Of a stretch of 64,000 nucleotides of DNA, positions 1 through 64,000 are shown in pieces. The notes under the pieces were generated by a model. It was given only the letters and a program-made list of their open reading frames with translations, ran no database searches and was not told the origin of the DNA. The stretch lies in NCBI RefSeq assembly GCF_000166055.1, contig NC_014664.1:955927-1019926 (forward strand), given 5' to 3'. Origin of the DNA: Rhodomicrobium vannielii ATCC 17100. Its GTDB lineage: Bacteria > Pseudomonadota > Alphaproteobacteria > Rhizobiales > Rhodomicrobiaceae. The position numbers were made by a program, and so were the translations under genes. Each line of letters opens with the position of its first letter. Within the stretch, counting starts at the first letter, position 1.

Positions 1-67
1 AATAAGGTTGAAAGTCTACTATAGAAATATTCGATAGCGACAAAGACTTTACCGATACGGGGATAAA

Positions 68-889
68 ATGGGACAGGCAAAAATCAAGGAAAATCCCCTT
101 GAAGATGTCGAATACGGCGACGACAAAGCAACTTCCGCCGAAAGTGAATTGCGAGCGCTCTATATCGATCTCTTGCAGAAGACGCTGACCAATGAAATTT
201 ATGGCGATCTGCCGATGGACCCTTGGTCCGGCGGAAAATACGACGCCACCAAACGCGCGCTAGGGCGCGATTGGCCCTCTCAAGCCATGACCATGATTGG
301 CGCCAAGCGAATGGCCAATCTGCGCCAGTTGACCGAGTCGGTGATCAATCAGGGCGTGCCCGGCGACTTCATCGAGACCGGGGTTTGGCGAGGTGGCGCC
401 TGCGTCTTCGTGCGGGGGATCTTGAAATCTTATGGCGTGACCGACCGGCGGGTCTGGGTGGCGGATTCCTTTGAAGGCCTGCCACCTCCCGACCCGAATT
501 GCCCGCAGGATGCCGGAGACAAGCACCACACCTGGGAGCCGCTGGCCATCAGTCAGGAACAGGTTCGCGACAATTTCAGCAAGTTGGGGCTGCTTGACGA
601 TCAGGTGAAATTCCTCAAAGGCTGGTTCAAGGACACCTTGCCGGGGGCACCCATCGAAAGACTGGCGATTTTACGTCTCGATGGCGACATGTACGGCTCG
701 ACCATGGACGCGCTCCTGCCTCTTTATGCCAAGGTGTCACGGGGCGGGTTCGTCATCGTCGATGATTTTGGTGCAGTGCAAGGATGTCGGCAAGCAATCG
801 CCGATTTTCGCGCTGCCAATAACATCACCTCGCCGATTATCGACATTGATGGTGTGGGCGTGTTCTGGCAGGTCGGAGCGCAAGGCTGA
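68..889 (+). CDS. TylF/MycF-family O-methyltransferase
   Basis: Predicted SAM-dependent, metal-assisted O-methyltransferase of the TylF (macrocin O-methyltransferase) family; these methylate sugar or polyketide hydroxyls. The 273-residue protein has the SAM-binding glycine motif GVWRGG (about 105-110), DGDMYGST (about 205-212) and the acidic metal-binding DDFG (232-235), all characteristic of the family. The length matches the family. The substrate cannot be told from sequence. It stands alone, next to a tRNA-Leu gene, at the window edge, so its upstream partners may lie outside the window. The family is clear; the biological role is unknown. Confidence 0.85.
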   Translation: MGQAKIKENPLEDVEYGDDKATSAESELRALYIDLLQKTLTNEIYGDLPMDPWSGGKYDATKRALGRDWPSQAMTMIGAKRMANLRQLTESVINQGVPGDFIETGVWRGGACVFVRGILKSYGVTDRRVWVADSFEGLPPPDPNCPQDAGDKHHTWEPLAISQEQVRDNFSKLGLLDDQVKFLKGWFKDTLPGAPIERLAILRLDGDMYGSTMDALLPLYAKVSRGGFVIVDDFGAVQGCRQAIADFRAANNITSPIIDIDGVGVFWQVGAQG

Positions 890-927
890 CTATATTGGCC
901 CTTCAACAGAGCTATCGCGGCGCGTGG

Positions 928-1013
928 TGGTGCGGGCGGCCGGACTCGAACCGGCATGGCCTTACGGCCGAGGGATTTTAAGTCCCTTGCGGCTACCATT
1001 TCGCCACGCCCGC
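928..1013 (-). tRNA. tRNA-Leu (anticodon TAA)
   Basis: Read on the minus strand, the acceptor arms GCGGGCG and CGCCCGC pair. The anticodon stem and loop read GGGACTTAAAATCCC with anticodon TAA. A long variable arm of the class II type is present, the T-arm has GGTTCGAGTCC, and CCA is encoded at 928-930. The discriminator is A. The long variable arm and the anticodon agree on leucine. Confidence 0.95.
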
Positions 1014-1126
1014 GTAGCAACAAGAAGTATGCGAAGCTTGGGTGACTCGCAACTGCCGATCCGCGAAGAGCGCGCTGAGCCTCTTCGCGCTCACCGATCG
1101 GCTTGATCCACCTGATAGGTTCGGCT

Positions 1127-1900
1127 CTAGCGCCGTCCTCGCAATGCTGCCGGGCGCGGCGGGATGATTTCGGCGCGCGGTAGGGTGCCGCGTCCGCAGC
1201 GGATCGCGGCGAGGAGCAGAAGCCACAGCGTCGTCGCGTTCAGAAGATGCCACAGGAAATGCGTGCCGAGGCGATAGCCCAGGAGCGTGAAGCTGTCGCA
1301 CAGCGTGGGGTCGAGCGTGCGGAAGGTGAGCGACACGGCGAAGGTGATCGCCGCCGCGAAGACGAACGCCGTCGCGCGGTGCCGCCGGATCGCGAGCCAG
1401 CCCGATATAAGGAACAGCGCGATCACCGCCGGACCATAGGCGAGGCCACCGTTGAGACATGCCGCGCGCGCGCCTTCGGGCACGGCAAGCGCGAAGCCGA
1501 TGCGCCCGCCATAGCATTGCACCTGCCCGGAGAGCGCCATCGCCGCCACGAACACCGCGATCAGCCCGGCGGTGACTGCCACGCCCGCACCCGCGAATCG
1601 CCTCAGCGCGAAGACGAGGTACGTCAGCATGAAGATGCCGATCGGGATCGTGTCCGCCGCGCCCGTGCTCGGGTTTGGCACCGTGTGGAACAGAAAGCTG
1701 CCGATGCCGATGGCGACGAAATTCAGTGCGAAGAAGATGCTCCACGCAGACCGCTCGGCGGGCGTTTGCCGCGCGATCATCACCGCGCCTACGATCCCAG
1801 CGGCGACAAACGCGGCGTTTGTGATCGCGTTCAACGGTTCCGCCCAGAAGGCCGGGCTCATGCCCCGCTCGCAATAGGCGAAAATCGTTGCTCCCTGCAT
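1127..1900 (-). CDS. CREST-superfamily membrane hydrolase (ceramidase-like)
   Basis: Polytopic membrane protein of 257 residues resembling alkaline ceramidase/CREST-type hydrolases, which bind zinc inside the membrane. The expected catalytic set is visible: GIGSFLFHT (Ser68, His72), Asp83, and GTHFLWHLLNA (His214, His218). The N-terminal YCER...EPLNAITN segment is also typical of bacterial members. About seven hydrophobic segments can be counted. Bacterial members are mostly uncharacterised, so amide hydrolysis of a sphingolipid-like or other lipid is inference. Monocistronic, transcribed toward the tRNA-Leu gene. Confidence 0.75.
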   Translation of the reverse strand: MQGATIFAYCERGMSPAFWAEPLNAITNAAFVAAGIVGAVMIARQTPAERSAWSIFFALNFVAIGIGSFLFHTVPNPSTGAADTIPIGIFMLTYLVFALRRFAGAGVAVTAGLIAVFVAAMALSGQVQCYGGRIGFALAVPEGARAACLNGGLAYGPAVIALFLISGWLAIRRHRATAFVFAAAITFAVSLTFRTLDPTLCDSFTLLGYRLGTHFLWHLLNATTLWLLLLAAIRCGRGTLPRAEIIPPRPAALRGRR

Positions 1901-2183
1901 GGCCGCTCCCCCCGTTTTCCGGCTGGCGCCCTGCCTCAGCCGACGCGCACGCCGCCTTCGCGAGCCGTATGCGCTTCATACAGGGGAGGTGGATTTTCGC
2001 GAAAAGACAAATGAAAAGGCAAAGCGCGCGGCGGTTTTCCCAAGCGCAGGAAATCGCATTTCGAGCTGATGGCGCGGCCCCGGGCTCACGGTTGCGAAAT
2101 GTTACTCTTCGCCAGCTTGGCCAAGTTGGTTAACCATCATAAAGTAGGATCAGGCACATTGACGTCTTTTCGGGGGAATGGAC

Positions 2184-2621
2184 ATGATCTTTCGCGCACT
2201 GTTAACCGGCGCCGCCCTTCTCGGCCTCGCCGCTTCGGCCGAAGCCGGAGCATCCTTGACGCCGCGCTCCGATGGGGCCGCCGTTCCGCACATCAAGAAG
2301 GTTCGCGCCACGCCGCAACGCTCCTCGAAATTCTGCGGCGAGTGCAAGGACTGCTGCGGCGCTTACCGCGTCATCTATGCCGAAAGCTGGTATGGCTTCG
2401 AGCGCGTGATCGCGCCGGTGCGCCGCGCCGAGCATGGCGATCAGGTGCGGCTGCCCGGCGGCTCGTGGGTGTATTGCGAATTCTCCTGCGAGTACACTCT
2501 GAAGCGTCAGAGCCTCGACTTCTGGCAGGGGCAGGGCGCGGGCGGCGATGGCGACCAAAGCTCGCCCGGCTATTTCAGCTTCAACCTTTATCCAAACGGC
2601 GCAATCGAGAAGCGGCCTTGA
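2184..2621 (+). CDS. Small secreted cysteine-containing protein, unknown function
   Basis: About 145 residues with a clear Sec signal peptide (MIFRALLTGAALLGLAASAEA), so it is exported. The mature part has a CGECKDCC cluster and two later cysteines (YCEFSCEY), suggesting disulphides or a metal site. An ATG also occurs at 2178, but the GGGGGA at 2172-2177 is correctly spaced only for the ATG at 2184. No family recognised. A similar short secreted pattern is common in Hyphomicrobiales. Confidence 0.6.
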   Translation: MIFRALLTGAALLGLAASAEAGASLTPRSDGAAVPHIKKVRATPQRSSKFCGECKDCCGAYRVIYAESWYGFERVIAPVRRAEHGDQVRLPGGSWVYCEFSCEYTLKRQSLDFWQGQGAGGDGDQSSPGYFSFNLYPNGAIEKRP

Positions 2622-2673
2622 GGGAATGGACGCGGGGCTGGGAGATTCTCGGTCCCGCGGGGTGGAAGGAATG

Positions 2674-2898
2674 ATGCCGATCATAACAGTTCGCATCGCG
2701 AAGGGACGTCCAACCGAAACGAAGCGGGCGCTTGCAGCCGCGCTGACCAGATCGGCGGCGGAAACGCTTGATGTGCCTGCTGAGTGGGTGACGGTGCTGA
2801 TCGAGGAATACGACCGCGAGAACTGGGCGACGGGCGGCGAGCTTCACGCCGACAAATTCGGGAAGGGCTTCGGACGCAAGGGATCGGACGAGGCCTGA
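2674..2898 (+). CDS. 4-oxalocrotonate tautomerase family protein
   Basis: 74-residue tautomerase-superfamily subunit. These small enzymes use an N-terminal proline, exposed when the initiator Met is removed, as general base in keto-enol isomerisation. The protein begins M-PIITVRIAKGR, as expected. Two ATGs are in tandem (2671 and 2674); only the second places Pro directly after Met, so I chose it, with AAGGA at 2666-2670 as a close Shine-Dalgarno. The physiological substrate is unknown. It follows the secreted protein by about 50 bases. Confidence 0.8.
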   Translation: MPIITVRIAKGRPTETKRALAAALTRSAAETLDVPAEWVTVLIEEYDRENWATGGELHADKFGKGFGRKGSDEA

Positions 2899-2969
2899 AG
2901 CACCGCCGCAATTCCGTGGCAAAGACGCCGATGCCTGTGAACTCTCGGAGGAACAATCGGCAACCGCTA

Positions 2970-3746
2970 TCAAGCCCGCTCGGGCCGCATCGATAGCCGC
3001 GAACCTTCACGCGCTTCGTCGGGCATCGCGTCCGTGCCCATGACCTTGTCCCAGAACCGGAAATAGAGCCCGTAATTCCGGTCGAAGCGGATGTGATGAT
3101 AGCTGTGATGCGTGGCCGAGATGAGCTGGCTGCCGACCGGCCCGCGCACGAGGAAGCGCGGCAGCACCTCCCAGCCCGAGTGGTTCCACACCGCCACGAA
3201 GCTCATGAACATCAGCAGCCCGATGAGCACGCCGACATGGATCGGCACCACGAAAACCATCGCGGGCATGAGCCACGCCGTCAGCGCCGCCTCCGCAGGA
3301 TCGAACGCGAAGGACGCGAAGGGCGTTGGCTGGCGCGAACGGTGGTGTCCGGCATGCGTCCAGCGGAACAGCCTCGGGTGATGCATCAGGCGGTGCGCGA
3401 AGTAATAATAGGTGTCCTGCACCACCAGATAGATGAAGAAGCTGAGGAAAAGGTAGGGGACACCGCCGTAAGCGCGCCAGTCGGTATAGATCGCCGTGCC
3501 GCCGTTCAGGAAGACGGTGAGCGCGAACGCAGCGGGCGCGGCGTAAACCGCCGATGAGAGCAGCGACAGCCGGATTTCCTTCATGACGATAGCGCGCATC
3601 GGCCGGTCGCGGTTGATCCGCTTCGCGCGCAATTTCTCACCGCCGCGCTGCCAAAGCAGCCAGTAGAACAGCCCGGAAAGAGCGAGATAGCGCGCGGCGA
3701 TGATCGCGGTCAGCGCCGCCGTCAGCCCGAGGAATTGCCAAGCCAT
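2970..3746 (-). CDS. Fatty acid hydroxylase / sterol desaturase family membrane protein
   Basis: Integral membrane di-iron hydroxylase of about 258 residues. The three histidine clusters that bind the di-iron centre are HRLMHH, HAGHH and HHSYHH, in the correct order and embedded between hydrophobic segments. The family hydroxylates or desaturates lipids such as sterols, hopanoids, carotenoids or fatty acids; which one here is not determinable. The start at 3746 is supported by AGGAGG (complement of 3751-3756) six bases upstream. The frame stays open upstream, but that part is basic and unrelated to the family. Confidence 0.88.
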   Translation of the reverse strand: MAWQFLGLTAALTAIIAARYLALSGLFYWLLWQRGGEKLRAKRINRDRPMRAIVMKEIRLSLLSSAVYAAPAAFALTVFLNGGTAIYTDWRAYGGVPYLFLSFFIYLVVQDTYYYFAHRLMHHPRLFRWTHAGHHRSRQPTPFASFAFDPAEAALTAWLMPAMVFVVPIHVGVLIGLLMFMSFVAVWNHSGWEVLPRFLVRGPVGSQLISATHHSYHHIRFDRNYGLYFRFWDKVMGTDAMPDEAREGSRLSMRPERA

Positions 3747-3858
3747 TCTGCCTCCTGAAGCGCGAAAATCGATCCGCGTAAAGCGTTGCAACCCTATCCT
3801 GAAGAAGATAGTTTTTTTCGCGTTTTCACAAGTCGTCCCGTACAAACAATCGCGAGCT

Positions 3859-4074
3859 ATGAGGCGGAAAAGCCGAAAAGGCCGCCGCCGCTTCAATAAG
3901 GGCGATGTAGCCTTGGCGACCGCGCTAGCCGGAGGCGCGCTTATCATCGAAACCGATATCGTCGATGCCGTCTGCGTAATCATTGACGCGATCGCCGACA
4001 GCGGAGACGGAGGACACAGCGGCGACGGGGATGGAGCCGATGGAGGTGGAGGTGACGGGGGCGGTGGCGACTAG
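3859..4074 (+). CDS. Possible small protein with Asp/Gly-rich tail
   Basis: A 71-residue frame with three zones: a strongly basic start (MRRKSRKGRRRF), a hydrophobic middle (VALATALAGGALIIETDIVDAVCVI), and a tail made almost only of Gly and Asp. This layout suggests a membrane-associated small protein and resembles short hypothetical proteins with GGDGGGGD tails in related genomes. No convincing Shine-Dalgarno precedes the ATG. It lies divergent from the hydroxylase and tail-to-tail with thiE. It could be spurious. Confidence 0.4.
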   Translation: MRRKSRKGRRRFNKGDVALATALAGGALIIETDIVDAVCVIIDAIADSGDGGHSGDGDGADGGGGDGGGGD

Positions 4075-4084
4075 GCCGGATTTT

Positions 4085-4684
4085 CTAGGCGCTCAGCGCG
4101 AGCCAGTCCTGCGCGCGCGCCTCGGGATCGGGCGCGAACACCACGTCCGACACGACCGCGATGCTGTCCGCTCCCGCCGCGTAGACATCCGGCGCGCGTT
4201 CCAGCGTGATGCCGCCGATGGCGACGAGCGGGCGTTTCGCCAGCGCCTTCCATTCGCCGACCCGCGCCAGCCCCTGCGGCGCCCACGGCATGACCTTCAG
4301 CGTGGTCTGATAGACGGGGCCGAGCGCGATATAATCGGGATCGAAGGTGAGCGCGCGGTCGAGTTCCTCGTGGCTGTGCGTCGAAAGGCCGAGCTTCAGC
4401 CCGGCGCGGCGAATGGCGGCCACGTCGGCGGTGTCGAGGTCGCCCTGTCCGAGGTGCACCCACGGCGCTCCGCAATCGATGGCTTCGCGCCAGTGGTCGT
4501 TGACGACGAGAGCCGCACCATGGACTCGGCACGTTTCAAGCGCTTGCGTGATCGCGGGTGCGATCTCGGTGCTTGCAGCGTCCTTCATGCGCAGTTGGAT
4601 CAGCTTGATGCCGACGCGCGCGAGCCGTTCGACGAAGGTGACGTCCGGCACGACGGGATAGAAGCGGGGCAGGGCGGTGGTCAT
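4085..4684 (-). CDS. thiE: Thiamine-phosphate synthase
   Basis: Couples hydroxymethylpyrimidine diphosphate with thiazole phosphate carboxylate to give thiamine phosphate. About 199 residues of TIM-barrel TMP synthase with VND, HLGQGD, ALGPVYQTT and an IGGI phosphate-binding motif. Start at 4684 (MTTALPRFYP) is preceded by GAGG; the longer upstream frame has no family similarity. It lies on the same strand as thiO-thiS-thiG but about 250 bases downstream of thiG, so it may have its own promoter or be the distal gene of the operon. Confidence 0.9.
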   Translation of the reverse strand: MTTALPRFYPVVPDVTFVERLARVGIKLIQLRMKDAASTEIAPAITQALETCRVHGAALVVNDHWREAIDCGAPWVHLGQGDLDTADVAAIRRAGLKLGLSTHSHEELDRALTFDPDYIALGPVYQTTLKVMPWAPQGLARVGEWKALAKRPLVAIGGITLERAPDVYAAGADSIAVVSDVVFAPDPEARAQDWLALSA

Positions 4685-4937
4685 TGGAAACCTCGCACGA
4701 ATGATCGGCAAACAGCTCGGCACGCCTAGATGAACCTGCGTTAATCAAGGAAGCTTGTCGACAACCGAACGGGAACAGCGTCCTCGCACTCTGATATGGT
4801 GCTGTAACTTTGCAAAGGTTCGCGCCCCGCTGTGCCCTCTCGGATGCTAAACTGTTCTGGATTCAATAAGTTGCCCCCCACCGCTATGTTTCTTGAGAGC
4901 ATGTGGCCGTTGGATCGAACACGCGCTTGGTGGCACG

Positions 4938-5741
4938 CTACAACAGAGCAAGCCCCGCCACCGGCGACGACGGGCTCGCCATGTCGCGCGGCGGCATGAT
5001 GCCCGAACGATACGCCATGCGCCCCGCCTCGACGGCCTTCGCGAACGCGACCGCCATCGCAACGGAATCGGCGGCTTTAGCCACCGCCGTGTTGATCAGC
5101 ACGCCGTCATAGCCCATTTCGAGTGCCAGCGCGGCATGGGATGGCGCGCCGAGGCCCGCATCGACGATGAGCGGCAGGTCGGGATAAAATGCGCGTAACG
5201 TCTTGAGGCCGTAGGGGTTCATCAGCCCGCGTGCCGAGCCGATGGGCGCGGCCCACGGCATGAGAACCTGGCAGCCCGCGCCCACAAGCCGCTGCGCCAC
5301 GCTCAGATCCTCGGTGCAATAAGGCAGCACCTTGAACCCATCGCGTGTGAGCTTCTCGGCCGCGTCGACGAGGCCGTACACGTCCGGCTGAAGCGTGTCG
5401 TCATTGGCAATGACCTCAAGCTTGATCCAGTCCGTCTCGAACACCTCGCGCGCCATTTGCGCCGTGGTGATGGCCTCGCGCGCCGTATGACAACCTGCCG
5501 TGTTCGGCAGAACGCGTGCGCCGAAGCTCTTCAGGAGGTCGAAAAAGCGCTGACCGGTCTTCACGTCGCCGCTCGACTCCCGCCGGAGCGATACGGTCAC
5601 GATCTCGGCGCCGCTTGCCTCAACCGACCGCCTGAGGGTGTCGGGCGACGGATATTGCGAGGTGCCGAGCAGCAGCCGCGAGCCGATGGCTTCGCCATAG
5701 ATCGAAAGCGCGTCGGCGGTTCTGGTGTCAGCAAGTGTCAT
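4938..5741 (-). CDS. thiG: Thiazole synthase
   Basis: Builds the thiazole phosphate ring of thiamine from deoxyxylulose phosphate, dehydroglycine and ThiS thiocarboxylate. About 267 residues; the Schiff-base lysine lies in DWIKLEV, and [25 protein letters not shown] and [11 protein letters not shown] are family motifs. Start at 5741 (MTLADTRT) falls four bases after the thiS stop, which indicates translational coupling. Using ThiO-derived dehydroglycine implies the aerobic glycine route rather than ThiH. Confidence 0.93.
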
Positions 5742-5745
5742 TTGT

Positions 5746-5920
5746 TCAGCCTCCCTGTCGGGGCGACAGGATTTCGACAGCGTCGCCATCGGTGAGCGAC
5801 ACCGTGATGCGTTCGGTTTTCGGCACGAACGCGCCGTTCAGAGCCGTTGCGATCTTTGCGTCGGCGAAACCCAGTTCGCGGCAGAGCGAATCAAGTGTCG
5901 TCGCGTCGGTCGCCAGCGCC

Positions 5921-5943
<23 letters not shown>
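5746..5943 (-). CDS. thiS: Sulfur carrier protein ThiS
   Basis: 65-residue ubiquitin-like sulfur carrier ending in the required Gly-Gly (SPRQGG), which is adenylated and thiocarboxylated to donate sulfur to ThiG. The best start is a TTG at 5943-5941, giving [10 protein letters not shown], which matches the family N-terminus; GGGAG lies six bases upstream of it. An ATG three codons later would clip the first beta strand. It overlaps the 3' end of thiO by 23 bases. Confidence 0.88.
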
Positions 5944-8239
<2,296 letters not shown>

Positions 8240-8298
8240 CCGGGGAAGGTCAAATTCGCTCCACTGGGTGGCGGTTCGCCGCCAGAGGAGATGCGTGG

Positions 8299-9570
8299 AT
8301 GACCGTACTCGCCGCACGGGTTTCTGAAGAGCCGCGCGTCAGCCTCGAGGATATTCGGGCGGCGCGCGAGGCTCTTCGCGGCGCGATCATCCGCACGCCC
8401 GCCGTGGAGGCGCCGAAGCTGTCGGCGCTTTCTGGCGCACAGATCTTCATCAAATACGAGAACATGCAGGCTACCGGCTCCTTCAAGGAGCGCGGTGCGC
8501 TGAACAAGTTGCTCTCGCTCGACGCAACGCAGCGCGAGCGCGGCGTGATCGCGATTTCGGCGGGCAATCACGCGCAGGCCGTCGCCCATCACGCGGCGCG
8601 GCTCGGCATTCCGGCGACCATCGTCATGCCGGAAGGGACGCCGTTCAACAAGGTCGGGGCCACGGAAGCCTTCGGCGCGAAGGTGATCCTCTACGGCGAG
8701 AGCGTTGCCGAATCGCGCGTCGCAGCCGACCGGCTCATCGTCGATCACGGCTTCACCCTCGTTCATCCCTATGACGACCCGGCCGTGATCGCAGGGCAGG
8801 GGACGGCCGCGCTCGAATTTCTCGAAGATTGCCCGGACCTCGATTGTCTCATCGTGCCCGTCGGCGGCGGCGGGTTCATCTCGGGCGTCGCCATCGCGGC
8901 GAAGGCGCTGAAGCCCGACATCGAAATCATCGGCGTCGAGGTGGAGAGCTATCCGTCCACCTACGCGGCGTTGCGCGGGCGCATCGCGGAATGCGGCGGC
9001 GCAACGCTCGCGGAGGGAATCGCGGTGAAAACGCCCGGTGCGCATACGCTGCCTGTCATGCGCGACCTCGTGACGGACGTGGTGCTCGTCAGCGAATCCA
9101 TGGTCGAGAGCGCAATCTTTCTGCTCGCCAGCCTGCAGAAGACGGTGGCCGAAGGTGCGAGCGCGGCGGCTCTAGCGGCGGTGCTGTCCGACCGGCGGCG
9201 GTTCCACGGGCGCCGCGTCGGCCTGTTCCAGTCCGGGGCGAATATCGATAGCCGCGTGCTCGCCGCCATCATCATCCGTGGCCTCGAACGCGAATCGAAG
9301 ATCCTGTCGCTGCGCATTCAGGTCGACGACCGGCCGGGCATGCTCGGCGAGCTTGCGAGCGAGCTTGGCCGCTGCGGCGCGAACATCCTCGAAGTGCATC
9401 ACCGCCGCTTCTACCTCTATGTGCCGGCGAAATCGACGCTCGTGGATATCGTCATCGAGACGAAGGATGCGCGTCACGCCGAGGAAATCATCGGGAAGCT
9501 TCGCACGCATGGCTTCAGGGTGGAGCGGCTGAACGCGAGCGGCGGCGAGCCCGCGCCGCGCATGGAATAG
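8299..9570 (+). CDS. ilvA: Threonine ammonia-lyase (threonine dehydratase) with ACT domain
   Basis: PLP enzyme that deaminates threonine to 2-oxobutyrate, the entry step of isoleucine synthesis or of threonine catabolism. 423 residues: catalytic domain with the PLP lysine in GSFKERGALN and the glycine loop VGGGGFISG, then a C-terminal ACT domain (about 330-405, LRIQVDDRPGMLGELA). A single short ACT domain is the TdcB/short-IlvA form, not the long two-ACT E. coli IlvA, so allosteric control may differ. ATG at 8299 has GAGGAG just upstream. Confidence 0.92.
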   Translation: MTVLAARVSEEPRVSLEDIRAAREALRGAIIRTPAVEAPKLSALSGAQIFIKYENMQATGSFKERGALNKLLSLDATQRERGVIAISAGNHAQAVAHHAARLGIPATIVMPEGTPFNKVGATEAFGAKVILYGESVAESRVAADRLIVDHGFTLVHPYDDPAVIAGQGTAALEFLEDCPDLDCLIVPVGGGGFISGVAIAAKALKPDIEIIGVEVESYPSTYAALRGRIAECGGATLAEGIAVKTPGAHTLPVMRDLVTDVVLVSESMVESAIFLLASLQKTVAEGASAAALAAVLSDRRRFHGRRVGLFQSGANIDSRVLAAIIIRGLERESKILSLRIQVDDRPGMLGELASELGRCGANILEVHHRRFYLYVPAKSTLVDIVIETKDARHAEEIIGKLRTHGFRVERLNASGGEPAPRME

Positions 9571-9611
9571 GCGGCGGTTCGCCGGACGATGCGCGAAAAC
9601 CTGAAATGAAT

Positions 9612-9641
9612 CCGCCCCTCTCTCGCGGGAGAAAGGGGCGG
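9612..9641. terminator. Hairpin between convergent genes, probable terminator
   Basis: CCGCCCC (9612-9618) pairs with GGGGCGG (9635-9641), with TCTC/GAGA inside extending the stem. It lies between two genes that end toward each other. There is no T-tract, so it may act as a weak bidirectional terminator or processing hairpin. Confidence 0.5.
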
Positions 9642-9666
9642 CAGCCCAGCCGGCTAATCGGGAAAT

Positions 9667-10209
9667 CTATTTGATCGGATCGCCGTCCTCGTCCGGCCCG
9701 TCGTCCCTATCGGAGTCGTAAGGCGGCGGGGGAGGGGGCGGAGCGTCGCGATAGCGCTCGCCGTTGAAACGCTCTTCGCGGGAATAGCGCTCATAACCAT
9801 TGTAATAGCTGTAGTCGCGGCGCGGTGAGGAATAAGGCAGGTTCGCCATCACCACGCGGCGGCATTCGGAATTGAGGCTCTCGATGCGTTCGCCGAGGCA
9901 TTCCACGATCTGACCGCCGCCGGGCCGCACGCCGTTGCAGAAGCGGCGATAATCCGGCATGCACACCTCGATGGCATAGGCGAACTTGATCGCCTTGAGG
10001 CAGCCGGGATTGAGCTGCGCCTCGTTGTCGAGCAGGCAGCGCCCCACGCGGCCGTCGCCCGGGAGGACATCGGAACAGAGCCGATGATAATCGGGCCGAC
10101 ACGATTGCATCACGCTGTCGAGGATTTCGGGTGGCAGGTCGGCTGCGGCGGCCGCCGAGGAACCGGCAATAAGACCGGCAAGGAAGACGTATTTTGCAGG
10201 GTTGAACAT
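9667..10209 (-). CDS. Secreted protein with two cysteine-rich (GLG1-type) repeats
   Basis: 180 residues: signal peptide (MFNPAKYVFLAGLIAGSSAAAAA), then two repeats of the form C-x2-D-x2-R-x-C...PG-G-x-CL...C (about 36-71 and 83-116). This is the eukaryote-like cysteine-rich FGFR/GLG1 repeat, widespread in Hyphomicrobiales secreted proteins. A C-terminal Tyr/Arg/Pro/Asp-rich tail follows, including a run of about nine prolines. It is presumably periplasmic. Function is unknown. Confidence 0.75.
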   Translation of the reverse strand: MFNPAKYVFLAGLIAGSSAAAAADLPPEILDSVMQSCRPDYHRLCSDVLPGDGRVGRCLLDNEAQLNPGCLKAIKFAYAIEVCMPDYRRFCNGVRPGGGQIVECLGERIESLNSECRRVVMANLPYSSPRRDYSYYNGYERYSREERFNGERYRDAPPPPPPPYDSDRDDGPDEDGDPIK

Positions 10210-10510
10210 CGAAGTCTCCGGGGCGCGCGCGCCTCAACCGGCGCGAGCGAATCTAGGCGCAGTAAACCCGAAAATTCCGGCTGGATTTCGCCCTAACGAA
10301 GGCTAAACGCGGTGGCGGCCGTGCGGGGGCGCGGCGGCCTGTAACAGGATGTAACGCGCGCTGAACGGCTGTTCATGATGGGCGGCGGGCGCCTCGGATT
10401 GGCCCGACGTAGCCGCGCCGGCCTTACGCGAAGCGATTCCCGGCGAACCTTGACTTCTCGGGATAATCCGGCTTGGCTGCGATCATCCCTTCCAAAACCC
10501 AAGGTCTCCA
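10210..10510. other. Divergent intergenic region
   Basis: About 300 bases between two divergent secreted-protein genes. It must hold both promoters. I see no recognisable operator, small RNA or repeat in it. Confidence 0.5.
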
Positions 10511-10963
10511 ATGTCAGTGCGTATTCTTCCGGCGGCTGCGGCTGCGTTTCTCGGCTGCGGTCTGGCGAGCGCCGCCGCCGCCGCCGATCTGACCATCGCC
10601 ATCGACGGGCTTCGGTCCGACAAGGGCGAGGTCAAGCTCTGCGTGTTCTCCGCCGAGACCTCAAACAAGGCCGCTTTCCCCGATTGCGTCACCGGGCGTC
10701 CGGTGAAGCAGGGCAGCGCTGTCATTCGCGGCGGGAAGGTGGTCGTGACCTATAGCAGCCTCAAGCCGGGCGTTTACGCGGTAGCGTCGATCCACGATGA
10801 GAACGGCGACGGCAAGCTCGGCACGAATTTGGTCGGCATCCCGACTGAAGGAATCGGTGTTTCCAACAACCCGACGCTGTTCGGGAAGCCGGACTTTGCG
10901 AAAAGCGCCTTCGAGATCGCGGGCAACACGCGCATCGCGATCACCGCGAAATATTTCTTCTGA
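10511..10963 (+). CDS. DUF2141 secreted protein
   Basis: 150 residues: signal peptide ending in ASAAAAA, then a DUF2141 domain with the family signatures GEVKLCVF, Y-x-SLKPGVYAVASIHDENGDGKLGTN and GVSNNP. The HDENGDGKLGTN segment resembles a calcium-binding loop, as is usual in this family. Two cysteines in the mature part may form a disulphide. Exported and of unknown function. Confidence 0.85.
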   Translation: MSVRILPAAAAAFLGCGLASAAAAADLTIAIDGLRSDKGEVKLCVFSAETSNKAAFPDCVTGRPVKQGSAVIRGGKVVVTYSSLKPGVYAVASIHDENGDGKLGTNLVGIPTEGIGVSNNPTLFGKPDFAKSAFEIAGNTRIAITAKYFF

Positions 10964-10988
10964 GCGACCGCAAAATCGCTCGACGGGC

Positions 10989-11030
10989 AAAAAAAAGGCC
11001 GCGCGAAGTTTCCGCGCGGCCTTTTTTTTT
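10989..11030. terminator. Bidirectional intrinsic terminator
   Basis: A-tract plus GGCCGCGCG (10989-11005) pairs with CGCGCGGCC plus T-tract (11013-11030) around a short loop. The A and T tracts on opposite sides make it functional in both directions, as fits its place between the convergent DUF2141 and terC genes. Confidence 0.92.
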
Positions 11031-11046
11031 GTTGCGACGCCGGAGC

Positions 11047-12000
11047 CTATTGAGATGCGGCCTTTTCCTCGGCGCGGTTCTTGATGAGCGACAGCCCGAT
11101 CGATCCGAAGATCAGGAGCGCGGTCACGCCAAGCGCCCATTCGGTCGGAATATCCGGCAACTCTTCCGGATAGTTGAAGATCATCTTGATGCCGATAAAG
11201 ACAAGCGTAAGCGAGAGCCCGTATTTCAGATAGCGGAACTTGTCCACCATGCCTCGCAACGCAAAGAACAGGGCGCGAAGGCCGAGGATTGCGAACACGT
11301 TCGAGGTATAGACGATGAACGGGTCGCGCGTGATCGCGAAGATCGCCGGGATGGAGTCGAGCGCGAAGACGATATCGGTGATGTTCAGCACGATCAGCAC
11401 GAGGAACAGCGGCGTTGCCACCCGCTTGCCGGTGCCAGAGAGCCGCACGAAGAACCGCTCCCCGTGATAATCCGTCGTCATCGGTAGTACGCGCCGCGTC
11501 CACCGTACGATGCGGCTGTTTTCGAGGTCGACCGCCTCCTCCCCGGATGCCATCGTCTTGAAGCCGGTATAGACGAGGAACGCACCGAGGAAGAGCACGG
11601 TGAAGTGGAAGTTCTCGATCAGCGCATAGCCCGCGAGAATAAATACCCCGCGCAGCACCAGCGCCGCGAGAATACCCCACAGGAGCACCCGCATCTGCAA
11701 ATGCGACGGCACCTGAAAATAGGTAAAGATGATGACGAACACCAGAATGTTGTCCATCGACAGGGCATATTCTATGAAATAGCCTGTCAGGAACTCGACC
11801 GCTTTCTGGTTGCCGAACTCGAAATAGATCCACGCGTTGAAGCAGAGCGCAAGCGTGATGTAGCCCGCAGTCATGATCAACGCTTCCCGCACGGGAATCG
11901 CGCGCGCCTTCCTGTGGAAGAGGCCGAGATCGGCGGCGAGGATCGCGAGAATAAGGGCGGTGAACCCAAGCCACGCCCAGATAGAATGCTCTTCAAACAT
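11047..12000 (-). CDS. TerC/Alx-family membrane protein
   Basis: 317-residue TerC-family protein, with about nine membrane segments. The conserved intramembrane acidic motifs are present: ADLGLF, ALSMDNILVF and NITDIVFALDSIPAIFA. Studied members (Alx, TerC, MeeF/MeeY) export manganese and support metalation of secreted proteins; the older tellurite label is historical. No yybP-ykoY manganese riboswitch was recognised in the 290 bases upstream. GAAGGA precedes the ATG. Confidence 0.88.
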   Translation of the reverse strand: MFEEHSIWAWLGFTALILAILAADLGLFHRKARAIPVREALIMTAGYITLALCFNAWIYFEFGNQKAVEFLTGYFIEYALSMDNILVFVIIFTYFQVPSHLQMRVLLWGILAALVLRGVFILAGYALIENFHFTVLFLGAFLVYTGFKTMASGEEAVDLENSRIVRWTRRVLPMTTDYHGERFFVRLSGTGKRVATPLFLVLIVLNITDIVFALDSIPAIFAITRDPFIVYTSNVFAILGLRALFFALRGMVDKFRYLKYGLSLTLVFIGIKMIFNYPEELPDIPTEWALGVTALLIFGSIGLSLIKNRAEEKAASQ

Positions 12001-12293
12001 TGAAATGTGGATCCTTCACAAGGCACGCGGTCACGGTTGTTTCAGGCTCGCCTTACCCGAAAAGCGTTTACAGGCGATGCCTGACCGCCGTCCGGCCTCG
12101 TTGTTTCGAACCGGGGCAGAATCGCAGCAACCGCGCGAGAGACGAGGGGCAACAAATTCGCGATACACCGGACCAGCACGGCGGTTCGTTTCTGTCGCTC
12201 CCGGAAATGGGTGCCGCGATGGCGACCTTCTAGTTCCACCGCGACAGCTTCAGAGCATGGGAGAAATAAGGCCGGAAATCGGTGGGATTGTGG

Positions 12294-13520
12294 TCAGTTT
12301 ATGGCAGGACCGAATACCAGAACGGCGTTGAGGCCGCCAAAGGCGAAAGAGTTGGACATTGTATAGCCGATGGCGCGACGGCGGCCTTCATGCGGCACAT
12401 AGTCGAGGTCGCACCCTTCACCCGGCCCGTCCATCCCGATGGTCGCCGGAATGAAGCCGTCCAGCATCGCCTGCACGCAGACGACCGCTTCCAAGCCGCC
12501 GGCAGCACCAAGGCAATGGCCGTGCATCGATTTGGTGGACGAAACGGCGAGCCTGTCCGCATGCGCGCCGAAGGCCTTGCGGATGGCGCGCGTCTCGTTG
12601 ATGTCGTTCGCGGCCGTGGCGGTGCCGTGCGCGTTGAGATAGTCGATATCGGACGGCGAGAGCCTCGCGTCGTCGAGCGCGATCTGCATCGCTCGCGTCG
12701 GGCCGTCGATGTCGGGGTTGACCATGTCGGCGGCGTCGGAGGTCATGCCGAAGCCGAGCACTTCGCCGAGCACGGTGGCGCCGCGCGCCATCGCATGCTC
12801 CATGTCTTCGAGCACGAGGATGCCCGCGCCCTCGGCGATCACCGTGCCGTTGCGCCGCTTCGAGAAGGGGAAGCACCCTTCCGGCGAAAGCACACGCATC
12901 GCCTGCCACGCGCGCATGCAACCGTAATTGAGCGGAGCTTCCGAAGCGCCCGCAACCGCCACATCCACCATACCGGAGCGGATCATCTGGAAGGCGAGGC
13001 CGATGGCATGCGCCGACGTTGAGCAGGCGCTGACCGTGCCGAACACCGGGCCCTTGATGCCGTGCTCGATGCTGATATGCGCAGACGAAGAGCTGATGAT
13101 GGTTTTCAGAAGCGTAAGCGGGTGCGTTGCCTTCTTCTTGTGAGCGAAGATATCTTCGTATGCTTTTTCCTGCGTCGTAACACCGCCCGCGCCGGACCCT
13201 ACGATGCAGGCGGCGCGCTCGCCGAGCGGACCTTCAAGCCCGGACTGACGCACGGCCTCCCATGCGGCGGCGGCGGCATATTGGGTGAAGCGGTCGGAAA
13301 GCTGCACGCCGCGGCTCATGCAAAGCTCGCGGGCATCGAAGTCGCGCACCTCGCCGCCGATGGTGATGTAAAGATCGAGCAGCGGGAAACTTTCGAGCGG
13401 CGCGATGCCATTCTCACCGGCCTTGATGGCGCTCCAGAACTTCTGGACCCCTGTGCCGAGAGCCGAGACGACGCCCGTCCCCGTGATCGCCACGCGGCGG
13501 CCGCTATTCCTCTGGCTCAT
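12294..13520 (-). CDS. NodE/FabF-like beta-ketoacyl-ACP synthase
   Basis: 408-residue ketosynthase with a complete Cys-His-His triad: Cys166 in GTVSACSTSAH, His in NAHGTATAAND and His in KSMHGHCLGAAG. By my recollection of the sequences it resembles NodE more than housekeeping FabF (GPVFGTVSAC, ASEAPLNYG, RAWQAMRVLSPE, DYLNAHGT). NodE-type enzymes elongate special fatty acyl chains on a dedicated carrier. Start at 13520 has GGGGAG upstream; a longer frame to 13769 is antisense overlap with the ACP gene and has no similarity. It follows the ACP gene by 73 bases on the same strand, so the two probably form an operon. The product lipid is unknown. Confidence 0.85.
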   Translation of the reverse strand: MSQRNSGRRVAITGTGVVSALGTGVQKFWSAIKAGENGIAPLESFPLLDLYITIGGEVRDFDARELCMSRGVQLSDRFTQYAAAAAWEAVRQSGLEGPLGERAACIVGSGAGGVTTQEKAYEDIFAHKKKATHPLTLLKTIISSSSAHISIEHGIKGPVFGTVSACSTSAHAIGLAFQMIRSGMVDVAVAGASEAPLNYGCMRAWQAMRVLSPEGCFPFSKRRNGTVIAEGAGILVLEDMEHAMARGATVLGEVLGFGMTSDAADMVNPDIDGPTRAMQIALDDARLSPSDIDYLNAHGTATAANDINETRAIRKAFGAHADRLAVSSTKSMHGHCLGAAGGLEAVVCVQAMLDGFIPATIGMDGPGEGCDLDYVPHEGRRRAIGYTMSNSFAFGGLNAVLVFGPAIN

Positions 13521-13593
13521 TCGGGACTCCCCAAGGACTGATAAATTGGCGGGAGCGCGATCCCGTTCGTTCGATGACCGACCGCGCGAACCG

Positions 13594-13863
13594 TCACGCC
13601 GCCGCGTCGGACGAATTCTGTGATGCGAGCACGGTCGTGACCTTGTCGACCACCGAGCCAACGGTGCCGAAGTCCGCCATTTCTTCGTTGGCGTTATAGG
13701 GAATCTGAATTCCGAAGGTATCCTCGATATCGAAGACGATAACGGCAAGATCCAGCGACTCGATTTCAAGATCGGTAAGCTTGGTATCGAGAGCTATCTC
13801 TTTCTCCGGATGGCGCATGTTCTTGCGCAGGATGGCGATGATTTTTTCGGCGACGTCGTCCAT
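13594..13863 (-). CDS. Acyl carrier protein, NodF-like
   Basis: 89-residue acidic carrier protein. The phosphopantetheine serine lies in DLEIESLDLAVIVFDIED, the recognition helix of ACPs. FGIQIPYNANEEM follows. It differs from the AcpXL type, which has a longer C-terminal part, and looks closer to NodF or a secondary ACP. Start at 13863 (MDDVAEKI). Placement directly upstream of the ketosynthase implies a dedicated pair. Confidence 0.82.
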   Translation of the reverse strand: MDDVAEKIIAILRKNMRHPEKEIALDTKLTDLEIESLDLAVIVFDIEDTFGIQIPYNANEEMADFGTVGSVVDKVTTVLASQNSSDAAA

Positions 13864-14252
13864 TCGAGGCTCCCTGGCGGAACCGCAATTCATGCTGCGG
13901 TTTCGATTCCTTATGGCGCGTCGGGAACGATTAGCGGCAATCCCGCGTCAAGTCCAGCGAACTCGCCCGATGGCTTTGTCCCGGCTGGGGATATGTTACT
14001 TCGTCCTTTTGTAGGGTACCCCAGGAGCCGGAGCCGATCAGGTTCAATCACCGGATGGGTAAATCCGTCGCCGAACTTGAGTGTAGTGGCATTTTGCAAC
14101 CGGATTGCAGGTCCAGTTCGATTGGAACGCCTTCCAGCGTTCTCGATGTCGCAGAGTTGAAGGTTCGCCGTTGGTAGGCATTTCGGCCTGTTTACTTAGA
14201 TGATACCGTACGCGTCGAAAAAACAAGAAAAACGCATGTTTCAAGGCAGGGG
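13864..14252. other. Divergent intergenic region
   Basis: About 390 bases between the ACP-ketosynthase operon and fadD. A 62-codon frame on the minus strand (13911-14099) has unusual codon use and no recognised family; I consider it unlikely to be a gene. A GAACCTGATC stretch near 14030-14050 looks like part of a TPP riboswitch, but its partner element is missing. Confidence 0.4.
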
Positions 14253-16004
14253 ATGGAAACGGGCATGGACGGTCATCAGAATCCGCAGATTTTGGAAACG
14301 AACGACAACGACACTCAAGCCGGAACGGCGGCGACCACCTATCCATGGCTGAGATCATATCCGGCGGGAGTTGACTGGTTTCAGGTCTTCGAGCCGAAGG
14401 CGCTGCCCGTCGCGCTCGAAGAGACAGTGGCGCGCTTCCCCGACAAGCCCGCGTCATGGTTCTTCGGCAAGACGATGACCTATGCCGAACTCGGCGCGGC
14501 TGTGGACCGCGCGACGAAGGCGCTGCAAGGTCTCGGCGTGCGCGAAGGCACGCGCGTGGGCCTGTTGTTCCCGAACTGTCCGGCCTTCGTCATCTTCTAT
14601 TATGCGACGCTGAAGGCGGGCGGCACTGTTGTCAGCCTCAATCCGCTTTATACCGTGCCGGAACTCGCCTACCAGGTGAAGGACGCGGGCGCAAAAATCG
14701 TGGTGACGGCGGATCTCGCGGCCACGCTTCCGAAGGCGAAGGCGCTGGTCGATAACGGCACGCTCGATACTGTCATTGTCACGCCGTTCAAGAAGATGCT
14801 GCCGGGGCTGAAGGGCTTCCTCTTCGGCCTGTTCAAGGGCAAGGATCTTGCGACGTGGACGCCGGGCAGGGGCCTCCTTAGCGCGGAGGAGCTGCTCGAC
14901 AATGACGGCCATTACGACCGCAGCGCGATCGACGTGAACGCTGTGGCGGCGCTGCAATATACGGGCGGCACGACGGGCACCCCGAAAGGCGCGATGCTCA
15001 CGCATTCGAACCTCTCCATCAACGTGCAGCAGGCGGCGGCGTGGTTTCCGGGGCTCGCCATCCCCGGCGAGGAGCGCTTTTTCTGCGTGATCCCGTTTTT
15101 CCACTCCTTCGCAATGACCGGCCTGATGAACTTCGCGATCCTCAAGGGCGCGCAGATGATCATGCTGCCGCGCTTCGAGTTGAAGCTCGCGCTGAAGACC
15201 ATCGACCAGACGAAGCCCACCATCATGGCGGGCGTGCCGACGCTGTTCAACGCCATGGCGAAGGTGCCGGACATCAAGAAGCACGATTTGTCCTCGCTGA
15301 AGTTCTGCATTTCGGGCGGCGCGGCGCTGCCTCTCGAAGTGCGGCGCGATTTCGAGAGCGTCTCCGGCTGCGGTCTGGTCGAAGGCTACGGCCTGTCGGA
15401 GACGTCCCCCGTCACGCATATCAATCCGCTGACCGGCCCGAAGAAGGAATGCTCCATAGGGCTGCCTGTGCCGGGCACGGAGATGTCGCTCCGAAAGCTC
15501 GGCGATCCGCAGGAGGAAGTGCCGCTCGGTGAGAAGGGCGAAATCTGCATTCGCGGCCCGCAGGTGATGAAGGGCTACTGGAACAAGCCGAAGGAGACGG
15601 CCGACACTTTCGTCGGCGAGTTCTTCCGCACCGGCGACGTGGCCTACATGGACGAGGACGGCTTCACCTACATCGTCGACCGCATCAAGGATCTGATCAT
15701 CTGCTCGGGCTTCAATGTCTATCCGAGGCGCATCGAGGAGGCGATCTACGAGCATCCCGCGGTGGACGAGGTGACCGTGATCGGCGTGCCGGACAAATAT
15801 CGCGGTGAAGCGCCGAAGGCGTTCGTGAAACTGCGCGAAGGCCAGCAGGTGACGAAGGAGGAGATGCTCGATTTCCTGAAAGAGCGCATCTCGAAGATCG
15901 AGCTGCCGGCCGATATCGAGTTTCGCGCCGAACTGCCGAAGACGCTGATCGGCAAGCTTTCGAAGAAGGAACTGAAGGCGGAGGAGGTCGCGAAGCCGCA
16001 TTGA
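14253..16004 (+). CDS. fadD: Long-chain fatty-acid--CoA ligase
   Basis: Activates fatty acids to acyl-CoA via an acyl-adenylate. 583 residues of ANL superfamily: ATP/AMP motif YTGGTTGTPKGAML, adenylate motif GYGLSETSP, the hinge D-RIKDLII and the C-terminal catalytic lysine in TLIGKLSKKEL. The length matches FadD. An alternative ATG is at 14265. It is divergent from the ACP/ketosynthase pair, so fatty-acid supply and use may be linked, though no shared operator is visible. Confidence 0.92.
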   Translation: METGMDGHQNPQILETNDNDTQAGTAATTYPWLRSYPAGVDWFQVFEPKALPVALEETVARFPDKPASWFFGKTMTYAELGAAVDRATKALQGLGVREGTRVGLLFPNCPAFVIFYYATLKAGGTVVSLNPLYTVPELAYQVKDAGAKIVVTADLAATLPKAKALVDNGTLDTVIVTPFKKMLPGLKGFLFGLFKGKDLATWTPGRGLLSAEELLDNDGHYDRSAIDVNAVAALQYTGGTTGTPKGAMLTHSNLSINVQQAAAWFPGLAIPGEERFFCVIPFFHSFAMTGLMNFAILKGAQMIMLPRFELKLALKTIDQTKPTIMAGVPTLFNAMAKVPDIKKHDLSSLKFCISGGAALPLEVRRDFESVSGCGLVEGYGLSETSPVTHINPLTGPKKECSIGLPVPGTEMSLRKLGDPQEEVPLGEKGEICIRGPQVMKGYWNKPKETADTFVGEFFRTGDVAYMDEDGFTYIVDRIKDLIICSGFNVYPRRIEEAIYEHPAVDEVTVIGVPDKYRGEAPKAFVKLREGQQVTKEEMLDFLKERISKIELPADIEFRAELPKTLIGKLSKKELKAEEVAKPH

Positions 16005-16267
16005 GGCAAGGCGCGGCGTACCTCGCCCGCTCTCTCATCGCGAAGCTGTCTTTAATCCGCTTCGTGGGAACGAAGACAGAGCTGGCATATTTTCCCATGA
16101 GATCGCTAAGCGGAATAAGCGCCGGTCGGCGGCAATTGGCGGAGGGAGAAGTTCGCCAGTGGCTGGTGACCGGTCATTTCCTAGCTAAACTTGAGTGCAG
16201 AAAGTTCAGCGGATGAGGAGCCGGCGACAACCGGCGTGCCGCAGCAGAAAACGAGCGAGCGAAAAGC

Positions 16268-16756
16268 ATGAACTGGGGAGAGATGTTCTTTCATGACTGG
16301 GAAGGTATTCTCCGCACGATAATCGTCGGCGCATTGGCCTACGCCACGCTCGTTCTCTTTCTGCGTATATCGGGCAAGCGCACCCTTGCGAAGCTGAACG
16401 CGTTCGATCTGGTTGTCACCGTCGCCCTCGGGTCTACCCTTTCAGCCCTGCTTTTGCAGAAATCGGTTGCATTGGCTGAAGGCGCGACTGCATTGGCCTT
16501 ATTGATCTTCCTGCAATTCCTGGTCACATTTATCTCAGTGCGGTCGCCAGGATTTGCGAGGCTCGTTCGGTCTGAACCGACGTTGTTGGCAAGACACGGA
16601 GCTTTCTGCGAAGCTGCAATGAGGCAGTCGAGAATAACGGAGGGTGAAGCATTGAGCGCGGTTCGCTCGTCTGGTGGAAGACACATCTCCGATGTCGAGA
16701 CCCTTATTCTGGAGAGCGACGGGACCATCAGCGCGAGCCTCAGACGATCACCTTGA
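16268..16756 (+). CDS. DUF421/YetF-family membrane protein
   Basis: 162 residues: three N-terminal membrane helices (about 15-95) with the family motif FLRISGKRTLAKLNAFDLVVTVALGS, followed by a small cytoplasmic domain with LLARHGAF and RSSG-x-x-DVETLILESDG. This is the YetF/DUF421 arrangement; members affect spore or envelope stress in Bacilli, but the biochemical role is not established. Monocistronic. Confidence 0.85.
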   Translation: MNWGEMFFHDWEGILRTIIVGALAYATLVLFLRISGKRTLAKLNAFDLVVTVALGSTLSALLLQKSVALAEGATALALLIFLQFLVTFISVRSPGFARLVRSEPTLLARHGAFCEAAMRQSRITEGEALSAVRSSGGRHISDVETLILESDGTISASLRRSP

Positions 16757-16995
16757 TCTGTTCAAGACGGCGCTCGTTGACTGTAAAATATCTGGCAGGC
16801 TCGAACTCAAGCTTGGTCTTGGCGAAAGCGTCGCGACGGATTTCGCCTCGGTTGCCTAATCAGAGCGAAGCATTCTTCTGAGGTCGATCACTTCGGCTAT
16901 TATCGGCGCGCGGCGCTGACGAAGGCATGGTGGAGCCCCGCCTTGCTCGACAAAAGCCCGGCGGGCATTGAGCCTGCGTAACGCAAACAGCCCGC

Positions 16996-17907
16996 CTATT
17001 TCCCGCCTTGCTCGCGCTCTTTGGCCTTCGCGCGATCCCAGTACACGCCCATCTCGTCGAGGCGCATCTCTTCGAGCTTGCGGCCTTCCTCCGCCGCGCC
17101 CTTCACGACCTCGCCCATGCGCCGCACGAATTTCGTGTTCGCCGAGCGGAGCGCCGCCTCGGGATCGATGTCTAGCCAGCGCCCGAGATTGACGACGACG
17201 AACATGAGGTCGCCGAATTCCTCGAAGCGGCGCTTGTCGGTTTCGGGGCCAGGAGGGGCCGCGATTTCCGCGCGCAGTTCCGCGAGCTCCTCGTCCACCT
17301 TTTCGAGGACAGGATCAATCGTCGGCCAGTCGAAGCCGACGCGCGCGGCGCGTTCCTGAAGTTTCGTGCTGCGAAGGAGTGCGGGAAGGCCCGCGCCGAT
17401 GCCGTCGAACAGGTCGCGCGGGGCTGACCCCGCCGCCAAGTCGGTCGCTCCCCGCCGCTCGGCCTTCGCCTTGCGCTCCTCCGCCTTGATCGCCTCCCAA
17501 GTCGCCTTTGCACCCGAAGTTGCTTTCGCGTCTCCGCCGGTGCCCTCGAAAACATGTGGATGACGGCGGATGAGTTTCTCGCTGATGGCGTTCGCGACGT
17601 CGGCGAAGGCGAAATGCCCGGCTTCCTTGGCCATGCGCGCGTGAAAGACCACCTGCAACAAAAGGTCGCCAAGCTCGTCCTTGAGGTCGTCCATGTCGCC
17701 GCGCTCGATCGCGTCGGCCACCTCATAAGCTTCCTCGATCGTGTAGGGCGCGATCGTGGCGAAGCTCTGCTTCACGTCCCAGGGGCAGCCCCGTTCGGGA
17801 TCGCGCAGGCGCGCCATGATGGCGATGAGCCGCAAAAGCTGCGCCTCGGCGGAAGAAGGCACGTCCAGCGTAGCATCATGCCCGCGCGTTTCTGATTCGT
17901 TCGTCAC
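16996..17907 (-). CDS. mazG: Nucleoside triphosphate pyrophosphohydrolase MazG
   Basis: Hydrolyses NTPs/dNTPs to NMPs and pyrophosphate, thought to clean non-canonical nucleotides and lower ppGpp effects. 303 residues with two MazG domains: EEAYEVADAI...DELGDLLLQVVFHARMA (about 57-90) and EELAEL...FEEFGDLMFVVVNLGRW (about 207-244), both with the ExxE/ExxD magnesium-binding pattern. A linker rich in Ala and Lys (about 125-165) makes it longer than E. coli MazG (263). Confidence 0.93.
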   Translation of the reverse strand: MTNESETRGHDATLDVPSSAEAQLLRLIAIMARLRDPERGCPWDVKQSFATIAPYTIEEAYEVADAIERGDMDDLKDELGDLLLQVVFHARMAKEAGHFAFADVANAISEKLIRRHPHVFEGTGGDAKATSGAKATWEAIKAEERKAKAERRGATDLAAGSAPRDLFDGIGAGLPALLRSTKLQERAARVGFDWPTIDPVLEKVDEELAELRAEIAAPPGPETDKRRFEEFGDLMFVVVNLGRWLDIDPEAALRSANTKFVRRMGEVVKGAAEEGRKLEEMRLDEMGVYWDRAKAKEREQGGK

Positions 17908-19249
17908 GCTTCCTCCACGCCCGCGGGCGGTTGACGGTCAAGGCCAAATCACCCTACGGTTTATATCCTTCGGGAAAAAGCGTGCAAGGACGTGTCATGC
18001 GGCTCGTCGCAGCCATCTTCCGCTCATTTTATCGGGCGATTCTGCGTCGCTTGCGGGCGATGTCGGCTGCGCGCAGAGCTTCGTGGAGTTTCGCCGCGCC
18101 GATGCGAGCGATTGGCACCCCGGCAGAAAATCCCGACCCCGTTGGCGTCATTGCCGATGCAGGCCAAGTCGCCGCGCACATCACAATCTTTCATCGCCCG
18201 AGCATAGTCTCACGCGATTCCGTGCTTCACCGGAAGCGCGAAGCTCAAACATTTCCCGCACGCTTTTTCTTCGGTCCGTTCGCCATCGGACCTCCTCGCC
18301 GGAAGATTGCAAGGACAACAGGACCGCCGTTTCTAGCGTTCTACGTATGTTCCTTGCCCGCCGACCGAGCCGCGTCAGCGCCGGGTGATTGACCACAATG
18401 GTCAGGCTTGCGGAGCCTCCGCCAAACAATTCGATTTTTCCACCATGACAATCGTCGCCCAAAAATCGGGTTCGTACGGTGCAGGGTTGGTATGCCCGTT
18501 TTTCGGATCAATCCGAGACGCGGAGGGGTATTTGTGTCTTCGCAATAAGCGGAGATGTTCGCCAAAAGTTCCGCCTACGGCCTAATTTGCTCGAATTATA
18601 ATGAAATTCTTTGCGGTCTACTCTTGCCGCTACGCTCGCTTCAAAAAGACTCGTGAAACCATAAGCTTCAGCTGCCGCCGATTCCGCGCATCCACATGCA
18701 ACAGACGGGGTGATGTGAACAAAACGAGGACAGACGGGGATAAGCGTCTCATCTCCCGCGCGGCCCGCGATGCGGATGGCGCTTATCGGCTGCTCATGTG
18801 GGGGAATGGGAACGCGGATGTCTGCGAAGCGCGATGGACGGGCCCAAATCCGGCGGGTCGCGTCGTCATCGGCTTGTAGACTGGGCGACGATCGATGCTG
18901 CATTACGGAAACTTTCCATAATGCATCTTATGCGAATTACACAAACATGCACGGCTCGCACGGTGGTGCCGAGTGGCTACCGCAAAAAGCAGCCGGGCAG
19001 CCCGGTTTGCACCGCAGCCGCGCTGCGCCCACCGAACATCATTTCATAATAATTGCTTGGTCTCGCCCGGTGCATAGCCGCGAGCGCGGAAGAAGGCGCG
19101 GAGGATCACTCGCGAGCGCCGCCAATATTGTGAAGCTTTGCGAGGCTCGATCCAGTCCCCAGCGGCGACCGGAGATGTCACCGCCGACCGGTGCGCACTT
19201 CAACTCAACCGCCGACTTGACGTCGGTTTGCCCGTTATCAGGCAGCCGC
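17908..19249. other. Gene-poor region
   Basis: About 1.3 kb with no gene I can support. Several short frames exist on both strands (for example 17995-18392 plus and 18508-18903 minus), but none has a recognisable domain, consistent codon use or a good ribosome site. Around 18540-18700 the sequence is visibly more AT-rich. It may be eroded coding DNA or simply intergenic. One long palindrome at 18899-18925 is listed separately. Confidence 0.5.
18899..18925. repeat. 27-base near-perfect palindrome
   Basis: TGCATTA-C-GGAAA-C-TTTCC-A-TAATGCA: the two halves are exact inverse complements around a single central base, apart from one C/A mismatch. The size and symmetry suggest a repressor operator rather than a terminator. 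No gene starts nearby that I can identify. Confidence 0.6.
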
Positions 19250-20797
19250 TCAGCTTTCCGCGGAGGGCGTCTCGTGGAACTTCGCGGAGAAGCGATCCAG
19301 CAACCGCACGCCGTAGCCCGATCCCCAGCTCGTGTTGATGTCGGTCGAGGGCGACGCCATCGCTGTGCCCGCAATATCGAGATGCGCCCAGGGCGTGCCA
19401 TTCTTGACGAAACGCTGGAGGAACTGCGCAGCGGTTATGGAACCTGCGTCGCGGCTACCGATATTCTTGATATCGGCAAATTTGCCGTCGATCAGCTTGT
19501 TGTATTTCTTCGAAAGCGGCATGCGCCACGCGAGTTCGCCCGACTCCGCGCCAGCCTCGGCGATCTCGCTCGCAAGCTTGTCGTCATTCGAGAACAGCCC
19601 CGCATATTCCTTGCCAAGCGCCACGAGAATCGCGCCCGTCAGCGTGGCGAGCGTAATCAGAAGCTTCGGTTCGAGATGCTCCTGCGCGTACCACAGAAGG
19701 TCCGCAAGCACGAGGCGGCCTTCGGCGTCGGTGTTGAGAATTTCGATGGTCTGGCCCGAGGCCGAGGTGACGATGTCGCCGGGCCGCGTCGCCGTCCCGC
19801 TCGGCATGTTTTCCACAAGTCCCACGATGCCGACCGCGTTCACCGGCGCCTTGCGCAGCGCCAGCGTGGCCATTGCCCCCGCGACCGCGGCCGCGCCGCC
19901 CATGTCGCCCTTCATGTCCTCCATGCCGGGGCTCGGCTTGATCGAAATGCCGCCGGAATCGAAGCAGACGCCCTTGCCTACGAACACGACATTGCCGTCG
20001 CCCGCCGACCGCCCGACCGCGCCGTTCCACCTCAGCACCACAACCGATGTCGGCTGCGCACTCCCCTGCCCCACCGCCAGCAATGCGTTCATGCCGAGCG
20101 ACTTGAGCTTCGGTTCGTCCAGCACTTCGACCGTGAGCCCGAGCGCTTCGAGCGCGCGCAACCTCGCGGTGAATTCGGGCGGCGTCAGGATATTGGCCGG
20201 TTCGTTGACGAGATCGCGCGCGAGATAAACGCCAGAGAGCGCCGCCTCGGTGTGTTGGAGCTTCGCCGCAAGCTTGTCGCCCCAGCAGGAAAAGATCGAC
20301 AGCTTCGGCGGCGCGCGGCCTTCGTCCTGCTCCTCCTCGCCTCCGTCCGGGCTTTTTCCGGCTTTCGACTTGTATTTCTTGAAGGTATAGCTTCTGAGGC
20401 CGAAGCCCGCCGCGAACCCGAGCGGCGCTTCTTCCGGCAGGTGATCGACGCCCGCGAACACCACGTCGACCTCGGTCGTCTTCTTCGGCAGCTTGCCGCG
20501 CACGACGCCGCCAAGGTCCATCCAGTCGCGATGGGTCAGCGTCTTGGCGTCGCCGATGCCCACGAGCAGGAGCCGCGCCGCCTTGATGCCATGTGGCGCC
20601 AGAATTTCGAGCAGAGTCTTGCGCTTCGGCTTGAATCCGGCCACCTCGATTGCGCGCGATACCGCGCCGGCGCTCGCCTTGTCGAGCCGCTTGATCGGAG
20701 GCGGCAGCTCTTCGCCCTCCGTCACGAAATAGACGGCGGTCGGGCTTTTAGGCTCCGGTTGCAACGAGGCGAACGAAACGGCTGGAAGTTCTGTCAT
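19250..20797 (-). CDS. pepA: Leucyl aminopeptidase (M17)
   Basis: Di-metal cytosolic aminopeptidase. 515 residues: divergent N-terminal domain, then the catalytic domain with VGKGVCFDSGGISIKP and the family signature NTDAEGRLVLAD, which together supply the metal ligands and catalytic lysine/arginine. A Glu/Asp-rich insertion (about 148-165) interrupts the N-terminal domain. Divergent from lptF, with about 240 bases between. Monocistronic. Confidence 0.94.
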   Translation of the reverse strand: MTELPAVSFASLQPEPKSPTAVYFVTEGEELPPPIKRLDKASAGAVSRAIEVAGFKPKRKTLLEILAPHGIKAARLLLVGIGDAKTLTHRDWMDLGGVVRGKLPKKTTEVDVVFAGVDHLPEEAPLGFAAGFGLRSYTFKKYKSKAGKSPDGGEEEQDEGRAPPKLSIFSCWGDKLAAKLQHTEAALSGVYLARDLVNEPANILTPPEFTARLRALEALGLTVEVLDEPKLKSLGMNALLAVGQGSAQPTSVVVLRWNGAVGRSAGDGNVVFVGKGVCFDSGGISIKPSPGMEDMKGDMGGAAAVAGAMATLALRKAPVNAVGIVGLVENMPSGTATRPGDIVTSASGQTIEILNTDAEGRLVLADLLWYAQEHLEPKLLITLATLTGAILVALGKEYAGLFSNDDKLASEIAEAGAESGELAWRMPLSKKYNKLIDGKFADIKNIGSRDAGSITAAQFLQRFVKNGTPWAHLDIAGTAMASPSTDINTSWGSGYGVRLLDRFSAKFHETPSAES

Positions 20798-21036
20798 CGA
20801 GTGGGCGGACCGTTCTGGCGGGAAATCAGGATTCCAAAGCGTACAGGAAACGCGCGGCGTTGCAAAGTCCGCCTCGACAGGAAACAGCGCTCGAAATCGC
20901 GCCGAAAATGCGCCATGAACCCATGCGTAGTGGGCTGGCGAATTTCCTTTGCTGCCACCGGACGCAAATGCCGGACCAGGACCGCTCGGAAACGAGCAAA
21001 AGCCGGAGCGTGACCCGCCCGCTGGAGTGATCGTGA

Positions 21037-22200
21037 ATGTTGATTAGCCGATATATCTTCCGTCAGACGGCGTCGGCGCTCATCATGATCCTCGTCTCGC
21101 TCACGCTTATCGTCTGGCTGACGTCGCTGCTGCGCGAGATCAAGCTCCTGACCGCGCAGGGACAAACATTCCTGCTGTTTCTCCAGATCACCGCGCTTGC
21201 TATCCCGAGTCTGATCGTCACGGTGGCGCCGGTCGCCTTCCTGATCGCAGCGCTTCACAGTCTCAACCGTCTTTCAGGCGACAGCGAACTTATCGTGCTG
21301 TCGGCGGCGGGCTCCTCGGTGTGGCGGCTGTTCTCTCCGTATCTCTTTCTCGCCGTCGTCGTGTCGATGTGCGTGCTAACCGCAAACCTGTTCGTGCTGC
21401 CGAACGCCGCGCGCCTCCTCGGCGATACCGTCTCGCAGGTGCGCGCGGACGTGCTTTCGCAGGTGATCCAGCCCGGCGAATTCTCCGACCTCGAACCGGG
21501 CCTCACCTTTCACATGCGCGCCAAGGGCGACAACGGGGAGCTTCTGGGCGTCGTGGTGCGCGACGAGCGCGATCCGAAGGCGGTGACGACCGTCATCGCC
21601 GAGCAGGGGCAGATCCTGCAGGATGGCGGGCGCGCATCCATGATGCTTCACGACGGCCAGATCATTCGTCAGCAGGCCGAGAAGACGGCCGCGCAGGTTG
21701 TGGTCTTCACGAGCTACGCCTTCGACATCGGCGATTTTTCCGCCAAAAAGGGGCCCCGCGAGCGCAAGCCTCGCGAGCGCGATATCGGCGAACTTCTGTT
21801 TCCCGACAAGGAAAGCCCCGCTTATACGAACACCAAGGGATCGTTCCGCTCGGAAATCCACGAGCGCTTTTCCGGGGCGCTCTATCCCATCGCCTTCGCT
21901 ATCATCGCCGTGCTGTATCTCGGCCGCCCGAAAACCACGCGCGAGGGCCGCACCGGCAATCTTTTCACGGCCTTCACGTTGGGCGCGGCGATCCGCATCG
22001 CGGGCATCGCGGGGGTGAACATCGTCGGCAAGAAGGCATGGGCGCTCGGTCTTATCTACGGCATACCCGTCGCGGTAATCGTGGCGGGGCTTGTGATGTT
22101 GCGGCTGGACATCGGCGCACCGGTCATATCGCTGCCAAGCCTGCGCCTGCCCTCGTTTCTGAAACGCGGCGGTTCCGCCCCCGCGGCTCGGGCGTCCTGA
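21037..22200 (+). CDS. lptF: LPS export ABC transporter permease LptF
   Basis: One of two permeases of the LptB2FG complex that extracts LPS from the inner membrane. 387 residues, YjgP/YjgQ family: membrane helices at about 10-120, a periplasmic beta-jellyroll, and three C-terminal helices with ALYPIAFAIIAVLYLGRP. ATG preceded by GGAG. First gene of lptF-lptG-lptD-surA-pdxA-rsmA, an order conserved in alphaproteobacteria. Confidence 0.93.
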   Translation: MLISRYIFRQTASALIMILVSLTLIVWLTSLLREIKLLTAQGQTFLLFLQITALAIPSLIVTVAPVAFLIAALHSLNRLSGDSELIVLSAAGSSVWRLFSPYLFLAVVVSMCVLTANLFVLPNAARLLGDTVSQVRADVLSQVIQPGEFSDLEPGLTFHMRAKGDNGELLGVVVRDERDPKAVTTVIAEQGQILQDGGRASMMLHDGQIIRQQAEKTAAQVVVFTSYAFDIGDFSAKKGPRERKPRERDIGELLFPDKESPAYTNTKGSFRSEIHERFSGALYPIAFAIIAVLYLGRPKTTREGRTGNLFTAFTLGAAIRIAGIAGVNIVGKKAWALGLIYGIPVAVIVAGLVMLRLDIGAPVISLPSLRLPSFLKRGGSAPAARAS

Positions 22201-22212
22201 GGATTTTGCGTC

Positions 22213-23304
22213 ATGATGATTTTCACCACCGTCGGCCGCTACATGGCGAAAAGGTTCGCCATCACCATCCTCGGCGTCTTCTTCGTGACGTTGCTGCTGA
22301 TCTTTTTCGTGGACTTCGTCGAGGTGCTTCGGAGCGGCGCCAGAAAAGACGTAAGCGCGGGCACGCTCGCGCTCATCACGCTTCTGCGCATCCCCATTTT
22401 CGCGGAGCTCACCCTGCCCTTCGCGATCCTGATCGGCACCATAGCCGCATTCCTCAGTCTCAGCCGCACGTCGGAGCTGACGATCATGCGCGCCGCCGGG
22501 CTTTCCGTGTGGCAGTTCGTTCAGCCGGCGCTTATCGTCGCGATCTTTTTCGGCGTCTTCGCGGTCACGGTTTACAACCCCGTTGCATCCGCCATGAAGG
22601 CCAAGTCGGAGAAGATCCAGGCCGAGATTTTCCAGTCCGAAAAATCGTTCGCGACCTCGCGCGGGACCGGCTCCTGGCTGCGTCAGGAAAGCGTGGACGG
22701 GCCGACGATCCTGCATGCGAAAACGTCCGCCGACAGAGGTTTGACGCTGGCTGGCGTGACGCTGTTGCAATTTGATCCCGCCAACAGATTTTATGAACAA
22801 ATACAAGCGAACAAGGCTGAACTGCGGCAAGGTTACTGGCGGCTCGAAGGTGTGATCGTGCAAAGCTCAGGCGATGCCGTGCGGCGCTATGATGAATATT
22901 TTGTCAGTACATATCTGGGGCCTGCTCAGATCATGAACAGTTTAGGTTCGCTGGAAACCTTGTCATTCTGGGATTTGCCGGGTTTTATTGCCTTTGCAGG
23001 GAAAGCCGGTCTTCCAACACGTCAGTATGAACTTCAGCACCAGTTATTTCTCGCGCGACCTATTCTTATGGCGGCGATGGTGTTGATTGCTGCAACCTGT
23101 TCGCTGAAAGCCTTTCGTTTTGGCAAAATCCAAACTATGGTTCTGACGGGATTAACCGGGGGGTTCGGTTTTTTCATATTCTCTGAACTTTCGCGAAAGG
23201 TGGGCGCGTCGGGTTTGGTTCCTGTTACGGTGGCGGCTTGGGGACCGGCTCTCGTTGCCCTTCTCCTTTCAGCGACCGTACTCCTGTATCAGGAGGACGG
23301 GTAA
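22213..23304 (+). CDS. lptG: LPS export ABC transporter permease LptG
   Basis: Partner of LptF in LPS extraction. 363 residues with the same fold: N-terminal helices including RYMAKRFAITILGVFFVTLLL, a periplasmic domain (about 120-255) and C-terminal helices. It starts 12 bases after lptF. Base composition is odd: by hand count the gene is about 63% GC up to 22740 and about 48% GC from 22741 to about 23160, with a matching switch to AT-ending codons, while the frame stays intact and the protein is still typical. See findings. Confidence 0.93.
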   Translation: MMIFTTVGRYMAKRFAITILGVFFVTLLLIFFVDFVEVLRSGARKDVSAGTLALITLLRIPIFAELTLPFAILIGTIAAFLSLSRTSELTIMRAAGLSVWQFVQPALIVAIFFGVFAVTVYNPVASAMKAKSEKIQAEIFQSEKSFATSRGTGSWLRQESVDGPTILHAKTSADRGLTLAGVTLLQFDPANRFYEQIQANKAELRQGYWRLEGVIVQSSGDAVRRYDEYFVSTYLGPAQIMNSLGSLETLSFWDLPGFIAFAGKAGLPTRQYELQHQLFLARPILMAAMVLIAATCSLKAFRFGKIQTMVLTGLTGGFGFFIFSELSRKVGASGLVPVTVAAWGPALVALLLSATVLLYQEDG

Positions 23305-23371
23305 GCAGGGCAGAGATTGAAATGGCCGGGGGGCTTGAGAGTGGTGGTCTTCAGTAAGAGAGCGGCGAGCG

Positions 23372-25672
23372 ATGCCTAGCAAACTGCTGGCAGCAATGTT
23401 GGCATGCCTGATGTGCCTGGGCAGCTCTGCGTATGCGCAGACGCCAAGCAATCAGACGCGCGGTGGCGAGACCACCGTGGCCAAGAAGGTATCGCCCGAC
23501 AAGGCGTCGCCGCTTCTCTTGCAGGCCGACGACCTCGTTTACGATCACCGCAACAACCGCGTGGTCGCGCGCGGCAACGTCGAAATCTATTACGACGAAA
23601 ATATCCTGCTCGCCGACGAGGTCATCTACGACAAGTCGGCGAATACGCTGACGGCCATCGGCAATGTCCGGCTCAAGGAAGCCGACGGTTCGGTCGTTAA
23701 CGCCGAGCGCCTTACGCTCAGCTCGAATTTCCGCGATGGCTTCATCCGCTCGATGAAGGCTCTGACGCAGGACGATAGCCGCATCGCGGCCTCGAACGCG
23801 TACCGCAAGGACGGCAAGACCGTTTACGAGAACGGCGTCGTGACGTCCTGCAAGCCTTGCGAGGCCAACCCTGACCGCGCGCCTATCTGGCGCATCAAGG
23901 CGACGCGCGTCATCCAGGACAAGCAGGACCAGAACATCTATTTCGAAGATACGCGCTTCGAGCTTTTTGGCGTGCCGATTGCGTGGCTTCCCTATTTCTA
24001 CGTTCCCGATCCGAGCGTAAAGCAGCGCTCCGGCGTGCTCGCGCCGCAATACCGGCATGATACGTCGACAGGCTACGCCCTGACCGTACCCTATTATTAC
24101 GCCATTTCGCCGAATTACGATCTGACGCTGTCGCCCACCTTTACCACCAAGGCGGGCTACCTGATGCAGGCCGATTGGCGGCAGCGCTTGTGGAACGGCG
24201 CGTACGAAGTGAAGCTTGCCGGCGTCTATAACGACAATGCGAACGACTTTGTCGGCCAGCGCTACTGGCGCGGCAGCGTTGAGACAAAGGGCGAGTTCGA
24301 GCTGAACAAGTTCTGGAAATTCGGCTGGAACGCGATCCTCGAAAGCGACGACACATTCCGCCGTTTCTACCACATCGACAGCATCTATTCGACGGAGCGC
24401 GTTTCGAGCGTCTATCTCACCGGGATGGGCGAGAGGAACTACTTCAACATGTCCGTGAGCCGATATGGTAATCTCGGCGGACAGCCTTATGATTACTCTA
24501 CAGGCGATTATTTGAGCAACACTGGAGCGTCGTGGGCGTATCCAAGCATCGACTATAATTATGTGCACGACAAACCGGTGTTCGGCGGTGAACTGAAGTT
24601 CGATGCGAACGTGGTCGCGCTGTCGTCCGATGAACGGCGCACATATACAAACAATGTGGTCAACCCGTATTTCGACCGCACCGACCGCATTGTGACATCA
24701 GCGGAATGGCGTCGGACGTTGACGGACGACCTCGGCCAGCGCTTCACGCCCTTCGTCTTCGGGCGCGGCGACATTTATAGTGTGTCGAGCTTCAAGGACG
24801 TGAGCGGCGACGCTGGCGACAGCGATACCTTCACGCGTCAGATGGTCGGCGGCGGCCTCGACTATCGGTATCCCTTCGTGGCGCATACCGACACGGCCTC
24901 GCACGTCATCGAGCCCGTTGGACAGATCATCACGCGCACGAACGTGTCGAACAACGACAGGATGCCGAACGTCGATTCCCAAAGCCTTGTCTTCGACGAC
25001 ACGCTGCTTTTCGACATCAACAAGTTCTCCGGCTACGACCGAATCGAAACCGGGACGCGCGCAAATGTCGGCGTGCAGTACACGATGCAGACCTATAACG
25101 GCGTGAGCGTGCGTGCCGTCGGCGGCGAAAGCTTCCAGGTCGCCGGGAAAAACTCCTACGATCCGGCGACCGGCCTTTATAATACGCGTTCGGATTATGT
25201 GGTCGGCGGCTATGTCGACTACCTCAACATGTTCCGCTTTGTGACGCAGTTCCGTCTGGACGAGAGCGACTTCACCGTCGCCCGCCAGGATTACAGCGCG
25301 CAGGTGAAGCTCGGTATCTTCGAAGGCGCGCTGAGCTATGTCGCGGTGGCGGCGCAGCCTCTTCTCGGCTTTGACACGGCCCGCGAGGAAGTCGCCGGCT
25401 TCGGGGCTGTCAAGCTCACCGACGAATGGACCGTGTTCGGCGATGCGCGCTACAATCTGGAACTCTCGCAGTTCGTTCGCAATAGCGTTGGCGTCCAATA
25501 TGCGGACGAGTGCTTCATATACTCGGTCACCTATCAGCGCACTTTCGTCGAATATTCCGATCTGAAGCCCGACACGTCGGTAATGGTCCGCATCGGCATC
25601 AAGGGTTTCGGTCAGCAAACCACGCCGAGTTCGATCGGCGATCTGTCGCCAGAAGCGGCGTCATTCCGCTAG
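23372..25672 (+). CDS. lptD: LPS-assembly protein LptD
   Basis: Outer-membrane translocon that inserts LPS in the outer leaflet. 766 residues: signal peptide (ends SSAYAQ), periplasmic OstA/LptA-like domain (about 45-150, LQADDLVYDHRNNRVVARGNVEIYY), and a large beta-barrel with alternating aromatic strands to the C-terminus. One cysteine pair (TSCKPCEAN) lies near the domain junction and a single Cys (DECFIY) in the last strands, so disulphide connectivity may differ from E. coli. Depends on SurA for folding, which is encoded next. Confidence 0.94.
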   Translation: MPSKLLAAMLACLMCLGSSAYAQTPSNQTRGGETTVAKKVSPDKASPLLLQADDLVYDHRNNRVVARGNVEIYYDENILLADEVIYDKSANTLTAIGNVRLKEADGSVVNAERLTLSSNFRDGFIRSMKALTQDDSRIAASNAYRKDGKTVYENGVVTSCKPCEANPDRAPIWRIKATRVIQDKQDQNIYFEDTRFELFGVPIAWLPYFYVPDPSVKQRSGVLAPQYRHDTSTGYALTVPYYYAISPNYDLTLSPTFTTKAGYLMQADWRQRLWNGAYEVKLAGVYNDNANDFVGQRYWRGSVETKGEFELNKFWKFGWNAILESDDTFRRFYHIDSIYSTERVSSVYLTGMGERNYFNMSVSRYGNLGGQPYDYSTGDYLSNTGASWAYPSIDYNYVHDKPVFGGELKFDANVVALSSDERRTYTNNVVNPYFDRTDRIVTSAEWRRTLTDDLGQRFTPFVFGRGDIYSVSSFKDVSGDAGDSDTFTRQMVGGGLDYRYPFVAHTDTASHVIEPVGQIITRTNVSNNDRMPNVDSQSLVFDDTLLFDINKFSGYDRIETGTRANVGVQYTMQTYNGVSVRAVGGESFQVAGKNSYDPATGLYNTRSDYVVGGYVDYLNMFRFVTQFRLDESDFTVARQDYSAQVKLGIFEGALSYVAVAAQPLLGFDTAREEVAGFGAVKLTDEWTVFGDARYNLELSQFVRNSVGVQYADECFIYSVTYQRTFVEYSDLKPDTSVMVRIGIKGFGQQTTPSSIGDLSPEAASFR

Positions 25673-26009
25673 AGCAGGATGCGCAAGGGCCGACCTTGGC
25701 TCTGCGACGAGCCTTGCTCTCGGCCACTCCGTTCTGGGGCCCGTGGCCGGTGTGAGCCGACGTCAGCGCCAGAGCCTTGATACAGAAGGTCGCGGTTGGT
25801 CCCTTGGGTTGATCGCGACGGGAAATGTTGGGTCGGACCTCTCAGCAGCCGAGCCGCCCTGCCTCAAGTGGGTGATTCCGAAGTGTTTGCCCCGTGTCTT
25901 GGATAGCAATTCAGACAAAATCGGCGGTGTATCCCGCCATCGCAACCGAAACGGGGATTATGGCAAAGGCAGGCACACTCTTGCCGCAAATGAAATCCAA
26001 GTTTCCTGC
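25673..26009. other. Intergenic region lptD-surA
   Basis: About 340 bases. The frame of surA is open through it, but the encoded sequence is not similar to SurA. GAGCAGG/CCTTGCTC near 25675-25730 could form a hairpin just after lptD. Nothing else is seen. Confidence 0.4.
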
Positions 26010-27107
26010 ATGAGAATCGCAAAGCTTCATCGCGCCGCTCTCGCGGTTGCTGCAGTGCTGTCGGTGCTGGCCCTGGTCGCAACGGACGCCAAAGCGCAGA
26101 ACATCGTTGTCCTCGTGAACGACGAGCCGATTACGTCAGGCGACATCGCGCAACGCACGCGATGGATGGCGCGGACGAGTGGCTTCGGGGATCGCATGAA
26201 AGCGCTTCTCACGGGCGATTCGATCAAGGAGCGCTTCCGGCAGCTCATGATAAAAGCGAACCCGCGCTCGCAGGCCGAGGCGGAACAGACCGCCGAGCGC
26301 ATCAAGAAACAACTCGTCGAGGAAGCCAAAGGCCGCGTGCTGTCCGAAGGCGGCGGCACATCGCGCAAGCAGGTCATTGAAACGCTGATCGAAGACAAGC
26401 TGAAGCTTCAGGCCGCGAAAAGGCTTGAGATTACGGTCTCCGACAAGGAGGTCGAGGAGGTTCTCGCCCAGCGTGCAGGTGGCGGCGATGGCAAAAAGCC
26501 TCAACTCAATGAATTCTACCAGCAGTTCGAGGCTGACGGCATCAGCCGCAAGACCGTGCAGAACATCATTCGCGCGCAACTCGCCTGGCGCGACGTGATC
26601 CGCCGTCAGTACGGCCCGCGCATAGCGGCGATGCTCGCGGCGCTGCCCACCGACGACCAGAAGCCCGCCGACGGCGATATCCAGTTCGACGTGCGCGTTC
26701 TGAGGCTCGCTGTCGCGGGTTCGGACGAGCGTGCGGTAAGCCAGCGCATGATGGAGGCGGAGAATCTTCGCAGCAAGTTCACCTCCTGCGCCGACCTGCC
26801 CAAGCGCGCGAAGCTCGTGGCCGACGCATCCGTCAAAGCGGTCGACAAGGCGAAACTCGCTTCGTTCAACAAGGACGCGCAACCTCTGATCCTCAAGGCC
26901 AGCGAAGGCCAGATGACCCCGCCGATCCTCGTCTCCGGTGCGGTCGAAGCCTACGCCATATGCAAGAAAGGCGTCGTGCTCAAGCGAAACCCCGCAGCCG
27001 AGCAGAAGCCGGACGCGCGCGCGCAGGAATACGACCGTTTCTCTCGGCGCTACCTTCAGGAGTTGAAGAAATCTGCATCGATAGATTATCGCACGAAGGT
27101 GGACTGA
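26010..27107 (+). CDS. surA: SurA-type periplasmic chaperone
   Basis: Periplasmic chaperone for outer-membrane proteins. About 365 residues from the ATG at 26010: signal peptide ending TDAKAQ, SurA N-terminal chaperone domain (about 30-195; LVNDEPITSGDIAQRT, RKQVIETLIEDKLKLQAAK) and a C-terminal parvulin-like region that is strongly degenerate, as in many alphaproteobacterial SurA proteins, so isomerase activity is doubtful. No Shine-Dalgarno is obvious at the chosen ATG; the start rests on the signal peptide. Confidence 0.85.
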   Translation: MRIAKLHRAALAVAAVLSVLALVATDAKAQNIVVLVNDEPITSGDIAQRTRWMARTSGFGDRMKALLTGDSIKERFRQLMIKANPRSQAEAEQTAERIKKQLVEEAKGRVLSEGGGTSRKQVIETLIEDKLKLQAAKRLEITVSDKEVEEVLAQRAGGGDGKKPQLNEFYQQFEADGISRKTVQNIIRAQLAWRDVIRRQYGPRIAAMLAALPTDDQKPADGDIQFDVRVLRLAVAGSDERAVSQRMMEAENLRSKFTSCADLPKRAKLVADASVKAVDKAKLASFNKDAQPLILKASEGQMTPPILVSGAVEAYAICKKGVVLKRNPAAEQKPDARAQEYDRFSRRYLQELKKSASIDYRTKVD

Positions 27108-27590
27108 GCTATTCTGGACGTGAAGATTCGACTCTTTGCAGTGTCGGAACCCATCTTTACCAGCGTAGCGCGAAAATCCTTTGTGCCTCAACTATCCAGG
27201 GCAGGCGGGCAGTTTCTGGTTGGCCGCGCCTGCGCGGCGTCGGTGCTGGCGAACTCCCCCGCGCCCGCTGCTCGCACTTGTCTTTCGCCTCCGCCAGATC
27301 AGCCCGTTGAATCGGACTCGATTTGACGCAGAGAAGCTGACCGATATCAGAAGCTTACAGCATCGAGCCACGTCTGATTTGCGGCACGATGCTGGAAAGA
27401 GCCATTTGCGAAAATCCGCAGGCGATCAACCGGAGCCGCCCGTTCTTTCCCTCGCACTTTCCTCGACGTCCCGCGTGATTTCCTGACATCATCTGCTGTC
27501 CATCATTTCAAGCCGGGGCCGAAGACGTTATAATCGCAGCCTTCGAACGCGCGGCCCCTCGCGCCGCTTGTTTAGCTCTGGAGCCAGTCC
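27108..27590. other. Intergenic region with a repeat copy
   Basis: About 480 bases between surA and pdxA with no gene I can support. It contains copy 1 of the interspersed repeat (27322-27396) and a GC-rich inverted repeat near 27223-27240 (GCCGCGC/GCGCGGC). Confidence 0.5.
27322..27396 (+). repeat. Interspersed repeat, copy 1
   Basis: About 75 bases that align without gaps to a minus-strand copy at 32611-32684 (54 of 74 positions identical by hand count) and, over its 3' two-thirds, to 29498-29558. It ends in a hairpin with arms CAGCATCG (27358-27365) and CGATGCTG (27387-27394). Confidence 0.75.
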
Positions 27591-28643
27591 TTGGCGGTTT
27601 CCCTCGCGCATCCCGAATTGCCGCTCGCCGTCACCATGGGCGATCCCGCCGGGATCGGTCCCGATGTCACGCTCGCGGCATGGGCGCGGCGGCGAGACTG
27701 CGCGCTCGCTCCGTTCTTCGTCATCGCCGACCCTGCCCTTTTCGAGGCCCGCGCCGCGCTGCTTGGTATCGCCGTGCGTGTCATGCGCATCGCACGCCCC
27801 GAAGACGCCGCCCCCGTGTTTGATGATGCGCTGCCCGTTTTGCCTCTGCGCGCGCCGCTTGCATCCGTCGCGCCCGGAAAGCCGTCCGTGGCTCACGCCG
27901 TCGCTGTCATCGAATCGATCGAAGAGGCCGTCGCGCTCGCGCTATCGGGCCGCGCCGCCGCTGTTGTCACCGCGCCGATCGCGAAATTCGTGCTCATGGA
28001 AACCGGCTTCGCCCACGCAGGCCATACCGAATTTCTTGCCGAACTCGCCGTGCGCCACGGGCATCGACCGCGACCGCCCGTCATGTTGATGGCGTCGCCA
28101 CGCCTCAAGACGGTGCCGGTCACGGTGCACATCCCGCTGAAGCATGTTTTCGCCGCGCTGACGCCGGACATCATTATCGACACTGCACGAACGACGGCCG
28201 AAGGTCTGACGCGCTTTTTTGGCATCGCGCGCCCGCGCCTCGCCATCTGCGGCCTGAACCCGCACGCAGGCGAAAACGGCGCGCTCGGCCATGAGGAGAC
28301 GGACATCATCGCGCCTGCCATCGAGAGCCTCAAGGCGGAAGGCATCGACGCCACAGGCCCGCACCCCGCCGACACGCTGTTCCACGACGCGGCGCGCGAA
28401 ACCTATGATGCGGTGCTTGCCATGTATCACGATCAAGCGCTGATCCCGTTCAAGACGCTCGCCTTCGACGACGGCGTGAACGTGACACTCGGCCTGCCCT
28501 TCATCCGCACATCGCCGGACCATGGCACCGCGTTCGCGCTCGCTGGCACCGGGCAGGCCAACCCGCAAAGCTTCATCGAAGCGCTTCGTCTTGCCAGGCG
28601 CATGGCCGCGAGCGCGGCAGCCGGCACGGGGCCTCGCACGTGA
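27591..28643 (+). CDS. pdxA: 4-hydroxythreonine-4-phosphate dehydrogenase
   Basis: NAD-dependent oxidation of 4-phosphohydroxy-threonine in the DXP-dependent route to pyridoxal phosphate. 350 residues. Family motifs: MGDPAGIGPDV, TAPIAK, the metal histidines in GHTEFLAE, HIPLKHV and YHDQALIPFK, and GLPFIRTSPDHGTA. The start is TTG at 27591 with GGAG at 27580-27583. It overlaps rsmA by four bases. Confidence 0.93.
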   Translation: MAVSLAHPELPLAVTMGDPAGIGPDVTLAAWARRRDCALAPFFVIADPALFEARAALLGIAVRVMRIARPEDAAPVFDDALPVLPLRAPLASVAPGKPSVAHAVAVIESIEEAVALALSGRAAAVVTAPIAKFVLMETGFAHAGHTEFLAELAVRHGHRPRPPVMLMASPRLKTVPVTVHIPLKHVFAALTPDIIIDTARTTAEGLTRFFGIARPRLAICGLNPHAGENGALGHEETDIIAPAIESLKAEGIDATGPHPADTLFHDAARETYDAVLAMYHDQALIPFKTLAFDDGVNVTLGLPFIRTSPDHGTAFALAGTGQANPQSFIEALRLARRMAASAAAGTGPRT

Positions 28644-29503
28644 GCGCCGCCGCCATCGAATCGCTGCCGCCACTGCGCGAAATTATCAAGGACGCCTCGC
28701 TGTCCGCGCGAAAGTCGCTTGGCCAGAATTTCATCCTCGACCTCAATGTTACGCGCCGGATCGCGCGCGCCGCTGGACCGCTCAACGGCGCAACCGTGCT
28801 CGAAATCGGCCCCGGACCCGGCGGCCTGACGCGGGCGCTTCTCATCGAAGGAGCAAGCGGCGCCATCGCGATCGAGCGCGACGAACGCTTTCGCCCCGCC
28901 CTCGACCAGATCGCGGAGGCAAGCGGCGACCGTTTCCGTGTGACCTTCGCCGACGCGATGGGCATCGACTACCCCGCCTTCGCCGCCGAGACAGGCGCGA
29001 ATCGCCTCGTCGCCAACCTCCCCTACAACATCGCGACGCCGCTCATCGTCGGCTGGCTGACCGAGGCGCGCTGGCCGCCATGGTTCGACCGGATCGTTGT
29101 GATGGTGCAAAAGGAAGTCGCCGAGCGGCTGGTGGCGGATGTCGGGAGCGATCATTATGGGCGGCTCGCGGTGATCGCGCAATTTCGGGCGCGCGCGCGT
29201 ATCCTGTTCACCTTGCCGCCCTCGGTGTTCACGCCGCCGCCGAAGGTCGCCTCCGCGCTGGTGGAGATCGTGCCGCGCCCGCAAGCGCCCGACGCGGTCC
29301 CGACCTCCTGGCTTGAAAGGGTGACGGCCGCAGCTTTCGGGCAGCGCCGGAAGATGCTTCGGTCGAGCCTCGCCTCGCTCGGAGCCGACACGGCGCGCCT
29401 GCTCGCGGATGCCGGTATCGATCCGGCCGAACGCGCGGAGCGGCTCACGGTGGAAGATTTCATCCGCCTCGCGCAAGCGCTTCAACGCCAGCGCGGCGAG
29501 TGA
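28640..29503 (+). CDS. rsmA: 16S rRNA dimethyladenosine methyltransferase
   Basis: Dimethylates two adjacent adenosines near the 3' end of 16S rRNA during 30S maturation (KsgA). 287 residues: SLGQNFILD, SAM motif EIGPGPGGLTRALL, and catalytic NLPYNIATPL. The GTG start at 28640 overlaps the pdxA stop (GTGA), indicating coupled translation. Repeat copy 2 begins over its stop codon. Confidence 0.94.
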   Translation: MSAAAIESLPPLREIIKDASLSARKSLGQNFILDLNVTRRIARAAGPLNGATVLEIGPGPGGLTRALLIEGASGAIAIERDERFRPALDQIAEASGDRFRVTFADAMGIDYPAFAAETGANRLVANLPYNIATPLIVGWLTEARWPPWFDRIVVMVQKEVAERLVADVGSDHYGRLAVIAQFRARARILFTLPPSVFTPPPKVASALVEIVPRPQAPDAVPTSWLERVTAAAFGQRRKMLRSSLASLGADTARLLADAGIDPAERAERLTVEDFIRLAQALQRQRGE

Positions 29504-29558
29504 TCGACACTTGAAACTTACAGCGTCGGGCTGCTTCTGATTTACGGAACGACGCTGG
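29498..29558 (+). repeat. Interspersed repeat, copy 2
   Basis: Starts over the rsmA stop codon. The hairpin arms are CAGCGTCG (29521-29528) and CGACGCTG (29550-29557), 37 bases end to end exactly as in copy 1. The fourth base of the left-arm core and its partner both differ from copy 1 (A-T becomes G-C), so pairing is kept. Confidence 0.72.
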
Positions 29559-29764
29559 AGTAGAACGATTTGGCATTTGAGTCCTGATCGCCGGAGATCG
29601 CACTCAACGCGAAATTAAAAAGCTCTGCTAGAGGCCGCTCCGATCTGATTGCATCAATCAGACGGTAAAACGGTCTCTGGCTCCAGAATGGAAAGTTACT
29701 GGCAGTCCTTGCGATTCGGACAAGTGTACTTCAAGGGATGCAAATCTCGGAAGGGACCACCAGA

Positions 29765-30139
29765 CTACCGCGCCAGGCCGCCGAAAATAGAGGCGACACC
29801 GCGAAAGAACGGCGCGTTGGCGTTGCGGGTCTGATGGGAGCTGGGCTGCGTTCGCGCTCTTCTGCGCTGCCCGTTGGCCTGCTGGGGTGCCGCGCTGACG
29901 GCCGGTCTGGCCGCTGCGGCAGCACTCGCGCCCCCCGCCTGGCCGGTGGCTGACGTCTGCGAAGCGGTTGCGCCGTCCTTCTTCTGCATCCACGGCGGAA
30001 GGTACGACTTGCCCTCACCGCTTTCGGTCTGCGGCGCGGCGTTGGTGGGAGCCTCATCAGTCGCGGCAAACGCGGCGGCGTTGACCGACATGGTCAGCAG
30101 CAAGAGAGACGCGCCCAGAAGTTTCGCCTTGTCGACCAT
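29765..30139 (-). CDS. Small secreted protein, unknown function
   Basis: 124 residues with a signal peptide (MVDKAKLLGASLLLLTMSVNAAAFA), a low-complexity Ala/Gln/Ser/Arg-rich middle and an end reading FFRGVASIFGGLAR. Start at 30139 has GAGG six bases upstream. The mature part contains YLPPWMQKKDG but no domain I recognise. Codon structure and the export signal support a real gene. Confidence 0.6.
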   Translation of the reverse strand: MVDKAKLLGASLLLLTMSVNAAAFAATDEAPTNAAPQTESGEGKSYLPPWMQKKDGATASQTSATGQAGGASAAAAARPAVSAAPQQANGQRRRARTQPSSHQTRNANAPFFRGVASIFGGLAR

Positions 30140-30517
30140 TGATGACCTCATTGAAAACGCCCAAGCCTCCGTTGCAATCGCGGAGCCGGATACAGATTGG
30201 CGACTGCGTTGGAGCGCACCCGTGCTTCCTTGCCCGCAGGAATAACACGCGACAATGCGATTGAGCTTAAGCTCGCAGCGCCAATCTCTGTGCGGAAAAT
30301 TGTATCGCGCTTACCACTCCGCCGAGCTTTGACGGGTGATGCGAACATTTTCGCTCGCACGCGCGTTTGCACGCGTCGATTGCATCGGCTTCGGCCGCGG
30401 AACCGACGGGCGGCGCGGTGTGGTCAGTCGCGCTCCGAGGGGGTCATCGCAGAGGGGGTGAGGGCACATAAGAGTGCTTCCGCGCGACGGCATCAGTTTG
30501 TGATGGTCTGGGAAAAT
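30140..30517. other. Intergenic region
   Basis: About 380 bases upstream of the small secreted protein and downstream of tRNA-Gly copy A. No gene, RNA or repeat is recognised. Confidence 0.4.
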
Positions 30518-30644
30518 TGGAGCGGGCGAGGCGATTCGAACGCCCGACCCTAACCTTGGCAAGGTTATGCTCTACCCCTGAGCTACGCCCGCTCTGGCGA
30601 GGTGGCAACGTCTGAAGGACGTCGCCGCCGGGTTCGTGTCTTAT
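30516..30644 (-). repeat. tRNA-Gly duplication unit A
   Basis: The tRNA-Gly gene plus about 50 bases of its 5' leader (GCGAGGTGGCAACGTC...GTCGCCGCCGGGT) recurs almost unchanged at 31096-31225. The tRNA parts are identical; the leader differs by an indel and a few substitutions. Similarity fades beyond the promoter. Confidence 0.85.
30518..30592 (-). tRNA. tRNA-Gly (anticodon GCC), copy A
   Basis: Minus-strand cloverleaf with acceptor GCGGGCG/CGCCCGC, D-arm AGCTCAGGGGTAGAGC, anticodon loop CTTGCCAAG with GCC, and T-arm GGGCGTTCGAATCGCC. CCA is encoded at 30518-30520; the discriminator is T. Confidence 0.96.
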
Positions 30645-31097
30645 TACGCAAACCCAACGGCGATGCAAGCCTCTTTTGCCAGCATCCTCAGCGAATTTCA
30701 GATCGCGGACCGCAGCATTGCTCGTTATTGCAACAGCCGGTAGCCGCAGCGGTACGCCCCATTTCAGATAATACGCGGCAAGCCGAACGCGCCGACTTCA
30801 CGCCCGCTTCTCGACGCGAGTTCGTCGTCGGCGGGGTGCAATGCGTCGTCGCGAATCTGAACGGAAGGCCATGACTGCCATCGGAAAGCGGCCTCAAGGA
30901 TCGCGGAAGCGACGCACGCGCCGTGAATCACCAAAGCGCTTTTGAGAGGAACGGAGTTGATTTGCGCGAAGGCTTTATCGCTTTCATGGCTAAAAAGCGC
31001 GCGCCATTCTTTTGTTCGGGCATCTCGGGCTCATGCTCGCAGCATCAACCGAGTTTTTCGCGATTTCTAAGGAGACACGAGATGTCTCTGAAAGTAT
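30593..31097. other. Spacer between the tRNA-Gly copies
   Basis: About 500 bases holding the leader and promoter of copy A, then roughly 430 bases in which I see no gene. A 90-codon frame (30602-30874) starts inside the tRNA leader and is not convincing. Confidence 0.4.
30641..30668 (-). promoter_or_regulatory. Probable promoter of tRNA-Gly copy A
   Basis: On the minus strand TTGCAT (30663-30668), 16 bases, TAATAA (30641-30646), about 50 bases before the tRNA. The matching place in copy B reads TCGCAT-N16-TATAAG. Confidence 0.5.
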
Positions 31098-31225
31098 TGG
31101 AGCGGGCGAGGCGATTCGAACGCCCGACCCTAACCTTGGCAAGGTTATGCTCTACCCCTGAGCTACGCCCGCTCTGGCGAGGTGGCAACGTCTTGAAGGA
31201 CGTCGCCGCCGGGTCCGTGACTTAT
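31096..31225 (-). repeat. tRNA-Gly duplication unit B
   Basis: Second copy of the tRNA-Gly plus leader unit described at 30516-30644, same orientation, about 580 bases away. Confidence 0.85.
31098..31172 (-). tRNA. tRNA-Gly (anticodon GCC), copy B
   Basis: Base-for-base identical to copy A over the tRNA, including the encoded CCA (31098-31100). A tandem direct duplication. Confidence 0.96.
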
Positions 31226-31352
31226 ATTCAAATCCGAACGGAATGCGAGCCAAAACTTGCACGCCGCGCTATTTTTCGGGGAGAAGCGCCGTTTCTCCTG
31301 CTCAGACGGTTACAGCGCCGCGCCGTAAATTCAGACTTCGTCTCAGGCTGAT

Positions 31353-31715
31353 CTAGCCGCGCCCGGTGAGCCAGTTCATGAACCCCCGGCGTGGCGCGCG
31401 CTCAACCGGCAAGCCCGCCTTTTTCCACGCTTCGATGCCGCCGTCGAGGTTGTAGACCACGGCGCGGGGAGGCAGTTCGCCAGCCAGCTTCTCGCAGGCT
31501 TTCCCGCCGCGCCCGCCGAGCTTGCACATGATGACGAGTTTTTTTCCGGTGTAATCGGGCAACTTTGCGCAACAGACCGTCCCCAGCGGGACGAGCGTCG
31601 CGCCCGCAACATGCTCCGCGGCGTATTCCTGAGGCTCGCGCACATCGACAAGGACAGCGTCGCCGCTTTCGAGCCAGGTGTTCAGCGAAGCGGCATTGAC
31701 GGGTTGAATGGGCAT
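31353..31715 (-). CDS. Rhodanese-like sulfurtransferase
   Basis: 120-residue single rhodanese domain: LVDVREPQEYAAEHVAGA and the catalytic loop Cys64 in IMCKLGGRGGKA, ending with LDGGIEAWKKAGLPV. It transfers sulfane sulfur (persulfide). It begins 28 bases downstream of the SqrR-like repressor on the same strand, so the two form an operon; this context points to sulfide or persulfide handling. Confidence 0.88.
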   Translation of the reverse strand: MPIQPVNAASLNTWLESGDAVLVDVREPQEYAAEHVAGATLVPLGTVCCAKLPDYTGKKLVIMCKLGGRGGKACEKLAGELPPRAVVYNLDGGIEAWKKAGLPVERAPRRGFMNWLTGRG

Positions 31716-31743
31716 GGGACTACCTTAGGGTTTTCTAATGCTT

Positions 31744-32067
31744 TCAGGGGCGACAGTAGATCAGATAGAGCGTCGAGAGCAAGGCGTGAACCTCCATGCT
31801 GCACAGCCGATAATAGACCATCTGGCCACGTTTCTCGGCGCTCACGATGCCGGACTCGCGCAATTTTGCAAGATGCTGAGACACGGCAGACTGCGATAAA
31901 TCAATCACTTCGCACAACTCGCCGACCGACTTTTCTCCGCCGATGAGCTGGCAGAGAATGAGCAGCCGATGCGAGTTCGCGAGCTGCTTCAACATCTCGG
32001 CCGCGGCTTCGGCGTGGCCCTTCATGGCATCCGCCGCCCCCGCGACCGGGGATTCCTCTCGCTTCAT
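31744..32067 (-). CDS. ArsR-family repressor, SqrR/BigR-like persulfide sensor
   Basis: 107-residue winged-helix regulator. The recognition region reads LCEVIDLSQSAVSQHLAKLRESGIV. Cys39 (LLILCQLI) and Cys105 (LYLIYC) sit where SqrR and BigR have their redox pair, which forms a polysulfide bridge on exposure to persulfides and releases DNA. Two further cysteines (52, 89) are present. The adjacent rhodanese and the divergent promoter with a palindrome support a sulfide-responsive repressor. The inducer assignment is inference from family and context. Confidence 0.85.
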   Translation of the reverse strand: MKREESPVAGAADAMKGHAEAAAEMLKQLANSHRLLILCQLIGGEKSVGELCEVIDLSQSAVSQHLAKLRESGIVSAEKRGQMVYYRLCSMEVHALLSTLYLIYCRP

Positions 32068-32068
32068 C

Positions 32069-32096
32069 TTGACACCATATTAGCTGTATCTAATAT
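32069..32096 (+). promoter_or_regulatory. Promoter with embedded ArsR-type operator
   Basis: TTGACA (32069-32074) and TAATAT (32091-32096) are spaced 16 bases apart and point toward the AhpD-like gene. Filling the space is the palindrome ATATTAG-N6-CTAATAT (32077-32096). The position between and over the -35 and -10 boxes is ideal for repression by the adjacent ArsR-family protein, and would also give autoregulation. Confidence 0.78.
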
Positions 32097-32139
32097 ACGA
32101 CAAACACGCTCGCACACAAGCCCCGAAGAAGGATGTCCT

Positions 32140-32493
32140 ATGGAAAAGGATTACGCCGAAATCACGCGCGCCATCTCCGCAAACATGAAGGAACTGCGCA
32201 AGGGCATACCCGAAACGATGCAGGGCTTTAGCGCGCTTGCGGCGGCCGCCACCAAGGACGGCTCGCTCGACAAGAAGACCAAGGAACTCATCGCGCTCGC
32301 GCTTGGCGTGGCCGCACGTTGCGACGGCTGTATCGGCTTCCATTCCGAGGCGCTCGTGAGGCTTGGCGCCACGCGCGAAGAGGTGCTGGAGGTGCTCGGC
32401 ATGGCCATTTACATGGGCGGCGGACCCTCGCTCATGTATGCCGCCGATGCCATTGGCGCTTACGACCAATTCGCCGGCAAGCGCTCCGCCTGA
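32140..32493 (+). CDS. AhpD-like / carboxymuconolactone decarboxylase family protein
   Basis: 117 residues with the alkylhydroperoxidase CxxCxxxH motif (Cys61, Cys64, His68 in RCDGCIGFHSEAL) and the helical core of the AhpD superfamily. Members act as thiol peroxidase adaptors. ATG at 32140 has AAGAAGGA upstream. Divergent from the SqrR-like repressor with the operator in its promoter, so it is probably induced by the same sulfur or oxidative signal. Confidence 0.85.
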   Translation: MEKDYAEITRAISANMKELRKGIPETMQGFSALAAAATKDGSLDKKTKELIALALGVAARCDGCIGFHSEALVRLGATREEVLEVLGMAIYMGGGPSLMYAADAIGAYDQFAGKRSA

Positions 32494-32537
32494 TCTGGCT
32501 ACAGTCCGCGTCGCAGCCACGCGCGTGATGCATATAA

Positions 32538-32572
32538 CCCGGAGCATGTTTGCGCTGCCAAAATGCTCCGGG
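32538..32572 (+). terminator. Strong hairpin after the AhpD-like gene
   Basis: CCCGGAGCAT (32538-32547) pairs with ATGCTCCGGG (32563-32572) around a 15-base loop, 45 bases after the stop codon. There is no T-tract, so termination is only probable. Confidence 0.5.
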
Positions 32573-32610
32573 GCCGCATGGTTTGGGCAATCGCACGGAA
32601 GCGGCGAGCT

Positions 32611-32684
32611 ATCGCATCGGACCGTAAATCGGACCCGGCATGACCCTGTAAATTTCGGTTGTCGATCAGCCTCTCTGCGTCAAA
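32611..32684 (-). repeat. Interspersed repeat, copy 3
   Basis: Minus-strand copy. Its first 13 bases (TTTGACGCAGAGA) are identical to copy 1, and 54 of 74 positions match without gaps. The terminal hairpin arms are degenerate here. Confidence 0.75.
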
Positions 32685-33030
32685 CCCCGATCTGACGCAG
32701 TGATCTGTGCAGGCATTTTACTTTCGATTCGCGCCCGCTTGTGCCCCGTCATCGATCGCTTACACTACACGTTGCCAGTGCTCTTCTGGCGCACACGTTT
32801 GAGTAAGAGCGTGCGCCAGAGCATCAAAAGATCGCTCCAGAGCACCAGTCGATCAGCCGCGTCCCCTCCCCCGCCGCGCACGCATGCGTCATGCTCGAAG
32901 CCCAGGTCGCAGACCTGAGGCTTGCACGTGGAATTGAACGCGGACCCAAGCGAACCACGCCTCCCGATCATCCCGCACGAAACCATCCCGGACGCTCCCC
33001 AGCGCCGAGCACATCGCTTCGTCGCGTTGC

Positions 33031-33043
33031 TTGGTCTGACCAA
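33031..33043. promoter_or_regulatory. LldR-type operator O1
   Basis: TTGGTCTGACCAA, a 5-3-5 palindrome matching the TTGGT-N3-ACCAA core known for PdhR/LldR GntR-family repressors. It lies upstream of a TTGACT (33071-33076) -35-like box. Confidence 0.8.
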
Positions 33044-33119
33044 CCCCTTGATATTCTACCATAGTCTCGTTTGACTTATCCGCTCTTTCCCAAGAATACA
33101 CGGGCAGTGTCTGCTCCCG

Positions 33120-33132
33120 TTGGTCAGACCAA
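33120..33132. promoter_or_regulatory. LldR-type operator O2
   Basis: TTGGTCAGACCAA, a second copy of the same palindrome, 89 bases centre to centre from O1 and just before the lldP ribosome site. Two operators flanking the promoter is the arrangement described for E. coli lldPRD, where LldR bridges them. Confidence 0.8.
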
Positions 33133-33147
33133 ATCGAGGGATATGGA

Positions 33148-34821
33148 ATGACAGTGTGGCAGCAGAATTACGATCCACTCGGCAATCTCTGGCTTTCGAG
33201 CCTTGTGGCCGCGATCCCGATCCTCTTTTTCTTCCTCGCCCTCACCCGATTGCGCCTGAAAGGCTATCTCGCCGCCACCATCACCTTGCTCCTCGCCATC
33301 GGGATCGCCATCGGCATGTATCGCATGCCCGTCGAATCGGCGGCGGCGGCTGGCGTATATGGCTTCCTGTACGGGCTCTGGCCCATCGCCTGGATCATCA
33401 TCGCGGCCGTGTTCCTCTACCGGGTGTCGGTGGAAACCGGCCAGTTCGACATCATCCGCCGCTCGATCCTCCACATCACCGAAGACCAGCGACTCCAGCT
33501 TCTGCTCGTCGGCTTCGCGTTCGGCGCCTTCCTTGAGGGTGCGGCCGGTTTCGGCGCTCCCGTCGCGATCACGGCGGCGCTGCTCGTAGGGCTCGGCTTC
33601 CGCCCGCTTTATGCGGCGGGCCTTTGCCTCATCGCCAACACCGCGCCAGTCGCGTTCGGCGCGATGGGTATCCCGATCATCGTTGCGGGACAGGTGTCCA
33701 ATATCGATCCGTTCCTGATCGGCCAGATGGCAGGACGGCAGCTTCCGCTGCTGTCGATCATCATCCCCTTCTGGCTGATCCTCATCATGGATGGCGTGAG
33801 GGGCGTGCGCGAAACGTGGCCCGCCATCCTCGTATGCGGCATCTCGTTCGCCACCGTGCAGTTTCTGACAGCGAATTTCATCGGCCCGGAACTTCCCGAC
33901 ATCACCGCCGCGCTCGCCTCGCTCGTTTGCCTGTCGCTGTTCCTGAAGGTCTGGCAGCCGCGAAACATCTTCCGCTTCGACGCGAAGGAAATCGCGGCGG
34001 ATGGAGCCGTGCCCGTTCCCGTTCAGCATGAGCCGAACCAGCGCTATACGACCGGCCAGATCGTCAAGGCCTGGTCCCCGTTCCTGATCCTGACCGCCTT
34101 CGTCACCTTGTGGAGCATCCCGCCGTTCAAGGCGCTGTTCGCGGCGAACGGCCCGCTCGTTACCACGATCATGTCGATCCACGTGCCGTTCCTCGACATG
34201 CTCGTCGAGAAGATCCCGCCCGTCGTGGCGCAGCCGAAGCTGCTTGAAGCGGTTTACAAATTCAACTGGCTCTCCGCGACCGGCACCGCCATCTTCCTCG
34301 CGGCCATCGCATCCATCCTTCTTCTCGGCATGAGGCCCGGCAAGGCCATCGCGACCTTCGGCGGCACCCTGAAAAGCCTCGCCATCCCGATCTATTCGAT
34401 CGGCGTCGTCCTAGCCTTCGCGTTCGTGGCCAATTTCTCGGGGCTCTCGACAACGCTCGCGCTGCTGCTCGCTCATACGGGGTCGGCGTTCACGTTCTTC
34501 TCGCCGTTCCTCGGATGGCTGGGCGTGTTCGTGACGGGTTCGGATACCTCCTCGAATGCGCTGTTCGGCGCGCTTCAGGCCACGACCGCGCATCAGATCG
34601 GCGTGAGCGACGTGCTTCTCGTCGCGGTGAACACGACCGGCGGCGTGACGGGCAAGATGATCTCGCCGCAGTCCATCGCCATCGCCTGCGCGGCGGTGGG
34701 GCTCGTCGGCAAGGAATCGGACCTGTTCCGCTTCACGGTGAAGCATAGTCTTGCGCTCGCGGCGCTCATCGGTGTCATTACCACCGTTCAAGCTTACGTG
34801 ACGCCGTGGATGATCCCCTGA
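33148..34821 (+). CDS. lldP: L-lactate permease
   Basis: 557-residue lactate/glycolate:proton symporter of the LctP family, with about 13-14 membrane helices. Recognised from the highly conserved [26 protein letters not shown] and [14 protein letters not shown] blocks and the C-terminal [16 protein letters not shown] and [23 protein letters not shown] precedes the ATG. First gene of lldP-lldR-lldD, with the stop overlapping the next start (TGATG). Confidence 0.94.
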
Positions 34822-35651
34822 TGGCCCAAGCCAAACCGGACCTTGCCAAACCCGACCTAACCCAGCCATCCCGCGTATCCGAGCGCGCCGAGGCCATGAT
34901 CGAGACTTTCATCAAGGATCATGGCCTGCGCCCGGGCGACCGTCTGCCGTCGGAGCGCGCTCTCGCGGAAATGGCCGGGATCTCCCGCGCCAGCCTGCGC
35001 GAAGCGGTGGGACGCATGGCGGCGCGCGGACGCGTGACGGTGCGGAAAACGGGCATCCTGATCGCCGAGCCGACTGCCTCGCCCTCCGCCGCGGTCGCCG
35101 CCTCGTGGGCGAGAGAAACGATCAGCGCGCCGCTTGCACCTCTCGTCGCCTACGACGCGGGCTACGGTCACGATGTGCTGGAAATCCGTCAGGCGCTTGA
35201 GGGCGCGGCGGCCTATTACGCGGCGCTTCGCGCCGACCCCGACGACAAGACACGCATTCGCGATGCATTCGAGGCCATGGGCAAGAGCCACGGCGCCAGC
35301 ACCCCGATAGAGGAAGCCCGCAAGGACGCGGCCTTCCATCTCGCCATCGCAGAGGCTTCACACAACGCCGTCCTTAAACAGGTGATGTCGAGCATGTTCG
35401 GCCTTCTGCAGGACAGCATCTCGCAGAGTCTCGAAAAGCTCTACACCGTGCCGCAGACGTTCGACGCCCTTTCGCAGCAGCATCGCGCGCTCATCGAGAC
35501 GATCGAGGCGGGCGATGCCGAGGGCGCGAGACAAGTCTCGGACCGCCACCTCCGTTTTGTCGAAACGACGATCAAACGCATCGATGACGATCTGGCCCGG
35601 AAGGCGCGCTCGACCGTCGCCCGTTCCGCCGCACTTCAAGATAAAGGCTGA
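34821..35651 (+). CDS. lldR: FadR-type GntR repressor of lactate operon
   Basis: About 276 residues: winged helix ([37 protein letters not shown]) and a C-terminal FCD ligand domain with the metal-binding [14 protein letters not shown] and [12 protein letters not shown] segments. Start at 34821 overlaps the lldP stop; an ATG at 34806 is possible. Its place in the operon and the two TTGGT-N3-ACCAA sites upstream make L-lactate-responsive autoregulation very likely. Confidence 0.9.
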
Positions 35652-35661
35652 GTTCCTTTCC

Positions 35662-36795
35662 ATGATAATATCCGCGACCACAGACTATCGAGAGGCGGCC
35701 CGCCGCCGGCTGCCACAATTCCTGTTCGATTACATCGACGGCGGCGCCTATGCGGAGCACACGCTTCGCCACAACGTGTCCGACCTCGCCAGCATCGCTC
35801 TTCGCCAGCGCGTGCTGAAGAACGTCGCCGATCGGAGCCTTGAGACCGAGATTTTCGGCCAGAAACTCGCGATGCCGGTGACGCTCGCGCCTGTCGGGCT
35901 CACGGGCATGTATGCGCGGCGCGGCGAGGTGCAGGCGGCGCGCGCGGCGGCCTCGCGCGGCGTGCCCTTCACGCTCTCGACCGTCTCCGTCTGTCCCATC
36001 GAGGAAGTGCAGAAAAAATCGCCCGCGCCGATCTGGTTCCAGCTTTACGTGCTGAAGGATCGCGGCTTCATGCGCAATGCGTTGGAGCGCGCACAGGCGG
36101 CAGGCATCACGACGCTGGTGTTCACGGTGGATATGCCCGTGCCCGGCGCGCGCTACCGCGACGCGCATTCCGGCATGTCGGGCAAGAACGCCCATTTCCG
36201 GCGCATGATCCAGGCGGTCACGCATCCCGGCTGGTCGTGGGATGTGGGCCTGCGCGGCCGCCCGCACGATCTCGGCAACATCTCCGCCTACCTCGGCAAG
36301 CCGACCGGCCTCGGCGACTATATCGGCTGGCTCGGCTCGAATTTCGATCCGTCGATCAGCTGGAAGGATCTGGAATGGATTCGCGAGTTCTGGAAAGGGC
36401 CGATGATCATCAAGGGCATCCTTGACGTGGAGGACGCGCGCGACGCGGTTCGATTCGGTGCCGATGGCATCATCGTGTCCAATCACGGCGGCAGGCAACT
36501 CGATGGCGTGCTGTCGTCGGCGCGCGCGCTGCCCGCCATCGCCGACGCGGTGAAGGGCGACATCAAGATCCTCGCCGACTCCGGCATCCGCTCCGGCCTC
36601 GATGTGGTGCGCATGCTGGCGCTCGGCGCGGATTGCACGATGATCGGCCGCGCCTATACATACGCGCTTGCGGCTGCGGGCGAGGCGGGCGTCGCCAACC
36701 TGCTCGACCTGTTCGCGAAGGAAATGCGCGTCGCCATGGCGCTGACCGGCGTTCGGAGCATTGCGGAGATCACGCGCGACTCGCTTGTCCATTAA
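35662..36795 (+). CDS. lldD: L-lactate dehydrogenase (quinone), FMN-dependent
   Basis: Membrane-associated flavoenzyme oxidising L-lactate to pyruvate with electrons to quinone. 377 residues; the active-site signature [10 protein letters not shown] and the FMN barrel motifs ([33 protein letters not shown]) are intact. Start [18 protein letters not shown] is the standard LldD N-terminus. Only a weak ribosome site is visible, so translation may be coupled to lldR, which ends 10 bases before. Confidence 0.93.
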
Positions 36796-36889
36796 AGGAG
36801 ACGGGGAGACGCCCTCCCCCTCCCGCCGTCGATGACGTTTCGCGAAATTGCTGGTGCATCGAGGGCGCGCCGCCGTGTAGAACGAACGG

Positions 36890-38077
36890 ATGCGCCAGAG
36901 CACCACAGATTTCGACGTCATTATTATCGGCGCTGGCGCAGCGGGGTTGATGTGCGCGCTGACCGCCGGACAGCGCGGCCGCAGGGTCTTGCTACTCGAA
37001 CGCACGGACAAGGCGGGCGCCAAGATCCTTATCTCGGGCGGCGGGCGTTGCAACTTCACCAACCTCGGCATCGCGCCCGACCGCTTCGTTTCGGGCAACC
37101 CGCATTTTTGCGTCTCAGCGCTTCGCCGCTATACGCAATGGGATTTCATCGACCTCGTCGCGCGACACCGCATCGCCTATCACGAGAAAACCCTGGGGCA
37201 GTTGTTCTGCGATGGCTCTGCGCGCGCCATCGTCGCCATGCTGCTGGAGGAATGCGAACGCGGCGAGGTAACGTTGCGTTTCGGACAGAGCATCTCCAGC
37301 GTCTCGAAGCCGGACGGGTTCCGGGTTGAGACAAGCTCCGGCGTTTTCACCGCGCCCGCGCTGGTGCTGGCGACCGGCGGGCTTTCCATACCCAAAATGG
37401 GGGCCACGGGTTTCAGCCATGATCTGGCGCGGCGCTTCGGCTTGCGCGTTACCGAGACACGCCCCGGACTCGTGCCGTTCAAAGCGAAGGCGGATGCACC
37501 CGGCTTCGATGCCTCTCTCGCGGGAGTTTCCCTCGAAGCAATCGTTTCCTGCGGGGATCGCGCGTTCCGCGAGGCCATCCTTTTCACCCACCGTGGACTG
37601 TCCGGCCCGGCGATCCTGCAAATATCGTCGTACTGGCGACAGGGCGCTTCAATCGCCATCGACCTTCTGCCGGGACTTGATGCGGCCGGGTTTCTGAAGG
37701 AGCGCAAACGCACTCGGCCGAGGGCTTCGGGACGCGCCGTGCTCGCGGAGGTTCTGCCCGCGCGCCTCGCGCAAGCTCTAGCCGACGCGCATCTGCCGCC
37801 CGCCGAGATGGCCAATATCCCCGACCGGGTTCTGATGGCGCTGGCTGAGCATCTGAAGGGCTGGCGGTTCACGCCGCCGGAGACCGAGGGTTTCGCGAAA
37901 GCCGAGGTGACGGTGGGCGGCATCGACACGCGCGATCTGTCGTCGAAGACGATGGAGTCGCGGGAGGTGAAGGGACTTTATGCAATTGGCGAGGCCGTGG
38001 ATGTCACAGGCTGGCTCGGCGGCTACAATTTCCAATGGGCCTGGTCGAGCGGTTGGTGTGCGGGACAGGCGGTGTGA
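36890..38077 (+). CDS. HI0933/YhiN-family flavoprotein
   Basis: 395-residue NAD(P)/FAD-dependent oxidoreductase of the HI0933 family. FAD-binding [14 protein letters not shown] at the N-terminus, the family signature KILISGGGRCNFTN, LATGGLSIPKMGATG, and a C-terminal GLYAIGEAVDVTGWLGGYNFQWAWSSG. The family is widespread; the substrate is unknown. About 95 bases after lldD, so it could be co-transcribed, but a functional link to lactate is not evident. Confidence 0.88.
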   Translation: MRQSTTDFDVIIIGAGAAGLMCALTAGQRGRRVLLLERTDKAGAKILISGGGRCNFTNLGIAPDRFVSGNPHFCVSALRRYTQWDFIDLVARHRIAYHEKTLGQLFCDGSARAIVAMLLEECERGEVTLRFGQSISSVSKPDGFRVETSSGVFTAPALVLATGGLSIPKMGATGFSHDLARRFGLRVTETRPGLVPFKAKADAPGFDASLAGVSLEAIVSCGDRAFREAILFTHRGLSGPAILQISSYWRQGASIAIDLLPGLDAAGFLKERKRTRPRASGRAVLAEVLPARLAQALADAHLPPAEMANIPDRVLMALAEHLKGWRFTPPETEGFAKAEVTVGGIDTRDLSSKTMESREVKGLYAIGEAVDVTGWLGGYNFQWAWSSGWCAGQAV

Positions 38078-38384
38078 CCGATACGCCGCGCGCGCGGCCG
38101 CGAGAATTCGTCCGCAGACGGCATGGCTCATTCATAAAGGGCCTGAAAGGAGTGTGAAGAAGACCCACCTTCGGCCCGCTAAAAGCGTTTAAACGAGGAC
38201 CGGCGCGTCAGGCTTCACGTCGGAGTAGCTTTGAGGAAGCTGTCGGCCGGTGGAAAAGGGAAATTATGCGCCCCGCGTAATAGTTCAGCTCGACACGTGC
38301 GCTTCACATGCCGGGCGAGGCCATAGGTTGGAAGCGAAACCACCGGTACGCAGTGGCGGTTCTTGGACCTGCCCTTGATTTGAA
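38078..38384. other. Intergenic region
   Basis: About 300 bases between the flavoprotein and tRNA-His. Nothing recognisable is seen. Confidence 0.4.
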
Positions 38385-38461
38385 TGGTACCGCTGCCCCG
38401 GCTCGAACGGGGGACCCCCAGATCCACAATCTGGTGCTCTAACCAACTGAGCTACAGCGGC
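38385..38461 (-). tRNA. tRNA-His (anticodon GTG), no encoded G-1
   Basis: Minus-strand cloverleaf: 5' GCCGCTG, D-arm AGCTCAGTTGGTTAGAGC, anticodon arm CAGATTGTGGATCTG with GTG, and T-arm CCCCGTTCGAGCCGGGG. CCA is encoded at 38385-38387. The base before position 1 is C, not G; the acceptor ends with a G1-U72 wobble and A73. This is the aberrant alphaproteobacterial tRNA-His, which lacks the otherwise universal G-1. Confidence 0.95.
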
Positions 38462-38759
38462 GAAGGAGTGCGCAATAAACAGGGTTTCATTGCAAAATTC
38501 AAGGCGTGATTTCGCATTTTGCCAACGAAAAGGGGCGGCGTGTCAACGCACGGTGTTGGAGAGGAAAAACCGATGAAGCCTTGCCGATCGTCGCCAAGGC
38601 GAGGCACGTTTCGGAAAGCCGGTGCGCTGGATCGTCGATGTCGTCGCGTCGCGGAGGCACAATAACAATGCGACATAGGGCGAAAGGCCGGGCGGTTCGA
38701 CCGGCCTTCACTCGATCAGAGACTGTCCGCGTTTTGTTGAATCAGCGATCTAGCCCCGC

Positions 38760-39140
38760 TTAGTATTGGTTGGTCGGATTGACCTTCTGAGCGGACTGCG
38801 CAACAAGGCGCGTCAATTCTTGAGCCTGCTGCGCATAGGCTTCGACCTGCTGGCGAGCGAACTGATTCTGGATTTCGATCGCTTCCTTGATGTCTTTCGC
38901 ATTGACGAGACGCTGGGCCAGCTCGAACTGCGCCTGAAGATTGGCTTCGGTGAACTTCACGGCCTTCTCGTTGATCTCGCGCGCGCCGGTGGAGAACACG
39001 TCGGAAGACTTCAACATGACATCGTTCGCCTGACGGGCGGCTTCGATGAAGCGGTTGTAAGCTTCGCGGGTCTGCTCAACGCTCTTGGCGGCGAGATCGC
39101 GGACGGAGGACGGAATTTCAAAATCGAGGGGCTGGTTCAT
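38760..39140 (-). CDS. Phasin family protein
   Basis: 126-residue amphipathic helical protein that coats polyhydroxyalkanoate granules. It matches the phasin family: SVEQTREAYNRFIEAARQAND, STGAREINEKAVKFTEANLQAQFELAQRLVNAKDIKEAIEIQNQFARQQVEAYAQQAQEL. Ala/Gln-rich heptads are evident. No PHA synthase is in the window. The upstream region holds two TGC-N3-GCA motifs. Confidence 0.92.
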   Translation of the reverse strand: MNQPLDFEIPSSVRDLAAKSVEQTREAYNRFIEAARQANDVMLKSSDVFSTGAREINEKAVKFTEANLQAQFELAQRLVNAKDIKEAIEIQNQFARQQVEAYAQQAQELTRLVAQSAQKVNPTNQY

Positions 39141-39223
39141 GGCGTTTCTCCTGGTGGAAGGCTCTGGGTCTGGGCTTCGACAGCGAGTCGTCTTCGCTGT
39201 TCCTTATATAAATATAGACTTGG

Positions 39224-39254
39224 TGCGTTGCAACGTAGATTTTTGTGCACCGCA
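39224..39254. promoter_or_regulatory. Two TGC-N3-GCA motifs upstream of the phasin gene
   Basis: TGCGTTGCA (39224-39232) and TGCACCGCA (39246-39254), 22 bases apart (two helical turns), next to an AT-rich TATATTTATATAA stretch on the phasin strand. TGC-rich sites of this form are bound by the PHA regulator PhaR in other alphaproteobacteria. The assignment is inference. Confidence 0.5.
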
Positions 39255-39412
39255 CCATTTTTCGCTCATTCCCTGTTTCGCTGCGGCAACTCGCCTCGGA
39301 AACGGCCGAAGCAGCGTTCCGCGCGCTTGCTTTTTGCGGCGAACACGTTTCCATGTGCGCATCCTGAGTTTGGTTGTACTGCTTGAGCACAACTCGGCAG
39401 GAATCTCGCGCC

Positions 39413-40390
39413 TTGGCAAAACGCCCGCATACAATAGCAGCCGGTCAACCTTCCCTGCCGGACCTCCTCTTTTCACCGCGCGCAGCCTTCATATGGAATG
39501 GCGCGCGGAATGCCGTTGCATGGATGAACCCGGCAGCGCGCGCTTCGTTCGAGCTTCGTGCCGAAGATTTTTCTGAAGCGCTTCCGAAGCGCTTCGTTCG
39601 CCAGCTCGCGCGGCTGACCGAGGCTGGCATCGGCGGCAGCGTCAGGCTCAAGCTTTCCGGGCGGCCCCCACTCGATTGCTTCGCGGAAGTCCTGCATCTC
39701 GCTGACGGCGAGAAGGGCCTTGTCGTCGCCGAAACGGACGAGGATTTCCGCCCGCATCCGGCCCTTACGGCGCCGAAGCTCTCCAGAAAGCCGGCACGCA
39801 GCAAGAAAAGCCGCGCGAAAACCGGCGCGCCACCACCGCCCGCGCCCTCGCTCACCGAAGCCGAGATGAGCGCTTTCAAGGCGCTTGGCCGCAAGATGAA
39901 ACGATTGTGCGCGGAGAAGCAGAGCCGCCCCGCAGAGCCGCCGGCTGAACCGTCCTTTCCTCCCATCCGCGCCGAAACGCCCGCTTCTCCCCCGCCCGCC
40001 GAAAGCCTTCTGCAAGTTTTCGATCTCGTCCTCTTCCTCGGAAGCGACCTCGACGTCGTCCGCGTCTCGGGCCGCGCCGCGCGGTTTGGCTGGAAGAAGG
40101 CCGAGCTTCACGGCATGCCCGTTCTCGATCTACTTGCCGATGCGGACCGCGCGATCCTGCGTCGCATGTCGAGGCGCCTGGCTTCGCCGCGCACCCGCAC
40201 CGCTAGCGAGACGCTGTGGATCGCAACCGGCGATGGACCGACGCTGCCGTGCCGCGCCGCACTCTGCCGCTGGCCCGGCGAACGCACCGCCTACGCGCTG
40301 TTGCTCCTCGCGCTCGACCCGCCGCAAAGGCTGAAGCGTTCCCGCGCACGGGCCGCGCCGATTTCGCTCGCCGCCCGCCGCGCCGCCTGA
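39413..40390 (+). CDS. PAS-domain protein without an output domain
   Basis: About 325 residues. The N-terminus (LLFSPRAAFIWNGARNAVAWMNPAARASF) resembles the first part of large alphaproteobacterial PAS sensor kinases. A Lys/Ala/Pro-rich linker follows (about 115-195), then a second PAS-like domain (about 200-300: FDLVLFLGSDLDVVRVSGRAARFGW...LDLLADADRAILRRMSRRL), and the protein stops in an Arg/Ala tail with no histidine kinase. It may be a truncated kinase or a stand-alone sensor. Start uncertain: TTG at 39413 has AGGA upstream, and the frame is open to 39374. Confidence 0.6.
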   Translation: MAKRPHTIAAGQPSLPDLLFSPRAAFIWNGARNAVAWMNPAARASFELRAEDFSEALPKRFVRQLARLTEAGIGGSVRLKLSGRPPLDCFAEVLHLADGEKGLVVAETDEDFRPHPALTAPKLSRKPARSKKSRAKTGAPPPPAPSLTEAEMSAFKALGRKMKRLCAEKQSRPAEPPAEPSFPPIRAETPASPPPAESLLQVFDLVLFLGSDLDVVRVSGRAARFGWKKAELHGMPVLDLLADADRAILRRMSRRLASPRTRTASETLWIATGDGPTLPCRAALCRWPGERTAYALLLLALDPPQRLKRSRARAAPISLAARRAA

Positions 40391-40448
40391 GCCCGCGTCA
40401 TACCGCCGCGACTATCGTCGGGGATGACATTAATGCATGGCTAATGCA

Positions 40449-40471
40449 CCTTCCCAGCATGCATGGGAGGG
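40449..40471 (+). promoter_or_regulatory. Hairpin covering the livG ribosome-binding site
   Basis: CCTTCCCA (40449-40456) pairs with TGGGAGGG (40464-40471) around the loop GCATGCA. The 3' arm contains the Shine-Dalgarno GGGAGG for the ATG at 40475, so folding would block initiation. Confidence 0.5.
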
Positions 40472-40474
40472 ACG

Positions 40475-41230
40475 ATGGCCGACGACATCGTTTTGCAGAC
40501 AGCGGGCCTCACGAAGGAATTTCGTGGCTTCATCGCCGTGAATGGCGTCGATCTGAAAGTTCGGCGCGGCACCATTCATGCCCTCATCGGTCCGAACGGC
40601 GCGGGCAAGACCACCTGCTTCAACCTCCTCACGAAGTTCCTGACGCCGACGCGCGGCACGATCCTCTACAAGGGCGAGGACATCACGAAGACTTCGCCCG
40701 CCGACGTGGCACGCAAGGGTCTCGTGCGATCCTTCCAGATTTCGGCGGTTTTTCCACATCTGACGGCGCTCGAAAACGTGCGCATCGCACTGCAACGAAA
40801 GCGCGGCGACAGCTTCGATTTCTGGCGCTCCGAAGCCACGTTGCGCGACCTCGACGACCGCGCGCTCGATTTGCTTGAGGCGGTGGGGCTCGGCGATTTC
40901 GCCACGACGCTCGCGGGCGAGCTTTCTTATGGCCGCAAGCGTTCGCTCGAAATCGCCACAACCCTCGCGCTCGACCCCGAAGTCATGCTGCTCGACGAGC
41001 CGATGGCGGGGATGGCGCATGAGGATGTCGGCCGCATCGCGGCGCTGATCGCGCGGGTGGCTGAAAATCGCACCATCCTCATGGTGGAGCATAATCTTTC
41101 CGTTGTCGCCGACCTTTCCGATGTCATCACCGTGCTTGCGCGCGGCCGTGTGCTGGCGGAGGGCGACTACGACACCGTTTCGAAGGATGAACGCGTCATC
41201 GAAGCCTATATCGGGGTGGGCCATGCCTGA
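40475..41230 (+). CDS. livG: Branched-chain amino acid-type ABC transporter ATPase (LivG)
   Basis: 251-residue ABC ATPase of the LivG type. Walker A GPNGAGKTT, signature LSYGRKRSLEIATTLALDPEVMLLDEP, which has the LSYG variant usual in LivG, and the C-terminal VLARGRVLAEGDYDTVSKDERVIEAYIG. Start at 40475 with GGGAGG. Opens a five-gene importer cluster and overlaps livF by eight bases. Confidence 0.92.
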   Translation: MADDIVLQTAGLTKEFRGFIAVNGVDLKVRRGTIHALIGPNGAGKTTCFNLLTKFLTPTRGTILYKGEDITKTSPADVARKGLVRSFQISAVFPHLTALENVRIALQRKRGDSFDFWRSEATLRDLDDRALDLLEAVGLGDFATTLAGELSYGRKRSLEIATTLALDPEVMLLDEPMAGMAHEDVGRIAALIARVAENRTILMVEHNLSVVADLSDVITVLARGRVLAEGDYDTVSKDERVIEAYIGVGHA

Positions 41231-41984
41231 GCGGGGGTTGCCCGAACGGGGGTTAGCCGAGGCGAGAGCGATCCGGCAGGCGAGCGCGCCCCTGCTTGCC
41301 GTTTCCGGCCTCGAAGCGTGGTACGGCGAAAGCCACGTGCTGCACGGCATAAGTTTCGACCTTCGTCCCGGCGAGGTCGTCACGCTGCTCGGCCGCAACG
41401 GCGCGGGCAAGACGACAACGCTTCGCGCGATCATGGGCCTTCTCGCCAAACGTCAAGGCTCCGTCATTTTCGACGGTGCGGAAACCATCACCCTGCCCTC
41501 GCGGACCATCGCACGGCGCGGCATGGGCTATGTGCCCGAGGAACGCGGCATCTTCGCGAGCCTTTCGGTCGAGGAAAACCTCATGCTGCCGCCGGTGGTA
41601 AAACCGGGCGGGCTGGCGGTCGAACGCATCTACGACATGTTTCCGAACCTGCGCGAGCGGCGGAAAAGCCAGGGCACCAAGCTTTCGGGCGGCGAACAGC
41701 AGATGCTCGCCATCGCCCGCATCCTCCGCACCGGCGCGCGCACGCTCCTTCTCGACGAGCCGACCGAGGGTCTCGCCCCCGTCATTGTGCAACAGATCGG
41801 CCGCACGATCCGTGAACTGAAGAAGAGCGGCTTCAATATCGTGCTCGTCGAACAGAACTTCCATTTCGCGGCGACCGTCGCCGACCGCCATTTCGTGGTC
41901 GAGCAAGGCAAGGTTGTGGACATGATCCCGAACGCGGACCTTGAGGCGAACAAGGCTAAACTGCACAGCTATCTCGGCGTTTAA
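41223..41984 (+). CDS. livF: Branched-chain amino acid-type ABC transporter ATPase (LivF)
   Basis: 253-residue partner ATPase. Walker A GRNGAGKTT, signature LSGGEQQMLAIARIL, Walker B LLLDEPTEGLAP, and the LivF-typical GYVPEERGIFASLSVEENL. An N-terminal extension of about 20 residues with a repeated PERGL segment precedes the domain. ATG at 41223 lies inside the end of livG. Confidence 0.92.
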   Translation: MPERGLPERGLAEARAIRQASAPLLAVSGLEAWYGESHVLHGISFDLRPGEVVTLLGRNGAGKTTTLRAIMGLLAKRQGSVIFDGAETITLPSRTIARRGMGYVPEERGIFASLSVEENLMLPPVVKPGGLAVERIYDMFPNLRERRKSQGTKLSGGEQQMLAIARILRTGARTLLLDEPTEGLAPVIVQQIGRTIRELKKSGFNIVLVEQNFHFAATVADRHFVVEQGKVVDMIPNADLEANKAKLHSYLGV

Positions 41985-42018
41985 GATGTTGCTTAAGTAA
42001 AAATAGGGAGCAAAACGC

Positions 42019-43230
42019 ATGAAATTCAGGACGGTATTCATCGCGGGAGCGGCGTTGCTTGCCGCCGCGACAGGGGCTGCGGCACAGACGCCGGTCAAGA
42101 TCGGCGTCCTGAACGACCGCTCAAGCCTCTATGCCGATCTCGGCGGCGAAGGCTCGGTTGTCGCGGCGAAGCTCGCGGTGGAGGATTTCAAGGCGGCCGA
42201 GAAGGGCCTGAAGGTCGACGTGATCGCGGCGGACCATCAGAACAAGTCCGACATCGCGGTGAACACCGCGCGCGAATGGTTCGATCAGCAGGGCGTCAAC
42301 CTCATCGTGGACACGCCGAATTCGGGCGTCGCGCTGGCCGTCAGCGAAATCGTCAAGGAGAAGAACAAGGTCTTCATCAACTCCGGCGCGGCGTCGTCCG
42401 ACCTCACCGGCGCGAAATGCACGCCGAACACCATCCACTGGACCTACGACACCTGGCAGCTCGCGAATGGCACCGGTGCCGCCATCGTCAAGCAGGGCGG
42501 CGACAAGTGGTTCTTCATCACCGCCGATTACGCTTTCGGCCATGCGCTCGAACGCGACACCGCGAAGGTGGTGAAGGACGCGGGCGGCACGGTCGTCGGC
42601 TCGGTGAAGGCGCCGCTCAACACGCAGGACTTCTCGTCCTTCCTGCTTCAAGCGCAATCGTCGGGCGCAAAGATCGTTGGCCTCGCCAATGCGGGCGGCG
42701 ACACGATCAACTCCATCAAGCAGGCATCCGAATTCGGCATCGTTCAGAGCGGCCAGAACCTCGCGGGCCTGCTGATCTTCCTGACGGACATTCATTCGCT
42801 GGGGCTGAAGACGGCGCAAGGCCTCATCTTCACGGCCTCCTTTTACTGGGATCTGAACGACGAAACGCGCGCCTTTGCCGAGCGCTTCCAGAAGCAGACG
42901 GGGCGCAAGCCGACCATGGTTCAGGCGGGCGTCTATTCCGGCGTGCTGCATTATCTGAAGGCGGTCGAGGCGCTGAAAAGCGCGAAGGATGGCGCGGCTG
43001 TCGTCACGCAGATGAAGGCGACGCCGACCGACGACCCGCTGTTCGGCAAGGGCGAGGTGCGCGCGGACGGCCGCAAGATCCACGACTCCTACCTCTTTGA
43101 GGTGAAGAAGCCGGAGGAGTCGAAAGGCCCGTGGGACTATTACAAGCTGCTCGCGACGACGCCCGCCGCCAAGGCGTTCCGTCCGCTCTCCGAAGGCGGC
43201 TGCCCGCTCGTCGCTTCGGCCGCGAAATAG
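42019..43230 (+). CDS. ABC transporter substrate-binding protein, type 1 (LivK-like)
   Basis: 403 residues: signal peptide ending GAAAQ, then a two-lobe Peripla_BP_6 fold beginning VKIGVLNDRSSLYADLGGEGSVVAAKLAVEDF and AADHQNKSDIAVNTAREWFD. This subgroup is common in metabolically versatile alphaproteobacteria and includes proteins for aromatic or short organic acids as well as amino acids, so the ligand is open. AGGGAG precedes the ATG. Confidence 0.88.
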   Translation: MKFRTVFIAGAALLAAATGAAAQTPVKIGVLNDRSSLYADLGGEGSVVAAKLAVEDFKAAEKGLKVDVIAADHQNKSDIAVNTAREWFDQQGVNLIVDTPNSGVALAVSEIVKEKNKVFINSGAASSDLTGAKCTPNTIHWTYDTWQLANGTGAAIVKQGGDKWFFITADYAFGHALERDTAKVVKDAGGTVVGSVKAPLNTQDFSSFLLQAQSSGAKIVGLANAGGDTINSIKQASEFGIVQSGQNLAGLLIFLTDIHSLGLKTAQGLIFTASFYWDLNDETRAFAERFQKQTGRKPTMVQAGVYSGVLHYLKAVEALKSAKDGAAVVTQMKATPTDDPLFGKGEVRADGRKIHDSYLFEVKKPEESKGPWDYYKLLATTPAAKAFRPLSEGGCPLVASAAK

Positions 43231-43301
43231 ACAGCGCGGTTCTGCAGGCAATCGCGGCGCCGTAACGACCTCGGCGCCGCACTTCGCGGAGAAGGAAAGC
43301 C

Positions 43302-44420
43302 ATGTTCGACCTCATCGGCGTGCCACCGCAGGCGCTGTTCGGCCAACTCCTCCTCGGGCTGATCAACGGCTCGTTCTATGCGTTGCTGAGCCTCGGGCTC
43401 GCGGTGATCTTCGGCCTTCTCAACATCATCAACTTCGCCCACGGCGCGCAATACATGCTGGGCGCGTTCGCGGCGTACCTGCTCCTGAACAACCCGCTTT
43501 ATTCCATCGGCTACTGGCCAGCCCTGATCCTCGCGCCCTTGATCGTCGGCGGCCTCGGCATGTTGCTTGAGCAGAACCTCATTTCGCAGCTGAATGTGCG
43601 CTCCAAGACGCGCCCGCTGATCTTCATCGCGAGTTTCGTCGCAATCTTCCTCGCGCTCGCGGCCTCGCATCTATCCAGCGGCGCGGTGCCGGACCTCGTT
43701 TCGCTCGCCGGTTACAAGCTCGACCCGGCGGCGGCCTACGGCATCGCGGCCATCGGCGCGCTACTGTTCACGTCGTTTCTTTCCGCGACGAACCTGCTGA
43801 ACGCGCCGGACGCCGACCAGAACACCGACCACCTTTACGGCCTGCTCCTCACCTTCGGCCTCGCCATCATCATACAGGGGCTGTTCGTGAACCAGTATGG
43901 CTCGTCGGGCCTGCCTTACACGATCCCGGACGAACTCAGGGGCGGGCAGAATCTCGGCTTCATGTTCCTGCCGATTTATCGCGGCTGGGTGATCGTGGCG
44001 TCGCTCGTCGTCTGCATCGCGACCTGGCTCATCATCGAGAAGACGAAGCTCGGCGCGTATTTGCGCGCGGCGACGGAAAACCCGACGCTGCTGTCGGCCT
44101 TCGGCGTGAACGTGCCGCGCCTCGTGACGTTCACCTATGGCTTCGGCGTGGCGCTGGCCGGGCTCGCTGGTGTGCTCGCCGCGCCGATCTACTCGGTGAA
44201 CCCCAACATGGGCGCGGATCTCATCATCGTGGTGTTCGCGGTTGTCGTGATCGGCGGCATGGGTTCGATCCTCGGCGCCATCGTGACAGGCTTCATGCTC
44301 GGCATCGTGGAGGGGCTTACGAAGGTCTTCTACCCCGAGGCCGCGTCGGTGGTGATCTTCGTCATCATGGCCATCGTGCTGTTGATAAAACCCGCCGGAC
44401 TGTTCGGGAGGACCGCGTAA
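43302..44420 (+). CDS. livH: Branched-chain amino acid-type ABC permease (LivH) with an insertion
   Basis: 372-residue permease recognised by NGSFYALLSLGLAVIFGLLNIINFAHGAQYMLGA at the N-terminus and AAPIYSVNPNMGADLIIVVFAVVVIGGMGSILGAIVTG near the C-terminus. Typical LivH proteins are about 290-310 residues. The excess is an insertion at about residues 100-175, between MLLEQNLISQL and DHLYGLLLTFGLAIII, carrying two hydrophobic stretches (about 106-124 and 143-160). See findings. Confidence 0.9.
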   Translation: MFDLIGVPPQALFGQLLLGLINGSFYALLSLGLAVIFGLLNIINFAHGAQYMLGAFAAYLLLNNPLYSIGYWPALILAPLIVGGLGMLLEQNLISQLNVRSKTRPLIFIASFVAIFLALAASHLSSGAVPDLVSLAGYKLDPAAAYGIAAIGALLFTSFLSATNLLNAPDADQNTDHLYGLLLTFGLAIIIQGLFVNQYGSSGLPYTIPDELRGGQNLGFMFLPIYRGWVIVASLVVCIATWLIIEKTKLGAYLRAATENPTLLSAFGVNVPRLVTFTYGFGVALAGLAGVLAAPIYSVNPNMGADLIIVVFAVVVIGGMGSILGAIVTGFMLGIVEGLTKVFYPEAASVVIFVIMAIVLLIKPAGLFGRTA

Positions 44421-44421
44421 G

Positions 44422-45471
44422 ATGAGCCTCGATCAACCGCGCGTCATCGCCTCGCAGGCCATCCGACCGTTCAAGGCGTCGCCTTCTTTCCTGCACGCGG
44501 CGCTGTTCGCCGGTCTCGCGGCCGTGCTCGCGATCCTGCCCCTGCTCGGCCTTTACCCGTTCGTGCTCGCGCAACTCCTGTGCTTTGCGCTGTTCGCCTG
44601 CGCGTTCAACATGCTGCTCGGCTTCGTCGGGCTTCTCTCCTTTGGCCACGCGATGTTCTTCGGCATGGCGTCGTATGTGGCGGCCTATACAGCGAAAAGT
44701 GGCATCGCCGCCCTGCCCTTCTGGCTCCCGGGCGTCGGGCGTTTCGACTTGCCCGTCGGGCTGCCGCCCTTCGCGCCCGAGCTTGCGATGCTCACGGGCG
44801 CGGCCGTGGCGGCGGTGCTCGGCCTCATCGTCGGCTCGCTCGCCATCAAGCGGCAGGGCATCTATTTCGCCATGATTACGCTGGCGCTCGCGCAGATGGT
44901 CTACTTCTTCTCGCTGCAAGCCCCGTTCACGGGCGGCGAGAACGGCATTCAGGGTGTGCCGCGCGGACATTTCCTCGGCTTCATCGACCTTCGCGACGAC
45001 ACCACGCTCTATTATGTGGTCGCTGCCATCTTCTTCGCGGGCTTTCTGCTGATCTACCGCATCATCCATTCGCCGTTCGGGCAGGTGTTGAAGGCCATCC
45101 GCGATAACGAGCCGCGCGCGATCTCGCTCGGCTACCGCACGCAGCGCTACAAGCTCGCGGTGTTCGTGCTTTCGGCGGCCCTCGCAGGGCTGGCGGGCGG
45201 CATGAAGGCCATCGTCTCGCAGATCGCCACGCTTTCGGACGTACACTGGACCATGTCAGGCGAGGTGGTGCTGATGACGCTCGTCGGCGGCATGGGCACG
45301 ATATTCGGCCCAGTGGTCGGCGCGGTGATCGTCATCGCGATCCAGACCTACCTCAACAATCTCGGCGCTTGGGTCACGATCGTACAGGGCACGATCTTCG
45401 TCATCTGCGTGATGCTGTTCCGCGAGGGGATCGTCGGCAGGTTGAGCCGCTGGATCAAGCGCCCGCTGTGA
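44422..45471 (+). CDS. livM: Branched-chain amino acid-type ABC permease (LivM)
   Basis: 349-residue second permease: LLCFALFACAFNMLLGFVGLLSFGHAMFFGMASYVAAY, then LKAIRDNEPRAISLGYRTQRYKLAVFVLSAALAGLAGG, the coupling-helix region of LivM. It starts two bases after the livH stop. It completes the importer livG-livF-SBP-livH-livM. Confidence 0.92.
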   Translation: MSLDQPRVIASQAIRPFKASPSFLHAALFAGLAAVLAILPLLGLYPFVLAQLLCFALFACAFNMLLGFVGLLSFGHAMFFGMASYVAAYTAKSGIAALPFWLPGVGRFDLPVGLPPFAPELAMLTGAAVAAVLGLIVGSLAIKRQGIYFAMITLALAQMVYFFSLQAPFTGGENGIQGVPRGHFLGFIDLRDDTTLYYVVAAIFFAGFLLIYRIIHSPFGQVLKAIRDNEPRAISLGYRTQRYKLAVFVLSAALAGLAGGMKAIVSQIATLSDVHWTMSGEVVLMTLVGGMGTIFGPVVGAVIVIAIQTYLNNLGAWVTIVQGTIFVICVMLFREGIVGRLSRWIKRPL

Positions 45472-45546
45472 TGCTTCGATTCGGCCCGAATCGGTGTGCG
45501 GAGCGTGCCGCGAGCGACGCGCAAATTCCCGCGCCGGTTGAACGCG

Positions 45547-45582
45547 TTAACGCGATCTTAATGCACGTTAACCTTTTGTTAA
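45547..45582 (+). promoter_or_regulatory. Tandem CtrA binding boxes
   Basis: TTAA-CGCGATC-TTAA (45547-45561) and TTAA-CCTTTTG-TTAA (45568-45582): two exact matches to the TTAA-N7-TTAA recognition sequence of the cell-cycle regulator CtrA, offset by 21 bases (two helical turns). I noticed no other exact pair in the window. Orientation is set by the downstream hairpin locus; livM ends just upstream. Confidence 0.82.
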
Positions 45583-45599
45583 GTCCGCGCAATGACGCT

Positions 45600-46150
45600 A
45601 GAATCGCGCTATCTTGAACATCAGTGCTTCACGATTTTTGCTTATAACGGCCAAGTCGCAGTCACCCTGTAAGGGTAGCGCAGGGTGTAGCGTCCGCGAC
45701 GGCGAAAGCCGTCGTCGAGTGCCGCGCGGGCGTGCCGGTTCCGTGCGGGCGAAGGCGTCGGCGGCGAAGCGCCTCCGGCTTCCGAATGCCCGCAGAGCCT
45801 TCATTCCAGCGCGGAAAGCTGAGCGTGAGGAGGCTCATACGTCTGATCCGGGCTTTCTCCTCCACGAGACAAAGCCCAGGGCGACAGTCGGAGGACCGAT
45901 GCTGAAAGCAGCTCTCGCAGGTCTCTTACGGTACCGTTCGCAGCAGATTTCCGGCAATGGAGGACGCAGGCGGTGCATCACGCTTCCGGAGAGCGATATT
46001 TTCCGAATGCATCAACATCTCTATCCTCCGAGTGGACGGGGGTAGTTTGGCCTTCGGGCGGCTCCTCGGACGCATGCTTCCCACGGGCTGCATGCGGAAG
46101 AAACGCTCCGCCCATGACGCTGGAAGCCGGGTTCAAGCCCGGTTTCCTCT
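45600..46150 (+). ncRNA. Candidate structured non-coding RNA
   Basis: Hairpins in order: CACCCTG/CAGGGTG (45663-45687); CGACGGC-GAAA-GCCGTCG (45697-45714), a perfect stem with a GNRA tetraloop; GGGCTTT/AAAGCCC (45850-45877); GGGCGG...GCATGC/GCATGC...CCGCCC (46056-46113); and GGAAGCCGGG-TTCAAG-CCCGGTTTCC (46122-46147). They follow the CtrA boxes at the distance expected of a transcript. I checked by eye for RNase P, tmRNA, 6S, SRP, cobalamin and TPP motifs and found none. Boundaries are approximate. Confidence 0.45.
45899..46045 (+). CDS. Possible small protein inside the structured region
   Basis: 48 codons from an ATG preceded by GGAGGA (45890-45895, short spacing): MLKAALAGLLRYRSQQ then an Arg/Gly-rich and Pro/His-containing end. 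It could be a leader peptide or a dual-function RNA product. No family recognised, and chance is possible. Confidence 0.25.
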   Translation: MLKAALAGLLRYRSQQISGNGGRRRCITLPESDIFRMHQHLYPPSGRG

Positions 46151-46382
46151 GACGCTCTGGCCCTACGGCAGTGTCTCACAGGATGCCCGTTGAGGTGATA
46201 AAGCGGTCAAACAAATTCCGTCGACCGGCCGACTGCATGCCACCTCGATGCCGTCAAACTGGGTGAGCCGACGTCGATTGAAGCTCGCTACCATGCGGAA
46301 AATTGGCGCTGAACCCATATTTTATTACGGTTGTCGCGAACACCCGCTATAACATCCCCCAGAAGCGACACCTCACACATCG

Positions 46383-47669
46383 ATGCCCTGGCCCGAACTC
46401 CTCGTCATTGTCTCTCTCATTCTGCTCAACGCCTTTCTGGTGGCGGCGGAGCTTGCGATCGTTTCCTCCCGGCCCGCGCGACTCCACAAGTTCGTCAGCG
46501 ACGGCAAGCGCGGCGCTGTTGCTGCCGCCTCATTGAACGCGGACCCAGGCCGTTTTCTCCCCGCCGTGCAGATCGGCATCACGGTCGTTGCCATCCTCTC
46601 CGGCGCGTATGGCGAATTGACGCTCGCGCCCTCGCTTGCTTATGCGCTTGAAGGCGTGGAATGGCTGGGCTCCTGGTCCAGCTGGCTCGCCTCCTTCATC
46701 GTCGTGGCGACAATCTCCTACTTCTCGCTCGTGATTGGCGAACTCGTGCCGAAAAGGCTCGCGCTCGCAAACCGGGAAGTCATCGCCTGCCTCGTGGCGC
46801 CGACCCTGAACGTCTGGGCCACCATTTCAACCCCGATCTCCTTCTTCCTTCGCCTCTCGACGGATGCGGTGCTCAGGCTCGCAGGCCCGATGAAGGCCGA
46901 GCCGGAAGTCACCGAGGAAGAGGTGAAATCCATGATCGCGGAAGGCACCGAGGCCGGTGTGTTCGAGAAGGCCGAGCAGGAAATCATCGAGCGCGTGCTG
47001 AGCGTCGCCGACCGCTCGGTTCGCTCGATCATGGTGCCCCGGCGCGATATCATCTGGCTCGACGTCAACGACAGCGAAGAAGCCATATTCAACGACATCT
47101 TCTCTAGCGGTCATTCCCGCTTTCCCGTGTGCCGCGACGACGTGGACGAGACTTTCGGGGTCATCCACGCAAAAACGCTGCTCGAACAGTGCCGCCACGG
47201 CGGCAAGATCAATCTCGAAGCGGCGATCATGGCACCGCTCTACGTTCACGAGAGCACGAACGTTCTGAAGCTGCTCGAAATGTTCAAGAACACGCTCGTC
47301 CACATGGCGATCGTGCTCGACGAACACGGCACCGTTCAAGGCATCGTGACGCCCGCCGACATCCTCGCCGGGATCGCGGGCGAGCTGCCGGAAGAAGAGG
47401 CCGACATCGGACAGTCCGCCGTTCAGCGCGAGGATGGCTCGTGGCTGCTCGACGCGCAGATGCCGGTCTACGAGGTGGAGCGCGTGCTCGACGTGAACGG
47501 CATGGCCGTGGACGACGCGGAATATACGACGCTTGCGGGCTTCGTGCTCGCGCAACTCGGGCACATTCCCGCCGTGGGCGAGAAGTTCCGCTGGCGCTCA
47601 TGGGTGTTCGAGGTGATCGATCTCGACGGCCGACGCATCGACAAGGTGCTCGCGTTCCGTCCCGTGTAA
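46383..47669 (+). CDS. CNNM/CorC (HlyC)-family membrane protein with CBS domains
   Basis: 428 residues: DUF21/CNNM membrane domain (about 5-185), CBS pair (about 205-335, VSVADRSVRSIMVPRRDIIWLD and VHMAIVLDEHGTVQGIVTPADIL) and a CorC_HlyC transporter-associated domain (about 350-428). Family members take part in magnesium or cobalt efflux and are commonly misnamed hemolysins. Monocistronic. Confidence 0.9.
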   Translation: MPWPELLVIVSLILLNAFLVAAELAIVSSRPARLHKFVSDGKRGAVAAASLNADPGRFLPAVQIGITVVAILSGAYGELTLAPSLAYALEGVEWLGSWSSWLASFIVVATISYFSLVIGELVPKRLALANREVIACLVAPTLNVWATISTPISFFLRLSTDAVLRLAGPMKAEPEVTEEEVKSMIAEGTEAGVFEKAEQEIIERVLSVADRSVRSIMVPRRDIIWLDVNDSEEAIFNDIFSSGHSRFPVCRDDVDETFGVIHAKTLLEQCRHGGKINLEAAIMAPLYVHESTNVLKLLEMFKNTLVHMAIVLDEHGTVQGIVTPADILAGIAGELPEEEADIGQSAVQREDGSWLLDAQMPVYEVERVLDVNGMAVDDAEYTTLAGFVLAQLGHIPAVGEKFRWRSWVFEVIDLDGRRIDKVLAFRPV

Positions 47670-47710
47670 GCGAATCGGCCGGTTGGCCCATAATCTGAAA
47701 GAGCGCGCTC

Positions 47711-48580
47711 ATGAGCAAGGTTGCATTCATCGGACTTGGCGTCATGGGCTATCCCATGGCCGGGCATATTTCCAAGCGCGGCCACGATGTGACGGTCTTC
47801 AACCGCACGGCGGCGAAGGCAGCGAAATGGGTGGCGGAGTTCGGCGGCCAGCACGCGCCGACGCCCGCTGAGGCCGCGAAGGGGGCGGATTTCGTCTTCT
47901 CCTGCGTCGGTAACGACAACGACCTGCGCGAAGTGACGACCGCTCCCGACGGCGCGTACGGTGCGCTTAAGCCCGGCGCGATCTTCATCGACAACACCAC
48001 CGACTCCGCCGATGTCGCGCGCGAGCTTCACGCGGCCGCGAAGGCGCACGGCGCGCATTTCCTCGACGCTCCGGTTTCGGGCGGACAGGCGGGCGCGGAA
48101 AACGGCACGCTCACGGTGATGGTCGGCGGCGACGCGGACGCCTTCGCCAGTGCCGAACCGGTCATCGCCTCGTTCGCACGCGCCGTGAAGCATATAGGGC
48201 CGGCGGGCGCGGGCCAGCTCACGAAGATGGTCAATCAGCTCTGCATCGCGGGCGTTGTGCAGGGGCTCGCTGAGGGCATCCACTTCGCGCAGAAGGCGGG
48301 GCTCGACGTGCCCGCCGTGATCGACACGATCTCCAAGGGCGCGGCGCAGTCCTGGCAGATGGAAAACCGCTCGAAGACGATGGACGCCGGCCAGTTCGAC
48401 TTCGGCTTCGCGGTCGACTGGATGCGGAAGGACCTCGCAATCTGTCTCGACGAGGCGCGTAAGAACGGCGCTCATCTGCCGCTCGCCGCGCTTGTCGATC
48501 AGTTTTATTCCGAGGTGCAGGCGATGGGCGGCAAGCGCTGGGACACGTCGAGCCTCATTGCGCGGCTGAACCGAAAATAA
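47711..48580 (+). CDS. 3-hydroxyisobutyrate dehydrogenase-family oxidoreductase
   Basis: 289-residue NAD(P)-dependent beta-hydroxyacid dehydrogenase. Rossmann motif FIGLGVMGYPMAGHISKRGH, the substrate-binding DAPVSGGQAGAENGTLTVMVGGD, and the catalytic lysine in GAGQLTKMVNQLC. It could be a 3-hydroxyisobutyrate, tartronate semialdehyde or glyoxylate/succinic semialdehyde reductase; no pathway neighbour decides. Confidence 0.88.
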   Translation: MSKVAFIGLGVMGYPMAGHISKRGHDVTVFNRTAAKAAKWVAEFGGQHAPTPAEAAKGADFVFSCVGNDNDLREVTTAPDGAYGALKPGAIFIDNTTDSADVARELHAAAKAHGAHFLDAPVSGGQAGAENGTLTVMVGGDADAFASAEPVIASFARAVKHIGPAGAGQLTKMVNQLCIAGVVQGLAEGIHFAQKAGLDVPAVIDTISKGAAQSWQMENRSKTMDAGQFDFGFAVDWMRKDLAICLDEARKNGAHLPLAALVDQFYSEVQAMGGKRWDTSSLIARLNRK

Positions 48581-48783
48581 TCGCGCGCACCAAAACGACA
48601 ACCCAAGGTTTTTCCGTTATAATATAACCCACCAAAGATTGTTATTTGGTGTTCCAGAAGCAACAGTCGCTTTCTCATGACACGCCATTGACGGATATCA
48701 ACAGGAGCAGCAAAGGGCGCGCCTTGTTGCTCGATAGCCGCCGTGTGTAAGCTTGCGCCGGGCTTGGGTCGGGGCATTCTTTC

Positions 48784-49710
48784 ATGCGTATTGCGCAGTT
48801 TTTTTCCGTCGCCGCGTCATGTGCGCTTGTCGGGCTTGGCGGTTGCACAACGGTGCCCGCGCTCAGCCCCATCAACGGCACCGAGGCGCGCGAGGACGGC
48901 AGCATTCCGATCAACGAGGTCGTGAAGCGCGTCAAATGCGAGATCTACGACGCGACGCGCGACATTCCCAAGGAATACGCCTGGTTTCAGACCTGGGGCG
49001 CCAATGTCGACCTCGACCTGATCGCCAACGAGTCGTCTTCGATCACGCCTTCGGTCGCTGTGCTTGATCCGTTTCCGCCTTTCAGATCGGCTTCGCTCGG
49101 CACCTTCTCGCGCGGCTTTTCGCTTGGCCTCGGCGGCGGCGTCGCCACCACCGCTTCGCGGACCGAGAGCGTGAGCTTCTCCATGAATTTCACGGAGGTG
49201 CACGAGCAACTCAACCCGGCGAGCAAGGTCAACCGACGTGAAGCGTTCGACAATTGCAACCTTCCCAAGGGACGCGATCTGAACAGCGATCTTGGGCTCA
49301 GGCAGTGGATCAAGTCGGTGCTCGGTCCGCTGGAAGGCGGCAACCGCGCCCTGCTGTCGCCGCAGCCGAAGCAAAGCACTCGGCCCGCCGCGCCTCCGGC
49401 TTTCACGTGCCGTCAAAGGTCCGGCGCGCCTTCCGCAGACTGCGAAGCGCCGCTCAAGTCGATCACCCATTCCATCGAGTTCACCGTCGTGAAAAGCGCC
49501 AACATCAGCCCGAGCTGGACGCTGGTCCACTTCAAGGGCCACAACGGCAACAACTCACTCGCGAGCACTGGACGCACGGACACGCACCGGCTGAAGATCA
49601 CCCTTGGTCCCACCAACGAAACGCGCTCGAATGCGAGCACGCAGCAAAGCCTGCGTGAGATTGCGCCGGCGATCTCGAACGCCGTTGGCCAAACGCTGGG
49701 CGCGCGCTAA
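48784..49710 (+). CDS. Lipoprotein of unknown function
   Basis: 308 residues with a lipoprotein signal peptide and lipobox LGGC at about 18-21. The mature part starts TTVPALSPINGTEAREDGSIPINEVVKRVKCEIYDA and includes a Gly/Ser-rich strand region (GFSLGLGGGVATTASRTESVSFSMNFTEVHE) that looks like outer-membrane or periplasmic beta structure. No domain name can be given. Confidence 0.7.
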   Translation: MRIAQFFSVAASCALVGLGGCTTVPALSPINGTEAREDGSIPINEVVKRVKCEIYDATRDIPKEYAWFQTWGANVDLDLIANESSSITPSVAVLDPFPPFRSASLGTFSRGFSLGLGGGVATTASRTESVSFSMNFTEVHEQLNPASKVNRREAFDNCNLPKGRDLNSDLGLRQWIKSVLGPLEGGNRALLSPQPKQSTRPAAPPAFTCRQRSGAPSADCEAPLKSITHSIEFTVVKSANISPSWTLVHFKGHNGNNSLASTGRTDTHRLKITLGPTNETRSNASTQQSLREIAPAISNAVGQTLGAR

Positions 49711-49746
49711 GTGTTGGCGGCTGGGTCACCCGGCCACCATCCAGCT

Positions 49747-50994
49747 TTAGACTCCGCTAGCGCGCAACCGTGCCAGCACCTTCAGCCCGGCATAGCCGTC
49801 CGCTGGCTGCATACCGACCTTCAACTGGAAGTCGCGGATCGCCTTCATGGTGTCCTTGCCGACGCGGCCATCGGTGCCGTCGGTGTCGAAGCCCGCCGCA
49901 GTCAGCCGCTTCTGCAACTCCTGAACCTCCGCCAGCGTGGGTGCGCGCTCCCCGCCCGGGAACTGCTGCACGAACGGGCCTTCGCCTTTCAGGCGGTCGC
50001 CGAGATGGGCAATCGCCAGCGCGTAAGTGTTCGCCGGGTTGTATGACTTGATCGCATCGAAATTCCGCGTGAGCAGGAACGCCGGGCCGCGCGCCACCGG
50101 CTGCCACAGCCGCGCCTGTTCGCCGGGCCTCGGGAACGGCTTGCCGGTCGCCCGCGTCACGCCCTTGTCCTGCCATGCAGCGATGGACTTCCAGCCGCCC
50201 GCGCCGCCCATGCCTTCCGGCAGGCGCACTTCATAGCCCCAGCCCTCGCCGCGCCGATATTTCCCGCGCTTTGCGATATATTGTGCCGTGCCCGCAAGTG
50301 CATCGTCCGGCGGGCCGAAAGGCAAAATCTTGCCGTCGCCGTTGAAATCCACGCCCATGTTGAGCCAGACCTCGGGCATCCATTGCGTATGCCCCATCGC
50401 GCCCGCCCACGAACCGATCATCTCATCCGGCCTCGCCCAGCCGCGATCGACGATGACGAGCGCGTTCAGAAGCTCCTGCTCCCAATAGCTGCGGCGGCGC
50501 GGCTCGCCCCACGCGAGCGCCGCGAGCGCCGGGAACACGGGGCGCATATGCTTCGGGTTGGTAACGACATCGCCGAACGCGCTCTCCATGCCCCAGAGGC
50601 CGAGCATCACGTAGCGGTCCACGCCGTAGGTGCGCTCGATCTTCTCCAACAATGGCGCATATTCGCGGGCGCGCTCGATACCGATGCCGATACGCCAGTC
50701 GGACACGCGGCGATTAAGGTACTGCCAGACTTCTTCCTTGAATTCGGGCTGCGCCTTGTCGAGCGCGTAGACGGAGGTGTCGGGCTTGAGCGCTCCCATG
50801 ACACGCGCATACGTCGCGCCGGAGATGCCGCGCGAGCGGGCGCGGGCGCCGAACGCCTCGACCCATTGCGGAAATGGCATGCGCGCCGATTGTGCAGAAG
50901 CTGAAGGGGTTAGGACGCCGCTGCCGCAAGCGCCTGAGACCAGAGTGGCGAGCGCGCCCTGAAGCACCGCCCTGCGTGAAAAATTCATAGCCAT
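49747..50994 (-). CDS. Lytic murein transglycosylase (MltB family) with PG-binding domain
   Basis: Cleaves peptidoglycan glycan strands to 1,6-anhydro products. 415 residues: twin-arginine-like signal (NFSRRAVLQGALATLVSG), SLT_2 catalytic domain (about 45-335; catalytic Glu in GLWGMESAFGD, GSWAGAMGHTQWMPEVW) and a C-terminal peptidoglycan-binding domain (about 352-412, LQKRLTAAGFDTDGTDGRVGKDTMKAIRDFQ). The Arg-Arg pair suggests Tat export. Confidence 0.92.
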   Translation of the reverse strand: MAMNFSRRAVLQGALATLVSGACGSGVLTPSASAQSARMPFPQWVEAFGARARSRGISGATYARVMGALKPDTSVYALDKAQPEFKEEVWQYLNRRVSDWRIGIGIERAREYAPLLEKIERTYGVDRYVMLGLWGMESAFGDVVTNPKHMRPVFPALAALAWGEPRRRSYWEQELLNALVIVDRGWARPDEMIGSWAGAMGHTQWMPEVWLNMGVDFNGDGKILPFGPPDDALAGTAQYIAKRGKYRRGEGWGYEVRLPEGMGGAGGWKSIAAWQDKGVTRATGKPFPRPGEQARLWQPVARGPAFLLTRNFDAIKSYNPANTYALAIAHLGDRLKGEGPFVQQFPGGERAPTLAEVQELQKRLTAAGFDTDGTDGRVGKDTMKAIRDFQLKVGMQPADGYAGLKVLARLRASGV

Positions 50995-51274
50995 CGCGCC
51001 GAGGTTGCTGAAAACAACAGCAAAATTGTGGTCGCGCCTTTAATAACAAGGACATCATGGAATTTTGGTGAACGCCGCCTCGCGTCCCGGGCCACCAAAT
51101 CGGTAGCTTGGCCACACTCAGAAGTGGCAAGAATTAACCAACCCCAACCTTGGCCTAAAAATTGCCTTTGATCGGGTGCAGGAAACCTGTTGTCGAAGCA
51201 AGGATTCGTTTACCTTTTCACCCGCTCAGGTGATCGGACCTTCAGCTTGCCTGATATTGGAAGGTTGAAAAGTA

Positions 51275-52660
51275 ATGCGGAAAAAGGAACTCGCGCTCGG
51301 TGCGTTCCTCATCGCGCTGGTCGTGACCGGCGGATTTCTCTTCATGCCGCTCGTTCAGCGCGAAAGCGCGCAGGCGACGAGCCCTGAAATCTACAAGAAC
51401 CTCGAACTGTTCGGAGTCGTGCTGGAGCGCGTGCGCGCCGAATATGTCGAAAAACCCGATGACGCGAAACTCATCGAAAATGCGATCAAGGGCCTCGTGA
51501 ATGGGCTCGATCCGCATTCAGCCTATCTGACGCCCAAGGAATTTCAGGACGAGCAAGCCGACACGCGCGGCGAGTTCGGCGGCCTCGGCATCGATGTCAT
51601 GATGGAAGACGGTGCCATCAAGGTCATCGCGCCGCTCGACAATATGCCTGCCGATCGGGCAGGCGTGCTCGCTGGCGATGCAATCACGGCGCTCGATGGT
51701 CAAACGGTGAAGGGGCTCAGCATGGATGCCGCCGTCGACCGCATGCGCGGGGCGGTCGGCTCGCCGGTTACGCTCACGATCCAGCGGAAGGGCGCGACCA
51801 ACCCGATCACGGTGAAGGTCATCCGCGACATCATCAAGATCAATCCGGTGCAATATAGCGTCGAGGGTGATGCGGGCTGGATCAAGGTGAAGTCGTTCGA
51901 GAACGAACATACGACCGAATATCTTCAGAAGGCGGTCGAAGACATCAAGAGGACGCTCGACGGCAAGGTGTCGGGCTACGTGCTCGACCTGCGCAACAAT
52001 CCGGGCGGTCTGCTCGATCAGGCCATCGACCTTTCCGACGCGTTTCTCGACAAGGGCTCCATCGTCGTGACGCGCGGGAGGAATGCCGAAGACATCGAGC
52101 GCACGACCGCTAAGCCGGGCGATATCGCTGACGGCAAGCCGGTGATCGTGCTTCTCAACGGCGGATCGGCGTCAGCCTCGGAGGTCGTCGCGGGCGCGCT
52201 TCAGGACCACAAGCGGGCGACGCTGCTCGGCACACGCTCCTTCGGCAAGGGATCGGTGCAAACGCTCATTCCGCTCGCCAACAAGGGCGCGATCCGAGTC
52301 ACCACCGCACGCTATTTCACGCCGTCGGGCCGCTCGATCCAGGCGACCGGCATCGAACCTGATTATGTGGTGGAACCCGAGCTTCCGCCGGAGCTGAAGC
52401 TGCAACTCGCCAGCGTGCCCTTTGAATCCGAGGCTCAGTTGCGCGGCCATCTGAAGAACGCCGCCGCGACGGAAGAGGGGGGTGGCAGCATCTCCTACGT
52501 CCCGAAGGAGAAGGAAAAGGACAACCAGCTTCAGGCGGCGTTGGCGCTCCTCCATGGGCAACTGCCGCAAACGGGCAATAAGGCCATGGATTCGCTGGAT
52601 CAGGCGCGTGCCACGACCCCGGCTTCAAGCCCGCTGGCGAACGGCCCGTCGGGCGGCTGA
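51275..52660 (+). CDS. ctpA: Carboxyl-terminal processing protease (S41)
   Basis: Periplasmic Ser-Lys protease. 461 residues: N-terminal membrane anchor/signal (about 5-25), PDZ domain (about 95-180, GGLGIDVMMEDGAIKVIAPLDNMPADRAGVLAGDAI), and S41 domain with the catalytic serine in GGSASASEVVAGALQD and lysine in FGKGSVQT. A Ser/Pro/Ala-rich tail ends the protein. Confidence 0.93.
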   Translation: MRKKELALGAFLIALVVTGGFLFMPLVQRESAQATSPEIYKNLELFGVVLERVRAEYVEKPDDAKLIENAIKGLVNGLDPHSAYLTPKEFQDEQADTRGEFGGLGIDVMMEDGAIKVIAPLDNMPADRAGVLAGDAITALDGQTVKGLSMDAAVDRMRGAVGSPVTLTIQRKGATNPITVKVIRDIIKINPVQYSVEGDAGWIKVKSFENEHTTEYLQKAVEDIKRTLDGKVSGYVLDLRNNPGGLLDQAIDLSDAFLDKGSIVVTRGRNAEDIERTTAKPGDIADGKPVIVLLNGGSASASEVVAGALQDHKRATLLGTRSFGKGSVQTLIPLANKGAIRVTTARYFTPSGRSIQATGIEPDYVVEPELPPELKLQLASVPFESEAQLRGHLKNAAATEEGGGSISYVPKEKEKDNQLQAALALLHGQLPQTGNKAMDSLDQARATTPASSPLANGPSGG

Positions 52661-52870
52661 GCGTCGCGCGGCGGAGCGGCCGAGTCTCGGAGGGGGCCAT
52701 CGCGGCGAAATGCGTGTGATCGCCCCATCCATCATAAGCGCAAGTCGTGCGTGATCCCGCAAAAGTGGAAGCCTACTGTGCGATAGGATCATGCTCGATA
52801 AACTTGGAGCGCGCTTCAGATGCCAGTCATGCTCTAGCAGCGCGGTGTACGTGCGATAACGCTCTGAAAT

Positions 52871-54244
52871 TCAGTCGTGCGGTTCTTCGGCGTGGGCCGC
52901 GAGCACTTGCCCGGCGAGATAGAGCGAGCCCGCGATGACGATGCGGATGGGGCCTTTCGCGGCGGCGCGGCTTTTCGCAAAAGCCTCTTCGAGGCTCCCG
53001 GCTGGCTCGGCGGCAAGTCCCTCGCGGCGCGCGATGGCGGCAAGCTCGTCCGCCTTGTAAGCCGACGTCTGGCCCTCGATGTCGACGGTGGCCGTAAGCT
53101 CGGGCAGGCCCTGAAAGTGACGGAGAAAACCGCCCGCATCCTTGGTCGACAGCATTCCGACGATCAAATGAATGGGGCTCGACACGCGCTCTTCGAGGTC
53201 GGCCAGCGCGCGCGCCACCACCTCGCCCGCAGCTGGATTATGCCCGCCGTCCACCCAGATTTCCGAGCCCTCGGGCGCGAGCGCGTGAAGACGACCGGGG
53301 CCGAGGCGTTCGAGCCGCGCGGGCCAGACCGCCGATGTGATCCCTTTCGCGATGGCTGCCTCGGACACGTGGAAGCCTTCGAGGTTGCGCGCGGTGGCGA
53401 TGGCCGTGCCCGCGTTCTCGAACTGGTGGTGGCCGAACAAGCGCGGAAGCGGCAGATCGAGCAGGCTTTCCTCATCCTGATAGACGAGGTGGCCCTGCTG
53501 CTCGAACACGTCCCAGCTTGCACCGGCCGCGATCACAGGCGCTTCGAGGGCTGCGGCGCGCATGGCAATGACGTGCATCGCCTCGTCCGACTGCCGCGAG
53601 ACGATAGCGGGGCGTCCGCGCTTCAAAATGCCCGCCTTCTCGCCGGCGATGGCCTCGATATTATCGCCGAGATAGGAGCAATGATCGATCGAGATCGCCG
53701 TCAGCACGGTTGCCAAAGGCTCGTCGATGACGTTGGTCGCGTCAAGCCGCCCGCCGAGCCCCGTCTCCAGAAGTACGATGTCGGCCGGATTTTCGGCGAA
53801 GGCGAGGAACGCCGCTGCCGTGGTGATCTCGAAAAATGTGATCGGCTCGCCGCGATTGGCAGTCTCAGTGCGCGCCAGGACATCGGCCAGATGGCTCTCG
53901 CTGATCGGCCTTGCACCACCCTGCGCCGCGAGCTGGATGCGTTCATGGAAACGCACGAGGTGCGGCGAGGTGAAGACATGCGCGCGATAACCGGACGCTT
54001 CGAGCATCGCCTTCAGGAACGCGACCACGGACCCCTTGCCGTTGGTGCCCGCGACGTGAACCACGGGAGGAATGCTTCGATGTGGGTCGCCGAGCGCGCG
54101 GAGAAGCCGATGCACGCGGCCGAGCGAGAGGTCGATGCTTTTCGGGTGCAGCGTCTGAAGGCGCGCAAGCAGGCTGTCTGAGGGTGAGCTCAAGGAGATG
54201 TCCGAAGAATTGCGAGGGGCGCGAGTGTGCCCCGCTTTGCTCAT
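52871..54244 (-). CDS. folC: Folylpolyglutamate / dihydrofolate synthase
   Basis: Adds glutamate to folates, and usually also makes dihydrofolate. 457 residues of Mur-ligase fold: P-loop [42 protein letters not shown], and the C-terminal DGGHNPAAG. Its ATG overlaps the accD stop (ATGA), as in the accD-folC arrangement common in proteobacteria. Confidence 0.93.
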
Positions 54245-55263
54245 GACGGCGATGCGGGCGCCGGGGCCTTGGTCGGCTCAGGCGAGGCAGGCTCGACGGT
54301 TGTCGCCGCGATCTGTTCCGCCGTCGCCGGCAGCTTGGCGTCGGAGGCCGCGCCGTTCAAATGCCGTGCGTTGGCCTCGGCCGTAGACGCAGCGCGCGCC
54401 TTGGCCACTCCGCGGCGCTCCGCCGTCAGCATCGCGCAGATCCGGGCGAGCGTGTCGCGCAGTTCGTGGCGGTGCACCACCATGTCGATCATGCCGTGGT
54501 CGAGGAGATATTCCGAACGCTGGAAGCCATCGGGCAGCTTCTCGCGGATCGTCTGCTCGATGACGCGCGGCCCGGCAAAACCGATGAGCGCGCCGGGTTC
54601 CGCGATGTGGATGTCACCCAGCATGGCATAAGACGCAGTGACGCCGCCCGTTGTCGGGTTGGTCAGCACCACGATATAAGGCAGGCCCGCGTCGCGCAGG
54701 CGCTGCACCGCAACCGTGGTACGAGGCATCTGCATGAGCGACAAGATGCCCTCCTGCATGCGCGCGCCGCCGGACGACACGAAAAGGATGTATGGCGCTT
54801 TCAGCTCCACGGCTTTCATCATGCCGAGGATGATCGCCTCACCCGCCGCCATGCCGAGCGAGCCGCCCATGAAGGTGAAATCCTGCACGCCCGCGACGAC
54901 CGTCAGCCCATCGAGCAGACCGACGCCCGTTATCAGCGCATCCTGCATGCCGGTTTTCGCGCGCGCTTCCTTGATACGGTCGGCATAACGCTTCTCGTCG
55001 CGGAACTTCAGCGGGTCGGCGGGCACTTCGGGTGAGGGCAGCGTCTCGAACTTGCCGTCGTCGAAGAAGGTTTTCAGCCGCGGCACAGCCCCGATGCGCA
55101 TGTGATGGCCGGATTGCGGAAAAACGAACTGATTCGCCTCCAGATCCTTGTGGAATACCATCTGCCCGGTTTCCGGGCATTTGATCCAAAGGTTCTCCGG
55201 CATCTCCCTTTTCTGCCAGAGACCGCTGATCTTGGGGCGGACGACGCTATTGATCCAGTTCAC
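54241..55263 (-). CDS. accD: Acetyl-CoA carboxylase carboxyltransferase beta subunit
   Basis: Transfers CO2 from carboxybiotin to acetyl-CoA, the first step of fatty acid synthesis. 340 residues; the catalytic domain has [17 protein letters not shown] and [17 protein letters not shown]. The N-terminal zinc ribbon region reads [32 protein letters not shown]: only one of the four cysteines remains, as is normal for alphaproteobacterial AccD. A Pro/Ala/Thr-rich tail of about 50 residues follows the domain. Confidence 0.94.
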
Positions 55264-55309
55264 GGCTTTTCGCTTTCATTGCCTCGTGGGAGGCCATCTT
55301 CGCTAGTGT

Positions 55310-56128
55310 TCAGGCTGCCTTCAGGCCGGCGGAGAGCTTTTCGACCAGTGTGAGCACGGAGCTTACGGTTAGTTCGGTCGCACGCCCCTTGTCGTCAAGG
55401 CTCTGGGCGATGGCATCTACGATCGCGGAGCCGACGACGACACCGTCGGCGACGCTCGCGATGGACTTCGCCTGTTCGGGCGTGCGCACACCAAAGCCGA
55501 CCGCGACGGGAAGCCTGGTTCTCGCCTTGATGCGAGCCACGTTCTTCGCCACCGCTTCGAGGTCGGGCGCGCGCGTTCCGGTCACGCCCGTGATCGACAC
55601 GTAATAGACGAAGCCACTCGTGTTCGCGAGTACGGCGCCGAGGCGATGGTCGTCTGTCGTCGGCGTTGTGAGGCGAACGAAATTCAATCCGGCGTTCAGG
55701 GCCGGGATGCAAAGCTCGTCGTCCGCTTCCGGCGGCGCGTCGACCACGATCAGCCCGTCGACGCCCGCCTCGACCGCGTCGGCGAGGAAACTATCCACCG
55801 GATAGACGTATATGGGGTTGTAGTAGCCCATAAGCACAATGGGCGTCGTTTTGTTCGTCTCGCGGAAGGCGCGCACCATGGCGAGCGTCTTGTGCATGTC
55901 CTGACCGGCGTGCAGCGCCCGCAGCGACGCGCGCTGGATCGCCGGGCCGTCCGCCATGGGGTCGGAGAACGGCATGCCAAGTTCGATGACATCCGCGCCC
56001 GCCCCCGGCAGACCCTTGAGGATTTCGAGAGACGTGGCGGTGTCGGGATCGCCAGCCGTAATGAAGGTGACGAAAGCCTTGCGGTCTTGAGCCGCCAATT
56101 CTTCGAAGACTGTCGCGAGCCGATGCAT
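55310..56128 (-). CDS. trpA: Tryptophan synthase alpha chain
   Basis: Cleaves indole-3-glycerol phosphate to indole, channelled to TrpB. 272 residues; catalytic Glu in [22 protein letters not shown] and Asp in [15 protein letters not shown], and phosphate loop GFGVRTPEQ. It lies about 30 bases after trpB in the trpF-trpB-trpA-accD-folC run. Confidence 0.95.
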
Positions 56129-56161
56129 GATCGCCTTGAGCCTTAAGAGCGCGCGTGTGCG

Positions 56162-57397
56162 CTAGATGTCCATTCCGAGATGACCGGCAACGGCGAAGAT
56201 GTCCTTGTCGCCCCGTCCGCTCATGTTCATAACGAGGAGATCGTCCGGCGGCAAGGTGGGGGCAAGTTTTGTCACATAGGCGAGCGCGTGGGCGGGTTCG
56301 AGCGCGGGGATGATGCCCTCGATCCGCGTGCACAGCTGGAACGCATCCAGCGCCTCGCGGTCCGTCGCCGATACATAGGTCACGCGGCCGGTGTCGCGCA
56401 GCCAGCTATGCTCGGGCCCGATGCCCGGATAATCGAGGCCCGCCGAGATCGAATGTCCTTCAAGGATCTGGCCGTCGCCGTCCTGCAGCAGATAGGTGCG
56501 GTTGCCGTGCAGCACGCCGGGCTTGCCGCCGTTGAGCGAGGCGCAATGCCCGTTCGGCACATCGAGGCCCCTGCCCGCGGCTTCCACGCCGAACATCTTT
56601 ACGCTCGGATCGTCGAGGAAGGGGTGGAAAATACCCATCGCATTCGAGCCGCCGCCGATGGCCGCAACCAGCGTATCCGGCAGGCGGCCTTCCGCCGCAA
56701 GCATCTGCTCGCGGGTTTCCTGCCCGATGACGGCCTGAAAATCGCGCACCATGGCGGGATAGGGATGCGGACCGGCCACCGTGCCGATGATGTAGAACGT
56801 GTCCTCGACATTCGACACCCAATCGCGCAACGCCTCGTTCATGGCGTCTTTCAGCGTGCCGGTGCCCGAGATGACCGGCCGCACTTCCGCGCCGAGAAGC
56901 CGCATGCGAAACACGTTCGGCTTCTGCCGTTCGATGTCCGTCGCGCCCATGTATATCACGCAAGGCAGGCCGAAACGCGCGGCCACCGTGGCCGTCGCGA
57001 CGCCGTGCTGGCCCGCGCCCGTTTCCGCGATGATGCGCTTTTTGCCCATGCGCTTCGCCAGCAGGATCTGGCCGAGGCAGTTGTTTACCTTATGCGAGCC
57101 GGTATGATTCAGTTCCTCGCGCTTGAAGTACACCTTCGCGCCGCTGAGGTGCTGCGTGAGCCGTTCCGCGAAGTAGAGCGGGCTGGGCCGGCCTGCGTAA
57201 TGGGCGTTGAGGTCTGCGAGTTCCGCGTGAAATGCGGGATCGACCTTGGCCGCCTCATACGCCGCTTCGAGTTCGAGGATGAGCGGCATCAGCGTTTCGG
57301 CAACAAAGCGTCCGCCGTAAAGCCCGAAATGACCCCTTTCGTCCGGGCCGGTGCGGTAACTGTTCAGATGCAGCGGCGTTTCAGCGATGGGGTCCAT
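56162..57397 (-). CDS. trpB: Tryptophan synthase beta chain
   Basis: PLP enzyme joining indole and serine to tryptophan. 411 residues; PLP lysine in [24 protein letters not shown], and phosphate-binding GGGSNAMG. Start at 57397 ([14 protein letters not shown]) lies inside the end of trpF, an overlap of 17 bases; the longer upstream frame is trpF in another phase. Confidence 0.95.
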
Positions 57398-58076
57398 GTC
57401 GATCCTCTTCCGCCGCGGTCGCGGCGACTGGTTCAAGATGTTTGGCGGCGCGGACGAAGCGGGCGATGAGGTCCGGATCCTTGACGCCGGGAGCGCGCTC
57501 GACGCCTGACGAAACATCGACGCTTCGGGCACAACTCGTGGCAATTGCGAGCCGCACATTATCAGGGTCGAGGCCGCCTGAAAGCATAAAATCGGGTCTG
57601 GGTTGCGCCTTCGCGAGCCACGTCCAGTCGAACGAAATACCGTTGCCGCCGGGAAGTGCGTCGGGCGCGCGAGGCGGCGGTGCATCGAACAGCACGATGT
57701 CGGCGGTGGGTTCGAAAACGCGGGAGGCCTCGATATCGTCGAGGCTCCCGACCTTCACCGCCTTGATGATTCGCGTGCCGAAGCGGCGGCGGATTTCGGC
57801 CACGCGCTCGGCGCTTTCGCGGCCGTGAAGCTGGAAGAAGTCGGGCGCGACGCGGGTCTTGATCGCTTCGAGAAGCGCGTCGTCGGCATCGACCGTCAGC
57901 GCAACGATGGCGATACGCCCGCGCGCGAGCGTTGCAAGTTCCGCGGCCCGGTCGACCGAAACATTGCGCGGGCTTTTCGGGAAAAACACGAGGCCCGCAT
58001 AGTCCGTGCCCGCGCAGATCGCCGCTTCGAGCGTATCCTCGGTTGAAAGTCCGCAGATTTTGACGGAAACGGTCAT
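57381..58076 (-). CDS. trpF: Phosphoribosylanthranilate isomerase
   Basis: Amadori rearrangement step of tryptophan synthesis. 231 residues; catalytic Cys in [11 protein letters not shown] and Asp in [12 protein letters not shown], with [12 protein letters not shown]. First of the trp genes in this block; its 3' end overlaps trpB, implying coupled translation. Confidence 0.94.
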
Positions 58077-58403
58077 GCTCTCAAAAGCTGTCGAGATGGC
58101 TTATGTCTGCCTCACCAGATCGTGGCGGAGCGAAACCGCGCCATCTGTGATTTCACTCCGGCTTCCGCGTTCCTGGGAAGCGCGAAATCTTGGATTGCTA
58201 TCGTTCGACGGCATCGCAACGCGCCGCCTGGTCATTGCTCAAGACTAAGATTTCACAAAACCCGCGCTCACTTTGGAACAGGCAATGCGCCTCAATCTGC
58301 CCTGGCATTCGCGACCGTCGAAACGCGCTAAGTCTCATACATCGATTGCCCGCGTAAACCAGCCCTCCAATCCGCCTGACAAAGCCTCGGCGGAGGAACG
58401 GCC
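58077..58403. other. Intergenic region lapA-trpF
   Basis: About 330 bases upstream of trpF. I looked for a Trp-codon leader peptide with alternative hairpins and saw none. It probably carries the trpFBA promoter. Confidence 0.4.
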
Positions 58404-58766
58404 CTAGCGGATGGAGCGAAGCGCTCGCTGCTGGGGCTGCGCGGCACCGGGCTTCGGCAAAGCCTGCTCGAGTCCGCGCTTGAGCTTCTCGGCCTCCTGC
58501 TTCCAGATGGCCGCCTCCCTGTGCGTGTCGCGGGCGGCCTTGCGCCAGTGGCCCTGACCGAGCCACGCGACGATCCAGCCTCCGATAGCGCCAAGGAAAG
58601 CCGCGCCAAACAGGAAGGCGTAGAACGGCAGGTTCACCTTGAACGCGATGTCGCGGTCGATGAACGGATCGACGACGAAGGAGACGTCGTGCCGGTTCGC
58701 GACCGCGAAAGCAGCGATGACCGCGCCAATGATCAGAAGAAGAACGAAGATGAGGAAACGTTTCAT
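58404..58766 (-). CDS. lapA: LapA-domain (DUF1049) membrane protein
   Basis: 120 residues: two membrane helices (about 1-22 and 47-70), separated by the typical FAVANRHDVSFVVDPF segment, then a charged cytoplasmic coiled-coil-like region (HWRKAARDTHREAAIWKQEAEKLKRGLEQ). It matches the LapA-type LPS-assembly regulator domain found next to ihfB in many proteobacteria. Confidence 0.85.
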   Translation of the reverse strand: MKRFLIFVLLLIIGAVIAAFAVANRHDVSFVVDPFIDRDIAFKVNLPFYAFLFGAAFLGAIGGWIVAWLGQGHWRKAARDTHREAAIWKQEAEKLKRGLEQALPKPGAAQPQQRALRSIR

Positions 58767-58802
58767 GGATGCATCGGCCGAAGCGGCCGCCTGTCGCCAG
58801 AG

Positions 58803-59135
58803 TTAGGATGCCTTCGCTGCCTTCTTGCGGCCTTTCGGCTTCTCGGCAGGAGCCTCGGGCGGATTAAGCCTGATTCTCAGCTCTTTGCCTGTCTTGAAAT
58901 AGGGGACGAACTTTTCAGGCACGGAAACCTGATCCCCTGTCCTCGGGTTACGGCCGACCCTAGCGGGGCGGTGCTTGACGGAAAATGCGCCAAAGCCGCG
59001 CAGCTCGACACGGTCGCCCTTGGTCAGCGCGCCAGTAATCTCTTCGAAAATCACATTCACGATCTTCTCCACATCCCGGTGCATGAGATGAGGGTTCGTC
59101 GCGGCAAGTTTCTCAATCAGCTCGGACTTAATCAT
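58803..59135 (-). CDS. ihfB: Integration host factor beta subunit
   Basis: DNA-bending nucleoid protein, partner of IhfA. 110 residues: [64 protein letters not shown] (the DNA-contacting arm with the proline), and a Lys-rich tail. It ends 36 bases before lapA. Confidence 0.94.
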
Positions 59136-59139
59136 ACAT

Positions 59140-60126
59140 TTATCTCACATTGCTGAGCTGAGGGTGCCAAATGGAGAATAAGCCGTCAAGCGGACGGTCC
59201 TTCAGGATGTCCAGGCCTTCGAGCACAGCCGCGTCGACAAGAGACGCGACGCCGAGCTTCAGCGCGAGGCTCGACATCGACGCAGAAAGCAGTGAGGACA
59301 CGGATTGTCCGGGCTTCCAGTCCCGCACTTTCAGGCCAGACGGCACTTTGCGGGCGTCGGTGAACCATTTGATGGCAACCTGCTCATCTCCGATCGCGTC
59401 AATAAGCCCGACCTGCGCCGCTTGCCTACCCGTGTAGATCCGGCCGGTCTTGATGTCTTCGAGGGACGATACTGCGGCTTTGCGCCGCTCCGCGACCAGC
59501 CCCACGAACCAGCCCTGGCTGTCCTTCACGAGCTGTTCCGTCAGCGCACGCGCCGCATCGTCCACGGGTGTGAACGGCGACGGCTTCGCCTTGAGCGCGC
59601 CGCTTCTCACCTCGTCGACCTTGACGCCAACCTTGCTGAGGAGCTCTGAGACGTCGGCCCACTGAAAGATAACGCCAACGGAGCCGGTGATCGTATTGCC
59701 GCGCGCGACGATATAATCCGTGGCGATGCCGCCGAGATAGGCCGCCGACGTCGCCATTGTGCCGAACACGGCAGCGACGGGCTTGGCATTCGCGAGTTCG
59801 CGCAGGTCTTCGTACAGGGCCTCGCCGCCGGTCGTGGTGCCACCGGGGCTATCCACGGCGACGATGACCGCCTTCACGTTGTCGTCCTTGCGAAGCTTTT
59901 CCAGCATGTCGTGCCGGGACTTCGAATCGCCGATAAAGCCCGAGATCGTGACGCGCGCGATGTGGTCGCGCCCGATCCCGAAGCCAGATGCGCCGTCGTC
60001 GCCGCCCGACCGTGCGCCCGCGAAAGCAAGCGCGGCGACGAACGCGACGATGGCAAGCACGCGCCAAACGGTCAGGCGACGCTTGAGACGGCGACGGTCG
60101 ATGAGAATGTCTGAATCCAAGGTCAT
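59140..60126 (-). CDS. sppA: Signal peptide peptidase SppA (short form)
   Basis: Membrane-anchored Ser-Lys protease digesting remnant signal peptides. 328 residues: N-terminal anchor (about 20-37), [17 protein letters not shown], catalytic Ser in [12 protein letters not shown] and Lys in [14 protein letters not shown]. This is the single-domain S49 form, half the size of E. coli SppA. Start at 60126 (MTLDSDIL) is preceded by AAGG. Four bases separate it from ihfB. Confidence 0.92.
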
Positions 60127-60203
60127 GCATTCACCTTCGAACGAGGCCCGCGCAATGATTTGCACGGGCCATGCCGCTCAAGCGCGCCTTCGCGCAATAC
60201 GGC

Positions 60204-61934
60204 CTACTCCTTGTCCTTGGTCTGCGCCTTGAGCGCAGCGCCAAGGATGTCGCCGAGCGAAGCACCGCTGTCGGTCGAACCGAACTGAGCGACGGCTTCC
60301 TTCTCTTCGGCGATTTCCAGCGCCTTGATCGAAAGACCGATCTTGCGCCCGCCCTTGTCCACCTGTGTGACAACCGCATCGACCATGTCGCCGGCGGAGA
60401 AACGCTCGGGACGCTGTTCGCTGCGATCGCGGGACAGATCAGCGCGGCGGATGAACGCCGTCATATCGGTGCCCGCGATTTTCACGTCGATGCCGGCATC
60501 CTTCACCTCGATAACTTCGCAGGTGACGATGGAGCCCTTCTTCAGCGTCGAGGACGCGGACTGGAACGGATCGGTGGCCAGCTGCTTGATGCCGAGGCTG
60601 ATGCGTTCCTTCTCGGGGTCGGTCTCAAGCACAACAGCGCGAACGGTGTCGCCCTTGTTGTATTCCTTGATCGCTTCCTCGCCAGAACGGGACCAGTCGA
60701 GATCCGACAGATGCACCATGCCGTCGATGCCGCCTTCGAGGCCCACGAACAGACCGAACTCGGTGATGTTGCGAACCTGGCCTTCGACCTCGGAACCCTT
60801 CGGATGCGTGTCCGCAAACGTGTTCCAGGGGTTTTCCTGCGTCTGCTTCAGGCCGAGCGAGATGCGGCGCTTGGAAGCGTCCACTTCGAGAACCTGAACT
60901 TCCACTTCCTGGCTCGTCGAAACGATCTTGCCGGGGTGGACGTTCTTCTTGACCCAGCTCATCTCGGAGACGTGGATCAGGCCTTCGACGCCGGGTTCCA
61001 GCTCCACGAACGCGCCGTAGTCGGCGATGTTCGTGACGGTGCCCGTGAACTTGCCGCCGATCGGATATTTCGCTTCGATGCCCGACCACGGGTCGGAACC
61101 GAGCTGCTTCATGCCGAGGCTGATGCGCTGCGTCTCGGGGTTGATGCGGACGATCTGCACCTTCACCGTGTCGCCGACGTTCAGGATCTCGGTCGGATGG
61201 TTGACGCGCTTCCACGCCATATCGGTGACGTGAAGCAGGCCGTCGATGCCGCCGAGGTCGATGAACGCGCCGTAATCGGTGATGTTCTTGACGACGCCGT
61301 CGACCACCTGGCCCTCTTCGAGCTTGGCGACGATTTCGCTACGCTGCTCGGCGCGCGTCTCTTCGAGAACGGAGCGGCGCGACACGACGATATTGCCGCG
61401 ACGGCGATCCATCTTGAGGATCTGGAAGGGCTGCGGCACGTTCATGAGCGGCGTCACGTCCTTGATCGGACGGATATCGACCTGCGAGCCGGGAAGGAAG
61501 GCTACCGCGCCGTCGAGGTCGACGGTGAAGCCGCCCTTCACGCGGTTGAAGATCACGCCTTCGACTTTTTCGCCGGCGTTGAATTTCTGTTCGAGCTTCG
61601 TCCAGCTATCTTCGCGGCGAGCCTTCTCGCGCGAAAGAACCGCTTCGCCCATCGCGTTTTCGATGCGCTCGACGTAAACCTCGACCTCGTCGCCGACATG
61701 AATGGTCGGGTTGGCGACGGACGAGCCAAATTCCTTGAGCGGCACGCGGCCTTCGGTCTTGAGGCCGACGTCGATAACCGCCAAATCCTTTTCGATCGCG
61801 ACGATGATACCCTTCACCACCGCGCCTTCGCTCGGCGCGGAGCCGGAAAGCGATTCATCGAGAAGAGCGGCGAAGTCGTCGACGGTCGGATTATACTCCT
61901 TGGCCTTTGGCTCTATTGTTTGCGTTGCAGTCAT
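60204..61934 (-). CDS. rpsA: 30S ribosomal protein S1
   Basis: mRNA-binding ribosomal protein. 576 residues with six S1 (OB-fold) repeats, each with a GxVxxI-xDYGAFVxL or similar core, for example VDGVVKNITDYGAFIDLGGIDGLLHVTDMAW and FTGTVTNIADYGAFVELEPGVEGLIHVSEMSW. The order cmk-rpsA-sppA-ihfB is strongly conserved in proteobacteria. Confidence 0.96.
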   Translation of the reverse strand: MTATQTIEPKAKEYNPTVDDFAALLDESLSGSAPSEGAVVKGIIVAIEKDLAVIDVGLKTEGRVPLKEFGSSVANPTIHVGDEVEVYVERIENAMGEAVLSREKARREDSWTKLEQKFNAGEKVEGVIFNRVKGGFTVDLDGAVAFLPGSQVDIRPIKDVTPLMNVPQPFQILKMDRRRGNIVVSRRSVLEETRAEQRSEIVAKLEEGQVVDGVVKNITDYGAFIDLGGIDGLLHVTDMAWKRVNHPTEILNVGDTVKVQIVRINPETQRISLGMKQLGSDPWSGIEAKYPIGGKFTGTVTNIADYGAFVELEPGVEGLIHVSEMSWVKKNVHPGKIVSTSQEVEVQVLEVDASKRRISLGLKQTQENPWNTFADTHPKGSEVEGQVRNITEFGLFVGLEGGIDGMVHLSDLDWSRSGEEAIKEYNKGDTVRAVVLETDPEKERISLGIKQLATDPFQSASSTLKKGSIVTCEVIEVKDAGIDVKIAGTDMTAFIRRADLSRDRSEQRPERFSAGDMVDAVVTQVDKGGRKIGLSIKALEIAEEKEAVAQFGSTDSGASLGDILGAALKAQTKDKE

Positions 61935-62124
61935 TAAAACTCCGATTTGGCCTTGTGGCCTGGGGTATGCGTTAGAGGTTGAAGACAGGCGGCCTCCGGG
62001 GGCGCGGTTTCCCCGATGCCGTCACAAATGCGAATTCAGATTTGCCGCCCGCCGGTCAACTCTGCGGATCGACTTTCGAGACGCGAACGGATCACGCCGA
62101 ACCCGTTGGCGGGCTTAGCATGAT

Positions 62125-62754
62125 TTATCCGCGACGCGCCACTTTATCAATAAGGTGAAGAGCGGCGGCAACGGCTTTTTCTATATCCAACTCGGTCGTA
62201 TCGAGCAAGAGCGCGTCCTCAGCCGGTTTCAGCGGCGACACGGCCCTCTCGCTGTCCCGCTTGTCGCGCGCCTTGATCTCGGCGAGCACAACCTGCTCGG
62301 TTATTTCGACGCCGTAGCCCACAAGTTCGCGGTGACGCCGGGCTGCGCGGCTTTCCGCCGACGCGGTGACGAAGATCTTCGCTTCTGCGTCCGGGCAGAC
62401 GACGGTGCCGATGTCGCGGCCTTCGACCACCGCGCCACCGGGCTGATTGGCGAACGCCCGCTGGAATTCGAGAAGCGCGGCGCGCACGTCCGGGATTGCC
62501 GCCACGACGCTCGCGGCCTCGCCATTGCCCCTGAGGCGGAGATTCGGGTCGCCAAGCGTCGACGGGTCGATTCTCTTTGCCGCGAAGGCCGCTGCGCGGG
62601 CATCTTCGAGCGAATGTCCCGCCGCCATCACGTCGCGCGCAACCGCGCGATAGAGCGAGCCCGTGTCGAGATGCGGCAGCCCGTAGGTCTGCGCTACACG
62701 GCGCGCGAGCGTGCTTTTTCCGGCCGCCGCCGTTCCGTCGATTGCGATTATCAT
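62125..62754 (-). CDS. cmk: Cytidylate kinase
   Basis: Phosphorylates CMP/dCMP. 209 residues: P-loop [57 protein letters not shown] overlaps the aroA stop by four bases (ATGA). About 190 bases precede rpsA. Confidence 0.94.
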
Positions 62755-64000
62755 TCGTGGTCTTTCCCACGCGCCTCGTTCGAAGCCTGCCCCGGCTCGT
62801 CGAGCGTCGCGCCCACCTGTTGCATCAGAGTGCGAAATTCCGGGAAGCTCGTCGCGATCATCGACGCGTCGTCGACAGTCACCGGCTCCTCGGTTGCAAG
62901 GCCCAGCACCAGGAACGACATCGCGATCCTGTGGTCCATGTGGGTCTTGATGGTAGCGCCGCCGCGCACCTTCGGCAAGCCCAGCACGGTGAGCGTGTCG
63001 CCGCGCGCATGCGCTATCGCTCCGCAGGCGACAAGCCCGTCGACCATGGCCGCGAGCCGGTCGCTTTCCTTTACGCGAAGCTCGGCGAGGCCTTCCATAA
63101 GGGTCTCGCCCTCGGCAAGGGTCGCGAGCGCCGCCAGCATCGGGTATTCATCGATCATGGAGGGCGCGCGGGCCGCTGGCACCGTCACGCCGCGAAGTTC
63201 GCTCGTCCGGGCGCGGATGTCGGCGACTGGTTCGCCGCTCACTTCGCGCTCGTTTTCGAAGCTGATGTCCGCGCCCATCTCGGCGAGCGTCTCGTAGAAG
63301 CCCGTGCGCGTCGGGTTCACCAGCACATTCTTCACGAGGATGTCGGACGCGGGCGTTATGAGCGCCGCCGCGACGAGGAACGCCGCCGAACTCGGATCCC
63401 CCGGCACCGCGACTGGCTGGCCTTGGAGCGTGCGCCGCCCTTCGAGCGCGATGCGAAGGCCGCCCTCGAACGGCTCGACCGAAATTTCCGCCCCGAAATA
63501 ACGCAGCATCTTCTCGGTGTGGTCGCGCGACTTTTCGCTCTCGATGACGCTCGTCTCGCCGCTCGCGAACAGCCCCGCGAGCAGTACGGCCGACTTCACC
63601 TGCGCGGACGGCACCGGCAGGCGGTAGCTGATCGGCACCAGATCCCCCGTTCCGACAAGCGTCAGCGGCAGCGTGTTGCGGCCTTCTTCCTCGATGGCGA
63701 GGCCCATGCTTTGCAACGGCGCGAGCACGCGGCCCATCGGGCGCTTTTGCAGGCTCGCGTCGCCAGTGAAGCGCGCGGCGAGCGGGTGCCCGGCGACGAC
63801 GCCCATCATGAGGCGTGCGCCGGTGCCCGAGTTGCCGAAGTCGAGGTCGCCCGCGGGCGCTGCGAGTCCGCCAAGGCCGCGGCCCGTGACGGTCCATGCG
63901 CCATCCGCGTCGCGCTCGACGCCCGCGCCCAGCGCTTCGAGCGCGCGCGCCGTACACAGGATGTCTTCGGCTTCGAGAAGCCCCGTGATTCGGGTGCGTC
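62751..64000 (-). CDS. aroA: 3-phosphoshikimate 1-carboxyvinyltransferase (partial)
   Basis: EPSP synthase, the sixth step of the shikimate pathway. The frame runs through the window end, so the N-terminus lies outside; about 415 residues are visible, reading [12 protein letters not shown] and then [18 protein letters not shown], a class II-like phosphate-binding motif. The first in-window ATG (63809) is internal. The C-terminal half has [27 protein letters not shown] and KESDRLAAM, all conserved. Confidence 0.95.

Follow-up and report, generated by a model that had tools for sequence, protein, structure and literature searches.

What does an AhpD-like gene do back to back with a repressor of the kind that senses persulfides? 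AhpD/CMD proteins are usually classed as peroxidases or decarboxylases. In the window, the 64,000-nucleotide stretch of Rhodomicrobium vannielii DNA analysed here (from a genome of one contig, 4,014,469 bases), such a gene diverges from an ArsR-family gene, with 72 bases between the two start codons (table 1). The ArsR gene is the first of an ArsR-rhodanese pair, the rhodanese following on the same strand after a 28-nt gap, as the first-pass annotation had described. Our reading of this arrangement is that the ArsR protein would probably act as a persulfide-released autorepressor, controlling both the rhodanese and the AhpD gene via one shared operator.

Table 1. Features of the ArsR/AhpD locus, in window coordinates
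Feature	Position	Strand	Basis
tRNA-Gly	31098-31172	-	past the rhodanese gene
Rhodanese, single-domain	31353-31715	-	120 aa; Pfam Rhodanese (PF00581) 52.2 bits vs. cut-off 22.2
ArsR-family repressor	31744-32067	-	107 aa; HTH_5 60.9 bits, HTH_metalloreg 85.2 bits; own clade in tree
ArsR start codon	32065-32067	-	ATG in frame at a fixed place in 15/17 distinct divergent loci
AhpD promoter (predicted), TTGACA-N16-TAATAT	32069-32096	+	promoter scan; TTGACA kept in 13/17 divergent loci
Palindromic candidate operator, ATATTAG-N6-CTAATAT	32077-32096		0 mismatches, 7+7 inverted repeat, 6-base spacer
ArsR most likely -10, TAATAT	32082-32077	-	9 nt from ArsR ATG
AGGA, likely RBS of AhpD gene	32130-32133	+	6 nt before AhpD ATG; read from sequence
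AhpD-like, AhpD/CMD fold	32140-32493	+	117 aa; CMD (PF02627) 79.8 bits vs. cut-off 23, ahpD_dom (TIGR00778) 49.4 bits vs. cut-off 27.8

The first-pass annotation had the palindrome occupying part of the AhpD promoter, namely its spacer and -10, and this overlap is indeed what the control region displays. By itself the promoter scan is not significant (1 found vs. 0.6 expected). The palindrome, however, stands above chance, because it is conserved between ArsR and AhpD in 17 distinct loci and because, for the window copy, shuffling the 250 bases upstream 100 times never gave an equal match. Within it, ATTAG-CTGTATCTA-AT agrees with the NolR operator consensus, (A/T)TTAG-N9-A(T/A), as quoted in passages of PMC8960804. 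On the ArsR side the minus-strand TAATAT lies just 9 nt from the ATG, so that the mRNA is probably leaderless or nearly so; reading the sequence by eye, we saw no Shine-Dalgarno before this ATG. The earlier suggestion to look for the palindrome elsewhere in the genome returned no second exact copy in 4.01 Mb, and since places with up to 3 mismatches numbered 24 per strand against 25 in a reversed control, the weaker sites are at chance level and a genome-wide regulon of the palindrome is without support. Two places with 2 mismatches (L002, L003) showed, by eye, no clear sulfur gene start; the latter (G000:C1:3924822-3927841) lies ~650 bases past an Rrf2-like gene, itself after a cysteine-synthase-like ORF (both named by eye).

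Relatives of the AhpD-like protein were drawn from three samples: 61 genomes (the window's own plus relatives), 20 of them with a match at E<=1e-10; a search of genome contigs, represented by the best 80 of at least 513 loci; and an even sample of 192 alphaproteobacterial genomes, where 14, the window's own included, had a match at E<=1e-25. A divergent ArsR gene within 400 bases of AhpD was found in 18 of the 97 labelled AhpD loci, 17 of them distinct (L032, with AhpD and ArsR rows identical to those of L007 and a contig of matching length, was excluded; L001 and L026 are copies of L005). The palindrome lies between the two genes in all 17, with 0 mismatches in 10, 1 in 2, 2 in 4, and 3 in 1, that is, with at most 2 in 16 of 17. 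TTGACA occupies the same place in 13, and in 15 an in-frame ArsR ATG stands 10 nt left of the palindrome, while the distance to the next in-frame start codon varies. The consensus of the control region, TTCAT.TTGAcA.tATATTAG....tgCTAAtaTA.tcaa, reflects a spacing of site, promoter, and start codon that is fixed in most of these loci though the ArsR proteins have otherwise diverged. Fifteen of the 17 also show the rhodanese, and the two without it, L036 and L047, are cut by a contig edge. Two later-found triads outside the 17 (L118 and L121) carry intergenic sites with 2 and 3 mismatches, respectively. Thus, an architecture in which ArsR and AhpD are arranged around one putative operator is strongly supported by its conservation. 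Among these loci, L047 has a truncated ArsR, and the pair at L036:118-833, with a perfect palindrome, sits on a contig binned as Candidatus Omnitrophica, reflecting either transfer or misbinning.

The repressor itself belongs by sequence models to the winged helix-turn-helix ArsR fold (HTH_5 and HTH_metalloreg, both over cut-off), and two of its four cysteines (39, 52, 89, and 105) are placed in helix 2 and in the C-terminal helix, as in the Cys-pair group of SqrR, BigR, YgaV, HlyU, and SoxR. The equation of Cys39 and Cys105 with the persulfide-sensing pair held up: both align with the cysteines of HlyU and YgaV, and with those of SqrR via the ArsR of L045. Both cysteines occur in 49 of 53 ArsR rows aligned from the loci (>55 bits), two of the others being cut short and two lacking the pair; this count excludes the three other ArsR paralogues of the genome and, as rows were found by similarity to the window ArsR, favors the pair. 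The extra cysteines, Cys52 and Cys89, are a further feature of the window protein, and a cysteine at the Cys89 place recurs in several distant divergent loci. Its best solved relatives are 5znx, a "Transcriptional activator" (81.7 bits), HlyU 4k2e (81.4), and 3jth (81.3), followed by YgaV (67.3), SqrR (67.2), and BigR (65).

The label "SqrR/BigR-like repressor" can be retained for the cysteine pair only, the window ArsR being an ortholog of neither and having a clade of its own and a DNA-reading helix of the NolR/HlyU type. In a tree of 34 rows with several long branches (the truncated L047 and L077 and the spurious L027 fragment dropped, near-identical Bradyrhizobium rows thinned), the 16 ArsR rows that come from divergent AhpD loci group together in a single clade (94/98, unstarred). 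Orthology to SqrR is ruled out by this tree, where R. capsulatus SqrR pairs with L028, another gene of the Rhodomicrobium genome (96/85, starred); identity as BigR is ruled out by the tree together with the score against the BigR equivalog NF040642 (83 bits vs. a cut-off of 155). The own paralogue L027 joins the ArsR clade of Bradyrhizobium RND operons (95/93, starred), and a further one, L029, has no Cys pair. With the window ArsR in its own clade, L028 beside SqrR, and L027 in the RND clade, the genome thus holds three Cys-pair ArsRs of three clades, each of which may therefore read its own DNA site. The recognition helices differ between groups: LSQSAVSQHLAKLR in the window ArsR, LSQSA-type in 14 of 18 divergent rows (LSHSA or LSSSA in the others), LRDSTVSQHLALLR in 21/21 RND-operon rows, and LSSAALSQHLGKMR in 10/10 DUF6691 rows. 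The sites upstream vary in parallel, with half-sites ATATTAG, ATATTCG, and ATTTTCG, a result that leans toward the window palindrome, against which they were scored. Concerning the paralogues, L027 is divergent from a HlyD-RND pump pair, as in the Bradyrhizobium clusters (L112:7456-11765; G000:C1:2745455-2749764), with a TonB protein and a haem-type TonB receptor on its other side; the sole AhpD of the subfamily in this genome sits in the window and not at that locus. The SqrR-pairing gene, for its part, and the SQR-like gene of this genome are ~18 kb apart (L113:6946-7383; G000:C1:680415-681680).

How the switch might work can be outlined as follows, ArsR binding, repression, the inducer, and the AhpD reaction being the steps that we infer. 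An ArsR dimer bound to the palindrome would mask elements of two promoters, namely spacer and -10 on the AhpD side and the probable -10 of its own gene, so that AhpD, ArsR, and rhodanese would all be shut off. Upon oxidation of sulfide, for which the genome encodes an SQR-like protein, low-molecular-weight persulfides or polysulfides would arise and link Cys39 to Cys105 through a polysulfide bridge of the sort reported for SqrR and HlyU. With the repressor then off the DNA, all three genes would be expressed, the rhodanese moving sulfane sulfur and the AhpD-like CXXC protein most likely reducing persulfides or polysulfides, or repairing persulfidated thiols. A persulfide or polysulfide as the presumptive inducer is supported by the relatives of ArsR and by the genomic company described below.

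Catalytic residues are conserved in both enzymes. In the rhodanese, the candidate active-site Cys64, in CKLGGRG, together with Gly67 and Arg69, is kept in 22/22 aligned neighbour rhodaneses. The AhpD-like protein (P0003) has as best solved relative 5dik, "Alkyl hydroperoxide reductase AhpD" (152.8 bits, aligned over 110 residues), presumably Lpg0406. Its Glu49, Cys61, Cys64, and His68, which we take to be the residues of M. tuberculosis AhpD, are kept in 97/97 aligned relatives, so that by sequence the Glu/CXXC/His peroxidase site is complete. CMD matches over cut-off number 5 in this genome and fall at four places, but only the window gene belongs to this subfamily (E<=1e-10). Relatives occur in 3 of 4 other genomes of the genus (98, 92, and 87% identical), while the fourth, 88% complete, gave no AhpD match; the nearest named record, Rhodomicrobium sp. 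Az07, is 92% identical.

The retention of the peroxidase site would also fit a different inducer: some other oxidant or electrophile, such as H2O2, organic peroxide, or HOCl, would free ArsR from the DNA, with AhpD as the classical thiol peroxidase of an oxidative-stress switch. A cysteine pair by itself does not fix the inducer; RclX, AhpD-like, is an oxidant-defence gene (PMC7950407), and RexT is an H2O2-sensing ArsR protein (passages of PMC8960804). Yet the cysteines of the window ArsR are at the SqrR/HlyU places and not at the adjacent Cys40/Cys41 described for RexT in those passages, HlyU, which persulfides convert to a tetrasulfide, did not react with H2O2 (passages of PMC10509353), and the recurrent neighbours of AhpD are SQR, rhodanese, and DUF6691 genes. 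We therefore regard an oxidant-driven switch as unlikely and the persulfide-released repressor as the better account.

That company was examined in the best 80 of at least 513 loci. By context, 22 have AhpD at the end of an RND operon, 14 a divergent ArsR, 13 DUF6691, 5 a position after SQR, 2 an ArsR nearby, and 24 none of these. By marker, the fetched stretches contain a Cys-pair ArsR in 45, SQR in 25, a P0002-like rhodanese in 18, and DUF6691 in 13; at least one of the four occurs in 55/80 and none in 25/80, the latter including ten Alteromonadaceae or gammaproteobacterial loci, Legionellaceae, Dyella, and a few cut or low-scoring loci (e.g. L047). These contexts are not independent, because the 80 are the top-ranking part of a set of at least 513, with many from Bradyrhizobium. 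In the RND context, AhpD closes an ArsR-HlyD-RND operon that is usually divergent from an SQR gene; elsewhere it lies beside DUF6691 with a third Cys-pair ArsR clade, or shortly after SQR. Against a solved sulfide-quinone reductase the SQR family reaches 484 bits; against the NCBIfam SQR model (selenoprotein subtype) it reaches 96.6, far under the cut-off of 525. It has a 65% identical relative in the own genome. On the AhpD tree, which is poorly resolved (3/90 inner branches starred), RND and DUF6691 contexts interleave within Bradyrhizobium, which suggests an exchange of one AhpD type between two clusters under sensor control. In a Legionellaceae MAG (L079:3436-6342), AhpD comes after the two genes for cytochrome bd oxidase, an enzyme that resists sulfide (passages of PMC7315123). 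The persulfide switch proposed in the first-pass annotation gains from a single operator kept in distant loci between a Cys-pair ArsR (with its rhodanese) and a divergent AhpD, as well as from an AhpD subfamily that is often beside sulfide and persulfide genes; what it loses is an ArsR orthologous to SqrR or BigR. The recurrence of the arrangement in other bacteria suggests a sulfur-handling role for the AhpD-like enzyme.

The bond between ArsR and AhpD is nonetheless a trait of part of the subfamily, given that the three-gene module occurs in 3 of the 14 AhpD genomes of the even sample (the window's own among the 14) and that 0/17 AhpD loci from other genera in the order (L009-L025) have an ArsR in their 1.5 kb flanks. 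That every AhpD is under the window operator is ruled out, the best upstream match in RND-operon and DUF6691 contexts having 4 to 7 mismatches. The many loci where AhpD has no adjacent ArsR or palindrome would fit another arrangement, in which ArsR controls itself and the rhodanese only, and AhpD, although adjacent, has an independent promoter of its own. This we consider improbable, the palindrome overlapping the AhpD spacer and -10, an overlap kept in distant loci, and AhpD being seen again with two other Cys-pair ArsR clades. At L009, L010, L015, L083, and L086, a palindrome with up to 3 mismatches was found with no ArsR beside AhpD; for two of them, L083:897-916 and L010:1891-1910, the palindrome is perfect or has 1 mismatch, the ArsR-free flanks span ~1 and 1.5 kb, and control may come from elsewhere in the genome. 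An ArsR that responds to metals or arsenic, with AhpD in a resistance role, is most improbable: despite the family-level match to HTH_metalloreg and the joining of AhpD domains to arsenite methyltransferases in some proteins (NF041537, 41.8 bits vs. a cut-off of 510), the metal-sensor model CmtR is far under cut-off (47.6 vs. 150) and the nearest matches of known structure, HlyU, YgaV, SqrR, and BigR, form a non-metal group.

Returning to the persulfide-released repressor, what appears new in it is an AhpD/CMD gene under the control of a Cys-pair ArsR, as the literature that we searched suggests: no paper linking AhpD/CMD proteins to Cys-pair ArsR regulons was found among titles and abstract starts of open-licence articles. 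In its section 2.1, a survey of the genes beside Cys-pair ArsRs (PMC12423496) lists as targets sqr, sox, pdo, rhd, shdr, RND pumps, and TauE- and YeeE-type transporters, and not AhpD, in keeping with the earlier remark that AhpD is no standard member of the SqrR regulon. One AhpD/CMD subfamily would then often be under reactive-sulfur sensors, near SQR, rhodanese, RND pumps, and a DUF6691 gene. We tentatively raise the further possibility, which for now we hold to be doubtful, that this subfamily is a dedicated persulfide/polysulfide reductase (depersulfidase) of sulfide homeostasis, working with rhodanese, maybe resetting the bridged repressor in a feedback loop, and recruited by at least three Cys-pair ArsR clades. 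If AhpD does handle persulfides, a new enzyme class would be added to bacterial sulfide homeostasis, and a simple three-gene system would join sensing, sulfur transfer, and reduction.

Among known systems, the Lpg0406/RclX-type AhpD-like proteins share the CXXC in an AhpD fold; RclX of P. aeruginosa, on the other hand, is under RclR; HOCl and HOSCN induce it, and it gives protection against both (PMC7950407). BigR of Xylella and Acinetobacter is likewise a Cys-pair ArsR repressing a sulfide-detoxification operon, but the window ArsR misses its equivalog model. In A. baumannii, YeeE/YedE and a persulfide dioxygenase are among the BigR targets, and the main text of the paper on that species contains the term "AhpD" 0 times. 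NolR resembles the window ArsR in an operator consensus that fits the palindrome and in a near-identical helix, LSQSALSQHLSKLR, yet has no cysteines and, in passages of PMC8960804, a signal given as unknown. SqrR of R. capsulatus has the same Cys pair, a phototroph host, and a rhodanese among its targets, controlling sqr and a rhodanese gene (passages of PMC9995734); it differs in its recognition helix, TRQAAVSQQLARLR, and in pairing with L028 rather than with the window ArsR. An identity search with SqrR for the R. capsulatus genome, over 385 class and 345 family genomes, gave a best match of 81% and hence not that genome. The main text of PMC9995734 has 0 occurrences of "AhpD" and "carboxymuconolactone"; passages on the SqrR-dependent set of R. 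capsulatus include rcc00528, a "candidate peroxiredoxin" whose fold is not given there, and should it be an AhpD, the novelty of AhpD under such regulators would fall. Vibrio HlyU is the best named solved relative of the window ArsR, with the same Cys pair and a near-identical recognition helix; unlike the repressor proposed here, it is an activator that keeps H-NS off a distant site and binds TAATTCAGACTAAATTA. Finally, YgaV-YgaP of E. coli, with a YgaV recognition helix LSASATSQHLARMR against LSQSAVSQHLAKLR and no divergent AhpD gene in passages of PMC9774250, is alike in having a Cys-pair ArsR followed by a rhodanese in one operon, with YgaV binding its own promoter according to the same passages.
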